Source: Natronorubrum aibiense (GTDB lineage Archaea; Halobacteriota; Halobacteria; Halobacteriales; Natrialbaceae). Taken from it: a stretch of DNA of 64,000 nucleotides. Shown here one piece after another: positions 1 to 64,000 of this stretch. The stretch is from assembly GCF_009392895.1 (NCBI RefSeq), contig NZ_CP045489.1, positions 124,001-188,000 of the forward strand. Reading direction: 5' to 3'. The notes under the pieces are model-generated. The model saw only the letters and a program-made list of their open reading frames with translations, searched no databases and was not told where the DNA came from. The first letter of the stretch is position 1, and each line of letters begins with the position of its first letter. The position numbers were made by a program, and so were the translations under genes.

Positions 1-204
1 CAGCCTTTGTCAGACCTCGAGGTCCGCGACGCACTCCAGTTGGTGCCGGCGGCTGGACTCGACGAAGCGAAACACGAGACGGTCACAGACATGTCGACGA
101 TGCACAAACACGCCAACGGCCAACCCAGTAACTGGACGGTCTACCGAAAGTACCACAAAAAACTCCGGCGACATGACGGCTGGTACGGTTTTGTCGTCTA
201 CTGA
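1..204 (+). CDS. Small haloarchaeal protein, 5'-truncated by window edge
   Basis: The frame is open from base 1 (Gln-Pro-Leu-Ser-Asp-Leu) to TGA at 202-204 and gives about 67 residues. The first visible residues match the start of the 28-residue protein at 4923-5009 (Met-Ser-Asn-Gln-Gln-Pro-Leu-Ser-Asp-Leu), so the true start is probably only a few codons left of the window. The C-terminal half is rich in Lys, His, Trp and Tyr. I do not recognise a family. By comparison with the 5-kb locus it is probably the second gene of a two-gene cassette. Confidence 0.5.
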   Translation, partial: QPLSDLEVRDALQLVPAAGLDEAKHETVTDMSTMHKHANGQPSNWTVYRKYHKKLRRHDGWYGFVVY

Positions 205-250
205 CCACATGGGCGATCGGGACTGACAACCCTCCAGGACAAGATGGCTC

Positions 251-900
251 GCTCGAGCGGTTTACCATTGCTCCGGTGGCATGGAGGTGGTGATCACCGC
301 GGGACCGAACAGGCGAAAATACCGATCAATACTATCTTCTGAATAAGCAATTCTATTTCGCGTTAATCACTGATTTCCTATAATGATAGATTTCTTCATG
401 AAAACTGTTCATACCCGGTTGTCTGACGCACGTCATTAGAGAAACATCTGGTTTTATATGTTGGTTTCTGGCAACGGTGATTGTGCAGACTATTCAATCA
501 CTTAGTCTGAAGATTGTAGAGAAAATCGCCAAACGTGAAGGAGTTCAACCGGTAGAACTCAAACCACCAATTCACTACGCGATTGACACGGACGCACTTG
601 ACTCGCTCTATCAATCGAGTGACTCTGAGAAGGGTCCGTCCAAAGTTGAATTCCGATACAAAGGCTATACAGTAACAGTCGATAGGGTAGGTGATGTGGA
701 TGTCGAGAAACACGCAGCGGCCTTGGAACCTAATAAAACAGTAGCGTGAGTCGCTCTGCGTCTTAGGACTGAATTTTGATCTATTACTAGTCGATATCAA
801 CGACTGCCTCAGTGGTAACCTTGAGAGTCATTACTCGCGTCAATAACGTCTCGACGATCTCCCGACACTGCTCGAGCATTGAGGTCGTCGCTCTCGAGAA
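251..900 (+). repeat. Direct repeat copy 1 (~650 bp, HalOD1 block)
   Basis: Bases 251-900 match 14883-15531 closely. The match starts at GCTCGAGCGG in both places and runs through an AT-rich promoter region, a HalOD1 gene and the start of a downstream decayed region. Flanks outside the block are unrelated. Copy 1 carries a changed start codon in its gene. Confidence 0.85.
477..749 (+). CDS. HalOD1-domain protein, copy 1
   Basis: A 90-residue protein with the HalOD1 pattern: SLSLKIVEKIAKREGV near the N terminus, an Ile-Asp-x-Asp-Ala-Leu motif in the middle, then a Val-Glu-Phe-x-Tyr-x-Gly-Tyr-x-Val-Thr-Val strand. HalOD1 is a small halobacterial output domain, presumably regulatory. The paralogue at 15100 starts with ATG; the equivalent codon here is CTG (468-470). 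The first usual start is GTG at 477, three codons later. Expression may therefore be reduced or lost. The sequence is otherwise intact and nearly identical to its paralogue. Confidence 0.75.
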   Translation: MIVQTIQSLSLKIVEKIAKREGVQPVELKPPIHYAIDTDALDSLYQSSDSEKGPSKVEFRYKGYTVTVDRVGDVDVEKHAAALEPNKTVA

Positions 901-1109
901 TCTAGCGGGACGACGGTTCTGGTACAACGCGTACCTGAGGGCGACCAAACAGCTTACAGAACGAATCGACGAAGTGATCGGGTATCAGGGAAGCGCGAGT
1001 GCGGCTGCCGTCGAGAAAAACTACCCAGCGAAGACCGCCGCCGTGACATCATGCGAGAGAACCTCAGTAATCCCTTCGATGAGATAGACTAGCGTCCAGC
1101 CTAGGAGTG
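901..1109. other. Decayed region after HalOD1 copy 1
   Basis: No convincing gene. Bases 790-900 are the start of a region also present after HalOD1 copy 2 and look like debris of an antisense gene. A plus-strand open frame continues to about 1087 but resembles nothing I know. Confidence 0.4.
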
Positions 1110-1190
1110 TCGCCAAGGCGACAGCGCCAAAAAATTACAACGCCCCACCCCCACCTCCGCACAGCAGATCTCCAGTTGAAGCACACGAAA
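1110..1190 (-). repeat. ~80-bp dispersed repeat, copy 1 (Cys-Gly peptide end)
   Basis: Contains the plus-strand string CCAAGGCGACAGCGCC, an A-run, then CGCCCCACCCCCACCTCCGC. On the minus strand one frame reads Ser-Thr-Gly-Asp-Leu-Leu-Cys-Gly-Gly-Gly-Gly-Gly-Ala-Leu-stop, with the TAA (1137-1135) followed by a T-run. Relatives lie at 2445-2527 and 3601-3684. Here the open frame extends back to about 1269 but has no ATG, GTG or TTG start. Confidence 0.7.
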
Positions 1191-1280
1191 TGGGGGTCCT
1201 TCGGTCTACTAACTCTGTATTAGAAAAACCAGATGTAGTCCATGCGCTATTGTTGTATACTGTTATTCTTCAGTCTCGTT

Positions 1281-2099
1281 TTAGTTGATAAGACGGCATA
1301 TTAGTTCCGGGTACCAACCAATATTCAACTCATATTTTGTCGGTGGATTAGACTCCTCACAGTCAGATGAATCCCCTTTTGACTGAAATTCGTCTAATCC
1401 GCTTCCATAGAACGTAGCCGAATGTATACCCAGTAATAGTACCGACTTTTGGCGATTTGCAGGGACTCCATCACCGCCTGTTACAGGATCAAGACCTGAC
1501 ATTACAATTGGACTTCCACTTGTACCTGGATGCATTCGTGCATCTGTTAGAAAATAGGGACTTCCATTAAATAGAGTACCATATGCGCTTGCAATGACGG
1601 CATTTCGTCGAATTGGATACCAAGTTGATTTATCGACAAGATCGCCAGGGTAGCCGACAATATGAACATCATTACTTATCAAATAGTTCTTATGGACAAT
1701 ACACTCTGGAGTGAACGCAATACTCCCCGATTGATGAGATTTATCTTCTAAATCATCTATCGTGCTTAATTTGGGGTGGATCGGAAGGACTGCGATATCT
1801 ATTTCTTCGCCATTGGGACCGGTATCAAACTGAAACCATTTCCGTTCACCATTCTCGTATAGTGATATTGTATGTGAGTTGCTATTTCTGAAATTGGATC
1901 TATCCCGTAATCGTATTCCAATTTCCGTAGGTTTATTTTCTAATTCAGGACATAATACATGCTTATTAGTTACTAAATAGGTATGGCCATTTTGATTGAA
2001 GAAAAAACCACTGCCTCCGCCATTGGCATCGATATAACGAATTGGCGTTGTGGTAAGGTACTCTATGCTTATCGGCGGCTTTTCAAAATCAAGTCTCAT
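1281..2099 (-). CDS. Trypsin-like serine protease
   Basis: A 272-residue protein with a chymotrypsin-like fold signature. A Gly-rich entry (GGGSGFFF, about residues 27-34) is followed by TNKHVL with candidate catalytic His47, EEIDIAVLP with candidate Asp101, and HPGTSGSPIV with candidate nucleophile Ser194. No signal peptide or membrane segment is visible, so it is probably cytoplasmic, as in many standalone trypsin-like proteins of accessory regions. ATG at 2099 is the only good start. The gene is clearly AT-richer than typical haloarchaeal genes, suggesting transfer. Its substrate is unknown. Confidence 0.85.
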   Translation of the reverse strand: MRLDFEKPPISIEYLTTTPIRYIDANGGGSGFFFNQNGHTYLVTNKHVLCPELENKPTEIGIRLRDRSNFRNSNSHTISLYENGERKWFQFDTGPNGEEIDIAVLPIHPKLSTIDDLEDKSHQSGSIAFTPECIVHKNYLISNDVHIVGYPGDLVDKSTWYPIRRNAVIASAYGTLFNGSPYFLTDARMHPGTSGSPIVMSGLDPVTGGDGVPANRQKSVLLLGIHSATFYGSGLDEFQSKGDSSDCEESNPPTKYELNIGWYPELICRLIN

Positions 2100-2226
2100 T
2101 GTACAAGAGATACTATTCCAGACATATAGCTTTTAACTGGAGCAAAATCAACGACATCGGTATTTGGTCCTGCTACAAAAGAACTCCAATTCGGGCGCCT
2201 ATGCCGCTGGGGCGGCGGGGTAAAAC

Positions 2227-2251
2227 GGCCGGGGGCATATCGCCCCCGGCC
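2227..2251. terminator. Perfect 10-bp GC hairpin upstream of the protease gene
   Basis: GGCCGGGGGC (2227-2236), a 5-base loop ATATC, then GCCCCCGGCC (2242-2251). It sits about 130 bp upstream of the protease start, in an otherwise empty stretch (2100-2444). It could be a transcription-blocking hairpin or the end of a lost element. No T-tract follows directly. Confidence 0.4.
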
Positions 2252-2444
2252 TACCGCACGAATCCGGATTAGGCTGTAGAACATTTGTTCGCTGTCCAAA
2301 CGGGGAGTAGAGACGGTCGGACAGGTGGCAGGTTACGCTGCCAGATTGACGTAGGTCTCTCCTGAAAATAGCCCATGATTCACGCGTTAGCTCTCAACTA
2401 TCCAACATTCACCCTAGTGAAAGTGAAAGAGGCAGCTCTGGAGT

Positions 2445-2527
2445 GTTTCCAAGGGGACAGCACAAAAAATTACAGCGCTCCACCCCCGCCTCCGCACTGT
2501 GGATCTCCAGTCGAAGCAATCGAAACG
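2445..2527 (-). repeat. ~80-bp dispersed repeat, copy 2 (Cys-Gly peptide end)
   Basis: Contains CCAAGGGGACAGCAC, an A-run and CAGCGCTCCACCCCCGCC. The minus frame reads Ala-Ser-Thr-Gly-Asp-Pro-Gln-Cys-Gly-Gly-Gly-Gly-Gly-Ala-Leu-stop (TAA 2472-2470) and stays open only back to a TGA at 2550-2548. Several differences from copy 1 are synonymous in this frame, including TTG versus CTG for the last Leu. Confidence 0.7.
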
Positions 2528-2577
2528 CACCCTATGCCGGAATCTTTTCAAATATGTAAATAGATGTGAATCATATC

Positions 2578-3212
2578 ATGGGGGGGGGCAAGAGGACCAG
2601 ATTTTCGATCATCCGGTACGGAAGAAACAGGAGCAACTAAATGAGTTGTTTGGAGATGGAACACTCCTATCCTTCCGGAACGAATGTTGCGACATCTACG
2701 AACGGCATATGGATAACTCAGATGCCACGTCAGAAGACAAGCGTCAATGGACAATCGCCGGGCGTTACGGCCTAGACGAGACGCGAAATCTCTATATTTC
2801 GATTGACAGGGGACTTAACGTCATCAATATCGCCAATATCTTTGTTTCAGGATGGATTGTGATGGGATTTGTTCAATTTTTTCAATGGATTGGAGTCCCT
2901 TCGATGACAGACTATATTATCTCAATAACACTTGGGTTATTGTTCTACTCACTTGATGCAGGCCTATTGATTGCAAAAGCACTTGTGACAGAGATATCAT
3001 ATTCAAAAAGTGATTTCTCTCCGCGTTTGCCTCCAGAGAAGTTGTATTTTATGGCATCGTGGAATAAAGCAGTAACTCAATCAAACACTACATTAATTGG
3101 TCTCGTTATTTATGGTCTGATAACCTCCCCAGGCTCAATGAGTTACGAAATCGGCTTAGATTTTGTCGAAAGATGGGTCAAATGGCGGTATGCTCCTAAG
3201 GGGACAGGGTAA
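2578..3212 (+). CDS. Membrane protein of unknown function, start within poly-G tract
   Basis: The main frame encodes about 210 residues with a charged N-terminal part, then hydrophobic segments: one around IANIFVSGWIVMGFVQFF, one around IISITLGLLFYSL, and a weaker C-terminal one near LIGLVIYGLI. The natural ATG (2578-2580) is followed by eight further Gs and is one base out of frame. One extra G would join it exactly to this frame (Met-Gly-Gly-Gly-Gln-Glu-Asp). Otherwise translation must use an internal codon such as TTG or the ATG in MDNSDATSED. No family recognised. Low GC suggests transfer. Confidence 0.6.
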
Positions 3213-3214
3213 TT

Positions 3215-3241
3215 GCGCGGCGCGCAGAGCGCGCGTCGCGC
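3215..3241 (+). terminator. GC hairpin after the membrane-protein gene
   Basis: Three bases past the stop, GCGCGC (3220-3225) pairs with GCGCGC (3229-3234) across an AGA loop. An outer GCGCG (3215-3219) pairs with CGCGC (3237-3241), leaving a two-base bulge. Position suggests a transcript end. Confidence 0.5.
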
Positions 3242-3600
3242 TAGGAAAATGGACTGGCCGATACTGGAATCATAGAGGCCCTATCTACTGGTAGCCTGAG
3301 ACTGGGACCTCAATAATCCTTCTTGTCGAGTTCACTTAGGAGGCCGCTCTGACGGCCAGTAGTCTTAATGACCCTTGCTTGAATGATCCGCACGACAGGG
3401 GAGGAGTACTGTCGTTGCCGATAGATTCCGTTCGATCGAGACATCCAGCCGCTACTGATCGGAGATCGTTCTAGCGTCGCCCTATATAGTCGACACAGAT
3501 CTTCGATTCACACCCATTCGATTGATACACCACCATCTGATGGGGAGCTCTGACGCCGGCTCACCCCCGGCGGCTTCTAAAGAATCGATTAGCTATCGCT
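3242..3600. other. Gene-free stretch
   Basis: I see no gene here. There is a short GCCGG/CCGGC inverted repeat near 3555-3571 and nothing else I can name. Confidence 0.5.
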
Positions 3601-3684
3601 GTATATCGCTAAGATGATAGCGTTAAAAATACAGCGCTCCTTTTCCGCCTCCGCGTAGCAGAAATCCAGTTCAGCTACCCGAAA
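3601..3684 (-). repeat. ~80-bp dispersed repeat, copy 3 (degenerate)
   Basis: Contains GCTAAGATGATAGCG, a short A-run and CAGCGCTCC, then CCGCCTCCGC and a diverged ATCCAGTTCAGC part. The minus frame is degenerate: it reads Thr-Gly-Phe-Leu-Leu-Arg-Gly-Gly-Gly-Lys-Gly-Ala-Leu with a stop just before it and Tyr-Phe-stop after it. Most decayed of the three copies. Confidence 0.6.
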
Positions 3685-3715
3685 CGAAGGGGCGGAATCT
3701 CTTCCGATTATACCG

Positions 3716-4624
3716 TCATTCTTTCGGCACACCATTTTCACTGCCAGTCTCTATGGTATCGCCTTTTCCTTTGATTATCCCTTCATCCAATACCTCCGTA
3801 TCATCTTCTTCAGTATTTCTGAAAAAATTCAGAATATCCTTAATCCAGAGACCGATCACTAAGCCAGTCATTATGTTGGTCATGTGAATCAATGTATCCT
3901 CTTCTGGTGCTTCAGTATTATCTGCCTCAGTGTTTCCGAAGATCTTTGAAAGATCCTCGATCCAGAAACTGATCACTAAGCCAGCTGTTATACCGGGAAT
4001 GTAAATAAATATATCATATTCTGGAACTGGATAGTTGGATAGAAAGTATATTATTGTTGATATCAATGGAACTGTTATAAATAGGGGGATTATTTTATGT
4101 AACTTTCCAGAGAGATATTTTTTAATCGCTTCATATATTAACACAGCGCCAGCACCAACAATCGCGGTTGTTACAATTTCAAGTTGATTTTGACCAGGAG
4201 ACGTAGCTGAGTTTGTTATTATATCAACGAAAATTAAGTAGAATCGCGGATTTGAAAAGAGAAAAATAGATGAAATGCCAATAGATATGTATAATTTGAT
4301 AACTGTTGGATTGGTATCCCTAACCGAAGTCTTATTAGATAGCCAATTTGTCCAGAGAAAATGAGATAAGATATATCCTCCAAGTAAACTTAAGGACAAT
4401 GGTCGGAGCAGATTATAGGAAAGATAGAGCCAAACATTCCGCGTTGTTCCCGCGTATGTGGTTAGAACAGTATAATAGAAAGCTAATATTACTAAGAATA
4501 CACCAGAGAGAGGGAGAAAACCCTTCCTGGCTATTATACTCATCCAACTTATGAATGCATTCTGTTTCATGAATATCATTAGGTATGCTTGATAGTATAT
4601 TGACTTCGTTTTAGTTAGAATCAA
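3716..4624 (-). CDS. Multi-pass membrane protein with internal tandem repeat
   Basis: A 302-residue, AT-rich gene product with about six hydrophobic segments and an acidic C-terminal tail. Near the C terminus a unit of roughly 35 residues occurs twice: (T)AGLVISFWIEDLSKIFGNTE with an acidic tail, then (M)TGLVIGLWIKDILNFFRNTE with an acidic tail. The DNA at about 3820-3920 and 3930-4010 is correspondingly repeated. The start at 4624 is uncertain, since several in-frame Met codons follow within 30 residues. No family recognised. The repeat copy at 3601-3684 lies just past its 3' end. Confidence 0.65.
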   Translation of the reverse strand: MILTKTKSIYYQAYLMIFMKQNAFISWMSIIARKGFLPLSGVFLVILAFYYTVLTTYAGTTRNVWLYLSYNLLRPLSLSLLGGYILSHFLWTNWLSNKTSVRDTNPTVIKLYISIGISSIFLFSNPRFYLIFVDIITNSATSPGQNQLEIVTTAIVGAGAVLIYEAIKKYLSGKLHKIIPLFITVPLISTIIYFLSNYPVPEYDIFIYIPGITAGLVISFWIEDLSKIFGNTEADNTEAPEEDTLIHMTNIMTGLVIGLWIKDILNFFRNTEEDDTEVLDEGIIKGKGDTIETGSENGVPKE

Positions 4625-4922
4625 AAACCAACTATAATACGAATATGGGACCTTTCTTTCTTACAGTTGATCTCCCCTCTCGGGGTTGCACGTTGTCAGA
4701 ATCCGATTCCCGAATATGCACACGAGCCGTGACTCGTCGTGTGCACGTCGTCAATTTAGGGATTCCAAAGTAAACGACCTGTCTGTGCCTCTTTAGGCGA
4801 TCTGCCTACGTATCGATGTTGATCTCACTTGAAAAAGCTGGGTTCGTGTGTACGAATCGTCTCAGAGCTGCTGCTGAGGGTGACCAATCTCAGTACCGAA
4901 CATATCAATGTCCGATCGGCGA
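4625..4922. other. Intergenic, no gene seen
   Basis: Includes the promoter side of the membrane-protein gene and a GTGCACGTCG/CGACGAGTCACGG-rich stretch without a clear gene. Confidence 0.4.
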
Positions 4923-5009
4923 CTAGGGGAGTGCGGCGAGTGCGTCGCGAACCTGGGCAAGCGGCTGTTCGCGAACCTTGAGATCCGACAATGGCTGCTG
5001 GTTACTCAT
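4923..5009 (-). CDS. 28-residue protein coupled to upstream gene
   Basis: Met-Ser-Asn-Gln-Gln-Pro-Leu-Ser-Asp-Leu followed by a short Ala/Leu-rich end and a stop. Its ATG overlaps the stop of the gene at 5002-5214 (GATGAGTAA), indicating coupled translation. The N terminus matches the gene cut off at the left window edge, which is about 43 residues longer. It is therefore either a shortened homologue or a natural short version. Confidence 0.5.
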   Translation of the reverse strand: MSNQQPLSDLKVREQPLAQVRDALAALP

Positions 5010-5214
5010 CGTGATCTCGCTCCTCGCAGGTGACATCGCGAAGCTCCTCAAGCAGCTCCGGGTGGTGTTCCTCGAGGACTTCGATATCCTTCGACAATTC
5101 CTCATCGATGCGCCGGCGAACACGAGATGTCGCCTGGTAGCGTCGCTGGTCTCCGTGCTCGCCGGCGATCTGCTCTCGCTCAGTCTCCGTGAGGAGCGCC
5201 CGAGTCTTCGACAT
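5002..5214 (-). CDS. Small charged haloarchaeal protein
   Basis: A 70-residue protein beginning MSKTRALLTETEREQIAGEH, with an Arg-rich middle (SRVRRRIDEELSKDIEVLEE) and a Glu-rich end that includes one Cys. It is predicted to be mostly helical. Similar short proteins recur beside plasmid and proviral genes in haloarchaea, but I know no function. It is divergent from the gene pair at 5432, with which it shares a 217-bp promoter region, and is coupled to the 28-residue gene downstream. Confidence 0.7.
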   Translation of the reverse strand: MSKTRALLTETEREQIAGEHGDQRRYQATSRVRRRIDEELSKDIEVLEEHHPELLEELRDVTCEERDHDE

Positions 5215-5318
5215 ACGACCCCGTTCGGCTGTGCTGGTTGTAATGTTTGCTCACCTCTGCCCGGGCAATACTTAGCGTATATTCTAGTAATTATCGAATA
5301 AGCTAATGTTAGAACAAA

Positions 5319-5341
5319 TGCTAATCTTTATTTGGTTAGCA
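5319..5341. promoter_or_regulatory. Candidate operator in divergent promoter
   Basis: TGCTAATC and GGTTAGCA form a near-perfect inverted repeat across an AT spacer, between the divergent genes at 5214 and 5432. A further GCTAATGTTAG lies just upstream. Position and symmetry suggest binding of a dimeric regulator. Confidence 0.4.
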
Positions 5342-5431
5342 AATGTACTAAGTTCTGTGAAGCACGGGGTGGCCGGGAGAAACTCTCGGCCCGGTGTTGG
5401 AGCACCGGACCTGTGCTTCTGGAGAGAAGCA

Positions 5432-5737
5432 ATGAGTGTTCAATCGCGAACCCACGAAACGGTTTCGGAAGTACAGACTACCGACCCACGCGCGGACTAC
5501 ATCCCCATCGGCATCGACAACGAGGGTGCACACCACGTCTACCGGACGACCGACGAGTCCGTTCACGTTATCGAGAACGGCGAGCGCGCCTTCCGCTACG
5601 ACCTCGAGGACGTCGAGAAGACGATCGACGACTGGATCGACTACATCACCGACCGTCGCGGCGGTTTCGAAGTGCAGTACCTGTTCAAGACGATGGCTGA
5701 CGCGATCGTCGGCGCTGTCGAGGTGGGCGACCAATGA
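5432..5737 (+). CDS. Haloarchaeal protein of unknown function
   Basis: A 101-residue acidic protein beginning MSVQSRTHETVSEVQ. A beta-rich middle (YIPIGIDNEGAHHVYRT, then VHVIENGERAF) is followed by a helical end (DVEKTIDDWIDYI). ATG at 5432 is chosen because the residues upstream in the same frame are not protein-like. A hairpin (GGCCGGGAG/CTCTCGGCC) lies in the leader. It overlaps the next gene by ATGA, so the two form an operon. Not recognised. Confidence 0.75.
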   Translation: MSVQSRTHETVSEVQTTDPRADYIPIGIDNEGAHHVYRTTDESVHVIENGERAFRYDLEDVEKTIDDWIDYITDRRGGFEVQYLFKTMADAIVGAVEVGDQ

Positions 5738-6369
5738 CGTTCGTCAACGATCACGAAGCTGTCCTAAAGCGTGCCGAGCAACTCGAGCGCAAAGGTGCTC
5801 GCGAGATGCGCCTGCAAGCGGAGGTCCGCGCCGTCGCCGGCTACGAACCGGGCGGCATCGAAGCGACCGACGGCTCGGAGATCATTATCGCCGGCGACGA
5901 TACCCGAGCCCACACTCTCGAGACCGAGGACGGAATTCTTCTCGTCGATGCCGATGACGACCCACGTATCGCAACCGACGGCGGCTGTGACCAGTCCACC
6001 GAAACGGCCGTCGAATTTGTCTTCGAATATACGTCGATCACCGGCCGCCGTCGACGTGTGACGATCGTCCCCGATACCGGTGGTGAAGCCTGGCGGATCG
6101 AACACGAACGCCGTGCTGGCGAGTGGCGAGAAACTGGCCGTGAACCGATTACCGAGTTCGACCTCCACGTACGAGAACAACTCGAGGAACACGACGCCCG
6201 TGAGATCGACCCAGATCCACGGAGACAGTCTGCTATTCCCGATGGCGGCAACGTCTGTGAGTCGTTTCTTACTGCCCAGGACCACTACTGCGATATTTGC
6301 TCGAGGCCGTTCGACTCGATCGACGACCTCGCGAACCATGACTGTCGACGTCACCCCGAGAGTGGCTAA
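5734..6369 (+). CDS. Protein with C-terminal zinc-finger-like motif
   Basis: A 211-residue protein translationally coupled to the gene before it (ATGA overlap). The N-terminal and central parts are acidic and beta-rich with no known domain. The C terminus holds Cys-x2-Cys (YCDICSRPF) followed by His and Cys in LANHDC, a C2HC-type zinc-ribbon or finger arrangement also seen in haloarchaeal plasmid and virus proteins. A DNA-linked role is plausible but not shown. Confidence 0.75.
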   Translation: MTFVNDHEAVLKRAEQLERKGAREMRLQAEVRAVAGYEPGGIEATDGSEIIIAGDDTRAHTLETEDGILLVDADDDPRIATDGGCDQSTETAVEFVFEYTSITGRRRRVTIVPDTGGEAWRIEHERRAGEWRETGREPITEFDLHVREQLEEHDAREIDPDPRRQSAIPDGGNVCESFLTAQDHYCDICSRPFDSIDDLANHDCRRHPESG

Positions 6370-6650
6370 CTCAGTCAGCACACCACTTCGGGATCGCGTT
6401 GACCATCCAGTTCAGTAGATCACGACCGCTCCTCGTCGATCAAGATGAGGTGCCCACCCCCAGTCCCCGATCGATCCGACACCGGCCGTCCCGATCACAG
6501 AGACCTGACGGCGACGTTGGGGGTGACCCACTGTGGATCCTCGAGGCGGCTCTCGAGTCTTCGGTCTACTGCTCTCAGCAGCGTTCCCAACTCTGATCAC
6601 CAGCCAGCGCCAGCTCTGTCGACCAAACTACCACCGAACCCAGACATCAC

Positions 6651-7517
6651 ATGAGCACGAACCCAGACCGTCTCGCACCGACTGCACAGACGATCCAAAC
6701 ACTCGCCGACGAACTCGAGGCACTTCGCGAGCGCGTCGAGACCCTCGAGTCCGAACTCACCCGAAAAGACGAGTGCATTGCGAACCTCGAGACTACCCTC
6801 GAGGAGACCCGACTGGAAAACGAACACCTTGAGGAACGCCTCGAGGCCCTCGAAGAAACCCAGACGCCAATCGAGGCACGCCTGGACGCCCACGAGAAGA
6901 AACTCAACGCGAACAAAGACCGCGTCGGCGAACTCCAGGCACGCGAACTCGAGAAAGGTGCGCATCTCCTCGAGGATCACGTCGACGAAGGTGAGATCGA
7001 CGTCGTGGATGGCCGCCTCGAACGCATCCGCAAAGACGACGGGCAACGCTACTTCCGACTCCCCGAGAGCGAGGATCCACTCGAGCGTGGTGGAGACGTT
7101 GCTCACTCACACGCGGACCTGCTCCCGATTCAACAACTCGCGAAGATGGATGAGGATATGCTCCGTGCAACGACGTCCTCACTACCGTCACGGCTTGCTG
7201 CGAAGCTCTGGAAGGCGCGTATCGATTTGAACGTCGGTGACAACCCGTGGCGGAAAGGGAGCGCTGGCGTTCGCGAGTACGTCAGTGCTGGCGATCTGAA
7301 ACACTGGATCCGTCGCCAAGAGACGGGCGTCAGTGATTCCTATGCGAAGAAGTTGGTCTCTCGGACGATCGACGCGTTACTCGAACTCTCGAAGAGCCGG
7401 TTAGCCGTAAAAAAGAGGCGACAACGAAAGAACGGCCTCGAGTACACCGAGCGCCGTGTTCTGTTGATGGACGACGCCGACATTCCCGGAGAGAGCCTCG
7501 AGTCCGGAGACACCTGA
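6651..7517 (+). CDS. Coiled-coil plus winged-helix-like plasmid protein
   Basis: A 288-residue protein. Residues about 10-110 are a long heptad-rich coiled coil (repeated Leu-Glu pairs such as LEALRERVETLESEL). The middle holds LPIQQLAKMDEDML, and the C-terminal third resembles a DNA-binding helix bundle (REYVSAGDLKHWIRRQE, then a basic KKRRQRKNG segment). Proteins with this arrangement occur on haloarchaeal plasmids. A role in replication, partition or transcription is possible but is inference. Confidence 0.75.
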   Translation: MSTNPDRLAPTAQTIQTLADELEALRERVETLESELTRKDECIANLETTLEETRLENEHLEERLEALEETQTPIEARLDAHEKKLNANKDRVGELQARELEKGAHLLEDHVDEGEIDVVDGRLERIRKDDGQRYFRLPESEDPLERGGDVAHSHADLLPIQQLAKMDEDMLRATTSSLPSRLAAKLWKARIDLNVGDNPWRKGSAGVREYVSAGDLKHWIRRQETGVSDSYAKKLVSRTIDALLELSKSRLAVKKRRQRKNGLEYTERRVLLMDDADIPGESLESGDT

Positions 7518-7887
7518 CGTCCACACTCGAGGGTGTCTCTAGGCAATTCACAACCCTTGAGAAGGGCTACACTCTCCACGCCACACTGAAACCCTGCATG
7601 AAAGCGGCGGTTTGCCTAGTACGGCTACTTGTTTGTACGTCACTCGATCGGTCATCGTCGGTCTTCCTCGAGTGACCCTCCTGTGGAACTGTCTGAAGAC
7701 GTCAACTGTCTCCGGAAACAACGTGACGAAGTTGAGCAAATCCAGAGGATGCGCTGAGAAGCCAGTGGTCGGGTGTCGAAGTCATTGTTTCCGTCGACTC
7801 CCAGAGTTTTGTCGGTTATTGCAGGTCGACGGAAACCGATTTGTGTGAGCGGCAAGTAACGGTTCCTATGGCCGGGTTTCCGGCATG
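7518..7887. other. Gene-free stretch before the CRISPR repeats
   Basis: About 370 bp without a convincing gene. A short plus-strand frame near 7670-7760 (ending EQIQRMR) looks like the tail of a lost protein. The part nearest 7887 would be the leader position for the array but shows no feature I can identify. Confidence 0.4.
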
Positions 7888-7984
7888 GTTACAGACGAAC
7901 CCTTGTGGGGTTGAAGCGACGTCTTGCGTCGGTGGGACAATCTCGAGGTTTCGAGTTACAGACGAACCCTTGTGGGGTTGAAGC
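7888..7984 (+). CRISPR. Minimal CRISPR array: two repeats, one spacer
   Basis: Two identical 30-nt repeats lie at 7888-7917 and 7955-7984. They begin GTTACAGACG and end GGGGTTGAAGC, closely matching known haloarchaeal type I-B repeats. The single spacer is 37 nt (7918-7954), a normal length for these systems. No cas gene lies in the window. The right repeat directly abuts the 3' side of a truncated transposase gene. Confidence 0.85.
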
Positions 7985-8224
7985 AGTCTCGAGCGGACGG
8001 AAATAGGTCGGATCGTCGTCGGTAGCAGTAGTGTCTTTGACGTGGTGAAGGGTGAATTCGTGTTCTCCTGCGGTTGTCACAGCGGTTCGTGTGGAGGTTC
8101 CAGCGCGCTGGAAACGGCAGTCGCCGTTTCCGCGCGCGTGTTTCTCACCACAGTACGCCTTGACGAGGCGCTCGTCGAGGCTTCTGACGAACTCCTCGAG
8201 GATAGTGGCCTCAAGCTGAATCAC
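7985..8224 (-). pseudogene. 5' fragment of ISH6-like transposase
   Basis: About 80 residues of N-terminal transposase: MIQLEATILEEFV, then AYCGEKHARGNGDCRFQRAG and TTAGEHEFTLHHV. I recognise this as the N terminus of halobacterial ISH6-like transposases. The homologous part stops at the CRISPR repeat at 7984 and the catalytic region is absent. The assignment to ISH6 is from memory and not certain. Confidence 0.65.
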
Positions 8225-8296
8225 TTACCGAGATTCAGCGAGCGTGGCGATGACGTCGCCCTCGCACATGGCATAGCTTCTGGTGAGCAACTCCCG

Positions 8297-9580
8297 TTAT
8301 GCGGGCGGACGATCCCACACATCAACCTCCACATCCAGTCCCGCCTGCCGAAGCCTGTCAGCAAGTGGGTCACCGATACCTGACGCCGGCGTGAGAATCC
8401 CCCCTTCGAGCGGTGAGTCTGTCTGGTCGCGCACCAGGCACATCGCAGCTTCGCTGAGCATCCTCGCGGTCGCGCCGTACCCCGGATCCCAATCGGCGCT
8501 AATCTGACTCGCCACGACGAACGGGCCGTCAGTGGCGGTCCCACGGCCAAGTACACGGACGGTGAAATACCCGTTTTCGATCTGCTTTCTCGTCGGCCCT
8601 TCGCCTGGATCCGGGAACACGAATCGACGTAATCCTTCTCGTGTTGGTCCGAACGCCATCCCAGCAGTAGCGACCGTGATCCCCGCCCAGACAGCGTTTG
8701 CACGTGCCAGGCCGACGAGGCCGTCGCCCATGGGCAGCACTTCTGTACACTCGAACTCACGCCCCCACGGATACCTGAGCAGCGCGTTGCTGCGTCGAAC
8801 GACCCGTTCGTTCACCATCGCCATCGGCGACGGAGCTGTCCACACCGATCGTAGTGGGTCCTTTTTCGGTACGGACTGTGCACCCGGATCAACGCCGTCG
8901 CGCTCACCTTTCGGTGCCAGCGAGTACGGGTTCCGAAGCGTCTGCCGGGCCAGCGGATCGGTCGACGCAGCGCGAAACACTTCGATTGCACTGGCCATCG
9001 TGCCACCGCTCACGCTACCGCGACTGTCTTCCAGGTAGATTTGTGCCATATCACACGGAGTCCCGAACTCGTCGATAGCGAACGATTGAACGAGTTTCGT
9101 ACCGAGATCGGTGGGGATCGAGTCGAATCCACAGCTGTGGACGATTCGAGTGCCTGCCTCGACCGCGTCGTCGTGGTATCGGTCGATCATCTCCCGCACC
9201 CAGTTCACCTCTCCCGTCAGATCACAGTAGTCCGTTTCAGCGGCGATGCATGCCTCGACGAGTGGTGTGCCATACTTCGTGTACGGGCCGACCGTCGTAC
9301 AAACGACACGCGTGTCTTCGGCGATGGCGCGAAGACTTTCAGGCTCGGTTGCGTCGCCGATGACGATCGGGATGTCATCCCACGCAGAACGCCGTTCTCT
9401 GAGTGCTGTTTCCAATTTGTGGAGTCGACTCTCGCTGCGACCGCCGAGTGCGAGCGAGAGCTGGTCTGGTGTGTACTGTGCAGTGAGATACTCGGCGACG
9501 AGGCGGCCAGCGACGCCGGTTGCCCCCCAGACGACGAGATCGTGCTGTCGGTCAGTGTTCGACACAGGTATCGATTGCAA
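8297..9580 (-). CDS. Saccharopine-dehydrogenase-like / trans-enoyl-reductase family protein
   Basis: A 427-residue protein with an N-terminal Rossmann fold (VVWGATGVAGRLVAEYL, about residues 16-32). It continues with VCTTVGPYTKYGTPLVEAC and CGFDSIPTDLG, typical of the saccharopine dehydrogenase-like family that includes mycobacterial trans-acting enoyl reductases. Members are NAD(P)-dependent and often linked to lipid metabolism; the substrate here is unknown. Length matches the family. It is a single gene on the minus strand between a transposase remnant and an origin-like repeat cluster, with no operon partner. Confidence 0.85.
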   Translation of the reverse strand: MQSIPVSNTDRQHDLVVWGATGVAGRLVAEYLTAQYTPDQLSLALGGRSESRLHKLETALRERRSAWDDIPIVIGDATEPESLRAIAEDTRVVCTTVGPYTKYGTPLVEACIAAETDYCDLTGEVNWVREMIDRYHDDAVEAGTRIVHSCGFDSIPTDLGTKLVQSFAIDEFGTPCDMAQIYLEDSRGSVSGGTMASAIEVFRAASTDPLARQTLRNPYSLAPKGERDGVDPGAQSVPKKDPLRSVWTAPSPMAMVNERVVRRSNALLRYPWGREFECTEVLPMGDGLVGLARANAVWAGITVATAGMAFGPTREGLRRFVFPDPGEGPTRKQIENGYFTVRVLGRGTATDGPFVVASQISADWDPGYGATARMLSEAAMCLVRDQTDSPLEGGILTPASGIGDPLADRLRQAGLDVEVDVWDRPPA

Positions 9581-9816
9581 TTAGCGATCCATGGCCTCAA
9601 CTCTTGGGTGACGGCCAGTGTCGTCACCCATCTCGAGCGCGAACACGAATTCGAGTTCATCCCCAAATCGCTGGCGACAACCATCGCCACCACCGAATCG
9701 GACGTCTGAGCCACGCTGGATATAGACCCACACGCCGAGGACGGGCGAGCCGACGGACGCTGACGTGGAAACCGCGGGGCAACGACCGTTCCTCGTGTGC
9801 TTACTGAATTATATCA
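9581..9816. other. Intergenic upstream of the saccharopine-dehydrogenase-like gene
   Basis: No gene seen. It becomes AT-rich from about 9800 towards the repeat cluster. Confidence 0.4.
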
Positions 9817-10088
9817 TTTCCAGTATTTACAGTATAACTACTATAGGGCACTGCTTCCGCTATTCGATATTGACCCCACTGTTTCCAGTTTATAGAAAGA
9901 ATACTTGTTATACGGAGGGCTATCCTGACGAATTCGATCTCTGTGAAGAGCTTCACACCACTATTTCCAGTAAACGATCCTTTTTATAGGATACGGACAC
10001 CACCGTTTCCAGTAAACTAGAATCGGAAGAGAGCGAGAGGATTTGGGCGAGAATGACGGAACACCCCCTCCCACTATTTCCAGTAAAA
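9817..10088 (+). repeat. Cluster of TTTCCAGT half-sites, origin-like
   Basis: Five copies of TTTCCAGT occur in an AT-rich 270-bp stretch. They are at 9817 (diverged flank), 9875-9891 (CCCACTGTTTCCAGTT), 9956-9975 (CACCACTATTTCCAGTAAAC), 9998-10017 (CACCACCGTTTCCAGTAAAC) and 10069-10088 (CTCCCACTATTTCCAGTAAA). All have the same orientation, mostly with a C-rich left flank. They resemble one arm of haloarchaeal origin recognition boxes (GTTTCCAGTGGAAAC next to a G/C run). No orc1/cdc6 gene is adjacent in the window, so this may be an iteron set or a relic origin. Confidence 0.5.
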
Positions 10089-10213
10089 CACCGCGCAAGA
10101 GAACCACTCTCGAAATGGAAAACTCTAAATTAGATAAAAGTTCATCATATTGCCGTTTGAGCTAGTCCATAGGAGAGCTATAGCACGGTTAGTATTGTTA
10201 TCGATTCTGGTGA

Positions 10214-10702
10214 AACAAAATCTCCGAGACAACAGAGTCTCTCAATGGTCAGAATGCTCACCTAAATCCAGCCTTCGGACTCGGCTCCTCTCTTGTTGGT
10301 GGAGCCGATGCTGATGTAATTCTTGATGGCATGCTCGTCGATGTAAAGGTGACAGGGAGAGCAACGTTCAAGGCCGACTATTGGCGGCAACTCGTTGGCT
10401 ACCTTGTCTTAGCGGACATACACAACGTATTCCTCGAAAGTGGAACATACGATCAGTTGGGAATAAGTGATGAGCCCGATATTCAGCCACTTCCTCAAAT
10501 CGAAACTTTCGGTGTATACTTTGCACGTCATGGTGATTTCTCGACGATACCTGCTAGTATAGTGTACGAGGCAGATGGTTACACTGAGTTCAGATCTTGG
10601 TTCGTTGAGGCCGCGTTGGACTATAATCCGCGATTTGGCACGAAGTTCGGGGGCATATTTAGAACTATTTTTGACCTTCCTCAACACGGAACATCCAGTT
10701 GA
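10214..10702 (+). pseudogene. C-terminal remnant of PD-(D/E)XK-nuclease-like protein
   Basis: The frame is open from 10214 to TGA at 10700-10702 with no start codon before ATG 10331, which lies inside the conserved part. The key stretch is GGADADVILDGMLVDVKVT, matching the Asp...(Asp/Glu)-x-Lys core of PD-(D/E)XK enzymes, followed by YWRQLVGYLVLAD. The N-terminal half is missing. I infer a truncated relative of a conserved haloarchaeal nuclease-fold protein. It follows the origin-like repeats. Confidence 0.6.
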
Positions 10703-10727
10703 GCGCGGTTGAGCAAGTCAGACACGG

Positions 10728-11780
10728 TCAGTACACGTAGTTCCAGAAGAGTGGGTAGCCCCTGGCGGCGATGGCTCGCAGAATCGCCGGCCACGTCCCG
10801 CAGTGGACGATCCCGTCCGCCGCGAACAGGGCGGTGGTCCGACCGAGGTAGACGATTCTCGGATGCCACCGCTCGTCGTACTCTTTCGGCGGCCGTTCCC
10901 GGAGGTCCCGCAGCACGTTCTTCGCGGCTCGTCTGGCTTCCAGCCCCGCCGAATAGCCGTCTGTGACCTTTCCGGGGTAGTCGACCACGTCTCCGACCGC
11001 GTAGGTGCCGTCGGCGTCCCGACAGCGGAGGTACTTGTCGACGAGCAGGCCGCACTCGTTCCGCGGGAGGTCGAAATTCTCGATCACCGGATTCGGCTCC
11101 ACTCCGCCCGCCCAGACCGTCAGATCGCTTCGCTCGACGCGTTCCCCGTCCAACACGACGCCGTCGTCCGTCGTTTCTGTCGCGCGTGTCCCTGTCCGGA
11201 CGTCGACGCCTCGTCGCCCTAATTCTCCTTCGGCGATGCGTCCCGCACGCTCCGGAAAATCGGCGAGCGGGTGCTCGCCTGACGTGATTAGCGAGACGTC
11301 GAGGTCGATCGTGAGCGACGCAAGCGTCGCCGCCGTCTCGACGCCGACCGGGCCACCACCGACGATGACGACATCGCGAACACTCCCGGAGTGTACTGCA
11401 TGCTGAATCTCCCTGGCGTCTGTCCGAACGTCCGACACGCGACTGCGGTCGACGGCGTCGAGTCTGGTCACACCGCCGAGCGCGATCAGGAGGGTGTCAT
11501 ACTCTATCGACCCGCTCCGCAGGTCAACCCGCTTCTCAGCTGCGTCCAGCCACCGGACGTGATCCCGGACGACAGTGACATCTCTGTCGGCGAACGCGTC
11601 CCGTAGGTCAAGCGTCGCCCCATCGAACGGCATCCCCTTGATCACCCGGTAGAGCTGGAACGAGAATACATGGCGCTCCCGCTCGGAAACGACGACTACG
11701 TTCGTCTCGCTCGCGCGCTCCAGGTACGCCGCAGCGATCAAGCCCGCCTCTCCGCCGCCGAGGACGACTGTCCGTTTCAT
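10728..11780 (-). CDS. NDH-2-like FAD-dependent oxidoreductase
   Basis: A 350-residue two-dinucleotide-binding flavoprotein. VVLGGGEAGLIAAAYLE (about residues 5-21) binds FAD and VVIVGGGPVGVETAATLA near residue 140 binds NAD(P)H. WAGGVEPNP and TYAVGDVVDYPG are the closing FAD motifs. The family covers type II NADH dehydrogenases and sulfide:quinone-oxidoreductase-like proteins. I do not see the redox cysteines expected of SQR, so the NDH-2 side is preferred. It lies 172 bp downstream of the ferredoxin gene on the same strand, which suggests a shared electron-transfer role. Confidence 0.8.
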   Translation of the reverse strand: MKRTVVLGGGEAGLIAAAYLERASETNVVVVSERERHVFSFQLYRVIKGMPFDGATLDLRDAFADRDVTVVRDHVRWLDAAEKRVDLRSGSIEYDTLLIALGGVTRLDAVDRSRVSDVRTDAREIQHAVHSGSVRDVVIVGGGPVGVETAATLASLTIDLDVSLITSGEHPLADFPERAGRIAEGELGRRGVDVRTGTRATETTDDGVVLDGERVERSDLTVWAGGVEPNPVIENFDLPRNECGLLVDKYLRCRDADGTYAVGDVVDYPGKVTDGYSAGLEARRAAKNVLRDLRERPPKEYDERWHPRIVYLGRTTALFAADGIVHCGTWPAILRAIAARGYPLFWNYVY

Positions 11781-11952
11781 ACGTGGTCGATTAGTCGCGC
11801 CGGAACGTTCGACGTCCGACGCATCGGTCTCTGAGTGTTAGATTGAGTATACTATGCCAGTTTTGTTCAAATCGATATCCGTGTTTCAGACAGGAGCGCG
11901 GCGAGGGAGGCAACGGTCGCCGCGTGGGCGAGTCGTCTCATTTCAGTTCAGT

Positions 11953-12267
11953 TCATTTCCACGGGTTTGGGACGAGGTCGGCCTGCACCTCGGCGCCGAC
12001 CTCGATTCGGCAGTCGGAGCGGGGTTCAGCTATGCAGAGGAGCACGTAGCCCGCCTGTCGGTGCCGGGGTTTCAGCCCATTCGCTCGCTCGACGTGGACG
12101 AGGTCGCCATCCAGGAGACGCCCGGTGCAGGTGGCGCAGGCGCCGTGCAGACAGCCGTAGGGGACGCCAAGGCCGTCGCGCTCGGTGGCGTCGATGACCG
12201 TCTCCCCCTCGGCCACCTCAACGGTCGCCTCCCGGCCGTCGCGCCACTCGAGAGTGACCCGATGCAT
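11953..12267 (-). CDS. [2Fe-2S] plant-type ferredoxin
   Basis: A 104-residue ferredoxin. The cluster-binding loop is YGCLHGACATCTG (Cys-x4-Cys-x2-Cys) with the fourth ligand in YVLLCIAEP. ETVIDATERDGLGVPYGC is typical of the fold. ATG immediately follows the TAG of the SBP56 gene (TAG-ATG), so the two are co-translated. The ferredoxin is the likely electron partner of the oxidase or of the flavoprotein downstream; that pairing is inferred from position. Confidence 0.9.
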   Translation of the reverse strand: MHRVTLEWRDGREATVEVAEGETVIDATERDGLGVPYGCLHGACATCTGRLLDGDLVHVERANGLKPRHRQAGYVLLCIAEPRSDCRIEVGAEVQADLVPNPWK

Positions 12268-13671
12268 CTACTGCCAGACGTCGCTGGTGCAGTCGCCGCC
12301 GGGCCAGCGAATCTCGTGGGCGCGGGCCGGGCCACCCGGGGCGTCGCCGAAGTCGACGAGGAAGTCCTCGTCAAGTTCCATCCGTCCCTCGTCGGGGTAG
12401 ACGTCCGCCTTCATCATTAGCGACCCCTTCTCGCCGATTTCGGGGTAGAACTGGTTGTCCCACGAGGAGAACAGAGACGTCGTCCAGTAGATGCGCTTGC
12501 CGTCGCGGGAGAGCTGGAGCATCTGAGGCGCGCCACGGATTTCAGTGCCCTGAATCTCCTGTCGGTCGGCGAAGTTACCACCGGTCCAGATCCGATCGAC
12601 CAGCCGAGGGTTGCCGAAGTCGCTCACGTCGTACATCCGCATGTCGCCGTGCAGCCAGTTCGAGAAGAACAGGTACTGGTCGTCCAGTGAGAGGACGATG
12701 TCCGTCACGAGACCGGGGACGGGCATGTCCCAGTCGGGATGCTCGCGGGACTCGACGTCGATGACCTTCTCCCACTCCCACACGCCGTCGCTCTCCTCCC
12801 AGAAGCGGAGGATGTTCGAGGAGAGCGCCGCACCGACGTAGCCCTGGGTCTCCTCGGGATCGTGCGGCATGCGAATCTCCAGCGGAATCTGCCCCTCCTC
12901 GCCGAAGTTCAGGGTCTGCTGGTGCTCCTTGTTCTCCCAGTCCCAGATGTGGATGCTGTCGCCGTACTTGCCCTCCTCGACGTCGTCGAGATCGAAGCCA
13001 GGGTAGTAGGTCTTCGGCGCAGCCCACTCCGTCGAGATCATCACGTTGTGACGGGGCTGGTACCAGTAGTCGTAGTTCATCTCCATGTCGCCGCGGTCGG
13101 CTTCCCAGTGGCCGTCGATGGAGAAGTCGCTCTGGTCCAACTGGAGGAAGCCACCGGGGAGTTCGCCGTTGGCGTCCCCGAGCATACTGATGACGACCTT
13201 CCCACCGGGGACACAGTGGACCGTGTGCGGCGCAGACAGATCGTATTCGAAGATCTCCTCGGGTTCGATGACCTTCTCGATCTCCATGTTACGCGGGTCC
13301 TCGGCGTCAAGGATGTGTATGCGGGAGGACCGCTGTCCGGGGACGATGAGGTGATCGCGCATCAGTCCCTCGGTGTGACACGATGACGAACAGGAGTTCC
13401 AGCCGAAGTGGTGGAGTTCGTCGCCCTTGTTCGGCATCTCGACGGTGTCGACCAGTTCGCTGTACGTGTCCGATTCGGGGTCGAGGTCGACGACGCCGAT
13501 GAAGTCGGAGCCGTCGACGTCCATCCCGACACGGAGCGCGATGACGAACGCCGTCTTCTCGCGCTCCGACTCGGTCCGCATCGCTGCGGGCGTCGGATAG
13601 CCCGGTCCCTCTACCTCGTGGTGTTCGTGTCCGTGCTTCTCGGCCGTGCTGCTGGGTTCGTCAGTGCTCAT
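12268..13671 (-). CDS. SBP56 family methanethiol oxidase / selenium-binding protein
   Basis: A 467-residue beta-propeller protein. The family signature is visible: ELHHFGWNSCSSSC near residue 90 (the conserved Cys region), LSAPHTVHCVPGG, HWEADRGDMEMNYDYWYQP and CTSDVWQ at the C terminus. Bacterial members oxidise methanethiol to formaldehyde, sulfide and peroxide and bind copper. An N-terminal His-rich stretch (EKHGHEHHEVEGPGYP) may bind metal. ATG at 13671 is preferred over an upstream GTG. It is first in an operon with ferredoxin and is divergent from an HTH_10 regulator across a palindrome. Confidence 0.9.
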   Translation of the reverse strand: MSTDEPSSTAEKHGHEHHEVEGPGYPTPAAMRTESEREKTAFVIALRVGMDVDGSDFIGVVDLDPESDTYSELVDTVEMPNKGDELHHFGWNSCSSSCHTEGLMRDHLIVPGQRSSRIHILDAEDPRNMEIEKVIEPEEIFEYDLSAPHTVHCVPGGKVVISMLGDANGELPGGFLQLDQSDFSIDGHWEADRGDMEMNYDYWYQPRHNVMISTEWAAPKTYYPGFDLDDVEEGKYGDSIHIWDWENKEHQQTLNFGEEGQIPLEIRMPHDPEETQGYVGAALSSNILRFWEESDGVWEWEKVIDVESREHPDWDMPVPGLVTDIVLSLDDQYLFFSNWLHGDMRMYDVSDFGNPRLVDRIWTGGNFADRQEIQGTEIRGAPQMLQLSRDGKRIYWTTSLFSSWDNQFYPEIGEKGSLMMKADVYPDEGRMELDEDFLVDFGDAPGGPARAHEIRWPGGDCTSDVWQ

Positions 13672-13712
13672 GCGAGGCAGTAACACTCACATGACGGCCA
13701 TAAATAATAATT

Positions 13713-13732
13713 GAGTTGTCGAGCGACAACTC
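13713..13732. promoter_or_regulatory. Perfect 20-bp palindromic operator candidate
   Basis: GAGTTGTCG and CGACAACTC (9-bp arms, 2-bp centre) lie between the divergent SBP56 and HTH_10 genes, next to an AT-rich TAAATAATAA stretch. A partial echo (GTCGGTTGCTCGAC) follows. This is a likely binding site for the adjacent regulator. Confidence 0.65.
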
Positions 13733-13827
13733 GTGTCGGTTGCTCGACCTTAGGGAAACCTTATGCGCTGGCCGACGTACTCCCGGAGTGTGTTCGTGGT
13801 GTCCCACGACGACCGGGAGGGTGCCTG

Positions 13828-14547
13828 ATGCGTGAGTTCACGTTCGATATCGTGTACGAGACGGGTTCCGATCCGGTGATGGACGTGTTCATCGAGCATC
13901 CGACACTCGTCGCCAAGGCGTTACACGGCTGTGTAACCAAGGACCGCTTCTGGCGCATCGAGCGCCTGATCGGTCCGACGGCGGCGCTCGACGCGGTCGA
14001 ACGACTCCGCCTCGACGAGACGGTACGGACGGCGTCAGTGACCGAGGCGGACTGTTCGGCCATGCGGTACCACGACGTGCTGGACCGCTCGGACGACGAG
14101 CGGGTGATCTACACCCACGTCGAGGACGTCGAGGACGGTGAATCCGTTCAGACACTCGCCGGTCGGTATCTCCCCCACGGATCGCTCTACTGCACCTCGC
14201 GTCGGGAGAACCGTCACAGCTGGCGTATCTTCATGAAGTCCGATGAGAATGTGGGCCTGTTGCACGACGCTCTCGACGCGAATCTGCGGGCGGGACTTGC
14301 CTTTCGTATGGGTCACCTCCGCAACGCCGAGGGGTGGGGACACAACTCCTTAGGATCGGTGGTGCTCCCCCCTGACCAGCGGACAGCGATGCGCGCAGCC
14401 CTCGATCACGGCTACTACCGGACGCCGCGAGAGGTCACGTTGGACGACCTGGCCGAGGAGCTCGACGTGCCACGGTCGACGCTCTCCTATCGGTTGCGTC
14501 GGGCGGAAGAACGGCTCGTGTCGGGGTACCTCGGCGAGACCGGCTAG
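13828..14547 (+). CDS. HTH_10 (Bat-type) transcriptional regulator
   Basis: A 239-residue protein. A sensor-like N-terminal domain starts MREFTFDIVYETGSDPVMDV. The C-terminal HTH_10 domain (TLDDLAEELDVPRSTLSYRLRRAEERLV) is the hallmark of halobacterial Bat/DmsR-type regulators. ATG at 13828 is chosen because upstream codons are not conserved-looking. It is divergent from the methanethiol-oxidase operon, which it probably controls in response to a sulfur compound or oxygen; the signal is inferred. Confidence 0.85.
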   Translation: MREFTFDIVYETGSDPVMDVFIEHPTLVAKALHGCVTKDRFWRIERLIGPTAALDAVERLRLDETVRTASVTEADCSAMRYHDVLDRSDDERVIYTHVEDVEDGESVQTLAGRYLPHGSLYCTSRRENRHSWRIFMKSDENVGLLHDALDANLRAGLAFRMGHLRNAEGWGHNSLGSVVLPPDQRTAMRAALDHGYYRTPREVTLDDLAEELDVPRSTLSYRLRRAEERLVSGYLGETG

Positions 14548-14882
14548 CTACTCGTTTAGCCAGGTCTCGATGATCCAATCGTAATCCTGGAGTTCGTCCT
14601 CGGAAAAAAGAGGTCGATCTCCCGTTCGTTTGCGCCCTCGCTCTCGTGGCCGGAGCCGTGGATGACGTTCCAACCGAGGTCGAGACCGAAGTCGCCGCGG
14701 ATGGTGCCGGGGTCGGACTCGGCGGGGTCCGTCTCGTCCATCATCGCCTGGACCTGCCGGGTGGCGTCCTGGCCCTCCCAGACCATCGCCATGACCGGAC
14801 CGGAGGTGATGAACTCGACGAGATCGTCGCTCGGGACGGTGCCGAAGCACCAACGTCTCTCGGTCGCTGTCGTAGTCCTTCA
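14548..14882 (-). pseudogene. ndk: Nucleoside diphosphate kinase fragment, frameshifted
   Basis: The C-terminal part of NDK is clear: [19 protein letters not shown], then [20 protein letters not shown] and [12 protein letters not shown]. The protein then leaves frame at six As (14604-14609 on the plus strand). One extra base would restore [10 protein letters not shown] to the end. A second shift near 14850 precedes VEFITSGP. The N-terminal half, including the fold start, is missing and the fragment ends exactly where repeat copy 2 begins (14883). Non-functional. Confidence 0.85.
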
Positions 14883-15531
14883 GCTCGAGCGGTTTACCAT
14901 TGCTCCGGTGGCATGGAGGTGGTGATCTCCGCTGGACCGAACAGGCGAAAATACCGATTGACACTATCTTCTGAATAAGTAATTCTATTTTGCGTTAATC
15001 ACAGGTTTCCTATAATGATAGACTTCTTCATGAAAACTGTTCATAACCGGTTGTCTGACGCACGTCATTAGAAGAACATCTGGTTTTATATGTTGGTTCA
15101 TGGCAACGGTGATTGTGCAGACTACTCAATCACTCAGTCTGAAGATTGTAGAGAAAATCGCCAAACGTGAAGGAGTTCAACCGGAAGAACTCAAACCACC
15201 AATTCACTCTGCAATTGATACGGACGCACTTGATTCGCTCTATCAATCGAGTGACTCTGACAGGGGTCCGTCCAAAGTTGAATTCCGATACAAAGGCTAT
15301 ACAGTGATAGTCGATAGGGCAGGTGATGTGGATGTCGAGAAACACGTAGCGGCCTTGGAACCTGATAAAACCGTAGCGTGATTCTCTCTGCGTCTTAGGA
15401 CTGAATTTTGATATATTACTAGTCCGTATCAACGACTACCTCAGTGGCAACCTCGAAAGTCATTGCTCGCGTCGATAGCGTCTCGGCAATCCCCGACGCT
15501 GCTCGAGCGTTGAAGTCGTCGCGCTCGAGAA
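14883..15531 (+). repeat. Direct repeat copy 2 (~650 bp, HalOD1 block)
   Basis: Matches 251-900 closely and carries the intact HalOD1 gene. Its left end cuts the ndk fragment, so this copy is probably the inserted one here, or the junction of a rearrangement. No inverted ends or target duplication are obvious. Confidence 0.85.
15100..15381 (+). CDS. HalOD1-domain protein, copy 2 (intact start)
   Basis: A 93-residue paralogue of the protein at 477-749, starting with ATG (MATVIVQTTQSLSLK). It has the same HalOD1 features: IVEKIAKREGVQPEELKPP, AIDTDALDSLY and VEFRYKGYTVIVD. An AT-rich upstream region with TTTTATATG supports a leaderless promoter. Probably the functional copy. HalOD1 proteins are thought to be regulatory, but the partner is unknown. 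Confidence 0.85.
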   Translation: MATVIVQTTQSLSLKIVEKIAKREGVQPEELKPPIHSAIDTDALDSLYQSSDSDRGPSKVEFRYKGYTVIVDRAGDVDVEKHVAALEPDKTVA

Positions 15532-15665
15532 CGAAGTGATTCCGGGAACCGAGCGAATCAAAGTTGGAATCGAGTCCGTGCTCTGAAGTGGTCTTGACGT
15601 GGGAATTCTCATCGTTCATATCCAAAAAGCAATATTATTCACTGGTATTCTTTTCAGCGCAGCCA
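15532..15665. other. Decayed region after HalOD1 copy 2
   Basis: A 68-codon minus-strand open frame (15419-15625) spans the end of the duplicated block and ends TFEVATEVVVDTD. The matching region after copy 1 has lost this frame. It may be a real small gene here but I cannot identify it. Confidence 0.35.
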
Positions 15666-15897
15666 GTGAACCACCTCGGGATCAAACCCCGAGAAACGTT
15701 TGAATCGGTGGTGTGTAGGCCGACCAGAGAGAGCTTTCCCGATGAGTCACAATAGGCCTTGGTTCTGCATTCTGGCGAAGAGACTCTATGTCCAGTTTGC
15801 CGCTCATATGCAAATTCTCGAGTGCCGACAGCGCAGCATCAATCGGTACATCGATCTCATACTCGGAGTGAAGTGCCTCGGGGACAAGCCCCGAGGA
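15666..15897 (-). mobile_element. Non-autonomous IS200/IS605-type remnant
   Basis: Bounded by two related hairpins: CTCGGG...CCCGAG (15675-15693) and CCTCGGGG-ACAAG-CCCCGAGG (15876-15896). On the minus strand the left hairpin is followed by GGTTCAC, the same right-end signature seen at the TnpB elements in this window. The interior holds a minus-strand frame (VPIDAALSALENLHMSGKLD) that is not transposase. The frame continues to about 16137 and may be remains of a helical protein. Confidence 0.5.
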
Positions 15898-16198
15898 ACT
15901 CGCCCTGTTCAGTCTGTAGATTAGTGATTGGATAGATGGGGGATCCGATCGGACAGTAGAGTGAGAGAGTACATTTTGTCTGTTCTTGGGTGAGATGGAG
16001 GTAGCAATGAGATCCACAGGGAGAATGAAAGAGTACATGTTATCGCTTAAGGATTCAGCGCAAACGGTAATTTGACCAGAAATCTGCCTGTGATCGATTC
16101 GTTCGAGCCGCAACCAACACGGGAATAAATTCAGCACGGAAACTCACCAAAACTGAAATAAACCCACGATATTAAATAACCTCAACACGATTGTATAA

Positions 16199-16373
16199 CT
16201 TAGTGAGTCAACGCTAGCGAGCTTAGATATTGCTGTGTACGTTGCAGCAATAATTGGCTGGCTTGTGGCTGGCTACATCATATATCGTACAATTGGATAT
16301 GTTCGTGACGTACCTTTATCCGACGGACAGAGCGAACAAAAATCCATGTCCCGATTAAAAAATAAAACCAATT
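16199..16373 (+). pseudogene. Membrane-segment fragment upstream of eutB
   Basis: An open frame with one strong transmembrane stretch (VAAIIGWLVAGYIIY) and a hydrophilic tail runs up to eutB. A TAA blocks it at 16196-16198. It resembles the C-terminal end of a permease, and an ethanolamine or amino-acid permease would fit the neighbourhood, but this is inference from one segment. Confidence 0.3.
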
Positions 16374-17735
16374 ATGACTGTCCAAACCAGTTATTCCTCT
16401 GCCGGGGATCAGTTCAACTCTATCGCCGAGGTCCTCGCGAAAGCCAACGAACCGAAGACAGGCGATGAACTGGCGGAGATCGCGGCCGAATCGGATGCCG
16501 AGCGTGTTGCGGCCAAACGCGCCCTCGCTGGTATGCACCTCGAAACGCTGCGGGAGAATCCGGTTGTTCCGTATGACGAGGATGAGGTAACGCGCGTTAT
16601 CCAGAACGCTGTCCGAGAACCGATCTATGATCGGATAAAAGACTGGACAGTTGCTGACCTCCGCGAGTTTCTCGTCGATAGTGCAACAGGCGAGAACGAG
16701 ATCGCGGCGATTCGGCCTGGTCTGACGAGCGAGATGATTGCCGCAGTGACGAAGCTCATGTCAAATATGGATCTCGTGCTCGTCACCTCAAAGATGGAGG
16801 TCACGGCCCGCTGCAATACGACTGTCGGTGAGTCGGGTACACTCTCGTTTCGACTGCAACCGAATGATCCCACAGACGATGTCGACAATATTGTTGACGC
16901 GACCCGAGAAGGGCTGGCCTACGGCGTCGGCGATGCGGTGATCGGCGTCAACCCGGTCACCGATACCGTAGAGACGACAACGCGAATCCTCGAGGCGACC
17001 CACGACTTCATCAAGGAATGGGGTATTCCGACGCAAAACTGCTGTCTTTCTCACATTACCACACAGATGGACGCTATCCGCGAGGGTGCGCCCGCTGACT
17101 TGGTGTTCCAGAGCTTGGCTGGCACCGAAGTTGGCAATGACGAGTTCGGAATTGACGTCGCTCTGCTCGACGAGGCTCACGACCTCGCGCAGCGTCGCTG
17201 TCGATCGTCGGGACCGAACGTGATGTACTTCGAGACGGGCCAGGGCGCAGAACTCTCTAGTGACGCCCACCAAGGAATTGACCAGCTTACACTTGAGGCG
17301 CGCTGTTACGGCCTCGCGAAGCGGTACGACCCGTTCCTTGTCAACACCGTCGTCGGCTTCATCGGTCCGGAGTACCTCTACGACGGCCAGCAGGTCATCC
17401 GTGCGGGCCTAGAGGACGTGTTCATGGGTCAACTCCACGGCATCTCGATGGGAATTGACGCTTGCTACACCAATCACATCCAGGCGGATCAGAACGACAT
17501 CGAGAATCTCTCGGTCCTGCTTGCTGCCGCGGGGACGAACTACTTCATTACGGTGCCGATGGGAGACGACGTGATGTTGAACTACCAGTCGAACAGCTAC
17601 CACGACGCCGCCACGCTATGGGAGATCTTCGGCCTCGAGCCGACGCCCGCGTTCCGGGAGTGGCTTGAGGAGATGTCGCTCTGGGAGAACGGCCAGTTGA
17701 CCGACCGAGCGGGTGACTCGACCATCTTCACGTGA
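16374..17735 (+). CDS. eutB: Ethanolamine ammonia-lyase large subunit
   Basis: 453 residues, the same length as the enterobacterial enzyme. Family blocks are clear: SKMEVTARCNTTVG, VGDAVIGVNPVTD, YFETGQGAELSSDAHQG and GFIGPEYLYDGQQVIRAGLE. IGDACYTNH-like (GIDACYTNHIQADQNDIENL) and MGDDVMLNYQSNSYHDAATL follow. With EutC it cleaves ethanolamine to acetaldehyde and ammonia using adenosylcobalamin. First gene of eutBCA. The next gene starts 2 bp after its stop. Confidence 0.95.
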   Translation: MTVQTSYSSAGDQFNSIAEVLAKANEPKTGDELAEIAAESDAERVAAKRALAGMHLETLRENPVVPYDEDEVTRVIQNAVREPIYDRIKDWTVADLREFLVDSATGENEIAAIRPGLTSEMIAAVTKLMSNMDLVLVTSKMEVTARCNTTVGESGTLSFRLQPNDPTDDVDNIVDATREGLAYGVGDAVIGVNPVTDTVETTTRILEATHDFIKEWGIPTQNCCLSHITTQMDAIREGAPADLVFQSLAGTEVGNDEFGIDVALLDEAHDLAQRRCRSSGPNVMYFETGQGAELSSDAHQGIDQLTLEARCYGLAKRYDPFLVNTVVGFIGPEYLYDGQQVIRAGLEDVFMGQLHGISMGIDACYTNHIQADQNDIENLSVLLAAAGTNYFITVPMGDDVMLNYQSNSYHDAATLWEIFGLEPTPAFREWLEEMSLWENGQLTDRAGDSTIFT

Positions 17736-17737
17736 TC

Positions 17738-18514
17738 ATGTCATTCAAAAACAATTCTCCCCGCGAGACCGACCTGATCGAGGACTGCACCGACGAAGAG
17801 ATCCTCCGCCACATTGTCGATCGAACCCCCACGCGGGTGGGGGTCGGCCGCGCTGGCCCGCGCCCGCGAACCGACTCCCTGCTTGAGTTCAGGGCGGATC
17901 ACGGCGTTGCGCGCGACGCCGTCCTCTCGCACGTCGACAGCGATGTGATCCAAGAACTTGACCTAGTACATCTGGAGACGCGAGTCGTAGACAAAGACCA
18001 GTACCTAGCCCGCCCCGACCTCGGCCGAGAACTCGCCGCCAACAGTATCGATATCTTACATGATCAGTGCGAACACGAACCTGAGGTCCAAGTCGTCGTT
18101 GCCGACGGGCTCTCCTCGACGGCCGTCGAGATGAACGCCCCGGAGCTGTTGCCGGTTCTGCGCGACGGCCTTTCCGATCGCGACATCGAGGTGGGAACCC
18201 CAGTGTTCGTCGAATATGGCCGCGTCAACGTGATGGACGCGATCAGCGAGGAACTCGATGCCGACTGCTGTATCATTCTTATTGGAGAGCGCCCCGGACT
18301 CAAGAGCGCCGAGAGCCTGAGCGCGTACCTCGCCTACGGGTCGGAACGCGGCATGCCGACTGCGAAAAAGTCCGTCATCTCGAACATTCACGACGGTGGC
18401 CTGCCGCCGATTGAGGCCGGCGCCGAACTCGTTGACCTGATCGCTGAGATGCTCGAAAAGGAAGCCAGTGGGATCGACCTCCGCGAGGACGATCGTGAAT
18501 TCAAACCGGACTAG
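17738..18514 (+). CDS. eutC: Ethanolamine ammonia-lyase small subunit
   Basis: 258 residues. VGVGRAGPRPRTDSLLEFRADH (short of the N-terminal extension of bacterial forms), VVVADGLSSTAVE, CCIILIGERPGLKSAESLSAYL and SVISNIHDGGLPPIEAGAEL are EutC signatures that contribute to cobalamin binding. ATG at 17738 lies just after the eutB stop, so the subunits are co-translated. Somewhat shorter than Escherichia coli EutC. Confidence 0.95.
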   Translation: MSFKNNSPRETDLIEDCTDEEILRHIVDRTPTRVGVGRAGPRPRTDSLLEFRADHGVARDAVLSHVDSDVIQELDLVHLETRVVDKDQYLARPDLGRELAANSIDILHDQCEHEPEVQVVVADGLSSTAVEMNAPELLPVLRDGLSDRDIEVGTPVFVEYGRVNVMDAISEELDADCCIILIGERPGLKSAESLSAYLAYGSERGMPTAKKSVISNIHDGGLPPIEAGAELVDLIAEMLEKEASGIDLREDDREFKPD

Positions 18515-18525
18515 GTGCACAATCC

Positions 18526-19974
18526 GTGAGTAACCATTCGAAGACACTGACGAGCATCGGTGTGGACGTTGGGACGACCACGACCCATGCGGTCGTTAGC
18601 CACCTACGCGTCGAGACGCTGCCGGGCAGTGGTACTTCGCCGACCATTACCGACCGCGAGATCGTCCACCGGGGAACGGTCCGCGAGACGCCGCTAGTCG
18701 ATCCTGAGACGATCGACGTCGATCGGGTGGCTGCGATCATAGACAGCGAACTTGCAGCAGGGGGTGTCACGCCGGCAGAGATCGACACGGGGGCAGTGAT
18801 CGTCACTGGCGAGACCGCCCGCCGTGAGAACGCCGAACCGCTGGTCCACCGACTTGCTGACAATACCGGCCAGTTCGTCGCGGCGACAGCTGGCGCATCG
18901 CTCGAAGCTGTCCTCGCCGGTCGGGGCTCGGGTGCAGAGGCTCGGGCCGCTGAACTCGGTGGATGCGTCGCCAATGTGGATATTGGGGGTGGGACGACGA
19001 ACGTGGCTATTTTCGACGCTGCGGAATCAAACGACAACAATGTCACTGTTAGAGAGACCCGCTGTCTGGACATCGGCGGTCGTCTCGTCACGTTCGATGA
19101 CGCAGACCGGGTTACTTCGATTTCTCCGCCCGCGCGGACAATTGTAGAAGCAGTCAACCTACCAATCACCGTTGGCAGTTCACCGGATAAGGCTGCTCTT
19201 AAGACGCTCGCAGTTACGATGGCCGATTTGATCGTTGACCTGTGTACGGGCCCGCCATTCGACGCTCTTACGCGTGTGCTCGCAATCGGTACCCTTCCTG
19301 ACGAACCTCTCGATCTGAACAGCGTTGTTTTCAGCGGCGGCGTCGGTCGTCTTATCGCATCGCCACCGGCAGATCCGTTCGCGTACAACGACCTTGGTGG
19401 GATGCTCGCAGCCGCGATTGCAACTCACGACCGCGTCCGATCGTGGTCAGTCTTCGATCCCACGGAGGACATTCGCGCGACCGTTGCTGGCGCAGGGACA
19501 GAGACGATAAAGCTCAGCGGCCGCACCGTTTCGCTTGATCTGTCGCTGTTGCCTTTACGAAATGCACCCGTCGTTGCTGTTTCTGACCTTGTGGATTGTT
19601 CAGACGATCAACTTGAGCGCCGGTTTGAGGTCGCCCTCGAAACACTCACCGACCTCCATGACCCCGATGCGATCGACGGCATCGCGCTCTCGATTGACGA
19701 AGTCGGACCCCTGATGTATGAACGCCTCAAAATCGTTGTTGGAGCGCTCGCGGCCGCACTTCACTCGATCCCCTCGTCACTTCCTGTGGTTGTCGTCACA
19801 CGCCAGAACTGTGCGAAGGCCCTCGGACAAATGCTTCGCCGAGAAATTGACCAGCCCCTGATTGTTATTGACGAGATCCCCTCGACAAACGGCGACTATT
19901 TAGACATAGGTAAACCGGTGGCCGATAATGGAAGTGTCCCGGTAGTAGTAAAAACTCTGGTATTTGGCCAGTGA
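18526..19974 (+). CDS. eutA: Ethanolamine ammonia-lyase reactivating factor
   Basis: 482 residues with a GTG start at 18526, 11 bp after eutC. An ASKHA-type fold is indicated by GVDVGTTTTHAVV at the N terminus, VTGETARRENAE, and NVDIGGGTTNVAIF around residue 150. EutA is an ATP-dependent chaperone that removes damaged cobalamin from EutBC. Its presence shows the module is equipped for sustained catalysis. No shell-protein, EutD/E or cobalamin-adenosylation genes are in the window. Confidence 0.95.
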   Translation: MSNHSKTLTSIGVDVGTTTTHAVVSHLRVETLPGSGTSPTITDREIVHRGTVRETPLVDPETIDVDRVAAIIDSELAAGGVTPAEIDTGAVIVTGETARRENAEPLVHRLADNTGQFVAATAGASLEAVLAGRGSGAEARAAELGGCVANVDIGGGTTNVAIFDAAESNDNNVTVRETRCLDIGGRLVTFDDADRVTSISPPARTIVEAVNLPITVGSSPDKAALKTLAVTMADLIVDLCTGPPFDALTRVLAIGTLPDEPLDLNSVVFSGGVGRLIASPPADPFAYNDLGGMLAAAIATHDRVRSWSVFDPTEDIRATVAGAGTETIKLSGRTVSLDLSLLPLRNAPVVAVSDLVDCSDDQLERRFEVALETLTDLHDPDAIDGIALSIDEVGPLMYERLKIVVGALAAALHSIPSSLPVVVVTRQNCAKALGQMLRREIDQPLIVIDEIPSTNGDYLDIGKPVADNGSVPVVVKTLVFGQ

Positions 19975-20199
19975 ATTATAACTAAGTATTAGACCGGAAA
20001 GTGGGGCTAATCGATTCAACGAACACAGAGTCAGAGTCTTCTGCCGGACCAGACCCGTCGCTTCTGTCCGTGAAAGCACAGTGCCTTCGATTAGGCGGTT
20101 ATACTACTCATCAACGGCACTGAGAGCCGGCTCATCGAACTCGAGTCAGGTACGCAAAAATACGCGGAACGAAATCAGGGTGTGGTTTCGACAGCGACC

Positions 20200-20634
20200 T
20201 TAGAGGATGCTCAGGAGGTTCTCGATGTCGAGTTCCTGTCTGAATTCGCTTTCGGCTTCGGTGTCAGCATCCTGATCCTGTTCGGACTCTTGGGCGTTTT
20301 CTAGGTCGAGATCAGCGTCCATGCCCTGGAATCCGACATTCGTCTGGTCTGCGTCGTTGCCAGCGTCGGCGTTACCGTCGAGTGTCGCCGCGATGTTGCC
20401 GCCCTGGTAGAGCTTGTTCTGCTGGGTCTGTTCCTGCTCCTGGTCGACCTCAGCGTCGTTGCTAGCGTCCTGGTCGTTCTCCTGATCCTGTTCCGTCGTC
20501 GCTTCCGCCTCTTGCTCGTCGAGGTCAGCGTCGTTCTCGATGTGAGTGTCTGCAGCTGCTGTTCCGGCGAATCCTATGAACGTGAGGCTCCCGATCAATG
20601 CGACCGTCAGTGCAAGTGTGAGTGCGCGTTTCAT
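20200..20634 (-). CDS. Secreted Asp/Glu/Gln-rich protein
   Basis: 144 residues with a clear Sec-type signal (MKRALTLALTVALIGSLTFI ending near AAAD). The mature protein is very acidic and Gln/Asn-rich (repeats such as DQENDQDASNDAEVDQEQEQ), with a short hydrophobic C terminus. It looks like an exported, possibly surface-associated halobacterial protein. Composition suggests it is largely unstructured. No known family. Confidence 0.75.
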   Translation of the reverse strand: MKRALTLALTVALIGSLTFIGFAGTAAADTHIENDADLDEQEAEATTEQDQENDQDASNDAEVDQEQEQTQQNKLYQGGNIAATLDGNADAGNDADQTNVGFQGMDADLDLENAQESEQDQDADTEAESEFRQELDIENLLSIL

Positions 20635-21019
20635 GCCTTATTGTTATACCGCGTGTCAGGCACACCCCACCCCGGTGATGAATATGAACCCCGGGGACGG
20701 TTTCAATCAAAATCGCGAATTAGACGGTTTAAGGCAGACAAAACGACGTTATTGCGGATGAGAATATCGTCTGTCCGCGTTCGATACGGGATATCTAAAC
20801 AACGGTGAGAGTTCAACGCGCGTGAGAGGTACCCCGCTGCAGTCGCTGGAATTTGCACCTCGAGTCCGCTCAGTGGTCATCGAAAGGCGATCATTCAGGT
20901 GGAGTCTAGTCTGAAACAGTCGGGACGCAGACACAGTACCTGCAGCCAATTATGAGAAAACCCGTATTCGACGGGTACTGTTAAGCGGATCACTGCCGAA
21001 ATGAGCATATAGAACTGCA
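20635..21019. other. Intergenic promoter region
   Basis: 385 bp between divergent genes. I see no gene. A CCCCGG-containing inverted stretch lies near 20650-20695, close to the secreted-protein start. Confidence 0.4.
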
Positions 21020-21292
21020 ATGGCTGGCATCACAGATCCACGACCACCACTCCCGGAGTGGATTCGCGAGTGCTACGACTTACTGTGCTCCCATGCAGAT
21101 CCACCTGATAATGGAAAAGCCGCTGTTCAGGTGATCGAGTACGATGATGCCACCGACGTGCTGCTCTCTGATTCAGAGTTAGCACTCGAGCAACGGGACG
21201 TCGAGTACGCGCTTACGCGACTCCTCGAGCGAGGCTACTTCTACGAAGTCGAGGACGAACTTCGGGTCACATCTCCAGAAGAGCAGTGTTAG
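21020..21292 (+). CDS. Small haloarchaeal protein
   Basis: 90 residues beginning MAGITDPRPPLPEWIRECYD. The middle is acidic and the C terminus resembles a winged-helix edge (VEYALTRLLERGYFYEVEDELRVT), suggesting a small wHTH-like regulator. Four Cys are scattered and no zinc motif is evident. Stands alone. No function known. Confidence 0.7.
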   Translation: MAGITDPRPPLPEWIRECYDLLCSHADPPDNGKAAVQVIEYDDATDVLLSDSELALEQRDVEYALTRLLERGYFYEVEDELRVTSPEEQC

Positions 21293-21314
21293 CTACCCGT
21301 CAAAGAGCTGTCTT

Positions 21315-21690
21315 GCACGTCGGTGACCTCCTCCCCGATGTGAACGGCGAGGCTTCCCACGGCACCGCACCGCTGGGTTGGGATATTTGCTGGTTCGTAA
21401 CCCGGTCGGCATGACTAGGCTACTGGCGGGACCACACCGCCGTTACTCCTATCCTCGGCATGAGGACTCGGAGTTATCTTGTTGACCGAGACACCACAGC
21501 GGTTCGAGAGGGTGTCTCGAACGTTCTGGTTCTCGGAGTCCCGATATTGTGCATTTGAGTGGCGGTGTGACCGCCCCGGTATACGTCATGCTACAGTGCG
21601 AAGTTACTTAAATATCCGTATTGCTGCCGAACGTTGATTGTGTCAGCGTTGTCGGATTCACGCCCGCCGTAAACGGCGGGATTCTCTCCT
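21315..21690. mobile_element. Protein-less IS605-like remnant
   Basis: No gene. The left end carries GTGACCTCCTCCCCG with GTGAACGGCGAGGCTTCCC, a hairpin like the left ends of haloarchaeal TnpB elements. The right end carries the perfect CCCGCCGT-AAA-CGGCGGG-type hairpin near 21660-21680. The middle shares CCGTTACTCCTATCC with the element at 26245-26638 (CCGGTACTCCTATCC). I read it as a miniature derivative of an IS605-type element. Confidence 0.5.
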
Positions 21691-21707
21691 CGAAGAAAGA
21701 TAATTGC

Positions 21708-22364
21708 TCACGATGAATCACTGGTTCGGCTGAACCGTCGACTGACAAGTCCCGCGACGCCGTCGAAGTAGCCGGTTCCCCATAGGGCGACGAGCAGCGC
21801 GCCGACCGCGTTGTACAGGAGGTCGAAGACGATGTCGCTCGTTCCGTACTGGGCTAGCACCGGTTCACCGCCAACGACGCTTGCCACGCCGGCGGAGGCG
21901 AATTCCATAATCTCCCAGAGGACGCCGAACGCGAGGACAAAGATGAGGATGAACACGAAGCGGAATTCGCCGGGAACTGTGACTGACTCGGCGGACTGAT
22001 CGAGTGCATCAACGATGGCGTATCCGACGCCGGCAACGAGTGTCGCCGAGACGGTGTGCGTCACCGAATCGTACCAGCCGAACATCTCGTAGGGGCCGAG
22101 TGCGCCGGCCGCGTGGAGAAACGCAGCCAATGCGATCCAGAGTGCAAGACCGGCACCCATCTCGTGAGTGAACTCGCGGCGTACGAGGGCGGGCAGGAAT
22201 GTAAGGGCCAGCGGGATGGCAGCGTTCACAACCAGTCCGAGATTGACCGTGACAAGTGCATAGCCGACGATGATCAGTAACAGGCCCTGGATCAGTCGGA
22301 CGGCGTGCCAGCACCGGCGCTCAGAGAGGCCCAGCACGGTGTTGACATCGCTGTCAGTCGTCAT
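21708..22364 (-). CDS. Multi-pass membrane protein (DUF2238-like)
   Basis: 218 residues with about six hydrophobic helices (LIQGLLLIIVGYALVTVNLG, ALWIALAAFLHAAG, FVFILIFVLAFGVLWEIMEF). The sequence MFGWYDSVTHTVSATL with His and Asp, and DIVFDLLYNAVGALL, match the YjdF/DUF2238 membrane family as I remember it. Its start overlaps the stop of the gene upstream by 4 bp, so the two are coupled. Function unknown. Confidence 0.7.
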   Translation of the reverse strand: MTTDSDVNTVLGLSERRCWHAVRLIQGLLLIIVGYALVTVNLGLVVNAAIPLALTFLPALVRREFTHEMGAGLALWIALAAFLHAAGALGPYEMFGWYDSVTHTVSATLVAGVGYAIVDALDQSAESVTVPGEFRFVFILIFVLAFGVLWEIMEFASAGVASVVGGEPVLAQYGTSDIVFDLLYNAVGALLVALWGTGYFDGVAGLVSRRFSRTSDSS

Positions 22365-22945
22365 GACGGATCACCCGACTGGCTACGATGACCGACGCTG
22401 GCGGTATCATGCCGGTAAAAGTAGACCACGAAGAGGACAGCCGCGAGTCCGCCGAACGCGGTGGCATAGATGAGGTCCCACATTAGTTCTCCCTTTGTCG
22501 TGAGAAATGATGTTGCAAAAGCGATATCGGAGACCCATTGAGCGATCACCCAGAGACCGGCAACGGCCATCGTCGCGAGAACGACGAATGCGACGGCAAA
22601 TCGTGCGGACATTTCGATCGTTGTGAAGGCGTCGAGCTCAACGGTGACGAGTAGCGCGGTCGCGGCGACGGTGAGGAAGCCAGCGATTGGGAGAGTTCCG
22701 TACAGTCGAACCCAGATTGGGATGGCGGCCACTGCCAGTACTTCCCACGGAGGCATCACCAATGCGTCCCGTCGAACGATCGGTGGGACAAACGCGAGGG
22801 CCACGATCGCCAATGCGAGGGTTGCCCAGAGAAACGAGCCCTGCCAAACGGTCGCGATGGAAGCGACGATGATCGAACATACGATCAGCCAGGCGAGTGC
22901 CGCGTTTACCCGTTCGTTCTCAATAAGTGATTGTAGAACTGGCAT
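22361..22945 (-). CDS. Membrane protein, diverged partner of the downstream gene
   Basis: 194 residues, about six hydrophobic segments (WLIVCSIIVASIATVW, LWATLALAIVALAFVPPIV, FAVAFVVLATMAVAGLWVI). It shares the layout and the end motif (ELMWDLIYATAFGGLAAVLF) with the downstream protein, indicating an old duplication. First in a two-gene operon. No specific function. Confidence 0.7.
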   Translation of the reverse strand: MPVLQSLIENERVNAALAWLIVCSIIVASIATVWQGSFLWATLALAIVALAFVPPIVRRDALVMPPWEVLAVAAIPIWVRLYGTLPIAGFLTVAATALLVTVELDAFTTIEMSARFAVAFVVLATMAVAGLWVIAQWVSDIAFATSFLTTKGELMWDLIYATAFGGLAAVLFVVYFYRHDTASVGHRSQSGDPS

Positions 22946-23135
22946 ATTCTACTCCTCACAGCAATGCGTCGGTATATTTCCCGACCTGATGGCGACCGTC
23001 TCAGTCGGCCAACCAGCGATCGTTATCGGTCCTAAGTCATGCTCACAGGTCCCCATACATATTGCTTAGATAGATGGACGGAAACCGACGCGGCTTTCAC
23101 ACTAAGATAGCAGTTCCCATGGTCTATATACTTGG

Positions 23136-23188
23136 GTCAACTATCCCGTCCTTAGAGCACCAAAGGCGCTCAGGGCGGGGTAGTTGAC
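23136..23188 (+). mobile_element. Orphan right-end hairpin of IS605-type element
   Basis: GTCAACTA (23136-23143) pairs with TAGTTGAC (23181-23188). Inside, CCCGTCCT pairs with the GGGCGGGG side, with AGAGCACC/GGCGCTC near the tip. The GGGCGGGGTAGTTGAC end parallels GGGCGGAGTAGTTCAC at 56023 and GGGTAGTTTAC at 26638. It lies in a 347-bp gene-free stretch (22946-23292) that otherwise shows nothing. Confidence 0.55.
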
Positions 23189-23292
23189 ATCAGCGCACTA
23201 TGCCGATCTCGAGCCACTGCACTCTCCTCGAGTCGGTTCGACATCTCACCTCCCGATTACCGAACGTGGCCAAAAGCGATGACTACGTTCTG

Positions 23293-24999
23293 CTAGAGCC
23301 CCACCCCGTACTCTTCGAACACGGACGCAAATCCCTCGTCGATGACCTGCTGGACAAGCTCCGCGAACGAACTTCGATTCCCTGGATCCTCAACGAGCGA
23401 CCGAAACGTGTTTTCGAAGTGGTGCCCATGAGAAGGCCGATCACGACTCGAGGTCTCGTGGGCTGCTTCATGCAACATCACGAGATACAGGTCGTGCATC
23501 CAGACGGCACGCTGGCGACTCGTTACAGCTGAGTCGGTGATCACGATGTACGTCCTGCCATCGGTCCAGGCATCGGCACTCGCCTCGCCGTAGTACACAT
23601 CTCGCTCAATTTCAAGCTCTTTTGCTAACACTCGAGCGAAGCGAAGATACCGCTGCTGGTCAGCGTTCAACTGCGATTCATCCTCGATGCGATGATAGCC
23701 CGTCCACACACCTTCTGACTCTGCTTGCTCGCCAACATCGAACGCTTCCGGCACCGCTATCGATGTGTCCTCGTCTGTGGCGAGATCGCGGAGCCGCTGC
23801 GTCGCTGAATCACTTGTATCGAGGACGACGTAGCCACGCTCGACGAGTTTGTCCGCACCTTTCTGGGCACCATCGATCCACCCAATCCTCGGGGCTGCCT
23901 GGATCTCCTCGAGACTGATGCGGGATTCGGTTGCTAACTGGAACAGCTTGCGATTGGCCCACTGCTCGTCTGATGCATCACTGCTGTCGGATGCCATCGC
24001 CTCGATCATTACTTCCCGACTCTCGGCAGTCAGCCGATCGTCCGAGACATCCGCATACAGGTCGTCACGAGCCTGCTCGAGTGCGTTGTCGATCCGCTGC
24101 CAGCGGTCACAGCCGGACTGGATGTCGTTACGCGCAAAGTTCAGCGTCAAGTTCCCTTTCGAGACGACGATCCCGCCGAGTCCGTACTCGCGCTTTGTCG
24201 TCACGTACAGTCCGTTGCTGTATATGTCGAGCCCGTCGTGGGGTGTGTACTCGAGTGCGAGGATTGCATCCTCAGTTTCGCGAGTAAGCGACGGGTGTGG
24301 TGAGTCGGCCACCGCCTCGAGTGGATCGCCCTTATCGACTGACTCGCCATTGATCATGACCGAGACGCCCGTTCGGGATTGGACGTATGCGAAGCGTTTG
24401 CGAAGATCGCGAACGTAGCGCCGCCAGCGGTAACTGTCCGGATCTGGCACTTCGTCTTCGTAGTGATCGATCTCGACGAGCATCCCTTCGAGATGATGCT
24501 CAGCGTCCACGAACTGGCCATCGCGACCGCTGATATCTGCCCACGGTCCGGAATCGCGTCGATTGCGATAGTCAAAACACAGTGCGGTGTCGTGACTCCA
24601 GATTCGAACCGCGCCCTTCGCGATGATCGCACCCTTGCCGATGCCCCACTCTCCGATTGTCTCGTCGTCAGAGCGCTGCTTGCTTCCCGCACCAAGCACC
24701 GACAGGTTGCGTCGGCCCTCGGCCGACTCGAGATCGACACCAGCGCCATCATCGAGGATGAGCGATCGTTCAGGTGAGATGCTGACCAGAACCCGAGTTG
24801 ATCCAGGACTGTCGATTCCATTTTGGACCGCTTCACGGATCGCGTCTGTGAGATCCGCCATCTGATCTTCAATGAGATACGTTGCAACTTGCTCGTCAGC
24901 CGTCATCGTCACGGTTTCGTCAGTCGATGGTTGACGGGTCTGCCTCGATTCAGTCGTTTCGTTCGTGGCGAACTCTGCTAACGTCGGATGTTCTGTCAT
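23293..24999 (-). CDS. GHKL-type ATPase fused to zincin-like C terminus
   Basis: 568 residues. The N-terminal half has the GHKL (Hsp90/MutL/MORC-like) ATP-binding boxes: EAVQN at 56-60, LDDGAG at 82-87 and GEWGIGKGA at 116-124. The C terminus carries MLHEAAHETSS (HEAAH at 510-514) followed by GHHFE about 10 residues on, a zinc-metallopeptidase-like arrangement with a plausible third His ligand. Such pairing suggests ATP-dependent action on another protein. ATG at 24999 avoids a weak N-terminal extension. It lies 96 bp downstream of the TumE-like gene on the same strand. Confidence 0.75.
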   Translation of the reverse strand: MTEHPTLAEFATNETTESRQTRQPSTDETVTMTADEQVATYLIEDQMADLTDAIREAVQNGIDSPGSTRVLVSISPERSLILDDGAGVDLESAEGRRNLSVLGAGSKQRSDDETIGEWGIGKGAIIAKGAVRIWSHDTALCFDYRNRRDSGPWADISGRDGQFVDAEHHLEGMLVEIDHYEDEVPDPDSYRWRRYVRDLRKRFAYVQSRTGVSVMINGESVDKGDPLEAVADSPHPSLTRETEDAILALEYTPHDGLDIYSNGLYVTTKREYGLGGIVVSKGNLTLNFARNDIQSGCDRWQRIDNALEQARDDLYADVSDDRLTAESREVMIEAMASDSSDASDEQWANRKLFQLATESRISLEEIQAAPRIGWIDGAQKGADKLVERGYVVLDTSDSATQRLRDLATDEDTSIAVPEAFDVGEQAESEGVWTGYHRIEDESQLNADQQRYLRFARVLAKELEIERDVYYGEASADAWTDGRTYIVITDSAVTSRQRAVWMHDLYLVMLHEAAHETSSRDRPSHGHHFENTFRSLVEDPGNRSSFAELVQQVIDEGFASVFEEYGVGL

Positions 25000-25095
25000 G
25001 GTGTCCACCCCTGTGGCACCACAAAAAACCGAGCAAGCGGTCACCGGTCAAATCTTGACCGATGTCTGCCAGTGAAGACTGTATCTCTCGCTTTG

Positions 25096-25572
25096 TCAAG
25101 AAGGGTTTGACGCCGTATTGAGGTGTGACAGATCACCAGTTTCGTACGCTCGCCGCCAAAGTTTCAGTACCGCTCGGGTGACTAGCCGTGGTTCTTCGAC
25201 CTGGAGGCAGGATTGTTCTGCCGTATCAGCGAGTGCGTTCGGTGGCTGGTGAAAGTGCTTCTCTGGAGAGTGGGGGGTCGGATGGTTGTCGAATCTCCAG
25301 TTCACACCGTGTTTGTCAACGTAGTGGAACCGGTACGCTCCGGACGTGTACCACGTAACGTCCAGGCGACACCACTCCGCGTCACCGGTTCCATCAGTGA
25401 ACTGAATCTGCACTTCGTGAGGATTGAGGACGCTATCGAACTGCACTGCTTCGACGAGGGGTTCGTCCTGACTGAACAAATCTCGGATGAGCCGCATCGT
25501 CGTAACGTCGGGTGATCCGAGATCGGCTGACTGCTCTTCTGGTGAAATACCGGCTGAGTCGTCGCTGGGCAT
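25096..25572 (-). CDS. TumE-like (DUF6516) putative toxin
   Basis: 158 residues. The central part (VTWYTSGAYRFHYVDKHGV, then WRFDNHPTPHSPEKHFH) resembles the TumE/DUF6516 toxin core, in which an aromatic/His-rich RFHY...RFDN...HPE...H pattern is conserved. N- and C-terminal parts are longer than in minimal TumE. It starts 3 bp after the HTH gene's stop, which is the usual layout of a toxin-antitoxin pair. Assignment is from pattern memory; activity is not shown. Confidence 0.6.
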   Translation of the reverse strand: MPSDDSAGISPEEQSADLGSPDVTTMRLIRDLFSQDEPLVEAVQFDSVLNPHEVQIQFTDGTGDAEWCRLDVTWYTSGAYRFHYVDKHGVNWRFDNHPTPHSPEKHFHQPPNALADTAEQSCLQVEEPRLVTRAVLKLWRRAYETGDLSHLNTASNPS

Positions 25573-25575
25573 ATA

Positions 25576-26166
25576 TTACGCCGAGAGATTTTCAGACTCA
25601 CCGGCTAACGCTCCTCGAGACGAGTTGAACTGACTTGCATCACTACCGCGTTCGCTATCCGGATCGAAGTCGTACAGCGAAAGTGCCGCCTGAGCGACTT
25701 TCAGATTCTCTTTTAATCCTCGCCATCTCGAGATCGCCGCCCATCCTTCGCCGTTATCGGCTTCGAGTTCGAGTGCGAGATCGTCCGGGTCCGTTGCACC
25801 GTACTTTTCCTGGTAGGTGCTGATCCTCTCTTTCATGTCGCGAATTCCCTCGATGAGCTCTTCTTTGGTCAGCTCTGAGTGCAATTCCTGGATCCGACTC
25901 ATCGCGACGGTCTCGCGAGAACGCTTGTATCTCGTCCCCTGACCCGTGTCATCGATTTCGGCTAGACTGGAATCAGCGAGTGTTTTCAGGTGCTTTCGTG
26001 CGCTTGGTTCGCTCACGTGAGCTCGCTCGGCAATCGCGCCTGCATATTGAAACGATGTCGTCGTGAGCAGGACTTCCTTGACTCGGTCGAAAGGGGTTGT
26101 CTCGGCTACCCACTCCTCCGTAACAGCCTCGTTGACATTCCCATCCCAGTGCTCGTATCCAGTCAT
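25576..26166 (-). CDS. Winged-helix protein, putative antitoxin (DUF7342-like)
   Basis: 196 residues. A winged-helix segment near residues 30-80 (EVLLTTTSFQYAGAIAERAHVSEPSARKHLK) is followed by helical regions (ELHSELTKEELIEGIRDMKE) and a Ser-rich tail. This matches the halobacterial HTH proteins that precede TumE-like genes. ATG at 26166 is chosen; ten residues upstream in frame look non-conserved. Probably represses its own promoter and neutralises the next product. Confidence 0.65.
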   Translation of the reverse strand: MTGYEHWDGNVNEAVTEEWVAETTPFDRVKEVLLTTTSFQYAGAIAERAHVSEPSARKHLKTLADSSLAEIDDTGQGTRYKRSRETVAMSRIQELHSELTKEELIEGIRDMKERISTYQEKYGATDPDDLALELEADNGEGWAAISRWRGLKENLKVAQAALSLYDFDPDSERGSDASQFNSSRGALAGESENLSA

Positions 26167-26244
26167 TGGTTCATCCTCTCTACGATACTGCCACAAATAT
26201 AGTTTTCCACTAGCTACCTATATTTTTGTGACATTGCGATCTGG

Positions 26245-26638
26245 GCGAGGTATTGACATCCTCTCGCGCCTGAAGACGTCCCCAGAACGCGTAGCGTTTT
26301 GGTGTGCGAACGAGACCAATGGTCTCGTTAACGCGGGAATCCCGAGCGTTGGGATATTAGGGTTTGCAGTCCACCACTTGTTCCCTCGGTGAGAATCCGT
26401 GGGGCAAGTCATGAAGGTAGACTCCGGGCTGCGCCAACCAGCCGGTACTCCTATCCCCGTCCAAACTGGACGCAGACTCCGGAGACGCACCAGTAAACGT
26501 GCGTATAAATGGTGGGGCGTTGAACGGCAAGAGTCACCAGCCTATTGCCGATGACTGATTACCGGAAGTCCACATCAAAGCCCTACCTCAAGGACCGAGG
26601 CGCGTAGCGCCAAGGGAGTAGGGTAGGGTAGTTTACTT
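26245..26638 (+). mobile_element. Protein-less IS605-like element (~390 bp)
   Basis: The left end is TTGACATCCTC with a CGCGCCTGAAGACG hairpin. The right end is CCGAGGCGCGTAGCGCC, then GGGTAGGGTAGTTTAC. Between them is no protein gene, only GC-rich structured sequence including CCGGTACTCCTATCC and CGGACTCC-type hairpins. Layout and end motifs match TnpB-element ends with the gene deleted. The retained right part could still form an omega-RNA-like scaffold. Confidence 0.55.
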
Positions 26639-26717
26639 GACTGTATACCGTTCCTATCCTGAGAAAGTACTGCGATACGCGCTGCATATCTTTAGCTTGA
26701 CGGGGTGTCCTCGGGAT

Positions 26718-27995
26718 ATGGCTCAGCCTATGGACGGGAATTCGGTGGTCGTTCCGGCTATTAATTCCGCGAGTTCCGTCTGCTGCCTTCGGTCTCTGGG
26801 TAAGCGTGGCATCACCACCATAGCCGTCTCAGAGAAGGGGTCGCCACCAGCGTACTGGTCACGGTACGTTGACGAGACGGTCCACGTTCCGTCGTTCACT
26901 GATGACGTGGTGGCATACAAAGATGGGCTTCTGTCACTCGCTCGACGTGACGACGTACAGGCTATCGTCACCCTACGTGAGATCGACGTCTACGTCCTCT
27001 CCAAGTACCGCGACGAGTTCGCCGAGCACATCACACCGACGTGGCCGTCGATGGAAACACTGCAGACTGCCCAGGATCGGGTTCGGCTCGTTGAGGCCGC
27101 GGCGGACGCTGGGGTTAGAGTCCCTAAAACCAGGCTTCTCAGCGAAGTCGAGAACTGGGACCAAAAACAGATCGTGAAAGGTCGGTACGCTATCCTCGCA
27201 AGCGAGTACGTCGATTCCTATTCCGAACAGGAGTACGGCTTCGCCGGGACCACTATGTATCTCGAATCCGGTAGCGAACCTGACCGCGAGCGCGTCCAGG
27301 CTGAGATGGGCCATGACCCCATCGTGCAGGAGTACGTCCCGGGCGAAGAGTATGCTGTCTGGGCACTCTACGACCACGGCGATCAAGTTGCGACTTGTCT
27401 GAAGGGTCAAGTCCGCGCATATCAGTACGAGGGCGGGACGAGTGTCTGCCGAGAGACAGTCGAGATGCCTGAGCTCCGTGAAGCGGGCCAGATACTTCTT
27501 GATCAGCTTGACTGGCACGGCCCCGCTGCCGTTCAATTCATGCGCGACGACGAGTCTGGCGAATTCGTACTTCTCGAAATAAATCCTCGGTTCTGGGTGT
27601 CGCTATCATGTGCTGTCCGGGCTGGCCTTGATTTCCCGTACTACCTCTGGAGGATGGCTACTGGTGAGCCCATTCTGATCGACGAAGAGTACGAGGTGGG
27701 GGTTATGACCCACCTTTTGCGGGGCGAGCTGGTCCATCTCCACAGCGTCCTGCGGGGAACGAATCCGTACATCAATCCGCCCGCGTTCCGAACGCGAGCG
27801 TGGGAGGTGGCCAAGTCGTGTTACGATCAGCCGAATTTCGATTACCTGACGCTCGACGACCCTGGGCCGTTCGTCCGCGATATATTGAACCTTGCGGACG
27901 GCGTCACAGACCTATTTGATGCGACGTCGGACAGCGAGTCGAACGTATCGGGTGAGGTGGAACGCGAGGAGTCGGCGGATCAACCCTCGAGATGA
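26718..27995 (+). CDS. ATP-grasp domain protein (carboxylate-amine-ligase-like)
   Basis: 425 residues. The N-terminal fold (NSVVVPAINSASSVCCLRSL) is typical of preATP-grasp domains. The ATP-grasp core carries DRVRLVEAAADAGVRVPKT, IVQEYVPGEEYAVWALYD and FVLLEINPRFWVSLSCAVRA (Mg-binding Glu-x-Asn). ATG at 26718 is preferred. The family ligates carboxylates to amines and resembles carbamoyl-phosphate-synthase-like proteins in haloarchaeal surface-glycan regions. The C terminus is acidic and specific. Substrate unknown. Confidence 0.8.
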   Translation: MAQPMDGNSVVVPAINSASSVCCLRSLGKRGITTIAVSEKGSPPAYWSRYVDETVHVPSFTDDVVAYKDGLLSLARRDDVQAIVTLREIDVYVLSKYRDEFAEHITPTWPSMETLQTAQDRVRLVEAAADAGVRVPKTRLLSEVENWDQKQIVKGRYAILASEYVDSYSEQEYGFAGTTMYLESGSEPDRERVQAEMGHDPIVQEYVPGEEYAVWALYDHGDQVATCLKGQVRAYQYEGGTSVCRETVEMPELREAGQILLDQLDWHGPAAVQFMRDDESGEFVLLEINPRFWVSLSCAVRAGLDFPYYLWRMATGEPILIDEEYEVGVMTHLLRGELVHLHSVLRGTNPYINPPAFRTRAWEVAKSCYDQPNFDYLTLDDPGPFVRDILNLADGVTDLFDATSDSESNVSGEVEREESADQPSR

Positions 27996-28136
27996 CACGA
28001 CAATCGACCACGTCGTCGTCAACCTCGAAGATGATCGTTGTTTCTCTCATCTTGACGGTCCACTCGACTGGTTTACCAAATAGATTTTACAATAGCAGTT
28101 CGACGATTTGATATCCTCCACACGACTGAAGTCGTG

Positions 28137-28556
28137 GGCATTCTCCTCGATGTTCTGTAAAACCGCAAGATGGGCATCAAGAACCGCTCGATCGACCTCA
28201 GAGAGCGTGAGTTCCGCGCGGAACTCACGCCCGGTTGGGCCGAATAGTTCGCGGCTGTATTGGTTACCAGTTCTCTTGAGAACTGCTCGGACACGGTTTT
28301 TCTCCCGAGTTCGATCTTCGACGAGTGCCTTGCATGCGCGAACGAGGTCACGTCGTTCGCGCACGTCCTTGGGCGGCACATAGCTTTCAGCGACGAGGTT
28401 TGCACGCAGAAGATGTGCAAGCACCTTCGAATCGACGCGATCGGTTTTGACCTTCGCGTCGGCGATTACACGTGTTTTGCTCGGGTTGGCGAGCGTAACG
28501 TCCATGTGCTCGTCAAGCGTTTCGTAGTCTCCTTCAATCCCAGCGCACTCGTTCAC
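28137..28556 (-). pseudogene. IS110 family transposase fragment
   Basis: Internal part of an IS110-type DEDD transposase: DVTLANPSKTRVIADAKVKT, then DRVDSKVLAHLLRANLVAES and VRAVLKRTGNQYS. The first catalytic Asp and the C-terminal Ser domain are absent. The C-terminal side is cut by an IS605-type left end: TTTGATATCCTCC with the hairpin CACGAC-TGAA-GTCGTG at 28121-28136. Confidence 0.8.
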
Positions 28557-28772
28557 CGACTAGGGGCTTAAACAGGATACTCATAAAGCCAGAGCCGCCT
28601 TTCCGTACATTTTCGTCCAGTCGATTCGGTCACCGCTGTTCACTCGCCAATGAGTCCTCGTCACCAGCTGCAAGCAGTGACCACCAAAAAGTATTTGCTC
28701 CACTACCGTAAATATATTTTTAGATATGGCTAATCCTCAGTCCTATCGTATCCAAACTGCGAGTGAGAAGCC

Positions 28773-29999
28773 ATGAACGAACTGCTGGAAGTGTTCTTCG
28801 CGTCGCTCCGGGACGGCTACGTGCAGGTTAGTACGTTCGTCGCAGTGACAGTGCTGGCGTTCGGTCTCATTCAGTACAGGACCGATGGCGCGTTGCTCGC
28901 GACGATCGAAGACAACGAGCGGCTCCAAGTGCTGTTCGGCGGACTCCTCGGATTAACTCCTGGCTGTGGCGGTGCGATCGTTGTCATGCCGCTGTACGTC
29001 CGCGGGACGGTCAGCTTCGGAACCGTCGTCGCGACACTGGGTGCGACCGCCGGTGACTCGGCATTCGTCATTCTTGCGCTCGCCCCTGAGGCCGCGCTCT
29101 ACGCCTACGCCATCGCTTTCGCTGCCTCCGTGGCCACGGGCTATCTCGTCGATTCTGTTGGTCTGGGAGTCACCCGCGTCGATAACGCCGTCTCACGACT
29201 CTCGCCCACCGCGACGCCTGACGGTGGCACTGTTATCAATAGCGGCATCGGGCCAAATCCTTCCCACGACTACGGCTGTCCGGCCCCCACCCATGCCCAC
29301 GAATCAGGGCCGGACCGCCGCTCTCGAGTCCTCACGCCACTTTCTCATCTCGCACACGTCGCGTGGTGGGGGACCGCCGTCGTCGGTCTCATCCTCGGCT
29401 CGCTCTACCTACTGCGCGGCGGTCCCGAGGTTGCCCTCACGTTCGGGGTCGGCTTCGATGGTCTCTTCACGGTGATCGGCGTCGTCGGCGCGGTACTATC
29501 GCTGTATCTCTACGCCGTCGGGCGCCACTATGTCGGTGAGGGTCAGATCGCCCGCGCCCGTGACTCGTTTTCGTCGGTCTACGACACGCTCACCCATGCG
29601 GCGATGGAGACGAGTTTCGTCACTGTATGGGTGCTTGTGGCGTTCCTGATATACGAGTATGCTGTCCTCCTGACAGGGTTGAACGTCGCCTCCGTCGCAG
29701 CGGCTGCTGGCGTTCTCGCACCGATCGGCGGCGCAGCCGTCGGGTTAATCCCCGGCTGCGGTCCGCAGATTCTGCTGGCGAGCGTCTACGCTGAGGGTGG
29801 GCTCCCCTTCTCGGCGCTGACCGCCAACGCGATTGCCCAGGATGGCGACGCCTTATTCCCGTTACTGGCCGTCGACGCTAAGGCCGCCATCGTCGCCACG
29901 ATCTACAACTTCCTGCCGGCTGTCGTTGTCGGCATCGCGCTCCACCTGCTATGGGGGCCAGTCTTCGGGATGGCTGAATTCGGGTTCGGTGTACTCTGA
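28773..29999 (+). CDS. Putative 10-TM heavy-metal exporter (ArsP_2-like)
   Basis: 408 residues, about ten hydrophobic segments in two related halves. Each half has a Pro-Gly-Cys-Gly motif: GLLGLTPGCGGAIVVMPLY and AVGLIPGCGPQILLASVY. This duplicated PGCG arrangement is characteristic of the putative 10-TM metal exporter family (PF11449). Between the halves lies a His/Cys-containing loop (YGCPAPTHAHES) that may bind metal. Located in the cytoplasmic membrane. Ion specificity (manganese or other) cannot be told from sequence. Confidence 0.75.
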   Translation: MNELLEVFFASLRDGYVQVSTFVAVTVLAFGLIQYRTDGALLATIEDNERLQVLFGGLLGLTPGCGGAIVVMPLYVRGTVSFGTVVATLGATAGDSAFVILALAPEAALYAYAIAFAASVATGYLVDSVGLGVTRVDNAVSRLSPTATPDGGTVINSGIGPNPSHDYGCPAPTHAHESGPDRRSRVLTPLSHLAHVAWWGTAVVGLILGSLYLLRGGPEVALTFGVGFDGLFTVIGVVGAVLSLYLYAVGRHYVGEGQIARARDSFSSVYDTLTHAAMETSFVTVWVLVAFLIYEYAVLLTGLNVASVAAAAGVLAPIGGAAVGLIPGCGPQILLASVYAEGGLPFSALTANAIAQDGDALFPLLAVDAKAAIVATIYNFLPAVVVGIALHLLWGPVFGMAEFGFGVL

Positions 30000-30138
30000 T
30001 CGGCGTTGGGCGGGACTTCTTGATCCGTGCTCTCTTGGTGAGCGATACCACCAACTAACCTAGCGAAATTTTGCTCGTGTCTCAAACTGCTCCGTTAAAT
30101 AGGGTGACGACGTGGCGATCACAGTGACTCACAGAGTT

Positions 30139-30842
30139 ATGCAGTTCGGCGTGTTCACGCTGATGGCGGCGCTGTTCGGAGAAGTCGGCATCCAGGCCAT
30201 CGGGGCGTATTTCACCCTCGCGGCGACGCTCACGCTCGCCATCGGTTCCAGATCGGGCTGGTCTACCTCCTGATCATCATTCGAGGCACGGTCGGCGTGT
30301 CGCCCGTCGCCCTCCTGCGTGGTATCAAGGAGGCACTCATCACGGCGCTCAGTATTCGGTCGTCCACCGCGACGTCACGATGTCGAACGCCGACGAGAAC
30401 CTGGGGATCAAAGAGCGCGTGTACGGCTTCTCGCTCCCGCTGGGGGCGACGATCAACATGGACGGGACGGCGATGTACCTCGGCATCGTCGCCATCTTCG
30501 CGGCGAACATCGCCGGCGCCTCGCTCTCGCTATTCGAACAGTTCACGGTCTTGTTGACTGCGCTCCTCATGAGCATCGGAACTGCGGGCGTTCCCAGCGC
30601 GAGTCTGGTCATGATGGCCGGGGTGTTGACCCAGGTCGGGCTGCCACTCGAGGTGATCGGGATGATCGCGGGTATCGATCCGCTGCTTGATCGCCTTCAC
30701 GATGAACAATATCGCCGGCGATCTGGCAGTGACCACCGTCGTCGCGAAGTGGAACGATGCGCTCGACCTCACGTCCGGCGTGTGGGCCGACGCACCTGCC
30801 GAACTCGGTGAGGGAGCCGCCAGCGCGACGAACGACGACTGA
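30139..30842 (+). pseudogene. Decayed dicarboxylate/amino-acid:cation symporter (GltT/DctA type)
   Basis: Pieces of one protein in several frames: MAALFGEVGIQAIGAYFTLA from 30139, a second frame near 30297, GATINMDGTAMYLGIVAIFA in a third, and MNNIAGDLAVTTVVAKWNDA at the end. NMDGT is the symporter family's sodium/substrate signature. At least three shifts are needed, so it cannot make a working transporter. The first part of the gene is also missing. Confidence 0.85.
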
Positions 30843-31003
30843 ACAAATCCTGGCGGAGAAATTTTTCGACGAACACGGCCGAAACGGACCGATCGTCGAT
30901 GCGGCGGCTCGAGCGCCTATCGGAAACGGCGTGTTGTACGGGGCGGGCACGGCATCGCTCGAGGCGTACCGCCAAGACGAATTGACTGTGACATCGTGAA
31001 TCA

Positions 31004-31758
31004 CCTCGGGGTCAAGCCCCGAGGCTTCCTGCTTCGATGACGCGCTTTGCAGACACCGTAGTGGTGTCCGTAGGGAGCGCAGTCTCCACAGGCGTGGATT
31101 CGGGCCATCCCAGCCCTAGTTCAGAAAAGCCGCGTTGAAGGACGTTCACCGCCGCATTCGCATCACGGTCACACTCAAATCCACAACTCGGGCAGGAGTG
31201 TTCCCGCACCCAGATGGGTTTCGCTGTCTCCGCACCACACTTTGCACATTCCTTCGTCGTCCCCTCAGATTCGACCTGCACGACGTGCGTGCCGTACAAC
31301 TCTGCCTTGTATTCGAGCAAGTTGATGAACTGTCGCCACGCTGCATCCTGCTTGTTGCGAGCGTTCCCGTCGCCCTGAAGCATTCCAGCTACGTCGAGGT
31401 CTTCAACGAACACGGCGTCGTACTCTTTGACGAGCCACGTCGTGAGTTTGTGCTGGTAGTCAAGCACCTTCCGACGAAGGTGTCGCTTGACCGTGGCTAC
31501 TTCCTTTCGCTGCTTCTCGTAGTTGTTCGAGCTTTTTTCCTTCCGTGAGAGTGTGCGTTGCTCTCGGCGGAGTCGTTCGTACAAGCCAAAGAAGAACTGA
31601 AAGCCATCGACTTCTTCGAATCCGGCGCACCCGGTCTCGACCGGTACGATCGACCGATCACAACGAGAACGATAGGGACAATCGTTGAGAAACCGTTCCT
31701 CCTGTACAACGAATCAATCGTCAACAAAACGGTGAAGCCTCGGGGCTTGCCCCCGAGG
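31004..31758 (-). mobile_element. Truncated IS1341/TnpB-type element with both hairpin ends
   Basis: Bounded by CCTCGGGG-TCAAG-CCCCGAGG (31004-31024; right end, read on the minus strand it runs into GATTCAC) and CCTCGGGG-CTTGC-CCCCGAGG (31738-31758; left end). Inside is the C-terminal half of TnpB. The left ~170 bp are non-coding or scrambled. Confidence 0.7.
31012..31584 (-). pseudogene. tnpB: TnpB, N-terminally truncated
   Basis: 190 residues, about half of a normal TnpB. It keeps the second RuvC motif (AVFVEDLDVAGM), the zinc ribbon (Cys-x2-Cys in ECAKCGAE, then CPSCGFE) and the third motif (DRDANAAVNVL). The first RuvC Asp and the N-terminal RNA-binding domain are missing, so it should not cut DNA. 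The stop falls inside the right-end hairpin. Confidence 0.85.
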
Positions 31759-31879
31759 TACTTCAGAATATAAATCGGTCGATCAAATGTACAGAGAGGG
31801 GAAATGAATCGGTATTCTCGTCTCCGTGACGGGGAATAAAACCTCTGTACTGAATTGAATCCGGATCTTTCAGAAATCG

Positions 31880-34084
31880 TTAGAATACGATTCGTTCGAC
31901 TGCTCGACGGAGAGGACCGGAGCTTCCCCACTTCGACTCAACTTGGATCGCCGTACAATCGACGCTGTCGATAATCCTATCTGCCGGTCGTCCAAACAGA
32001 TTCCCTCGTATTCGTCCCCCATCCGTACCAATAACAAGTATATCGGAGGTGTTAGTCATCGATACGAAATCCCGTTCAGGATCGTCAGTTTCGATAATCG
32101 AACGGTTCACAGGGACCGAACACAGCGACTCTAGTTCTGCGAGATACTCGTCTATTGTTTCGTGCTGAGTTTCAGTCGCAGCACTATCGAGCGGATACAG
32201 CAAGTCGATACTACTCTCAGCCTCTCTCGCTAACGCGTTTGCAACAGTGATTTTTTGCGGATCAAACGGTCCGCGGTCGGTAATGACTGTGACGGTGTTG
32301 ATTTGGTCCAAGTCGCGGTCCTCGATCAGTAAGACATCGCATGGTGCCTTGCGCGTGATCCACTCGACAGTCGTCCCGAATATCGGCGCGTACAGTGGAT
32401 CATCACTTCGTTCGAGCAAGAGGAAATCCGCACTCTCGTGTTCGGCAAAGTTAGCGATCGCTCGCTTCGTGTCGTGACTGACGATTTCGCCGTAATGGAC
32501 CGATACATCGAACTCTTCGGTCAGGGGCTCTGTCCGCTCCTCGAACTCGATGTCCGCCGGCGACTGTGTCTCTGACGCCTGCCGAAGCGGTACTTGGTCG
32601 GGCACTTCATCGAACTGAACAACGGTGACGCTGCCGTCGTTCTCGCGGGCGATATCAGCAGCGATCCGCAGGAACGTACGCTCTTGTCGCTCGCTCGTTC
32701 CCTCGGTAAGAGCAACGAGTACCTCGTATCCGTCTACCTCAAAGGTTGACTTCGTCCGCTCGACAGCTTTGCGACCGACGGTCCGCCGTACAACGTCTGT
32801 GGCAGCGCCCTCGCGCTGGACCCGGTCTCGCGCGTAGTACGCATACCACAGTATCGACCCTGCTGTGATAACGACCGCGCCAACAAGCGGGATTGTTCCC
32901 ATATACCCAATGAGAAGGAACCCACCGGCGATCCCGAGGATCTGCGTCCATGGATAGAGCGGTGACTCGAAACTGGGGTCGTAGTCTCCAACGTTACCCT
33001 CACGGAAGGCGATAACTGCGCCATTGACCAGTGCAAAGACGATAATCTGGAACGCACTCGCCAGTTTCGCGATCTGGAGGATCGGAACGAATGCGATGAG
33101 CAGTAACATCACAGCACCGGTGAGCGTAATTGCCCGTGCAGGCGTTCCCCATTTTTCGTGAATCTCTGTCAGAGACGGCGGTGCAAGCTTGTCTCGAGCC
33201 ATCGCAAACGGATACCGAGACGACGATAGGATACCTGCATTGGCTGTACTGATCAATGCGAGGACTGCAGCGACGATGACGGCAATCACGCCTGGCCAGG
33301 CAAGTGTCGCTTCGGCTGCGTGAATCATCGGCACTGCAGAGTCACTTAACAGATCGGGCGGGGTCACACCTACCATCACCACAACAATGAGTACGTAGAG
33401 AAGCGTCGTGAACGAAAGCGACCCGAGGATCCCGAGTGGAATGTTTCGATCCGGGTTTTCCACCTCCTCAGCCACGCTCGCTATCTTGGTCACGCCCGCG
33501 TATGAGACGAACACAAGACCAGTAGCAGCGAGGAGACCGTCAGATCCCTTACTGAAGAAGTCGGTATAATAGGTGCCGGTCGTTGATGGGAGCCCACCGA
33601 CGACAAACCAGACCATCGCCGCGAGCATTACCGTGACGATGGCAATCTGCAAGCGTCCAGTCTGTTTTGCACCGACGAGATTTACGAGAACGAGAACGGC
33701 TGCCAGCGCGAGTGCGACCGGTTTCACCGGCAGGTCAAATAGGTAGAGCAGATAGGGGACACCTCCGACCAGTGCTAACGCGCCCTTGAACGACAGTGAA
33801 AACCATGTTCCGACACCTGCGATCGTTCCGAGCAACGGACCCATGCCGCGTTCGATGTAGATGTACGTCCCACCTGCCTCCGGCATCGCTGTCGCCATCT
33901 CCGCCTTGCTTAGCGCAGCTGGCAAAACGAGCACCCCCGCGAGCAGGTATGCGAGAATAACAGCCGGTCCCGCCGTCTTTAGAGCTAGGCCGGGAAGTAT
34001 GAAGATTCCACTTCCAATCATCGCGCCGATACTAATAGCGACTACCGCAAACAGTCCGAGGTCACGTTCGAGTTCTTTTGGCAT
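31880..34084 (-). CDS. APC-family amino-acid permease with two UspA domains
   Basis: 734 residues. Residues 1 to about 430 are an APC transporter: VVAISIGAMIGSGIFILPG and GGTYIYIERGMGPLLGTIAG, with roughly twelve hydrophobic helices. Residues about 450-590 and 600-730 are two universal-stress-protein domains (EVLVALTEGTSERQE; TVTVITDRGPFDPQ; and the nucleotide loop-like VIGTDGGRIRGN). Such fusions are common in haloarchaea. The Usp part probably senses nucleotide or energy state and gates transport. Substrate unknown. Confidence 0.9.
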   Translation of the reverse strand: MPKELERDLGLFAVVAISIGAMIGSGIFILPGLALKTAGPAVILAYLLAGVLVLPAALSKAEMATAMPEAGGTYIYIERGMGPLLGTIAGVGTWFSLSFKGALALVGGVPYLLYLFDLPVKPVALALAAVLVLVNLVGAKQTGRLQIAIVTVMLAAMVWFVVGGLPSTTGTYYTDFFSKGSDGLLAATGLVFVSYAGVTKIASVAEEVENPDRNIPLGILGSLSFTTLLYVLIVVVMVGVTPPDLLSDSAVPMIHAAEATLAWPGVIAVIVAAVLALISTANAGILSSSRYPFAMARDKLAPPSLTEIHEKWGTPARAITLTGAVMLLLIAFVPILQIAKLASAFQIIVFALVNGAVIAFREGNVGDYDPSFESPLYPWTQILGIAGGFLLIGYMGTIPLVGAVVITAGSILWYAYYARDRVQREGAATDVVRRTVGRKAVERTKSTFEVDGYEVLVALTEGTSERQERTFLRIAADIARENDGSVTVVQFDEVPDQVPLRQASETQSPADIEFEERTEPLTEEFDVSVHYGEIVSHDTKRAIANFAEHESADFLLLERSDDPLYAPIFGTTVEWITRKAPCDVLLIEDRDLDQINTVTVITDRGPFDPQKITVANALAREAESSIDLLYPLDSAATETQHETIDEYLAELESLCSVPVNRSIIETDDPERDFVSMTNTSDILVIGTDGGRIRGNLFGRPADRIIDSVDCTAIQVESKWGSSGPLRRAVERIVF

Positions 34085-34300
34085 AGTTTAAATCATTAAT
34101 TCGGCCACTACTTCAGCCAATATCGAAGTTATACAGACGGTGTCAACGTTGATTGCTTCTCAAACAGTCTACGTTGTATGGGTCACTACGGAATGACCTA
34201 CGGCTAGTTCCATATGAGAAATATAGCCGGATCAGCATAAACGCGGTGTTTTCATTGGAGTATCCGAAAAATACACCCCTTGATTTTGCTTCACTGTCCT

Positions 34301-34460
34301 GTGAACCGCCACGGGCACGGTGGCCCGTGGCTTCCCGTGGATTAATCGGACACACCCGCGACACCATCGGCGTGGTGACCTCTGGCGGTGTCGTGGGTCA
34401 CGGTCGGCTGGTTCACACAACCCGATGCCTGCCGTCGCAGCTTCCGCACGTTGGGAAGCG
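34301..34460 (-). ncRNA. Predicted omega-RNA (reRNA) region of TnpB element
   Basis: By analogy with studied TnpB elements, the RNA scaffold spans the end of tnpB and the right end, finishing at the GGTTCAC boundary. The guide would then be the flanking DNA just below 34301. The hairpin at 34308-34331 supports this. The 5' limit is a guess. Confidence 0.35.
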
Positions 34461-35613
34461 TCTTGAGAGCAGGCACATTCCTCTCTAGTTTCGCCAATCC
34501 CTTCTTGGCGATGTTGATAGCCGCGTTCCGGTCAGCGTGGTCTTGCCGCCCACAATCTACGCACTTGAATCGCTTCTTGTTCCGGTTTGCACGAGTTGTC
34601 TGCTCACACTCGGTGAGTGAACACGCCTGACTCGTGTATTCCGGGTTGATTTCGTCGGACGGAACCCCTTGGAACGCGGCTTTGTACGTGATGAACTCTC
34701 GAAGTTTGCGGAACGGAAGTGAGTGGAGGCGACGGTTCATCCGGGTGCCATAATCAATCGAGTCCCGCATCTCTTTGAGATCTTCAAAGACGATGATGGG
34801 CTTCTCGAACTGAGACACCCACTCCACGACTTGTCGAGAGACTTTGTGGAGTTGGTCGTGGACGAACCGTTCTTCTTGTTGCTCGAACGCCCGGTCGAAC
34901 GACGACTTCCCGTTGTTTTGTATCCGCTTTCGCATCGTGAAATACCGATGGCGTTCCTCCTTGATTTGAGGGAAGTCGATGACCACCGAATCAACGATGT
35001 CGTCCTCGTGGAGGGCAGCGAGCCCAACGCAGTCCTCGTTAATATCCACACCTACCACCATTCGTGAATCCTCTTTGTCTTGGACATCGGCCTCCGTGTG
35101 GGTGATGTTGATGTGGAGTTCGTAATTCCCGTTTCGCCTCATTGCTTCTGCCGTTCCGACACGCCACGCATCGGATTGGATGGCGTATCGGAGTTGTTCG
35201 AGGGCGTCGGGTGAACCGCAAAGAGTGCCTTTCACCGGGTTGTACGGCTTCGCGCTGATACGGTAACGGATACAGTCGTCTTCGAGGAACAGGTTGTACC
35301 CTTCCTCGTAGTTTGACCGGAGCGGGTACGCGCTATCTTTGGTGTGGCTGGGTTGGTTGTAGTCGTCGGACTCGTAATAGTTTTCCATCGCTTCGAGCGA
35401 CTTCTGTACGACGAGTTGGGCGGTGTTGTTCACGAGGTTGGCGTCAGACTCCACGTCTTTCCGAATCTCATCCCAGTCATCACCGTTCTTTGCTCGGCGG
35501 ATGGTTTCGTTGTACACGCAGCGGGCTTCGAGGAAGGCGTCGTCCAGAAGTTGCTGACCGGACTCGTCTGGTTGGAGTTGGAAGACGAGTGTTTTGGTCA
35601 GCGACTTCTGCAT
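34342..35613 (-). CDS. tnpB: RNA-guided TnpB nuclease (IS1341 type)
   Basis: 423 residues and apparently complete. The RuvC motifs are VVGVDINEDC (Asp near residue 190), IIVFEDLKEMRD (Glu) and DHADRNAAINIA (Asp). A zinc ribbon with CSLTEC and CVDCG lies between the last two. The N terminus (KTLVFQLQPDESGQQLLDD) is the usual recognition domain. TnpB cuts DNA next to a short motif guided by RNA from the element's right end. The coding end overlaps the expected guide-RNA region, and a 9-bp hairpin follows the stop. Confidence 0.9.
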   Translation of the reverse strand: MQKSLTKTLVFQLQPDESGQQLLDDAFLEARCVYNETIRRAKNGDDWDEIRKDVESDANLVNNTAQLVVQKSLEAMENYYESDDYNQPSHTKDSAYPLRSNYEEGYNLFLEDDCIRYRISAKPYNPVKGTLCGSPDALEQLRYAIQSDAWRVGTAEAMRRNGNYELHINITHTEADVQDKEDSRMVVGVDINEDCVGLAALHEDDIVDSVVIDFPQIKEERHRYFTMRKRIQNNGKSSFDRAFEQQEERFVHDQLHKVSRQVVEWVSQFEKPIIVFEDLKEMRDSIDYGTRMNRRLHSLPFRKLREFITYKAAFQGVPSDEINPEYTSQACSLTECEQTTRANRNKKRFKCVDCGRQDHADRNAAINIAKKGLAKLERNVPALKTLPNVRKLRRQASGCVNQPTVTHDTARGHHADGVAGVSD

Positions 35614-35797
35614 ATTCTAATCGTGGTACTGCGGTCTTGTAAAGGTATGGAAGAAGGGTGACAGGTTGGCCGAGTGTCGGGTACTCGCCCTCGTTTCTCT
35701 AGTATAGAGGATGTCAAAGATGGTGAAGAATATTCAGATACTTATCAATATTGATGATTTTGTCGGCTAACCGTAACGGTAGACACTATGATCGGTA

Positions 35798-35905
35798 TTA
35801 CATATCTTCGACGTCGATCACTCGCTGCAGTTGGTATTCGTCACGAGCGAGTCCCTGCTCTTCGAGCGCATGAACGATCTCGAGCAGAAGCGACTCGTCA
35901 TTCAT
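35798..35905 (-). CDS. 35-residue HalOD1-like helix protein
   Basis: Begins MNDESLLLEIVHALEEQGL and ends VIDVEDM, TAA at 35800-35798. ATG at 35905 overlaps the last codons of the ArdC gene (GATGAATGAC), so translation is coupled. The pattern LLLEIVHALEE...VIDVED resembles the first helix and linker of HalOD1 domains. Likely a real accessory partner of the ArdC-like protein. Confidence 0.6.
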   Translation of the reverse strand: MNDESLLLEIVHALEEQGLARDEYQLQRVIDVEDM

Positions 35906-36833
35906 CGGCCATCACCTCGTCGGCGACGTCGATGATCTCTTGGGCGGTTGAACTGATTCGCTCGAGGCGATCGAGGATCGTTTCTGGTTCGTCCCCCTCC
36001 CATGCAGCGAGGTAAAACGCCGACCCACTCGTGTCCAGCTCGAAATACCGACCGACGATGTAGGCAACGGCCTCGGCCTCGAGTTCACGTTTCGACCGTT
36101 CGTCTTCGGTATCGATGCCACCGTGCAACAGTGCGTGCGCGTACTCGTGAACGAGTGTGACGGCGAGATCAGCCCCGTTTTCACGATCACGGACTTCTAC
36201 AAGGGGCTGCTTCTCTAGGCGATACTGACAGACGCCCTTGGCGCTGCCGTGTGACCATTCTCGAGGAGACACGACCTCGACAGCTACCTCGAGTGCGAAC
36301 GCCGCCTCGAGGAGTGCTGGGACCAATTCGCTGGCGTTGCCGTTCGCCTCGATCTCGAGTTCTGGAAGTGGTTCGCCTTCTGTTTGCGAGATATCGAAGA
36401 CTGGTGCTGGTCGAAAGCCGACGAGTCCCTTGTTCCATTCGTCAGGCTCAGTGTCGTTATACTCACAGTCGCTGCGTTCGTGGTACGATGGCGAATTTCC
36501 GCATTCAGGGCACCGTTTCGCGATGATCGGTGCCCAGATCCAGATTGCTGTCTCTCCCTCACTCACGTGCCGATCGAACTCGTTCTGCCACGTTCGGTAG
36601 CCAGCAACGCGCGTTGCGTGGGGACACTGGAGTTTGATCAATAGCGTGTTTCGGTGCGAGTAGTCATGGAAGCGGCTCTGGACGTCTAACCACTCTTTGA
36701 ATTGCTCGCTCGAGACGGCGGTATCGACCTCGTCAACGAGATCCTGGATCCATGCTTCGATCGTACGATGCATCTCATCGTGCCGGGTGTCCGAATCGTC
36801 GAACGTTTCCCGGGAGCTGCTGCTCGTAGCCAT
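35898..36833 (-). CDS. ArdC-like antirestriction protein with metallopeptidase domain
   Basis: 311 residues. The N-terminal third (WLDVQSRFHDYSHRNTLLI, then ATRVAGYRTWQNEF) matches the ArdC N-terminal DNA-binding domain. The C-terminal part has VTLVHEYAHALLHGG (HEYAH at 229-233) and a downstream ELEAEAVAYIV Glu that complete a zincin site. A CPEC-type pair lies in the middle. ArdC proteins protect incoming plasmid DNA from restriction. Supports a plasmid setting. Confidence 0.85.
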   Translation of the reverse strand: MATSSSSRETFDDSDTRHDEMHRTIEAWIQDLVDEVDTAVSSEQFKEWLDVQSRFHDYSHRNTLLIKLQCPHATRVAGYRTWQNEFDRHVSEGETAIWIWAPIIAKRCPECGNSPSYHERSDCEYNDTEPDEWNKGLVGFRPAPVFDISQTEGEPLPELEIEANGNASELVPALLEAAFALEVAVEVVSPREWSHGSAKGVCQYRLEKQPLVEVRDRENGADLAVTLVHEYAHALLHGGIDTEDERSKRELEAEAVAYIVGRYFELDTSGSAFYLAAWEGDEPETILDRLERISSTAQEIIDVADEVMADE

Positions 36834-37161
36834 GTTTGATCACTGCTTCTCGAGTCGAATCGAATTGAACTCGAGAAGACCTCCACCCCTCGGGGGTCGG
36901 AAAAAACACGCCAGACTCGAGCAACTGGAGAGTTTTAGCAGTCGCGGGGATCTCTACAGGTGGAACAGGTCGGGTGTATTGAGGCTAACCCCCATGACGG
37001 TTCACTTGGTGACAGAGGCAGATGAGTCCAGTCTAGCCGGACGCCTATTTTCCCACTCAACAGTTGAGACTTCATCTGGAAGAGCTGCAAGCCTGTGCGC
37101 GACGACATCAAGCGGATGTGAGTCGATAAATTACGCTGATTGATAAGTAGCGGCCATTGAG
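36834..37161. other. Gene-free stretch upstream of ardC-like gene
   Basis: About 330 bp. Several AACTCGAGAAG/CTTCTCGAGT-type inverted stretches just upstream of the ArdC start could be regulatory. No gene seen. Confidence 0.4.
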
Positions 37162-37386
37162 CTATTGTTGACTTGCAAATGAACTGGTCCAAGGTCGTCG
37201 CATATCGTCCTGATGCCAGCCGACGAGTAGGTCTTGTTCCGGCTCAATCCAGTCATCGCTCTGCAATCGCTGGAGTTCATCGTTGGCTATTACGCGTGAG
37301 ACATCCGCCCGGTCTGCGATTTTCTGCACCGACGTAGGCTTCTCCAATAATCTCACGACGTGCCGGATACGCTCACGTCCACTCAT
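37162..37386 (-). CDS. Small winged-helix DNA-binding protein
   Basis: 74 residues. RIRHVVRLLEKPTSVQKIAD and RADVSRVIANDELQRLQSDDWI form a clear helix-turn-helix. This resembles the N-terminal HTH of haloarchaeal regulators related to the DUF7342-like protein at 25576. The C-terminal domain of those proteins is absent, so it is either a short regulator or a truncated gene. No neighbour on the same strand within 300 bp. Confidence 0.6.
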   Translation of the reverse strand: MSGRERIRHVVRLLEKPTSVQKIADRADVSRVIANDELQRLQSDDWIEPEQDLLVGWHQDDMRRPWTSSFASQQ

Positions 37387-37605
37387 GTTCTCCTTCCATG
37401 ATTTTGGATTTGATTCGGCCGTCGTACTACCATTGCACTGTGCGGCTCAAATAATCAAACAGTAGCGATAGCAGTATGATTCCTGAACTGTGTTTTAAGT
37501 AACAACGCCGTCAAGTACCAGCGAGGATCGCGTGTCGATGCTACGCGGGCTGTGGAACTACCTTCAGTCGAAGATCCCTCAGATGGGGATCAAACCACTG
37601 ACGGC

Positions 37606-38163
37606 TCAGTATGGTTTGGCCTCGTAGCTGTACGGGATCTCATCCGGGGCACGAATGATATGCTCCGGGGGTGTCATCTGCCGAATCTCATAACAGTCCC
37701 ACTCATCAAGTGGCCACCCGATGGAGGTGATCTGACCTTGATTGTTCCCCGAAACCGATCGATCATTGATCGAGGTGTAGATACTGACTCCCTCGATGAT
37801 TAGCGAGCCCTCGAGTGGGTCGAACTCATTGAGGTGGTCGTTGACGCGGATATCGACCGGCAGCCCGAACCGACGGATATCAAGCGTTCCACTGACCGTG
37901 TCTCCGATTCCTTCGGGTTGTGAGATTCCGTTGTATTGGACGCTAACAAGTATTTGGGCAATCTCCGGTGGGCCGTTAATGATGATCCGCGAACAGTCCC
38001 ACTGCGTGAACTCGACGCCGTTACGTGTGATTGTGCGTGGGCGGTCGTATTGGCTGGGATCGCGGTCTTGGTTAGCCGCTGTTCTAACTGTAGCGGTGCT
38101 ACCTATGGTGCTGGTACCTATTGCTGCCAAGATGGCCCGCCGCGTAATTGCATCTTCTCTCAT
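37606..38163 (-). CDS. Tat-exported protein of unknown function
   Basis: 185 residues. The N terminus has a twin-arginine signal (ITRRAILAAIGTSTIGSTA). The mature part is beta-rich (RIIINGPPEIAQILVSVQYNG, GDTVSGTLDIRRFG) without Cys-binding motifs and with one Trp-Asp-Cys pair at each end (WDCSR, WDCYE), possibly a disulfide. Probably cell-surface or extracellular. No family recognised. Confidence 0.7.
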   Translation of the reverse strand: MREDAITRRAILAAIGTSTIGSTATVRTAANQDRDPSQYDRPRTITRNGVEFTQWDCSRIIINGPPEIAQILVSVQYNGISQPEGIGDTVSGTLDIRRFGLPVDIRVNDHLNEFDPLEGSLIIEGVSIYTSINDRSVSGNNQGQITSIGWPLDEWDCYEIRQMTPPEHIIRAPDEIPYSYEAKPY

Positions 38164-38279
38164 ATGACACTCTCTCCCATGATTTGTGGTAAATAACTCT
38201 CCCCTGTGTTACTGTATAATCATGTTAGTCTGATAATCTCTGGTAGCTACGACAAGAAAATCACAGCACCAGCGCTATT

Positions 38280-38981
38280 CTATGCAAATGTAAGTGTCCA
38301 GTCACCAGTTGCTTGCACCGGCACCCAACCGATCCCTTCAGTTCTCACTACCGTTTCGCCGCTGAACGTCCCAGACTCGTAGAATAGAGAGGTTGCAAAG
38401 TCACCATTCTGCGGTAAGACCTCTATATCAAGCCAGCCGTCCCCATCATGGGAAACAGTTGCCGTCTCAGTCCCTTGAAACATGATTGGGCCAAGGATGG
38501 TGCTCTCAGTTCCCTCAAATTCAAGAGGTGGTTCTTGTGCTTCATTTTCAGCCGCCTCCGGCTGTATGATCGCTAATTGCCACTCCATATTGCTTGACTC
38601 GGTGTCCAGATCGAAGGAAGTCGGTACGATTTCAAAGACGTATGGTCCTTCGACTGCCATCATGCCACCGACTCCTGGTGATGCGTTGTCTGTCATCACG
38701 AGGACGTCTTCATAGCCTTGCTCGCCCTGTGGAACGGCGTTCACAGTTATCGAACCGTTGCCACCATATTCGATTGTGCCAATAGCGGGTCCGTCAGCCA
38801 GCTCGATCTCGGTGGTGACCGTCTGACCTGTGCCGTCAAATTCGAAGTCTGGTTCAATCTCGTCGTCTTTGTCGGTATTATCCTGCGCTGTAGTGGCACC
38901 GCCAGTGGTGGACCAGCCCATTGCCCCGAATAGGAGTGCTGTGCTTGTCCTGAGTATCGTCCGTCTGTTACACACTACCAT
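38280..38981 (-). CDS. Tat-exported acidic protein
   Basis: 233 residues. A twin-arginine type signal (NRRTILRTSTALLFGAMGW) is followed by an acidic linker (DNTDKDDEIEPDFEF) and two similar beta-domains. Each domain contains a (F)xGTxTxTxxxxxxGxxxIxVxPQ pattern: TIEYGGNGSITVNAVPQGE and ATVSHDGDGWLDIEVLPQNG. The internal duplication suggests a carbohydrate- or ligand-binding surface protein. Same strand as the previous Tat protein, 116 bp upstream of it. Confidence 0.7.
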   Translation of the reverse strand: MVVCNRRTILRTSTALLFGAMGWSTTGGATTAQDNTDKDDEIEPDFEFDGTGQTVTTEIELADGPAIGTIEYGGNGSITVNAVPQGEQGYEDVLVMTDNASPGVGGMMAVEGPYVFEIVPTSFDLDTESSNMEWQLAIIQPEAAENEAQEPPLEFEGTESTILGPIMFQGTETATVSHDGDGWLDIEVLPQNGDFATSLFYESGTFSGETVVRTEGIGWVPVQATGDWTLTFA

Positions 38982-39687
38982 GGATTCGTGGTATACTCCC
39001 GCAACCTACGAAATAAATCTGGGGTGAAGATAGTGGAATGACTGAGTCATCATCAGTAATTCAGCATATGTTTCAACAACAGTTTGGATCGTCATCGCTA
39101 TCAGTGTCGGTGAGTAGCCACATCCGAGCGTTACCGATCTTCTGGCTCGAGATCCGGCCGTCATCCTCAAGCAACCGAAGATGCTGATATCCTAGTTTAT
39201 AGGAACGTCAACGCGATCGACGACATCTTGTGTCCCTGTCTGTTCACCTTCGTTTTCAAGTGCATTGATGAACTCTTCGTGCGGATACGTCCATTGATAC
39301 TGGGCACTTTCGTCGTCGCCCCTTCATTTCAATAATATTATTTCTGTCGCCGTTGGTTACTAAATCATCTGCTTGCTGCTCCGAGGAGTGTGGGGCCAAC
39401 TTGTTGGCTTATCTCCGTACTTCGGTCTCTTTTCGGTTACGTTGGAGTAGAAGTCGTGGCAAGAGATTGCGGACGAGACTGGTGTGAGTCGGCCAACGGC
39501 ACGGGCAGCCTATGAGCACTGAGAGCGGTACTCAGAATAGAAGAGGTCATAACGACGTAAGACCTGTTTTTCATATTCTGAGTCCAATAGATGGGGTTTA
39601 TTATATTATGAGTAGCATATTCCCTACCCCTATTAGTGTCAATAGAAACCATACAACATGGTAATATGGGGTGGAGATGATTAATTT
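38982..39687. other. Gene-poor stretch with one HTH relic
   Basis: 706 bp upstream of the hydrolase gene. Apart from the winged-helix pseudogene listed separately I see only AT-rich promoter-like DNA from about 39550. Confidence 0.45.
39073..39308 (-). pseudogene. Frameshifted winged-helix regulator fragment
   Basis: Minus-strand pieces EFINALENEGEQTGTQDVVD and YQHLRLLEDDGRISSQKIGN, then RMWLLTD, are two parts of one halobacterial winged-helix domain separated by a stop/shift near 39198. No start codon is in frame. Confidence 0.6.
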
Positions 39688-41055
39688 ATGACAAATAAGA
39701 CATTGGCCAGCGAAGAATGGTGGGAAGATTATCAAAGTGTTGTTAATTCAGATCCGGAAATGGAGTTGCATGGCCGGAATGCATTTGATGAAAATTTCTT
39801 ACTCGGTATAGGCGAAGAACACTTTCTTATCGATGTCCATGACGGAGAGGTGCAAGACGTACGAACGCCAGGGTTGGATGATGCATGGTCGTTTGGCGTC
39901 GTCGGTCGACGAGAAGCGTGGGAAGAATTCGTTAGCGAGGTGCCGTCACCACACCACAACGAGGTGTTTGCTTCCTTCTATCGAACCGCAGTGAAGGGAG
40001 AAGAGGGGTATTTTGACCTCATTGGTAATCACAAAAAGATTTTCCAAAATTTCAGATCGTTCCAGCGGGCGCTTGACCTGATGCGGACGACTCATAACGG
40101 CGGCGAACCTCGTACTGAGGGCACCACTCGTCCTTCGGAAATGACGGACGAACCCATCATAGGCCAGTACGTCACCGTCGATCTTGACGGTGTCGACCAT
40201 CGCATCTACTATGAGGCAGCCGGACCGGAGGACGGCATTCCCTTGCTCTGTCAGCATACTGCCGGCTGTAACAATCAGCAGTGGCGTCACGTGCTGAACG
40301 ATTCGGACATAACGGAGAACTTCCGCGTAATAGCCTACGACTTACCACGACACGGGAAGTCAGTCCCACCCTCGAGTGAATCGTGGTGGGCCGATCAGTA
40401 CGACCTCACTGCCGAACAGTTTACGGACACTATCGTCTCCATCGCAGATGCGCTCGAACTTGAAGATCCGGTGTTCATTGGGTCGAGCATGGGTGGAACG
40501 ATCACACTCGAACTCGCGGACTGGTATCCCGACCGGTTCTGTGCACTGATTGGTCTCGAAGCGGGCCTGTTCACGCCAGGGTTCTATATCCAGTGGCTTG
40601 ACCACCCACACGTCAATACGAATGACGTGAATTCCCACGCAACGTGGGGGTTAATGGCTCCTCACGGGCCGGAGTGGGCACGGCGTGAAACCCTTTATCT
40701 GTACGAACAGGGAGCCAACGGCGTCCTCAAGGGAGACCTTCACTATTACTCCGTGGAACACGACTATAGTGAATCCGCTGACGATATCGACGCTACACAG
40801 GTACGGATGTACCTGATGAACGGTGAGTACGATTACTTGACCAATCCGGACGACGCCCGCGAGGCTGCCGCAGCCATCGGCGACGGAGCAACAGCTCACG
40901 AAATGAAGGCGACTGGCCATTTCCCGATGAGTGAGCGCCCAGAACTGTTCCGCGCCTACCTGAAGCCGGTCCTCGATGATATTCGGGGTGTCCGAGACGA
41001 ACCCGTCCCCGAGGTTCTCACTCCTGAGGACTTCGACATTGAAGCGAATAAATAA
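39688..41055 (+). CDS. Alpha/beta hydrolase with N-terminal extra domain
   Basis: 455 residues. Residues 1 to about 140 form an extra domain with EEHFLIDVHDGEVQDVRTPG, resembling SCP2-like sterol-carrier folds. The hydrolase part has the oxyanion region LLCQHTAGCNNQQWRHVL, the nucleophile elbow IGSSMGG, an acid in YDLPRHGKS/NGEYDYL and a His in ATGHFPMSERPE. Eleven base pairs separate it from an acetoacetate-decarboxylase-like gene, so they form an operon. A role in degrading an organic ester or carbon-carbon bond is likely; the substrate is unknown. Confidence 0.8.
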   Translation: MTNKTLASEEWWEDYQSVVNSDPEMELHGRNAFDENFLLGIGEEHFLIDVHDGEVQDVRTPGLDDAWSFGVVGRREAWEEFVSEVPSPHHNEVFASFYRTAVKGEEGYFDLIGNHKKIFQNFRSFQRALDLMRTTHNGGEPRTEGTTRPSEMTDEPIIGQYVTVDLDGVDHRIYYEAAGPEDGIPLLCQHTAGCNNQQWRHVLNDSDITENFRVIAYDLPRHGKSVPPSSESWWADQYDLTAEQFTDTIVSIADALELEDPVFIGSSMGGTITLELADWYPDRFCALIGLEAGLFTPGFYIQWLDHPHVNTNDVNSHATWGLMAPHGPEWARRETLYLYEQGANGVLKGDLHYYSVEHDYSESADDIDATQVRMYLMNGEYDYLTNPDDAREAAAAIGDGATAHEMKATGHFPMSERPELFRAYLKPVLDDIRGVRDEPVPEVLTPEDFDIEANK

Positions 41056-41065
41056 CGTCACAGCC

Positions 41066-41854
41066 ATGAGCGACAATCAGTTCAATCCCGAGACTTACAC
41101 CGGAATGCCGGAAGGAACAGCTGTCCCTGCACCGCAACTTATCAAGAACGCACGGATGCTGATCGTCGGCTATGAGGCCGATCCCGAGGTGCTCGAGTCG
41201 GCACTGCCGCCTGGACTTGAGCCGCACCCAAATAATCTGGTACAAATGAATATGTACCAGGTACCATCAGCGGAGCAGACAAGCCACCTCGATCCCTACA
41301 CACTCACCTATCTGACCGTGGAGGTGGCAGACCATGACAGCTCAGCGATCAGTGCTGCAGAGGGTGAGATCCCTGTCCCCGGACGGTTCTGGGTAGGATA
41401 TTGGAATGATTCCCCGCAAATGCAGACGTATACTCGTGAGGGTGGTGGAATTCCGAGTCAAGAAGGGACATGTGAATGGGAGGTGGATAACGGTAGTTTA
41501 GTCTCAACGCTCTCGGTTAATGGCGAGCCTGTTATTGAGGTTGAGGCAAGTGTTGGTGATGAACAAATAGACACACTCACAGGTCACCTACATTACTACA
41601 CACACCGGCAGATACCAGAGCCCACAGGTCGTCAAGCACAGATCAGTGAACTCATCGAATTCCCCATCCCCTTTGTCAGCGAGCTTTACGAGGCCAAAGT
41701 TGATCATATAAATTTTGACTTCCCGGAGAAATCACAGTTCCAACAGTTCGCTCCAATCGAACCACTTTCGACGCCGTCAGTTCTCCATGGATCTGTTACG
41801 TTCACCTATCCCCAAGGACGTCGTATCCGAGATTATCTCACTGAAGAGGAATAG
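41066..41854 (+). CDS. Acetoacetate decarboxylase family protein
   Basis: 262 residues from ATG 41066. ADC-family features: ARMLIVGYEADPEVLESALP at the start, then NMYQVPSAEQ, and IPVPGRFWVGYWNDSP in the middle. An HLHYYTHRQIPEP segment sits where the fold closes. The classical Schiff-base Lys context (EMK/GYPK) is not evident to me, so it may be a relative with a different reaction, as many ADC-fold proteins are. Co-transcribed with the hydrolase. Confidence 0.7.
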   Translation: MSDNQFNPETYTGMPEGTAVPAPQLIKNARMLIVGYEADPEVLESALPPGLEPHPNNLVQMNMYQVPSAEQTSHLDPYTLTYLTVEVADHDSSAISAAEGEIPVPGRFWVGYWNDSPQMQTYTREGGGIPSQEGTCEWEVDNGSLVSTLSVNGEPVIEVEASVGDEQIDTLTGHLHYYTHRQIPEPTGRQAQISELIEFPIPFVSELYEAKVDHINFDFPEKSQFQQFAPIEPLSTPSVLHGSVTFTYPQGRRIRDYLTEEE

Positions 41855-41886
41855 CATAGAATAGAAATAGTCGGATGTGTTAAAAA

Positions 41887-42039
41887 TTATAAGCTTTCAC
41901 GGGCGTTAGGGACCTCTTTGACAGCATCAACCTCAATGTCGATAGCCAACTCCTGTAATGCATCTCCAAGTGAAACCTCTTCGTTATCCTCCGGATCATC
42001 AGCCATGAAATCGTCGAAATCGTCTGTGGTGAGGGTCAT
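41887..42039 (-). CDS. 50-residue acidic protein
   Basis: Begins MTLTTDDFDDFMADDPEDNE and ends VPNARESL with TAA at 41889-41887. A helix GDALQELAIDIEVDAVKEV follows the acidic start. Composition is fully haloarchaeal and codon use supports coding. It could be a small antitoxin or accessory protein; it is convergent with the ADC-like gene. Confidence 0.5.
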   Translation of the reverse strand: MTLTTDDFDDFMADDPEDNEEVSLGDALQELAIDIEVDAVKEVPNARESL

Positions 42040-42147
42040 AGGTCACGGATACAGGGATGTTCGCAAAAGCCTGCTGGTGATCCGAACCGAACACTCGTTA
42101 CGCGAACTCAAGAGCAGCCTTGAGCGGTCCATAGGATTGCCATGAGG

Positions 42148-42280
42148 CTAGTCGAATACATCAGTATCATCTGGCAGTCCGTTCTTCCGAGGAGAGTCGG
42201 CGTGTTCGCTCACCTTTACAGTCCACTCAGGCGGCCCGTTGAGTGGATTTTGCACCGGCAGTTCGACGATATAGAGCTAC
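42148..42280 (-). pseudogene. C-terminal protein fragment (IVELPV...EWTVK)
   Basis: Minus frame IVELPVQNPLNGPPEWTVKV ending at TAG 42150-42148. A related, more damaged piece lies at about 28030-28110 (IVELLL...PVEWTVK). Upstream frame is closed by a stop. Remains of a gene whose family I do not recognise. Confidence 0.45.
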
Positions 42281-42499
42281 TCTTTGCCACCGTAAATATA
42301 GCTAGAATAACATTAACGACGGAGCTGAGCAGAAATAGCGGTTGCTCGCGGTGCTCCATATTCGATGTCTCCAGCAGATTATCCAGTTGACCAGCACGGA
42401 TGCTTCGATAACATCTCTTCTTTTTTTGGACGAATTGGAGTCGGCTTTGGGTTTGCCGTTGACGGCGCTCTCCCACCGGACGGAACACTCAAGCGATTC

Positions 42500-43850
42500 C
42501 CGTCAACAACCCCGCGCACGGTGGCGCGGGGCTTGTCAGTGTTCTCGGCCTCTAACTCGGTACTGAGTACGGGATAAAACCCCGATTCGGCTTCACCGTC
42601 CCTGACTTCAGGGCGAGTTGACTGTCGCCCGTCCGTCGCGAGTCGTTTAGCCCGCGACGGACAAACCGCCACCCAACGTTCTTCGCCGCATTATAATCCG
42701 CGTGCAGTATTTTCCCACACTTTCCACACTCAAAGTGAGCCTGTGACGGTCGATTCCCACGACTTGTGTGACCGCACTCCGAACACCGCTGACTCGTGTA
42801 CGACGCATCCACAAACTCGATACGAATACCGAGTGCTTCCGCTTTGTACGTCACGAACGAGATGAGCTTTCGGTGCGCCCACTGGTGGAACTTTTTCGCG
42901 TTCGGCATCCGGTCACGAATGTACGCTAAGTCCTCGAACACGATGTGACTACACTCGTGTTCCACGGCCTCATCGATAATTTCGTTCGAGACGCGGTGCA
43001 GTTTGTCCCGCGAGTAGCGTTCTTCGCGGTTTTCTCGACCAACGATGGTTCGATGTGCTGACTGTGTTCCAGTCTGTTGGAGGTCGCCACGGACTTGCTC
43101 GAATTGGTCGTGGTCGTGAACCAGTTTCTTCCCTGACTCGAAGTGTGCAGTGCTGGTAACGGCGAGGTTTTCGATTCCGAGGTCTACTCCGAGAACTGTT
43201 CTGTCCTCGGCAGGAGACGCTTGTTCATCGAACGGGTTCGGTTTGCGGAACCCGAGGTGTAAGAAGTATTCACCGTCACGAGCAGTGAGCGTGCTTTCTG
43301 TGACGCTCCACTCGTCATCGCTCAGGAATTGGTACTGGTAGCCGTCTTCATCTTCTGGGAGAACGAGTTCACACCGGACTCGGCTCTCTACGGTTGTGAG
43401 TGAGACTGTGTTGTCGTCGAAGAGCGTCAGTGTGTTCGCATCGTATTTGATGGTTGGGCTGGTGAACTCTGGGCAAGAGACTTTTCGGCCTTTGTCTTTG
43501 AGTTCGTTGACGCCTGTGAGTGCGCTTGCGGCTTGGTGAGTGGCGAGTATCGCGTGTTGACTTCCGAGACGCGTTTCTTCGCGTACGTTGTCGTAGGCGA
43601 GTTGTTGGAGTCCGTATTTGGAGTCCTCGTTTTCTCTCCATCCGATTTGAGAGGCGAGGGTGGCTCCGTGTTGCCAGTCGCTAATCGTGGCTTCGAGCAA
43701 GTCGGATTGCTCGTCGCTCACACGAAGGCGAGTGATGGCTGTACGTCTCAGGTAGTCGTCCACTCTATCTTCAAAAAAGTAGAGAGGTTACTTACTGATT
43801 TTTATCTGGTCTGTTGTCGGCTTCCTCCCCGGGCACGGTGGCCCGGGGAA
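42500..43850 (-). mobile_element. Complete IS1341-type TnpB element
   Basis: Right-end hairpin CCCCGCGC-ACGGTG-GCGCGGGG (42510-42531), followed on the minus strand by TTGTTGAC. Left-end hairpin CCCCGGGC-ACGGTG-GCCCGGGG at 43827-43848. Both share the ACGGTG loop with the element at 34301. No tnpA. Confidence 0.75.
42552..43763 (-). CDS. tnpB: RNA-guided TnpB nuclease, second intact copy
   Basis: 403 residues and complete. RuvC motifs VLGVDLGIENLAV (Asp), SHIVFEDLAYIRDR (Glu) and LHADYNAAKNVG (Asp), with a zinc ribbon (CSECGH, CGKCG). It is of a different lineage from the copy at 34342, with low similarity outside motifs. The ~50-residue tail after the third motif would overlap the guide-RNA region. 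Confidence 0.9.
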   Translation of the reverse strand: MDDYLRRTAITRLRVSDEQSDLLEATISDWQHGATLASQIGWRENEDSKYGLQQLAYDNVREETRLGSQHAILATHQAASALTGVNELKDKGRKVSCPEFTSPTIKYDANTLTLFDDNTVSLTTVESRVRCELVLPEDEDGYQYQFLSDDEWSVTESTLTARDGEYFLHLGFRKPNPFDEQASPAEDRTVLGVDLGIENLAVTSTAHFESGKKLVHDHDQFEQVRGDLQQTGTQSAHRTIVGRENREERYSRDKLHRVSNEIIDEAVEHECSHIVFEDLAYIRDRMPNAKKFHQWAHRKLISFVTYKAEALGIRIEFVDASYTSQRCSECGHTSRGNRPSQAHFECGKCGKILHADYNAAKNVGWRFVRRGLNDSRRTGDSQLALKSGTVKPNRGFIPYSVPS

Positions 43851-43887
43851 TCCGCCTTGCTACCAGTTTGAATCGGTCGCTGGTTCG

Positions 43888-44090
43888 TTATCCACGCACG
43901 ACATCGACGAGGCACTGGGCGAATCCAGATGACTGCTGGGTCGCGCTCTCGATAGCCGATTCCAGGTCGTTCCGGTCGATAATACCGATGAATTCAGCGG
44001 TCTGTTCACCGTTCGCGTAGACGAGTGTCGTCGGCGTCTTCCGGACGCCGTACTTTTCGGCCGTTTCCAGATCTTTCTGGATGTGGATCT
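43888..44090 (-). pseudogene. Thioredoxin C-terminal fragment
   Basis: KYGVRKTPTTLVYANGEQTA and EFIGIIDRNDLESAIESA match the second half of thioredoxin (cis-Pro in KTPTTLV). The Cys-x2-Cys active site and N terminus are missing. Sits directly after the SoxB-like gene, where an intact thioredoxin may once have completed a sulfur module. Confidence 0.7.
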
Positions 44091-44110
44091 GTCGCGAGTG
44101 CCGTCGCCGC

Positions 44111-45895
44111 CTAGCGCGTACGATTACGCCCTTCTTCGGGGAAAGCGTTCCCACGCGGAATCAGGGCCGTCTCGCAGTAGGCATCACCGCCCTGATAGTC
44201 GACGCCCGGTTGGATGAACGGATACGGCCCGTCTGCGGGCGTGTTCTGCGCCTGGCCGCCATCGTCTGCGGTCTCGACCAGTCCCATCACCTCGTAGTCG
44301 ACAGGCGAGTGCTCTTCAAGGTACTCGACGATGACGTCGACCGGAATTGTCCCGTCGTCGACCTCGATGTCCTGAAACGGGAATCCGCAGTTGCCGAGGT
44401 CACGCTCTGGGTCGCCAGGACGGCGGAACGTCGCCACTGAGTAGGTCTCCTCCGGGTCAACAGGTTCATGGTCGATCCGCATCTCGACGAGACGACGGCC
44501 GCGCTTGGCGGTCGGGTCGACGGTCACCTCGACGTTCGAGGAGAAGTTGCGGACGCGGCCGTCCTCCTGGTCGTAGGGGTACGGCGTGAAGTTGTCTTCG
44601 AGAAATTCCTCCATGTGGTTCGTGAGTTGCTGGCCGTAGGCGACGCCGCGGGCGACGGGTGTGGCCATCGGGAAGAACGTGTATAGCTGGCCGAGCGTGA
44701 TCTCGCCGGGCGGGATGGCGGTCCCGTACCGGAATCCGTGTGAGACGGCGAGGTCGGTGTCAAAGTGCGCCTGCAGTGCGTCGTTGAACAGCGTGTTCCA
44801 GGCGCTCTCGAGAAACGACTGCCGGTAGAGCGGCGTTCTCGTTTCCCCAACGATCGTATCGAGGGGACGGTCGAGCGTTCCGGCTCCTCGCTCGAATCCG
44901 GGGTCGTCCGCAAAGAACGGCTCGCGAACGGCCTCGACCGTCTCCTGTGCATCGGCGTCCGGTTCCGGCGTGTGCTCGCCGTCCTCGGTGAGACAGTAGA
45001 GGTGGTGTCGGAACTGCACGTCACCGTCGCGTACGCGGAGGTCGACACGGCCGAGTGCCTCGCCCATCCCCGACTCGACGACCACCGTCTCGGTCTCCTC
45101 GACGACGATAGGGTCGTAGGTGTACTCGTGGGTGTGCGCGCTGAACATCACGTCGACGCTCGGGCAGTCCTTGGCGGCCTGGACCATCCACGGGAGGCCG
45201 ATCTCGGTGACGGCGACCACGACATCCGCGCCGTCTTCACGGGCGGCATGCGCTGATTCTTCGAGCAGCGCGGGGTGTTTGCCGAAGCGGTATTTTCCCT
45301 CGTAGAACGCGGGCGCCATCCGATCGACGTAGACGTTCGTCATCCCGACGATGCCGACCGAAACTCCCCCAACGTTGAGGAGTTCGTAGGCGTCGTACAG
45401 TCGGTCGTCGGTCTCCCAGTCGTAGAGATTGTTCGCGAGAACGGGGGCGTCGAGTTCGCCCATCAGTTCCACGAAGTTGCCGTCCTTGGCAGCCTCGTTC
45501 GAGTAATCCCAGTTTCCTGGGACGTAGACATCGGGGTCGATGTACTCGTTGATGGGATTGAGCATCGCCCGCCCGTCGGTGTAGGTCGTCACGGCAGAGC
45601 CATGAAACGTGTCACCACTCATTAGGGTGCAGACCTCGTAGTTCTCGCGGATCTCATCGAGTTTGGCCGCGAGCAGTGGAATCCCGCCACCGCGCTTGAT
45701 GACGCGGTCGTTCTCTCCGAAGTCGAAGTTCGGCTTCGACGTTGGATTGTCATAGTAGACCTGGTAGCGCGGCGTTAGCTGCCCGTGGAGGTCGCTAACG
45801 TGTGTGAAGACCACGTCAGGGACGCCCGCGTCGTCGCTAGCAGCATCACCATTGAGGGACTTCCACACGCCGATGGACGTCTCGTTTCCGTTCAT
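44111..45895 (-). CDS. SoxB-like metallophosphatase / 5'-nucleotidase family
   Basis: 594 residues. N-terminal metallophosphatase: VVFTHVSDLHGQLTPRYQ, LMSGDTFHGSAVTTYTDG, VYVPGNWDYSNEAA and VDVMFSAHTHEYTYDP. The C-terminal nucleotidase-like domain carries SHGFRYGTAIPPGEITLGQL. The PGNWDY block and the spacing resemble SoxB thiosulfohydrolase more than UshA, but sox partner genes are absent. No signal peptide is seen. I favour a SoxB-like role in sulfur metabolism, with general 5'-nucleotidase as the alternative. Confidence 0.75.
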   Translation of the reverse strand: MNGNETSIGVWKSLNGDAASDDAGVPDVVFTHVSDLHGQLTPRYQVYYDNPTSKPNFDFGENDRVIKRGGGIPLLAAKLDEIRENYEVCTLMSGDTFHGSAVTTYTDGRAMLNPINEYIDPDVYVPGNWDYSNEAAKDGNFVELMGELDAPVLANNLYDWETDDRLYDAYELLNVGGVSVGIVGMTNVYVDRMAPAFYEGKYRFGKHPALLEESAHAAREDGADVVVAVTEIGLPWMVQAAKDCPSVDVMFSAHTHEYTYDPIVVEETETVVVESGMGEALGRVDLRVRDGDVQFRHHLYCLTEDGEHTPEPDADAQETVEAVREPFFADDPGFERGAGTLDRPLDTIVGETRTPLYRQSFLESAWNTLFNDALQAHFDTDLAVSHGFRYGTAIPPGEITLGQLYTFFPMATPVARGVAYGQQLTNHMEEFLEDNFTPYPYDQEDGRVRNFSSNVEVTVDPTAKRGRRLVEMRIDHEPVDPEETYSVATFRRPGDPERDLGNCGFPFQDIEVDDGTIPVDVIVEYLEEHSPVDYEVMGLVETADDGGQAQNTPADGPYPFIQPGVDYQGGDAYCETALIPRGNAFPEEGRNRTR

Positions 45896-46182
45896 CGTGG
45901 GATGATTGCAGGTATGTCTTCCGACTGTTCAAGACTTGTGCCTGCTTTTCAAAAATCCGTACAAGGCTATCTACCAACACTGTATCGCAGAAGATCAGAT
46001 TCAATGTCCGCGAAGCACTACTCCCAAGTTGGAAACAGAAGCCCGTAGCGTAATCTAGGCAGGATTTCGAAATGTGATCGGGGACATCCCCCTTCGTCCT
46101 CAAGGGCAATTGGCCTAAGATAGGATGCGATAGTATTGCCTGCAAAGATGCATATACTGAACCGATCCTGGAGGCGATACCG
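45896..46182. other. Intergenic, divergent promoters
   Basis: 287 bp between the SoxB-like gene and tauE; no gene seen. Confidence 0.4.
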
Positions 46183-46968
46183 ATGACAAGTAACTGGGTG
46201 ATGACGGGGTTGTCTGCGGTCGTCATCCTCGGCGCGTCCGTCGTTCACGGGATCGCGGGGTTCGGCTTCGCGCAGGTATCGATGGGCCTGATGCCGCTGT
46301 TTCGGTCGCCCTCGAGTGCATCGATCATCTTCACGGCGACGGCGGTGGTGAGCAACGCCCGCGTCTGGTGGAGCGTCCGGGACGCGTTCGATTGGGAGAA
46401 GTGGATCATCCCCGTCAGCGGTCTCGTAGTCGGGATGCCGCTTGGTATCTACGTGTTCAGTCGGTTCGGCGAGGCACAGATGCGCGTCGCCATCGGGGCC
46501 GTCCTCGTGTTAGCGGTCATCATTGTCGGTGCGACCCAGCAACTCGATGTCGTCACGGACTGGATCGAAGCGCGAGACTACCGACCGGGAAAGATTATCG
46601 GCGCGACGGCTGGTCTCTTTGCGGGGATTTTCGGCGGTGCTGTTGCCGTTCCTGGCCCGCCGATGATCGTTTACGGAGCGTTCATGTCGGCCAGCGGCTT
46701 CTGGAGCGATGAAGAAATGAAAGCCACGTTCACCGCCTTCTTCGGGACGCTCATGTTGTATCGGCTGGGCAGTCTCACATATACTGGGTCGGTGACGACG
46801 CCGCTAATGATCGAGGCCGTCATCGCCATTCCGATGGTGTTCCTCGGTGCCTGGATCGGCGTATACATCTTCGACCACATCCCCGAGCGGATCTTCCAGT
46901 GGGTCGTGCTGGTACTGCTGACCGTGAACGCGTTCGTCCTCCTACTCACGGCGGTTCCGGAACTCTAA
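46183..46968 (+). CDS. TauE/SafE-type sulfite/anion exporter
   Basis: 261 residues, about eight hydrophobic segments. The family's two repeats are visible: GASVVHGIAGFGFAQVSMGL near the start and GATAGLFAGIFGGAVAVPGP in the middle. TauE/SafE proteins export sulfite or sulfoacetate-type anions. Divergent from the SoxB-like gene, which fits removal of oxidised sulfur. Confidence 0.85.
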   Translation: MTSNWVMTGLSAVVILGASVVHGIAGFGFAQVSMGLMPLFRSPSSASIIFTATAVVSNARVWWSVRDAFDWEKWIIPVSGLVVGMPLGIYVFSRFGEAQMRVAIGAVLVLAVIIVGATQQLDVVTDWIEARDYRPGKIIGATAGLFAGIFGGAVAVPGPPMIVYGAFMSASGFWSDEEMKATFTAFFGTLMLYRLGSLTYTGSVTTPLMIEAVIAIPMVFLGAWIGVYIFDHIPERIFQWVVLVLLTVNAFVLLLTAVPEL

Positions 46969-47421
46969 TCGCGTTTGGCTGTCCTCTGTGGGAGGATTCC
47001 GATTCCTCCTCGCTACACTGGTTAAAGGCCCCATAGTAAGGACGGTGATACAGGAGTGTCGCTCGTCTCGAGTGCAAGCACCCACGACCACGGTTCCAAA
47101 CAGTTCTGGATCTGCAGTAAAGATTGTTACTGCGCCTGATTCTGCTGCAAAACGACATCACCCGCCGGCCCGCGACCGTGATGCGGCGCATCGCGGGGCG
47201 ACCGACGACCGCGCTCGAACTGATCGCCGACGCCAGAGCGATTCGTCGAATCTACACAAAAAGCAGGCCGAGTGCCTCGGGGCTTGACCCCGAGGCGGTT
47301 CACGAGTCCGATACCGATTCATGGGAATATACGTCTCGAGGAGAGTCGTGATCGATCCATAACGGGGCAGGCGTTTCGAACCGCGGCCGCACCTCATGTC
47401 CGTCTCGTTCTCACCCAGTCG
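46969..47421. other. Gene-poor stretch with IS605-type hairpin
   Basis: 453 bp. A plus frame from about 47120 (LQNDITRRPATVMRRIAGRP) looks like the tail of a lost protein I cannot place. The hairpin listed next follows it. Confidence 0.4.
47271..47303 (+). mobile_element. Solitary IS605-type right-end hairpin
   Basis: CCTCGGGG-CTTGA-CCCCGAGG (47275-47295) then CGGTTCAC, the same right-end signature as at the TnpB elements, with no partner end nearby. Confidence 0.6.
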
Positions 47422-47856
47422 TCAGATCAGTGCCGTCTGCGTCGGTGTTTGCTGCGTTGATGGCACCCGCATCCACCCGGGCCGGGTTTCCGGTCGGGGA
47501 CTCCGCCTATCCCGGCCGTCATCCGTCTGATCGGGGTCGACAGTTACTCGGTTTTCGACGTCGTCGAGAGTCTCGTTCTCGAGCAACGTCTCTAACTGCC
47601 GCTCGAACTCCGCGTCGTCGAGTTCGCCGCTCGCATACCGCCGCTTGAGCGCCTCTAGCGCCTCCTCGTCCGACAACTCGCTCGAAGAGTCATCCAGAGA
47701 ACGAGTGGGAGTGTTCGCGTCCCAGTTCGCGAAGAGCCACACGAGGCCGATCGCGATTGTGAACACGAGGGGGAGCCAGTACCACGGGACGGCCTACTCC
47801 GTAGCGACGACACCGCCGCCGAGCGCCAGGACGCCGACGATCAGGACATGGCCCAT
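47422..47856 (-). pseudogene. SHOCT-domain membrane protein with in-frame stop
   Basis: Read through, the protein is MGHVLIVGVLALGGGVVATE, stop, then AVPWYWLPLVFTIAIGLVWL and a SHOCT domain (EALEALKRRYASGELDDAEF). A TAG (47796-47794) splits an otherwise perfect frame between two membrane segments. A start downstream of the stop would leave one segment plus SHOCT. Likely a nonsense mutation. Confidence 0.7.
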
Positions 47857-48005
47857 CGCCGTGGACAGAATTGCTATATTCACACAATATTCTTGAGAAT
47901 CCACGATCAAAATACTTAGCTTATACTCGTCCCTGAGTAACGTTCTATATTGGTGAAATAACCCATAGTAATATTGCATTGTCTTGAATTGCAAATGAAA
48001 CTCTT

Positions 48006-48164
48006 ATGCCCGTGATCGGTCCAGACCCACGCATGCCAGCGATCGAGTTCCCGGAGCATCCCGCGAATCGCGGCCGAAACGGCGCGGAAGCCGTGACGCT
48101 CGGAATCGATCCGATCACGGGCGTTGCCAGTCAGATTTTCCGTCCGAAATACGACCGGCTATGA
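48006..48164 (+). CDS. 52-residue protein coupled to yeeE-like gene
   Basis: Begins MPVIGPDPRMPAIEFPEHPA and ends FRPKYDRL. Its TGA overlaps the ATG of the transporter gene (ATGA). A TATA-like stretch lies about 30-60 bp upstream. No family recognised. It may be the start of the operon or the end of a lost gene. Confidence 0.45.
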   Translation: MPVIGPDPRMPAIEFPEHPANRGRNGAEAVTLGIDPITGVASQIFRPKYDRL

Positions 48165-48652
48165 TCGCTACATCGCTTTCGGTAGCAACAGAATTGTTCC
48201 CGCGAGGAATCGACCACTATCTGATCGGCGGGCTCTTCCTCGGTCTTGGGATCGCCGTCATCTATCTGGGGACGGGAATCCTCGCCGGAAACAGCACGTT
48301 CCTCGAGACGACGCTGTCGTACGTCTCCGACCTCCCGCGGTTCCAGCGCCAAAAGTACGTCGCGTCCCGCGACTGGCGGGTCGTCTTCGCGGTCAGTATC
48401 GTCGCCGGCGCGGCCGTCTACGAGTTCGCGTTCACCGCGGGGGCCTTCGTCACCGACGTGCAGTGGTGGCGGTTGCTCGGCGGCGGAATACTCGTCGGGA
48501 TCGGCACGCGAATCGGGAAGGGCTGTACGTCGGGGCACGGCGTCTCCGGCATCGCGTCGCTCTCTCGAACGTCGATCGTGAACGTGACGCTGTTCGTCGG
48601 CGTCGCCGTCGTAACCGCGCTCGTCGTCTCCGCGCTGGGGGTGACTCCCTGA
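48161..48652 (+). CDS. YeeE/YedE family transporter, first half
   Basis: 163 residues with four hydrophobic segments and the hallmark GKGCTSGHGVSGIASLSR near residue 120. The family (YeeE/TsuA) imports thiosulfate or related sulfur anions through conserved cysteines. In haloarchaea the transporter is commonly split into two adjacent proteins. The stop overlaps the second half's start. Confidence 0.85.
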   Translation: MIATSLSVATELFPRGIDHYLIGGLFLGLGIAVIYLGTGILAGNSTFLETTLSYVSDLPRFQRQKYVASRDWRVVFAVSIVAGAAVYEFAFTAGAFVTDVQWWRLLGGGILVGIGTRIGKGCTSGHGVSGIASLSRTSIVNVTLFVGVAVVTALVVSALGVTP

Positions 48653-49119
48653 TGCGTTCCGACGGCCGTGGGCCGTTATTCACTCTTCTCGTCGTCATTG
48701 GCGGGCTCTCGCACGGGTTCGGGTTAGCGTACAGTCGGATGGCCCGTCCCGAGATCGTGCTGGACTTCCTCCGCCTCGAGGACCTCGGACTGCTCTTCGT
48801 GATGGGCGGTGCGGCCCTCGTCACGGGCCTCGCGATCCAATTGGGAACGCGAGTCCTCGAGACGGCACCGCTGACGGGGACGCGCTACACCGGACGCGAG
48901 AAGGGATTCGACAGGAACGTCGTTGCTGGCGGCATTGTCTTCGGCGTCGGCTGGGGACTCTCGGGCGTCTGTCCCGGCGCCGGCTACGCGAGCCTGGGAA
49001 TCGGCAATTATCGGATCCTCTGGGCCGTCGCGGGGATGTTCATCGGTGCGTACGCACAAGGGCTCTGGCGAGTTCACCGATACTCGGAAGCGGGTGAGCG
49101 GAGCGCTCCCGGAGATTGA
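48652..49119 (+). CDS. YeeE/YedE family transporter, second half (DUF6691-like)
   Basis: 155 residues from ATG 48652, translationally coupled (TGATG) to the first half. It has [20 protein letters not shown] and [20 protein letters not shown], the counterpart Cys motif of the second repeat. The last 46 bp overlap the 3' end of the truncated copper ATPase gene on the other strand. Confidence 0.85.
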
Positions 49120-51230
49120 TCCCCATGCCCACGGTCCGTGTCACGGTCCCGCTGGCGAGACCGTCGTCTCCAGGAGTCTCGGCCGGCGTCTAAAAACGAC
49201 ACGAACGTCGGAGCGGCGGGATCGATCCCGTTGTCCCGCATCAGTTTGCGGTTCCCGACGAGCACCTCGTCGGCTCTCGGTTCGCTCCGCTCACCGCTCT
49301 CCCCTTTGGAGCCGCTGCGCGACTCCAACCCGTCGACGGTGGCCCGGACGCCGTGTCCGGGAACGTTCTCGAAGTCCTCGGGTTCACCGACGTCGATGCC
49401 GCGCTCTCGAGCCCCTTCGACGATCGCCCTGGCGAGCGGGTGTTCGCTGGCGCTCTCGGCCGACGCGGCGAGTCGGAGCACGTCGTCCTCGGAGAGGCGG
49501 TCGACAGCGGCGGGAGCGTCGCTGTCGGCCGCTGCCACGCCGCCGTCGGCAGCCGCCTCGCCGCCGTCGGGGAGCGGGTCGCCCGACTCGTCGACGGCGA
49601 CGACGTCGGTCAGTTCCATCTCGCCCTCGGTGAGCGTCCCGGTCTTGTCGAAGACGACCGTATCGACGTCTTTCGCGCGTTCGAGGATGTCGCCACCCTT
49701 GAACAGGACGCCGTTCTGTGCACCGATCGCCGTCCCGACCATCGTCGCCGCGGGCGTCGCGAGCCCCAGCGCGCAGGGACAGGCGATCAGCACCGCCGAG
49801 GCGAACACGACGATCGCGAACTCGAAGACAGAGACGCTACCGCCGGCCGGCGCGGGTCCGCCGGCGACCTGGCCCCACAGCGGAAGCCAGTCGACGAACC
49901 CGGCCAGCGTCTCGGGGAAGAGGAACCAGACGGACCCCCAGAACAGGGCGTTGGCGATGACCGCAGGGACGAAGTACGCCGAGATCCGATCGGCGAGGTT
50001 CTGGATCTCCGGCTGGCGCGACTGGGCTTCCTTGACCGTCTGGACGATCTGCTGGAGCGCCGTGTCCGAACCGACCTTCGTCGCTTCCACGGTCAACGCA
50101 CCGTTCTCGTTGATCGTCGAGCCGACGACCTCATCGCCCGCTTCCTTCTCGACGGGGACGGATTCGCCGGTGACCATCGACTCGTCGACCGCCGACTGGC
50201 CGTCCACGACGACCCCGTCGGTCGGGATCTTCTCGCCGGGCCGGACCTTCATCCGGTCGCCGACGTCGACGTCCTCGAGCGGGACTTCCCGTTCGGTCCC
50301 GTCCTCGTCGACGATCGTGGCCGTCTCGGCCTCCATCTCGAGGAGCTTTCGAAGGGCGTCGCCGGCCTGCCCTTTCGACCGGGCCTCAAGGTAGTTCCCG
50401 AGCGTGATGAACACGAGAATCAGCGCCGCAGTGTCGAAGTACGTCTGTCCGGCGACCAACCCGAGCAGGACGGCGAGGCTGTAGACGTACGCCGTCGACG
50501 AGCCCAGTGCGATGAGCACGTCCATGTTCGCCCGGCCGTTCTTTACGATCGCCTTGTAGGAGTTTTCGTAGAACGGTTTGCCGAGGACGAGCTGGACTGG
50601 CGTCGCGAGCAGGAAGCCGACCCACTCGAACTCGAGGCCGAAGACGGTGTCGGGGAAGACACTCCCCCCGAGCAGGAACCGATCGGTCAGGAAGAACAGG
50701 AACGGTGCCGACAGCACCGCCCCGAAGAGCGTCAGCCGGAGCTGTTTGTCGATCTCCTTCTGCCGAGCCGCGTCGCGTCGTTCTTGGTCCGACTCCGCGG
50801 CGCCGTCGTCGTCGCGGATCGGCGTGTAGCCCGCCTCCTCGACCGTGTCGTAGAGTTCCGACCGCGAGACGTCCGCAGGATTGAACTTGACCCGGGCCTC
50901 GTCGGTCGCATAGTTCGCCTCCGCGTCGATGACACCGGGCACCAGCTCGAGGGCCTCCTCGTTGGTGTCGGCGCAGTTCGCACACGTCATGTCGGAGATC
51001 CCGATCGACGCGGTGGCGGACTCGGCGTGGTAGCCGGCCTCGTCGATCGCGTTGTATATCTCCCGGAGTGATACTTCCCCCGGATCGTACTCGACGGAGC
51101 CCTCGTCAGTGGCAAAGTTGACGTTCGCCTCCGAGACCCCGTCGAGCGCCTCCAGGGCGTCGGTGATCGACTGCGAACAGTTCGCGCAGCTCATCCCCTG
51201 GATCTCAAGGCGAGTGGTTCGCTGACTCAT
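49074..51230 (-). CDS. copA: Copper-type P1B ATPase, C-terminally truncated
   Basis: 718 residues. Two N-terminal HMA domains ([24 protein letters not shown]), six membrane helices, the CPC motif ([15 protein letters not shown]) and the phosphorylation site ([12 protein letters not shown]) are intact. After [17 protein letters not shown] the frame runs into unrelated Arg-rich sequence. The GDGxNDAPAL hinge and the last two helices are therefore missing, and pumping is unlikely. The 3' end overlaps the YeeE gene tail, marking a deletion joint near 49135-49200. Confidence 0.85.
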
Positions 51231-51397
51231 TATCGTTTCATAGGGGTTCGTCCTTTACCACGGTTTTCAGTAGATATTCAAGGTGAGCCACCTCACCACC
51301 TTTGGAAAGATAAGTGGATTCGACGTCCGGTTCTGGGGCGATCGATATACCCCTTCGAACTTTAACCGGTTCGACGGCGAAGCGGAGGGCCGCCCAC

Positions 51398-52111
51398 TCA
51401 GTTCCGGACGGTCGCGTAGAGACGCTGGAGATGCCGTCGGTGGTAGAGAATCGAAATCGAGACGAGGAACAGGACCGTCGCGATTTCGTACCCCCACCGT
51501 CCTGCTACCAGGACTACCGAGGAACTGCTGGCGCCGCCCGCGAGCAGTGGGGCGAACATTGGTCCGACACAGGCGGGACACGCGGCGAACCCGATGACAC
51601 CCCCGATCGCCGACCGCGCGACCTCAAGGAGCGCGTCGTAGACGAGATAGGCCAGCGCGACCAACCCGAGCGTCTGGTACGGAACGAGCGTCAACGCGAC
51701 CCAGTCACCGACGTACACCAGTACCGGGCTCCACCCCAGCGATCGACCCCACGTGACGCCGATCGCGTTCGAACCGATCAACTGCCCGATGGACGGGGAA
51801 CTCGACTGGAGTAAGCCCGAGAGATAGAACAGCACCAGCAGATACGCCGCAGCGACGGCAGCAGCGAGAATCCGAACACGAGGCCGCGGTGAATCGGGCC
51901 GAGTGTGCCAGACGACCCAAACGGAGGCGGTACTCCAAATAAACGGGAGGAGAAAGTGGGTAATCCGTTGTCCCGCCTCACCGGTAGCGTACGCGAACGC
52001 GAGTCCGGCGATCACCTGAATCGCGAACAGCAGGTTTAACCGCGTGCTTGCCGCCACGAACCGCCCAAGAGAGTCGCTATCGACCGTGGATTTCGGCTCT
52101 GTTGCGCCCAC
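51398..52111 (-). CDS. Membrane protein of copper module
   Basis: 237 residues from a GTG at 52111 (the long upstream extension is the shadow of the regulator gene). About six hydrophobic helices. ACPACVGPMFAPLLAGGAS has paired Cys suitable for metal binding, reminiscent of small copper-trafficking membrane proteins. Lies between the Lrp-TRASH regulator and copA, all on one strand. Function inferred from context only. Confidence 0.7.
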   Translation of the reverse strand: MGATEPKSTVDSDSLGRFVAASTRLNLLFAIQVIAGLAFAYATGEAGQRITHFLLPFIWSTASVWVVWHTRPDSPRPRVRILAAAVAAAYLLVLFYLSGLLQSSSPSIGQLIGSNAIGVTWGRSLGWSPVLVYVGDWVALTLVPYQTLGLVALAYLVYDALLEVARSAIGGVIGFAACPACVGPMFAPLLAGGASSSSVVLVAGRWGYEIATVLFLVSISILYHRRHLQRLYATVRN

Positions 52112-52196
52112 GATTGCGTGTGAGACACATAACCGCAAAAAGAAACCGATCTGGACGCCACCCGCAAGGGGTCGTGCTGGTATTCCGGCCGACGAA

Positions 52197-52787
52197 CTAT
52201 ACTCCCTCCTCGAGGCGGTCGTAACGGTCCTCGAATCGAATCTGACACGACGGACAGCAGAAGTGATACAGCTGGCCGTCGATGCTCGTCGACTCTCCTT
52301 CGTTGTCGACGGTGTTGCCGCATTCGGCGCAGGTGAGCGCGAACTCGGTCCCGTCGAGTGAGGGTCGCCATTCGACGTCATCGATCAACGTCACCGCGTA
52401 GTCGACGTCGTCGACACCCGTGAACAGTCCGTCGAGCCACCGACGGACGTTCCGGACCTGTGCGCGGGCATAAAACCAGATCTCGCCGTCCGCGGTCACG
52501 AACACGTGTTCGACCGCCTCAGCGTTTTTGATCCGATCCTGGAGGTCGTCGACGGCACCGATCGCACCCGACGCCCGGACGAACACTGGAACGCCGACCT
52601 GGAGTTGCGAGTGGTCGACATCAACGGTAAAGCGATTGATGACGCCCGCTTCCTGCAATCGTTCGACGCGGTCCGAGACAGCCGGCCCGGAGAGGCCGAC
52701 CTGCTCGGCGATGTCGCTGAACGGTCGTCTGGCGTCCTCACCGAGCAATCGCAGGATCTCCATATCGGTCTCGTCGAGGTCTCGCAT
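52197..52787 (-). CDS. Lrp/AsnC regulator with TRASH metal domain
   Basis: 196 residues. An N-terminal AsnC-type HTH (MRDLDETDMEILRLLGEDAR, PFSDIAEQVGLSGPAVSDRV), a central RAM-like effector domain, and a C-terminal TRASH domain with Cys-x2-Cys (LTCAECGN) and CCPSCQIRF. This is the architecture of the characterised Halobacterium copper-responsive regulator that controls a P1-type ATPase. First gene of the copper module. Confidence 0.9.
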   Translation of the reverse strand: MRDLDETDMEILRLLGEDARRPFSDIAEQVGLSGPAVSDRVERLQEAGVINRFTVDVDHSQLQVGVPVFVRASGAIGAVDDLQDRIKNAEAVEHVFVTADGEIWFYARAQVRNVRRWLDGLFTGVDDVDYAVTLIDDVEWRPSLDGTEFALTCAECGNTVDNEGESTSIDGQLYHFCCPSCQIRFEDRYDRLEEGV

Positions 52788-52926
52788 GGACGCCGTACGG
52801 TCCGAGTCGGGATATCTCTCTTGACTAGCTTTGGAATCGAAAGTACGATCAATGGATAGCTTCGAATACGAGGATCGGGTGCGAGGTGTAACTCCTTATT
52901 TCGAGTGACACCGATGATGCGGTCAA

Positions 52927-53487
52927 TGTCGAGCGCTGAGAGTTCTACGTCTAGGTCGCTCAGACGAGTTCGTCCGTGAACACGAGTCCGACGCGCCGGT
53001 CAGAGACCACCCCTACGACACGGCGTTTCGCGCGTTTGACCGAACGCGAGAGACGGTCGCGTTGCTCGTCGGCACCGAACCAGACGGTCTGGACATCTAC
53101 TCGGATAGCCTACTCCTGATTGATACACTTGAGCGCCACGCCGTAACCGACTTGCCTGACCTGGAGACGGCCACCCTCGTAAATCTCTACACGCTGCTGT
53201 CGGATGTCCAGCGTGACGCCAACGACCTTCGCCAGGAGGTCACTGACGTACTTCTCTTACGGCTTCATCACGACCGTCCTGTTGCCGGTCAGTACGGCTC
53301 CGTCCAGCGTACGAGTCGCTGTAACCGCTTGCTCAAAGATGACGAGGATGTCCTCTCGATGCTCGAGGCAGAAGGGATCGACCGCGAGCGCGTTATGAGC
53401 GTTGACCGGCAGAAAGTCGACGAAGCACTCGAAGACCGTATTGACGACCTCACGAGTTTCCGGACGGGGACGAAGGTACAGTACTGA
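52927..53487 (+). pseudogene. Haloarchaeal plasmid/virus-type protein, frameshifted and shortened
   Basis: MSSAESSTSRS (from ATG 52927) runs out of frame near 52965. The other frame continues DEFVREHESDAPVRDHPYDT and TVALLVGTEPDGLDIYSDSL, then DRPVAGQYGSVQRTSR and EDRIDDLTSF. From memory, full relatives have a further Glu-rich helix between VDRQKVDEAL and EDRIDDL that is absent here. It could still be made from TTG 53062 as 141 residues. Confidence 0.6.
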
Positions 53488-53572
53488 CTGCTAACGGTTT
53501 GTGTATTCCATTGTATTCCGGAACCGTTGGAGTGGTGCCTGAGACGGCTCACTCCACGGAAACTGTGTGCGG

Positions 53573-53962
53573 TTAGTTTTGCCGAGCCCGCTTGAAGAAA
53601 GCGATTGCAGCGCCGAGGAGCACGATATTCTGGAGGAATGAGGTGAGTTCTTCGTCACGCGAGTCTTCGTCGACGGCCCAGAAATCGTGCATCACTGGAG
53701 TCACGCCGATAAAGAACGTGGCGATACTGGCTGCAGACAACTTGGGCAGTTTCCAGAAGCCGATGCCAAGGCTACCACCGAGCAGGAGACCACTCGAGGC
53801 AGGGACGAGTTTGTCTGCGAGGGGGACTCCCTTGGCATCTGCATAGGCGATTCGTCCATCAAGATTCGTCAGATTGCGGAGTGCAAGTGCTGCAAGCCCA
53901 CTCGCAAAGAGGAGGCGGCCGAGGACCGACGGTGGGTTCTGAGGTGAGTCGGAGTCAGACAT
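53573..53962 (-). CDS. DoxX-like small membrane protein
   Basis: 129 residues from ATG 53962. Hydrophobic helices LLFASGLAALALRNL, LVPASSGLLLGGSLGIGFW, AASIATFFIGVTPVMHDFWA and NIVLLGAAIAFFKRA match the four-helix DoxX/DUF417-type family. The HDFWA motif is typical. Isolated gene. DoxX relatives are membrane subunits or chaperones of redox enzymes; the role here is unknown. Confidence 0.8.
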   Translation of the reverse strand: MSDSDSPQNPPSVLGRLLFASGLAALALRNLTNLDGRIAYADAKGVPLADKLVPASSGLLLGGSLGIGFWKLPKLSAASIATFFIGVTPVMHDFWAVDEDSRDEELTSFLQNIVLLGAAIAFFKRARQN

Positions 53963-54115
53963 CAACTAGAGTGGAGGGCGTTAGCGCGTTAACTGCCACG
54001 CTCTCTGAAGCTCCTGCCGGTATCTCGAGCAGAGCACACAGCGAATTGTGGTGGCTGTTCGAAGACGCTCAACACTATCGATGGGAAAGACCACCTCTGA
54101 AGGAGACGTGTCGAA

Positions 54116-54340
54116 TTAGTCATCATCCTGTGCGCGGAGTTCAATGGCTCTCTCCTCGAGTTGACGGAGAATCGGGACACGTTGTTGGTGCTGATTTTCG
54201 TAGGCGACGCAGGCCCGCAACGTGTCCATATCGTTGATCGTTGCAATGCTGGCGTCGATGAGTCGCGGGGTCGGTGGCTCAAGGCGCTGCGCTGGTGAGA
54301 GATCGCTCGAGTCGTGGGAGTGCTCTGGAGTGTTACTCAT
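54116..54340 (-). CDS. Small haloarchaeal accessory protein
   Basis: 74 residues: MSNTPEHSHDSSDLSPAQRL then a helical core (LRACVAYENQHQQRVPILRQ, LEERAIELRAQDDD). Predicted soluble helix-hairpin. Similar short proteins accompany plasmid genes in haloarchaea. No known activity. Confidence 0.6.
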   Translation of the reverse strand: MSNTPEHSHDSSDLSPAQRLEPPTPRLIDASIATINDMDTLRACVAYENQHQQRVPILRQLEERAIELRAQDDD

Positions 54341-54445
54341 TGAATGGTGCCTCTACTCCTGTTGAGGCACAACAAACTGTACCGATGCTATCGAGACCTG
54401 CCGTGAGTGAGAAGACGGTACTCTCTACAGACGGAGCAGGGCGAG

Positions 54446-54795
54446 TGCCTCGGGGCTTGACCCCGAGGGTGAAGCCCGTCGAAGGATATATCAAACCACG
54501 TGACGTAACAAGGGATAACGACCGTGACGGATATTGAAGACCTCAATATGAAGTGGTCGTCCGAATGGTTTGGAAATGCGACTCCTCTCAACATCCTGCC
54601 GCTATGGTGGGTGCGACGGGAGTTGTCGGGTCGTGGTGGAGCGACCGACTCCCATGGACACAGCGAGTGTTCGGGTGTTAATTCCAGCTGACCCCAATCG
54701 GGGAAGGTCGGGAGGAATTAAATTCGCCTGCGTCCGTTCGTCCGTTTCTGGACGGCACGGACAAAACGGTGAAGCCTCGGGGCTTGCCCCCGAGG
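54446..54795. mobile_element. Miniature IS605-type element (~350 bp)
   Basis: Bounded by CCTCGGGG-CTTGA-CCCCGAGG (54446-54466) and CCTCGGGG-CTTGC-CCCCGAGG (54775-54795). The right hairpin and about 40 bp around it are nearly identical to 31738-31758. No transposase inside. A 55-codon plus frame from GTG 54524 (TDIEDLNMKWSSEWFG) is present but unconvincing. Confidence 0.6.
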
Positions 54796-54852
54796 TACTT
54801 CACAGTAAGTACAGGGGATTCACTTATTGGTGCAGGCAGCATATTGTTCATT

Positions 54853-55140
54853 ATGCCTGAAGAAGTCCTATTCAAATCCGAGAGTGACGAGACCCGAGAA
54901 GAAATCGCATCGTATCTCCGCAGTGTCGCTGATAAGCTCGAACAAGGGGATACTGTCACACTCAAATCCGGTTCTGAGTCCGTGACAATGGAACCACCAG
55001 CGCGCCCGACGTTTGAGGTCAAAGCCGAACGCGAGGGGCCAACGGACGGGCCCGGTGAATTGAGCATCGAGTTCGAACTCGAATGGAACGAGAACGGCAA
55101 TGAGGGGGACGGCGGGAGCGGCCAGTTAGAAATCGAGTGA
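54853..55140 (+). CDS. Amphi-Trp domain protein
   Basis: 95 residues from ATG 54853. EEVLFKSESDETREEIASYL, VADKLEQGDTVTLKSG and ELSIEFELEWNE are the recognisable amphi-Trp pattern, with the conserved Glu-Leu-Glu-Trp near the end followed by a Gly/Asn-rich acidic tail. Widespread in haloarchaea, function unknown. It begins 58 bp after the hairpin of the miniature element, which may now carry its promoter. Confidence 0.85.
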   Translation: MPEEVLFKSESDETREEIASYLRSVADKLEQGDTVTLKSGSESVTMEPPARPTFEVKAEREGPTDGPGELSIEFELEWNENGNEGDGGSGQLEIE

Positions 55141-55312
55141 TCAATTAACATTTGTAGTGACCGTCTGTTTCACATAGGGCAGAGTTCAACAACAGCCCCC
55201 TCGTAGGTTTTTGTTAGTCGAAAAACGACTATATTTAAAACTGCCGGTAAATCACCGTTATTAATATAATCTCACAATAGTATCCGATATCAATTGATAG
55301 AGAATAGTGATA

Positions 55313-55603
55313 ATGAAACTCCGACAACCAACCGACTTCTTGATTCTCGAGGCACTCGAGGAAACGGGCCGAAACGTTGCAGCGAACCTCGAGGCACACA
55401 CAGGAAAGAGCCGGAAGAACATCAACACTCGACTGCCGATTCTTGCAGACTACGGTCTCGTACGCAAAATCGGCCCCAAAGAACGGTCTGGGTTATACGA
55501 AATTACACCAAAGGGGGAAATAGCACTCGCTCACAGAGACGAGTACGATGAGGTAGACGATTTCGAACAGCTGATCGAAGACGAGATGACGTCTACTGGC
55601 TGA
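55313..55603 (+). CDS. PhiH1-repressor-like winged-helix protein
   Basis: 96 residues from ATG 55313. A compact winged helix: QPTDFLILEALEETGRNVAA, KSRKNINTRLPILADYGLVR, ERSGLYEITPKGEIAL, then an acidic tail. This matches the phage PhiH1 repressor-like family of haloarchaea, small regulators often of mobile origin. AT-rich promoter region upstream (55210-55290). Target unknown. Confidence 0.85.
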   Translation: MKLRQPTDFLILEALEETGRNVAANLEAHTGKSRKNINTRLPILADYGLVRKIGPKERSGLYEITPKGEIALAHRDEYDEVDDFEQLIEDEMTSTG

Positions 55604-55665
55604 AGTGTGCTTTCACCTTGAGACTGGAAGTAGAGAATTATTTTCTTTTAGCTGTAATTGAGGGC

Positions 55666-56023
55666 GCTAAGCCCCCTTCCTCAGCGAGCGAAGCGAGCAG
55701 GGAGGGGATACAGCGCCCGCACGTCTTGTTTTCGTGTGAATCGGCACCCCTACTACCGCTTCGGTCGAAGGTGGTAGTAAGATGCTCACCACGCTTCCGG
55801 CGTTGTTCAAACGCAACAAAAAGCGTGCATCGTCGGTTGTGGCCGAGTGTCGATTCGGTAGGAGTGGGACACTCCGAACCACCCGTGAAGGGAAGTCGCC
55901 TGCGGAGTCTGGAACCGCTGTGGGATCTGTTCCCGCAAGTTCTGACACAGAAACAGGAAACTCCGTCCTCAACAAGCGAGGGCCGGGTAGGCCCGAGCGC
56001 GGTAGGGCGGAGTAGTTCACAGC
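55666..56023 (+). mobile_element. Protein-less IS605-like element with conserved right end
   Basis: The left end is ATTGAGGGCGCT with a large hairpin (GGGCGCT 55672-55678 with AGCGCCC 55712-55718; inner CCCC...GGGG arms). The right end is GAGGGCCGGGTAGGCCCGAG, GCGGTAGGGCGGAGTAGTTCAC. About 300 bp between are GC-rich, structured and non-coding. A strong candidate for a retained omega-RNA-like scaffold without its tnpB. Confidence 0.55.
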
Positions 56024-56201
56024 ATTCCCTAATCGAGTCTGATATTCCAGATCCCAACCCCGTTCTGTGTGAGCACCTCACTCTCTCATAGGAATTAGCG
56101 TCGATCCTCATACGTCCCAGTGTGACAGATAAAGGATATATTGAAATTGACGTGAAAGACTTCGAGGATAGATTCAACAGAGCGGGGGGTTCGTTTGACT
56201 A

Positions 56202-56516
56202 TCACTCGTTGGGTATGTCCGCCTCGTCGACCTCGCTTTTGCGGATTTGCTTTACGAGGTTGAGATGCATCAGGTGGAGATGCATTCCGATAGCGTACAG
56301 CAACAGCCCCATCCCAACAAAAATCAGGGGGAGGAGGATGGCATTGATTGCACTGCCCACCGATTCGAGATTCTGGGGTAACCGTCCAATTACGGCGATG
56401 AGAAAGGCCAAGACGATCACGCCAAGTCCAGTCCGGGAGAATCGAGAGAATTGCCCCAGCTTCTGGAGGCGCAGATTGATATCCTCTATTTGAGGGAGTT
56501 CACTGTCGTTACTCAC
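56202..56516 (-). CDS. Small two-TM protein
   Basis: 104 residues: charged N terminus, two hydrophobic helices (GLGVIVLAFLIAVIGRLP; AILLPLIFVGMGLLLYAIGM), then a His-rich stretch HLHLMHLNLVKQ and an acidic end. Likely an inner-membrane protein. No family recognised. Confidence 0.65.
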   Translation of the reverse strand: MSNDSELPQIEDINLRLQKLGQFSRFSRTGLGVIVLAFLIAVIGRLPQNLESVGSAINAILLPLIFVGMGLLLYAIGMHLHLMHLNLVKQIRKSEVDEADIPNE

Positions 56517-57124
56517 ACGAAGAGAAACGCGGTTGTCCTCAATATTCTCCCGGCCCGAGCTTGCAAGCCTATTGAATAGACCGGATTCCGAGAGGGACTC
56601 TCGTTTGTCCCGGCCATTGGCACTCGATGTGAGAGGGTGAGATTGCTGAATTCGCGCCCTCTATGCAGCAGAGGGGCTGTTAGTTGTCGTTGGTTTGGGG
56701 GAATACTCATTCTGGGTCACCACACTCCTGTAAAGGATGGTTCACCAAGGAACATCGAAGAAGATTGCCTGTTGCTGCATAGAGAGGATCAGTTCAGCAC
56801 GGACGACCCCGTTCCTTTCGTGCTGGATCGGTGAGATAGCTGTTCCACATTCCTGCTGCCCGATTGGCCTGGTTGTGGTTGTCACTGAGCGCTTCTGGAG
56901 TCGTCTGAACCTGCCCGGGGGCTCTCCTCTCATCCCGTATGTACACGGCTCCACTCGGACTAGAGGTATCGTGGGACTTCACTTCGGTAGATCCGATACG
57001 CTCCACCGAATTCGTGTTCCAGAATCCGCTCCTCTCGACGGACGATCCGATGATAGGTGACCGCAACGAACGGGAGGGCGGCGACAGGCCACGCGGTATT
57101 ATTGGTTTCGATGAACAGGTCGGG
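56517..57124. other. Gene-free stretch with inverted 27-mers
   Basis: 608 bp without a convincing gene. Holds the pair of 27-bp repeats listed next and a GGATGGTTCACC string (56735-56746) that also occurs at 63391. Probably debris of an unrecognised mobile element. Confidence 0.45.
56644..56799. repeat. Inverted pair of 27-bp repeats
   Basis: TGCTGAATTCGCGCCCTCTA-type copy at 56644-56670 and its reverse-complement relative at 56773-56799. Both have TGCTG and CAGCA ends and a CTCTCTATGCAGCA core. A third copy lies at 63433-63459. Spacing of about 100 bp between inverted copies suggests element ends or a regulatory structure. Confidence 0.6.
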
Positions 57125-57949
57125 TCACTTCGTCCCGAGAGCGATGTTCACTAGGTTGTTCAACACGGCAGGATCGTGTCCGCTGGACCGCTCACGCAGC
57201 TTGTCGTCCAGTGACTTCTCGGCTGCGGCTTTCTGTTCCGCCGTCAGGTCGGCGACCATTTCCGCCCCGATTGGATTGCTGGCGGTTACCCACTTCCACA
57301 TCTGCGAGCCGGACTCGAACTCCAACCGGTGGTTCGCCGTCTCCACACGGATATCCGCCAGTCCGGCGTCGGCCAGTTCCGCGCGCAGTGCCTCTGGATC
57401 GGACACCTGGAAGGGTAACGGCGGTGGGTCCCTCGGGAGGCCTGTGAAATCGGGGACGGCCGTTTTCACTGCGCCGATGAAGAACTCGAGAAACTCAACC
57501 TCCGTGGGTGGGCCCATCGTGATCAATAACACACGGCCACCGGGTCTGGTAACCCGCGTCATTTCGCTCAATCCCCGCGGCAGGTCGGGGAACAGCATGA
57601 CGCCGAACTGTGATGCGGCGACGTCGAAAGTGTCGTCTTCGAGGTCGAGGGCCTGGCCGTCCATGACTCGGGTCTTCAGGTCTGTGAGCCCCTCCTCGCG
57701 GGCGCGTGCTTCGAGCCGTTCGACCATGGCGGGAGAGATGTCCGTTGCCAGCACCTGCGCCCGCGCGCGAGCCGCGGGAATACTCAACCCGCCACTGCCG
57801 GCTGCGACATCTAGCACCTGCATCCCCGGTCGGAGCCCGGCCCGCTGGAGAGCTCTCTCGGCCAGGGCCATGTTCGATGGGGTGACGTACTCGTCGTACC
57901 CCGTGGCGATCTCGGTCCACGCCGCCTGTATCGCTGCTTGCTCGGTCAT
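57125..57949 (-). CDS. Class I SAM-dependent methyltransferase
   Basis: 274 residues. Motif I VLDVAAGSGGLSIPAA (about residues 45-60), motif II VLATDISPAMVERL, motif III-like DDTFDVAASQFGVMLFPD and TRPGGRVLLITMG are clear. N terminus AAWTEIATGYDEYVTPSN resembles UbiE/COQ5-type enzymes. Substrate unknown. Downstream of the TrmB-like regulator with a 198-bp gap and the same strand. Confidence 0.85.
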   Translation of the reverse strand: MTEQAAIQAAWTEIATGYDEYVTPSNMALAERALQRAGLRPGMQVLDVAAGSGGLSIPAARARAQVLATDISPAMVERLEARAREEGLTDLKTRVMDGQALDLEDDTFDVAASQFGVMLFPDLPRGLSEMTRVTRPGGRVLLITMGPPTEVEFLEFFIGAVKTAVPDFTGLPRDPPPLPFQVSDPEALRAELADAGLADIRVETANHRLEFESGSQMWKWVTASNPIGAEMVADLTAEQKAAAEKSLDDKLRERSSGHDPAVLNNLVNIALGTK

Positions 57950-58147
57950 GATACCTCAGATTCAGGTACGCCGGCCGGCTACGTCTAAATGTCCGCTGAA
58001 AGATTTCACCCCGTGAAGAGTGGCTTCGGTTCTGCGGCGGGACAGAACTGGCTTGGCACGGTGAATCGTCTCGAATGCCCAGTTCTCTCCGTGAGACCCG
58101 GCAAATCGCTGGTCGTCGAACGCATACCCATTATCTGCCAACACCTC
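57950..58147. other. Gap between regulator and methyltransferase
   Basis: A minus frame (LADNGYAFDDQRFAGSHGEN) crosses this gap and looks like a protein remnant, but I cannot assign it. Confidence 0.3.
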
Positions 58148-58972
58148 CTACGGGAGAAGGTCCGACGGGACCAGCGTCTCGAACGCCTCCGGCCCGACCG
58201 GCTCGGCCTCATGGCGGACGCGCTCGAACGTGGAGATGGCCCACTCGCGCGCCTCGGGGGCGTCCGTATCGATCACGGCTGTCAGCGCCCCGGTCTCGGC
58301 GTCGTGACAGCAGATACCGGCGCGGTCGTCCACGATGCCGAGCCCACAGCGGTTTCCGTCGGGGAGGGCCTCGTGGACGTACACGGTGCAGTTCTCACGG
58401 GCGGCGGCCTCTATGACTCGTTCGGGATTCCACGCGACGGTTCCCTCGAGGGCGGTCGGCGAGTACACGTATTCGAGTTCCATGCCGTCGAGGACAGCCT
58501 GGCAGACCGTCTCGTTGTTAACCGATTTGTAGACGATACTGTCAAACCCGCGTAATCGACTGGTCCCTTCGATGAGCTGGGTGAGCCGTTCGACGGGTTC
58601 GTACGGGTACTTCGGACCGGGAGAGGAGACCACTGCATCGGCGAAGAGATCGGCGGAGAACCCCTCCATCTCCCGCGGGAGCCACTGCCAGACGTCGCGG
58701 AGCTTGCCTTCGACCTCCATCGAATCGCGGAGATCGAGGAATCGGTCTGCCACGAACTCGCCGAGTCGTGTCAGTTCGTAGGTCGGTCCATCCCGGATGA
58801 TCCAGCGCCGATCTTCGAAGTCAGTGAGGATTCGACTCATAGTCGGTGAGGAGGCCCCCGTCGTGGCGCGAAGCTCCCTGCTTTCCCGGGCTCCCTCGGT
58901 CAGTTCCTCTATGACACCGACGCGGTGACTCGATCGGGCGAGAAATTCGATTTCTTCGATGGCGGTGTCCAT
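58148..58972 (-). CDS. TrmB/FilR1-like transcriptional regulator
   Basis: 274 residues. N-terminal winged helix (FLARSSHRVGVIEELTEGAR, RELRATTGASSPTMSRILTD), then a helical linker and a C-terminal ligand-binding domain. The latter has CTVYVHEALPDGNRCGLGIV and RAGICCHDAETGALTAVIDT, as in FilR1/DUF1724-type archaeal regulators. ATG at 58972. Probably regulates itself and nearby genes. Ligand unknown. Confidence 0.8.
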   Translation of the reverse strand: MDTAIEEIEFLARSSHRVGVIEELTEGARESRELRATTGASSPTMSRILTDFEDRRWIIRDGPTYELTRLGEFVADRFLDLRDSMEVEGKLRDVWQWLPREMEGFSADLFADAVVSSPGPKYPYEPVERLTQLIEGTSRLRGFDSIVYKSVNNETVCQAVLDGMELEYVYSPTALEGTVAWNPERVIEAAARENCTVYVHEALPDGNRCGLGIVDDRAGICCHDAETGALTAVIDTDAPEAREWAISTFERVRHEAEPVGPEAFETLVPSDLLP

Positions 58973-59507
58973 GGTGTGAGTATGCGTATCATGGTATAAT
59001 GGCTATCGATGATCGTGACGATTCTGACGATGAATTCGCGCTTTGTATTCATTAGTTCCAATCTCTCAACCATTCGAGAGAAATGAAATAAAATTATGAG
59101 TTGCGTTGCTAGTCCCTATCTGTTTTGCTAGCGTTCTGCGCCGCCGCTCTAGTCAGTGTTCGCTTGATCCTACCCAATGCGCCGGCACCCATCACCGGCG
59201 CAGAAACGCACCTGTCTCAAAGAGTAGAGTGATCCGGATCGGTAGTAGCATCAACAGCGATCGTCAGGTCGCTCGACTCGTTGATAGCTTCGAAAAGACC
59301 TCGAGTGCCTTGTTTCAACTCCCTTTGATTGAATCAGCTGGTAAGCAGATGGATTCTACCGCAGATCTGGTTCCACCGCTGGAATCCAGGATACTTCAAT
59401 TGTTGATTCGATTGATGAACGACTACCAATCAGACCGGTAGAGAACGAACAACACTAGATAACGGCGAGAAGCCGAACAGACCAAACGATCAAGTCCATC
59501 CTCCCAC
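58973..59507. other. Gene-free stretch
   Basis: 535 bp. Contains GCGCTTTGTATTCATTAGTT (59038-59057), repeated with one mismatch at 63568-63587 next to an IS6-type element. Otherwise nothing I can name. Confidence 0.45.
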
Positions 59508-60839
59508 TCAGTCCACCGCTGGATCATCGAGATCTTTTTCATGGACCCATACCGTCGAAATTCGGGTCCCCTCAACGCTCGTTACCTCAACGACGTGACC
59601 GTCGACCTCGACGCGGTCGCCAGGTTCTGGCGCGCGGTTGAGTTGCCCGAGCACCAGTCCACCGATCGTTTCGACCTCCTCGCTTTCGAAGTCCCCAGCC
59701 AGAGCATCGTTAACGCTCGACAATTGGACCCCTCCGTCAATATCGTACCCCTCATCGTCACGCTGGCGTATCGAGGGTTCGCGCTCATCGAGATCAAACC
59801 CGTCTCGAAGGTCTCCGACGAGGGCCTCAACGATGTCTTCAACCGTTACAATCCCCTCGAACGCTCCCCACTCGTCGATGACTGCGGCCATCTGCTGGCG
59901 ATCCTCCTTGAACTGTATCAGGAGATCGCTAATTGCCATCGTCTCCGGGACGATGAGAATCTCACGGGCGATGTCACCGACCATCTCGGCATCCCCATTG
60001 TCCACCTCTACTCGCAGCACGTCCTTGACATCTACGAATCCGACCACTTGGTCACCGTCGTTGGCATCAAGAACCGGATAGCGCGTGTGTCCGGCCTCTA
60101 AGACGATCGAATGAAGTTCAGATAGTGTGGCATCCGCCGGAACGCTCACCACGTCCGGTCGTGGGACCATGACCTCCCGCACCACGGTGTCGTCAAGATC
60201 GAAGACGCGCTCGATCATCGTCACTTCTGCCACGTCAATGTCCCCGCCCTCGCCGGATCGTGTTAGTACCCGAAGGAGTTCCCGCTCACCGAGTGTCTCA
60301 TCCGTTTCGGAAGCGGGTGGCACACCGAGCGACCGCGTGAACGCGTTGGCCGCCCCGTTGAAGACGACAATTCCCGGATAGAGTATGAAATAAAAGGCCT
60401 TCATGGGCGGGGCGAGGAACAGCGAGAGTCGCTCGGTCTTGGCAATTGCGATCGTCTTCGGCGCGAGTTCACCGAAGACGACGTGGAGAAACGTGATGAT
60501 ACTAAAGCCGATTGCGAACGCGATGAGATGGATGAGATTCGCCGGGAGAACCAATTCCAGTACGGGTTCGATGAGCGCCGCCACTGCGGGTTCGCCGACC
60601 CATCCCAACCCGAGAGATGCGATGGTGATACCGAGTTGCGTCGTGGCGAGGTAGTTGTCGAGATCCGTCATCACTTCTTGAAGCGACCCCGAGCCGGGCC
60701 GCCCCTCCTCGACGAGCTGGTCAACCGATGTCCCCCGAATCCGAACGAAGGCGAACTCTGCAGCGACAAAAAAGCCGTTGAGAACCACGAGAAACAGCGC
60801 TAAGACGATTTGTGCCGCCGAGAGCGCGACGTTTACCAT
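59508..60839 (-). CDS. CNNM/CorC (HlyC) family membrane protein with CBS domains
   Basis: 443 residues from ATG 60839. Three to four N-terminal helices of the CNNM domain (AAEFAFVRIRGTSVDQLVEE, TTQLGITIASLGLGWVGEPA), then two CBS domains (REVMVPRPDVVSVPADATLS; DEWGAFEGIVTVEDIVEALV). A C-terminal CorC/HlyC domain follows (GGLVLGQLNRAPEPGDRVEV). Members handle Mg or Co efflux, with nucleotide sensed by the CBS pair. An upstream in-frame ATG at 60893 is possible but less likely. Confidence 0.9.
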   Translation of the reverse strand: MVNVALSAAQIVLALFLVVLNGFFVAAEFAFVRIRGTSVDQLVEEGRPGSGSLQEVMTDLDNYLATTQLGITIASLGLGWVGEPAVAALIEPVLELVLPANLIHLIAFAIGFSIITFLHVVFGELAPKTIAIAKTERLSLFLAPPMKAFYFILYPGIVVFNGAANAFTRSLGVPPASETDETLGERELLRVLTRSGEGGDIDVAEVTMIERVFDLDDTVVREVMVPRPDVVSVPADATLSELHSIVLEAGHTRYPVLDANDGDQVVGFVDVKDVLRVEVDNGDAEMVGDIAREILIVPETMAISDLLIQFKEDRQQMAAVIDEWGAFEGIVTVEDIVEALVGDLRDGFDLDEREPSIRQRDDEGYDIDGGVQLSSVNDALAGDFESEEVETIGGLVLGQLNRAPEPGDRVEVDGHVVEVTSVEGTRISTVWVHEKDLDDPAVD

Positions 60840-61024
60840 CGGTGCTCCCGGAAAGTACTGCCGTTCGATTGGAGTGTGTTCATATCTATGCATCTCGCCC
60901 CATTCACTAAAATCTTATAAATGATTCGCGGGTGACCGACTGCTGTCAGTAGTGAACTGGTCCCGTGGATCTAGAGGCCATAGATTAAAAATCCCAGACG
61001 AGCACCAAGCGGAGCTGTAACGCC

Positions 61025-62041
61025 TCAGCGTTGTGATCCGCGGAGGAGCAGCGGCTCGATGGCAAGTGTCCGTTTCGCTACGGTGAGGATGCGAAGGACG
61101 TACGAGACAAACAGCATGAATGGAACGAGTGTCACCGCAAACGCACCGCCCACGACGAGAATGATGTGATCGAGACCGAGTGTGCTTCCTGGGAACGTCC
61201 CCGCATCGACGATTGCGACCATGATACCCGCAACGGCCAATGCCGGGACTGCAGCATAGAGAATCATCTGAGACAAGTCGATGAGTGCCCACTGGAAGTA
61301 CAGCGTCTTGATGTGTTCGCGCGCCGGACCAAACATAGACAGCGCTGTTTTGAGGTCGTCAAGCAAGCCGCGTTCTTCCTCATTGAGGCTCTCTTCGTAT
61401 TCGTTCGCGAGGCGTTCAACTTGGAAGATTTTCCAGCTATAATTGAAATTCAGTGCAGCGAATAACACATCGAACGAGCCGAACTGCGCACCCTCAAGTT
61501 GGTCACGTACCGTGTTAGCGTTCCCAATGACGCTCTCAGCGAATTCATTGACCTCTTCTCGGAGGTTCTCGTTATCATTCTTGTCAATAGACTCTCGAAG
61601 AGCCGTCGTCCGTTGTGCCGTGATTCCGATGATCTGCCGGAGGAATTCGGATGGATCGACAGGACTCGGAGCCCCGATCAGTTCTTCAGTAAAGTCCCGG
61701 AACTCCATCGAACTGGCCATCCGTTCGCGTTGATCGCCGAGCGGGCCGTTCTCCTGGGCGAGGACGAGCTGACCGATCGTGACGACGAGTGTTGTCCCAG
61801 TCACGATGACCGTGATCATCGTCGAGAACATCGTGTCGATCATGTCGCCGGACTCGATTTGCCGTGAAAACGGTGGATGGAGGACAGAGACGGCGACCAC
61901 GAATGCGACGAACACGGCACTGGTCAGGACGGTGGAGACGAGAAGGCGGTTCGCGCGTAGCAGCACCCAGAGTTTTATCCGACTCTCTCCCGCGCGCTCA
62001 CGCATCGTGTTGGCCGTACTGGTGTCGGTCTCGTCAGTCAT
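61025..62041 (-). CDS. Four-TM membrane protein
   Basis: 338 residues. Two N-terminal helices (LLVSTVLTSAVFVAFVVAVS; MITVIVTGTTLVVTIGQLVL), a long charged helical domain with a possible coiled coil, then two C-terminal helices (LYAAVPALAVAGIMVAIVDA; ILVVGGAFAVTLVPFMLFVS). Arrangement resembles halobacterial DUF-type or bestrophin-like proteins but I cannot assign one. Overlaps the DUF4177 gene by 4 bp, so they are one operon. Confidence 0.7.
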   Translation of the reverse strand: MTDETDTSTANTMRERAGESRIKLWVLLRANRLLVSTVLTSAVFVAFVVAVSVLHPPFSRQIESGDMIDTMFSTMITVIVTGTTLVVTIGQLVLAQENGPLGDQRERMASSMEFRDFTEELIGAPSPVDPSEFLRQIIGITAQRTTALRESIDKNDNENLREEVNEFAESVIGNANTVRDQLEGAQFGSFDVLFAALNFNYSWKIFQVERLANEYEESLNEEERGLLDDLKTALSMFGPAREHIKTLYFQWALIDLSQMILYAAVPALAVAGIMVAIVDAGTFPGSTLGLDHIILVVGGAFAVTLVPFMLFVSYVLRILTVAKRTLAIEPLLLRGSQR

Positions 62042-62244
62042 ACTGGCTCACTCGATCCGGCAGGTCGCTTGAAAACGAGGTACTTGGTGCCGCCTCCCTC
62101 ATAGTCGATCGTCTCGATAAGCTCCCAGCCCTCTGCACCGAGTTGATTCAACTCTGCTTTCGGATCCTCTGCTTCTTTTTTGGTCTCATCGCGCGGCGGG
62201 CGAAGCGTCTCGTACTCCCAGCGGGTCGCTTCTGATTCGGACAT
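62038..62244 (-). CDS. DUF4177 protein
   Basis: 68 residues from ATG 62244. WEYETLRPPRDETKKEAEDP, LNQLGAEGWELIETIDYEGG and TKYLVFKRP are the full DUF4177 signature. Small soluble protein, first in an operon with the membrane protein (ATGA overlap). Function unknown. Confidence 0.85.
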   Translation of the reverse strand: MSESEATRWEYETLRPPRDETKKEAEDPKAELNQLGAEGWELIETIDYEGGGTKYLVFKRPAGSSEPV

Positions 62245-62528
62245 CACGACTAGTAGGTACTGCAGCCCTCTATACCCCCTCTCCACCACCGACATGGAGG
62301 GAATATTTTGGCCTTGTTGAAACCCTCAATCGGTGATGGGCTTAAGCGGTCGTGCTGAATAGAGTGCGCGAATGTCGCACGAAGTCTGGCCTAATTGCGA
62401 AGGTAGTAACCGGTCAGTATAGGTGAAGAACGGAACAGCAGGTGCTGGAATATCAGTCGCCAACCTTCCCGACAGGTGCAGGAACGTACGCTTTCCTTAA
62501 ACAGTGGGTACCTCGAGATGAGGAAATC

Positions 62529-62963
62529 ATGAGCGATACAACAAGAACTGAAACCAACCGTGATAGCCGGAACGACTATGATTCACTGAACACGGACGTA
62601 ATGCAGTGGGTGAGCGCCCTTGTCGCACTAATCGGTCTCTACGTTGTCGCGTCGCCGTTCATCTTCGAGTCCACGGATGCAGCGATCTGGAACGACACAC
62701 TTGTCGGGACAGGGATTTTCCTGCTCGCGGGGTACAACTTCTACCGGCTGTCAAAGGATCGGTTGGCGAGCGTTGGCATCGCGTCGTTGACTGTCCTGCT
62801 GGGTCTCTGGCTGGTCGCCGCACCCACTGTCATCGATATGGGAAGCGACACACTGGCCACTGGGACCGCGATCTCGGGGGCGGCCACCGCGGTTCTCTCG
62901 GCGTATAACGCCTACGCTAACAAAAAGGCTGACGCGCCTGAGCATACTCATGCTCGTGCCTAA
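62529..62963 (+). CDS. SPW-repeat membrane protein
   Basis: 144 residues from ATG 62529. Acidic N terminus, then four hydrophobic helices arranged as two SPW-type repeats: QWVSALVALIGLYVVASPFI and ASLTVLLGLWLVAAPTVIDM, each followed by a short loop and a second helix. His-rich C terminus (EHTHARA). Typical small haloarchaeal membrane protein. Role unknown. Confidence 0.85.
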   Translation: MSDTTRTETNRDSRNDYDSLNTDVMQWVSALVALIGLYVVASPFIFESTDAAIWNDTLVGTGIFLLAGYNFYRLSKDRLASVGIASLTVLLGLWLVAAPTVIDMGSDTLATGTAISGAATAVLSAYNAYANKKADAPEHTHARA

Positions 62964-63170
62964 ATTCGCGTTGGAAGACCACTCGTCCTCTGTCGCGCGT
63001 TTTAACGACAGTTCAGTATAGTCGCACCTGTAGTGAGCAGATCACTGCTTTTCGTATCATCCCGTCTTACAAAGATCACGTCGATCAGTGCAGGTGAACG
63101 AGTGAATGGCGTAGGGAATTTCACCCAGATAATCATACAATATTATGACAAGAGAAGGTGAAGCACCTCT

Positions 63171-63359
63171 ATGCCTGATGGGGAGCGTAAAAGAACAATC
63201 GCCAAGTGTTGCTCTTGCAATTCTGCCTATGCTGTTAACGTATGGACTGACGGGACGATTCGACCCATTGGAAGAAGAAACTGTGATTGTGGCTCAACCG
63301 TGTTTCAAATTATAGGAGACTCTTCTGATATCTTCATTCAAGATGATAAGGTTGACTGA
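63171..63359 (+). CDS. Small zinc-ribbon-like protein
   Basis: 62 residues. KCCSCNSAYAVNVWTDG and RRNCDCGSTVFQI give a Cys-x2-Cys ... Cys-x-Cys arrangement, suited to a zinc ribbon, with an acidic C terminus. Similar small zinc-finger proteins are very common in haloarchaea. Not otherwise recognised. Confidence 0.65.
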   Translation: MPDGERKRTIAKCCSCNSAYAVNVWTDGTIRPIGRRNCDCGSTVFQIIGDSSDIFIQDDKVD

Positions 63360-63588
63360 CCAGATCGCTCAATAAGCACGTATAGTGAGCGGATGGTTCA
63401 CCGATTTCGACGTGAAACAAACGGAGCTATCGTGCTGCAGTCATCCTCTCTATTCAGCAGGCGGCTTTTGACAGAGTTCGGATAAATCGATAGCCGCTTC
63501 GGTAACTGCTTACCCTGTACTGACCGTTCACCGCCTTTCGTAGATCCCCTCTCTCCTCGTGCGACATGCGCTTTGTATTCATCAGTTA
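63360..63588. repeat. IS-flanking debris with 27-mer and shared 20-mer
   Basis: Holds GGATGGTTCACC (63391-63402), the third 27-bp TGCTG...CAGCA repeat (63433-63459) and GCGCTTTGTATTCATCAGTT (63568-63587). All have counterparts between 56 and 59 kb. Confidence 0.55.
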
Positions 63589-64000
63589 GGCACTGTCTAG
63601 TTCAGCACCTCGTCGGCTGGCGTTCGTCCGTCGTGCGATTGGTGCGGTCTCTGATAGTTGTAGTAATGCACGAACTGTTCAATCCACTCGCGTGCGCTCG
63701 CCCGACTGCCAACCCATGAGTTATGAAAACGGTCAACCCTCATTTTGAGGGTATGAAACCACTTTTCGATGAGGTTTCGGTCGGTGTAGTTCACTCGACC
63801 GTTCAATCCTAATCGAGCAAGGGCAGTCCGATAGCCGAATTGATCAACGAGAAACTCAGCGTCCGAGAGATCGTGTTTCTCACGAAGTCCATGCAGAAAT
63901 GCAGCCGCCGGATCGGTACCATGCCGACCGAACAACGCGACATCGAGGATCAGCTTTGACTCGATATCTATTGCGTCATACACCCAAGACCATTCTCCGT
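63589..64000 (-). mobile_element. IS6-family element, cut by right window edge
   Basis: GGCACTGTCTAG (63589-63600) is the probable terminal repeat, overlapping the transposase stop codon as is usual in short IS6-type elements. The other end is outside the window. Confidence 0.65.
63597..64000 (-). CDS. IS6-family DDE transposase, partial
   Basis: The C-terminal about 134 residues are visible. AIDIESKLILDVALFGRHGT is the catalytic strand region, DAEFLVDQFGYRTALARLGL the second Asp region, and RNLIEKWFHTLKMRVDRFHN carries the final Glu. YYNYQRPHQSHDGRTPADE is the standard end. The frame is open to the window edge. Looks intact as far as seen, so this may be the one active transposase here. Confidence 0.85.
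   Translation of the reverse strand, partial: GEWSWVYDAIDIESKLILDVALFGRHGTDPAAAFLHGLREKHDLSDAEFLVDQFGYRTALARLGLNGRVNYTDRNLIEKWFHTLKMRVDRFHNSWVGSRASAREWIEQFVHYYNYQRPHQSHDGRTPADEVLN

What the first reader, a model, noticed from the sequence alone, without database searches (positions are those of the whole stretch)
10728..14547. Methanethiol oxidase co-translated with a [2Fe-2S] ferredoxin and linked to an NDH-2-like flavoprotein
Seen: TAG-ATG fusion of SBP56 and ferredoxin genes, a flavoprotein 172 bp downstream, and a divergent HTH_10 regulator across a perfect 20-bp palindrome. Known: bacterial methanethiol oxidase uses O2 directly. Inference: in haloarchaea the electrons may instead pass to ferredoxin and on to quinone, a different route for volatile sulfur oxidation.
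Basis: partly seen in the sequence, partly recalled or inferred. Interest (0 to 1): 0.5.

Follow-up and report, generated by a model that had tools for sequence, protein, structure and literature searches.

The report
Methanethiol oxidase with its own ferredoxin
A copper enzyme family that breaks down the smelly gas methanethiol is encoded together with its own small electron-carrying protein in salt-loving archaea and in several groups of bacteria, which suggests an electron partner for this enzyme that does not seem to have been described.

Summary
SBP56 (12268-13671, -) ends TAG and the next bases are the ATG of a plant-type [2Fe-2S] ferredoxin (11953-12267, -). An HTH_10 regulator is divergent; a flavoprotein follows after 172 bp.

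The pair is widespread. Of 151 haloarchaeal SBP56 loci examined, 139 carry the ferredoxin directly downstream; the 11 without it and one broken copy form a single clade. It recurs in 29 of 80 bacterial loci and in a Phaeobacter plasmid cluster with rhodanese, dioxygenase-like and DMSP-demethylase-like genes. The six residues needed for human methanethiol-oxidase activity are conserved.

The flavoprotein has a close homologue in 1 of 145 genomes, this one. Passing electrons from methanethiol to a low-potential ferredoxin looks uphill by 0.2-0.4 V (estimate from recalled constants), so I favour electrons flowing from ferredoxin to the copper enzyme. The palindrome is 9+2+9, not perfect, but tracks the regulator. 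An unannotated membrane protein is a frequent third partner, absent from this window. Function is inferred; nothing was assayed.

The parts
12268..13671 (-). SBP56 / SELENBP1-type copper thiol (methanethiol) oxidase candidate, 467 aa from ATG 13671 (mechanical ORF from GTG 13686); H92, H93, H154, H157, D206, E270 in the 472-aa numbering correspond to the six residues needed in human SELENBP1
   Evidence: PF05694 642 bits; 2ECE E 2e-111; six residues in 129 of 129 aligned rows, residues named in PMC10362175
11953..12267 (-). plant-type [2Fe-2S] ferredoxin, 104 aa, CX4CX2C...C, abuts the SBP56 stop codon (TAG|ATG)
   Evidence: PF00111 61.7 bits; best solved relatives are entries named Ferredoxin-1, E about 1e-20; directly downstream of SBP56 in 139 of 151 haloarchaeal loci
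13713..13732 (.). operator candidate GAGTTGTCG-NN-CGACAACTC (9+2+9 inverted repeat) next to the TATA-like TTATTATTTAT of the SBP56 promoter
   Evidence: 0-3 mismatches of 18 in 10 of 11 loci with an intact regulator (the eleventh, L045, has 5), 6-9 in 34 of 34 without; 1 match in window, 0.04 expected
13828..14547 (+). divergent regulator, HVO_2928_N + HTH_10
   Evidence: PF24281 202.8 bits, PF04967 58.9 bits
10728..11780 (-). FAD/NAD(P)-binding flavoprotein, NDH-2-like at superfamily level; a local neighbour, judged not part of the conserved module
   Evidence: PF07992 130.9 bits; best solved relatives labelled FAD-dependent pyridine nucleotide-disulfide oxidoreductase, 5kmq and 4nwz, E about 2e-18; 1 of 145 genomes at E up to 1e-40

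Best explanation
The module is a copper-dependent SBP56/SELENBP1-type thiol oxidase, most likely acting on methanethiol or a close thiol, encoded with its own plant-type [2Fe-2S] ferredoxin so that the two are probably co-translated, and switched by a divergent HTH_10 regulator at a 9+2+9 operator. Shown: gene pair, conservation, conserved copper-site residues, operator tracking the regulator. Inferred: the ferredoxin, reduced by the cell's general systems (2-oxoacid oxidoreductases in haloarchaea, photosystem I or ferredoxin reductase in bacteria; recalled), delivers electrons TO the copper centre of SBP56, either to keep it in the reduced, O2-reactive state or to supply the two electrons of a monooxygenase-like cleavage (CH3SH + O2 + 2e- + 2H+ -> HCHO + H2S + H2O) that avoids free H2O2.
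For: Pair kept in 139 of 151 haloarchaeal loci, 49 of 49 in the window's own clade and 61 of 61 in the next; the exceptions form one clade (support 99). Pair in 29 of 80 bacterial loci: Pseudomonadota 20, Cyanobacteriota 6, Actinomycetota MAGs 2, a Bacteroidota MAG 1, plus Paracoccus and Phaeobacter plasmids. In 14 cyanobacterial genomes searched whole (of 18 cyanobacterial loci; 4 with an adjacent pair, 10 without), the linked ferredoxin type (134-226 bits) was found 6 times, each within 4 kb downstream of SBP56; the other 8 genomes had nothing above 83 bits. Joints change form (38 of 139 four-base overlaps, 18 abutting, 64 within 30 bp; starts called mechanically) while adjacency stays. C-terminal NP tail in 28 of 29 bacterial and 74 of 96 mainly haloarchaeal linked rows against 1 of 45 unlinked (the 96 include two bacterial rows, the 45 one duplicate). 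Methanethiol context: Phaeobacter cluster with CoA-binding, rhodanese, Blh-like dioxygenase (367 bits, cut-off 625) and DMSP-demethylase-like GcvT (377 bits, cut-off 410); Paracoccus with a PpoB2 copper chaperone and S-(hydroxymethyl)glutathione dehydrogenase nearby. Six catalytic residues 129 of 129. Electron direction: thermodynamic estimate from recalled formation energies only.
Against: I know of no assay of a ferredoxin-linked SBP56. Purified human, Hyphomicrobium and Rhodobacterales enzymes turn over methanethiol with O2 alone. 51 of 80 bacterial loci show no ferredoxin within 700 bp (three of them, L205, L192, L169, have 67-536 bp of sequence left), including every Planctomycetota, Rubrobacter and Chloroflexota row; the haloarchaeal side clade does without it, and eight cyanobacterial genomes hold SBP56 without this ferredoxin type at all. 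So ferredoxin is not obligatory for the family. Natronorubrum bangense has lost the ferredoxin beside a 98.5% identical SBP56. The midpoint potential of this ferredoxin is unknown. NCBI's methanethiol-oxidase model scores 121 bits against a cut-off of 650, so the substrate is inferred.
Confidence: 0.45

Rival explanations
1. One reading: SBP56 works as a dehydrogenase and hands the electrons of methanethiol to ferredoxin, then to a quinone-linked flavoprotein.
For: Conserved, closely coupled pair. Would allow oxidation at low O2. An earlier suggestion tied methanethiol oxidase activity of Aminobacter lissarensis to a PaaE-like ferredoxin/flavin protein (PMC3621897, passages).
Against: Close homologue of the flavoprotein in 1 of 145 genomes. 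Uphill by about 0.2-0.4 V for a normal plant-type ferredoxin (recalled constants). Known relatives use O2 directly.
Confidence: 0.15
2. Ferredoxin is a maturation or repair partner: it reduces the copper site or helps build a protein-derived cofactor once per enzyme, taking the place of SCO1/MauG in the periplasmic MtoX operons and of copper chaperones elsewhere.
For: MtoX operons carry SCO1/SenC and MauG (PMC5739008, passages). The Paracoccus pair is followed by a PpoB2 'copper chaperone' gene. The 12 haloarchaeal SBP56 loci without an intact ferredoxin are all followed by the unannotated membrane protein with metal-transporter-like HRxxEG/HxxxE motifs.
Against: Tight gene coupling suggests use in matching amounts. 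The membrane protein also stands behind the ferredoxin in 25 loci, so it does not simply replace it.
Confidence: 0.25
3. Ferredoxin serves the sulfur product: it supplies electrons to reduce persulfide or sulfane sulfur made by SBP56 to sulfide, or takes part in persulfide handling.
For: Rhodobacterales cluster-1 oxidases make sulfane sulfur, not H2O2 (PMC10936201, sections 9 and 10); the window enzyme carries nearly the same three cysteine motifs (GWNSCS, HTVHC, GGDCT). The Phaeobacter cluster adds rhodanese and a dioxygenase-like protein.
Against: I did not search the haloarchaeal loci for rhodanese or dioxygenase genes specifically; the rough neighbour clusters show no such gene as a frequent partner. 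The extra ferredoxin cysteine I suspected is not specific to linked copies.
Confidence: 0.1
4. Neighbourhood only: the genes stay together by chance or shared inheritance, and the ferredoxin serves other reactions.
For: Some lineages lost one partner. Many of the 151 loci are close relatives.
Against: Pair kept while other flanking genes turn over (no other neighbour cluster in more than 23 of 101 loci in the rough clustering; 37 of 151 for the membrane protein with a profile); occurrence in Halobacteria, Cyanobacteriota and Pseudomonadota; linked ferredoxin type not found away from SBP56 in 14 cyanobacterial genomes.
Confidence: 0.05

Closest known systems
Bacterial methanethiol oxidase MtoX (Hyphomicrobium sp. 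VS, Ruegeria pomeroyi)
   Same: SBP56 superfamily; the paper reports strict conservation of its copper/cofactor residues across the three domains of life (passage)
   Different: MtoX has a signal peptide and is predicted periplasmic, with SCO1/SenC and MauG neighbours; the window protein shows no hydrophobic N-terminal signal by eye, has a ferredoxin neighbour, and scores 121 of the 650 bits needed for the MtoX model
SELENBP1 (human methanethiol oxidase)
   Same: Six activity-critical residues conserved
   Different: CSSSC instead of CSSC in the haloarchaeal rows (already noted in PMC10277263, passage); the main text of the human-enzyme paper does not contain the word ferredoxin
Rhodobacterales cluster-1 MTOs (RdMTO, RlMTO)
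   Same: Three conserved cysteine motifs GWNACS, HTV(I)HC, GGDCS(T), nearly as in the window (GWNSCS, HTVHC, GGDCT)
   Different: Whether the RdMTO and RlMTO genes carry a ferredoxin neighbour was not tested; the main text does not contain the word ferredoxin
Plant/cyanobacterial-type ferredoxin (PetF) and haloarchaeal Fer
   Same: CX4CX2C...C Fer2 protein, E about 1e-20 to solved Ferredoxin-1 entries (that these are cyanobacterial is recalled)
   Different: C-terminal NP tail in most linked copies; 41 of 150 bits on the haloarchaeal Fer model and 70 of 81 on the plant-type model

Membership tests
SBP56 superfamily (PF05694) | Pfam gathering score 34 bits | tested here: met
   642.2 bits over residues 26-471
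Copper-dependent methanethiol oxidase, SELENBP1 type | Six residues needed for activity (His73, His74, His137, His140, Asp189, Glu252 in human) | tested here: met
   Residues from PMC10362175 (passages) placed by motif (HH, HxxH, YD-W, PLE) in the window; conserved in 129 of 129 rows. The human sequence itself was not aligned.
Copper-dependent methanethiol oxidase, SELENBP1 type | Methanethiol turnover and copper content | not testable with these tools
   needs protein
MtoX equivalog (NF052453) | Score of 650 bits | tested here: not met
   121 bits; the ferredoxin-linked Phaeobacter and Paracoccus proteins also fail, 151 and 159 bits
MtoX-type operon | SCO1/SenC and MauG genes beside the oxidase | tested here: not met
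   Of 14 window ORFs scanned with Pfam around the pair none matched SCO1 or MauG; not every ORF of the window was scanned
Plant-type [2Fe-2S] ferredoxin | CX4CX2C...C and Fer2 score | tested here: met
   61.7 bits, cut-off 21; motif in 137 of 139 linked haloarchaeal copies. The narrower NCBIfam plant-type model gives 70.4 bits, cut-off 81.
Type II NADH dehydrogenase (NDH-2) | NDH-2-specific model, membrane anchor, quinone site | tested here: inconclusive
   Passes general dinucleotide-binding Pfam models such as Pyr_redox_2; the NCBIfam hits shown are below cut-off; best solved relatives 5kmq/4nwz, E about 2e-18 (that these are an NDH-2 is recalled)
HTH_10 regulator | PF04967 above 23.1 bits | tested here: met
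   58.9 bits, with PF24281 N-terminal domain

The most novel reading that the evidence does not exclude
A branch of the SBP56 family with members in Halobacteria, Cyanobacteriota and Pseudomonadota is a ferredoxin-dependent copper thiol monooxygenase: reduced [2Fe-2S] ferredoxin feeds electrons to the copper site so that methanethiol is cleaved without releasing H2O2, a biochemistry different from that of the human and MtoX oxidases.
Probability: 0.22. Interest if true: 0.8.

Novelty: new variant of a known kind. Interest (0 to 1): 0.52.

Why it matters
Methanethiol oxidation is a sink of a widespread volatile sulfur compound, and the products of SBP56 enzymes (H2S plus H2O2, or sulfane sulfur plus water) are disputed in print (PMC5739008, PMC10936201; passages and sections). 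A dedicated electron carrier kept beside the enzyme in two domains of life could help explain why assays on isolated enzyme disagree, and offers a direct test: add the ferredoxin. The searches made here (open-access library only) showed no report of the pair.

Tried and rejected
Stop-codon readthrough giving a fused protein: rejected; joint in frame in 42 of 139, uninterrupted fusion in 0 of 139.

Extra conserved cysteine as a mark of linked ferredoxins: rejected; 22 of 45 unlinked rows have it too.

Flavoprotein as part of the module: rejected. The plasmid search with it also reported no match, but for so general a fold that is unexpected and I give it little weight.

One common origin of the archaeal and bacterial linked ferredoxins: not decided. 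The tree (123 rows, 106 columns) puts them on two sides of a 100/98 split with unlinked copies near both, so separate pairing is possible. For it I used every second row of the 96 mainly haloarchaeal linked ones (plus the window and the plasmid rows) and dropped L163 (its frame breaks).

Membrane protein identity: no Pfam match at E up to 5 (3 sequences), no solved relative at E up to 10, one NCBIfam match at E 0.94 in 1 of 6 members; 'metal-transporter-like' is my reading of two motifs.

Second exact copy of the operator core in this genome (C1:1507596): looked at; it falls among transporter-like and HisA-like ORFs (named by eye); no link to thiols seen.

Rows and counts: the 151 haloarchaeal loci are the window, 149 places taken from the (cut-off) list, and one (L341, with only part of SBP56) taken because of its ferredoxin hit; without it 138 of 150. 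'Linked' means a profile match over 60 bits between 60 bp before and 400 bp after the SBP56 stop. Seven SBP56 rows show a stop inside the aligned stretch; the list flags five such matches; I kept them. That the strongest hits are copies beside SBP56, down to the first exception G216:C3 at 99.3 bits, was read by eye.
Full report
What is there. On the minus strand of the window lie an SBP56 gene (12268-13671 from the likely ATG; mechanical ORF from GTG 13686), a 104-aa [2Fe-2S] ferredoxin (11953-12267) and, 172 bp further, a 350-aa flavoprotein (10728-11780); an HTH_10 regulator (13828-14547) is divergent. The SBP56 stop TAG abuts the ferredoxin ATG. The family assignments are strong for SBP56 (642 bits), Fer2 (61.7), HVO_2928_N (202.8) and HTH_10 (58.9); the flavoprotein passes only general dinucleotide-binding oxidoreductase models, with E about 2e-18 to 5kmq/4nwz among solved structures.

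Conservation in Halobacteria. SBP56 is found in 136 of 391 genomes of the class. I fetched 150 further loci (149 from the cut-off list and one, L341, picked by its ferredoxin hit). With the window, 139 of 151 have the ferredoxin directly downstream on the same strand, 1 has a broken copy (L114) and 11 have none; without L341 it is 138 of 150. By identity to the window protein the counts are 49 of 49 (77% or more), 61 of 61 (65.5-77%) and 29 of 41 (below). In a FastTree tree of the 151 SBP56 proteins with 5 bacterial rows, the 12 loci without an intact ferredoxin form one clade (support 99), so a single loss suffices; a smaller IQ-TREE tree (129 rows, 42 of the 151 loci) agrees. In 27 of the 139 a second ferredoxin-like match lies upstream as well. 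The joints differ: 18 abutting, 38 four-base overlaps, 2 one-base and 8 other overlaps, 64 within 30 bp, 9 farther; starts were called mechanically. In a rough neighbour clustering of 101 loci no gene other than SBP56 and ferredoxin reached more than 23 loci.

Bacteria. A profile scan of genome contigs returned 80 bacterial loci, the cap of the tool, ranked against a Rubrobacter protein. A ferredoxin of the same type lies within 700 bp downstream in 29 of 80 (one, L163, with a broken frame): 20 Pseudomonadota, 6 Cyanobacteriota, 2 Actinomycetota MAGs and 1 Bacteroidota MAG (titles; MAG contigs may be misbinned). Two more Nostoc loci have it 1.9 and 3.9 kb downstream. None of the Planctomycetota, Rubrobacter or Chloroflexota loci shows it; L205 has too little sequence to judge. 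On the SBP56 tree the link changes state nine times, at least seven forced by starred branches (L114 counted as linked, L205 left out). In cyanobacteria I searched 14 whole genomes of the 18 cyanobacterial loci: six have the linked ferredoxin type and all six copies lie within 4 kb downstream of SBP56 (positions compared); the other eight have nothing above 83 bits. Among the alphaproteobacterial genomes, those of L197 and L199 gave the linked copy as their only match. In the Arenicellales genome of L193 a copy of 102 bits exists but was not seen beside SBP56.

Methanethiol context. On the Phaeobacter inhibens plasmid pP30_b the pair is followed by a CoA-binding protein, rhodanese, an MBL-fold protein matching the sulfur transferase/dioxygenase model Blh at 367 bits (cut-off 625), enoyl-CoA hydratase, acyl-CoA synthetase and a GcvT-like protein matching DMSP demethylase at 377 bits (cut-off 410). 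Both matches are below the curated cut-offs, so these are 'like', not members. In Paracoccus seriniphilus the pair is followed by a PpoB2 copper-chaperone-family gene, with S-(hydroxymethyl)glutathione dehydrogenase close by. A protein with one shared N-terminus, which I take by eye for the CoA-binding type of Phaeobacter, follows or precedes the ferredoxin in several alpha- and gammaproteobacterial loci; it was not scanned there.

Catalytic residues. The six residues whose mutation strongly suppresses human SELENBP1 activity (PMC10362175, passages) correspond to H92, H93, H154, H157, D206 and E270 here and are present in 129 of 129 aligned rows. The mapping is by motif; I did not align the human protein. 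Haloarchaeal rows carry CSSSC where most others carry CSSC, already noted in PMC10277263 (passage). The window protein fails NCBI's MtoX model (121 of 650 bits), as do the ferredoxin-linked bacterial proteins tested (151 and 159): they are a different branch from MtoX, whose operon carries SCO1/SenC and MauG (PMC5739008, passages).

Ferredoxins. Linked copies often share a C-terminal NP tail: 28 of 29 bacterial and 74 of 96 in the mainly haloarchaeal set (which includes Phaeobacter and Paracoccus), against 1 of 45 unlinked rows (one duplicate among them; same count when 40 instead of 15 residues beyond the match are read). An extra cysteine that I first took for a mark is in 22 of 45 unlinked rows and is not one. 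In the ferredoxin tree all 48 haloarchaeal linked rows used fall in one group together with 8 unlinked rows (87/86), and the 30 bacterial linked rows in another (63/74, weak), with a 100/98 branch between; with 106 columns it cannot settle one or two origins.

Regulation. The 9+2+9 inverted repeat lies next to a TATA-like element. Among 47 loci of the window's clade, the 11 with an intact regulator have 0, 0, 0, 0, 1, 1, 1, 1, 2, 3 and 5 mismatches of 18; the two with a broken regulator have 2 and 5; the 34 without have 6-9, as in shuffled sequence (mean about 8, lowest 4). L045 with 5 is borderline. This supports direct control of the operon by the regulator. The eleven are relatives, so they are not independent.

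The flavoprotein. At E up to 1e-40 it was found in 1 of 145 genomes (this one; weaker homologues were not listed) and, at 35 bits or more, beside 0 of 100 SBP56 loci, among them L033, whose SBP56 is 99% identical. It is a local neighbour with a 172-bp gap.

A third partner. In 37 of 151 loci an unannotated protein of about 240 residues with 6-7 hydrophobic segments (six sequences looked at) follows on the same strand: in 25 with ferredoxin and in the 12 without an intact one. HRxxEG and HxxxE motifs are invariant in the six sequences and recall ZIP metal transporters (recalled), but there is no Pfam or PDB match and no NCBIfam match of weight. It was not found in the window locus or in the 80 bacterial loci.

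Mechanism. Using recalled formation energies (CH3SH aq about -8, HCHO aq about -130, H2S aq about -28, H2O -237 kJ/mol), the couple HCHO + H2S / CH3SH has E0' near +0.03 V, and about -0.15 V at micromolar levels; with sulfane sulfur as product about -0.1 V. Plant-type ferredoxins lie near -0.35 to -0.42 V (recalled). Electron flow from methanethiol to such a ferredoxin is therefore uphill; flow from reduced ferredoxin to a copper centre and O2 is downhill. This rests on an assumed potential and was worked out by hand, not in a call. Purified relatives act on O2 without ferredoxin, so an absolute need is unlikely for the family as a whole.

Novelty. Literature searches and term searches inside the main texts of PMC10936201, PMC5739008, PMC10277263 and PMC10362175 (no occurrence of ferredoxin) showed no description of an SBP56-ferredoxin pair. 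Most listed papers were seen only as listings. The nearest is a remark that a PaaE-like ferredoxin/flavin protein might explain methanethiol oxidase activity in Aminobacter lissarensis (PMC3621897, passages). One table lists a ferredoxin (2517702559) and a selenium-binding protein (2517702560) of a marine Rhodobacteraceae with consecutive gene numbers, without comment on a pair in the passages seen (PMC10203303). The library is open-access only, so absence is not proof.

Noticed in passing
L035:6674-7447, L131:6541-7299 and similar (coordinates after turning SBP56 to the + strand): Unannotated ~240-aa multi-pass membrane protein with HRxxEG and HxxxE motifs right after SBP56-ferredoxin or, in the 12 loci without intact ferredoxin, right after SBP56; no Pfam or PDB match and no NCBIfam match of weight.
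   Followed up: partly
window 16374-19974: EutB, EutC and EutA genes: an ethanolamine ammonia-lyase operon in a haloarchaeon.
   Followed up: no
window about 14548-14964, minus strand: Looks by eye like a frameshifted remnant of nucleoside diphosphate kinase downstream of the regulator; no Pfam match of the open frame. An ndk-like gene is a neighbour cluster in 17 of 101 loci (named by eye).
   Followed up: no
L133:5000-7660 (Natronorubrum bangense plasmid): Same locus decaying: regulator annotated only as a fragment (frame broken by eye) and ferredoxin lost a few codons after its start, beside an intact 98.5% identical SBP56.
   Followed up: partly
27 haloarchaeal loci, e.g. L094, L103: A second ferredoxin-like match upstream of SBP56 on the same strand, giving ferredoxin-SBP56-ferredoxin.
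   Followed up: partly
L136:5974-13170 (Phaeobacter inhibens pP30_b): Possible DMSP-to-sulfur-oxidation cluster on a plasmid typed as conjugative: demethylase-like GcvT, acyl-CoA synthetase, enoyl-CoA hydratase, SBP56-ferredoxin, rhodanese, dioxygenase-like protein.
   Followed up: partly
own genome C1:2165454-2166851 (L123): A second SBP56 copy, 61-63% identical to the first, with its own ferredoxin downstream.
   Followed up: yes
PMC10203303, table in section 12: A marine Rhodobacteraceae expression table lists a ferredoxin and a selenium-binding protein with consecutive gene numbers and similar expression ratios (0.34 and 0.47): perhaps the same pair, expressed together.
   Followed up: no
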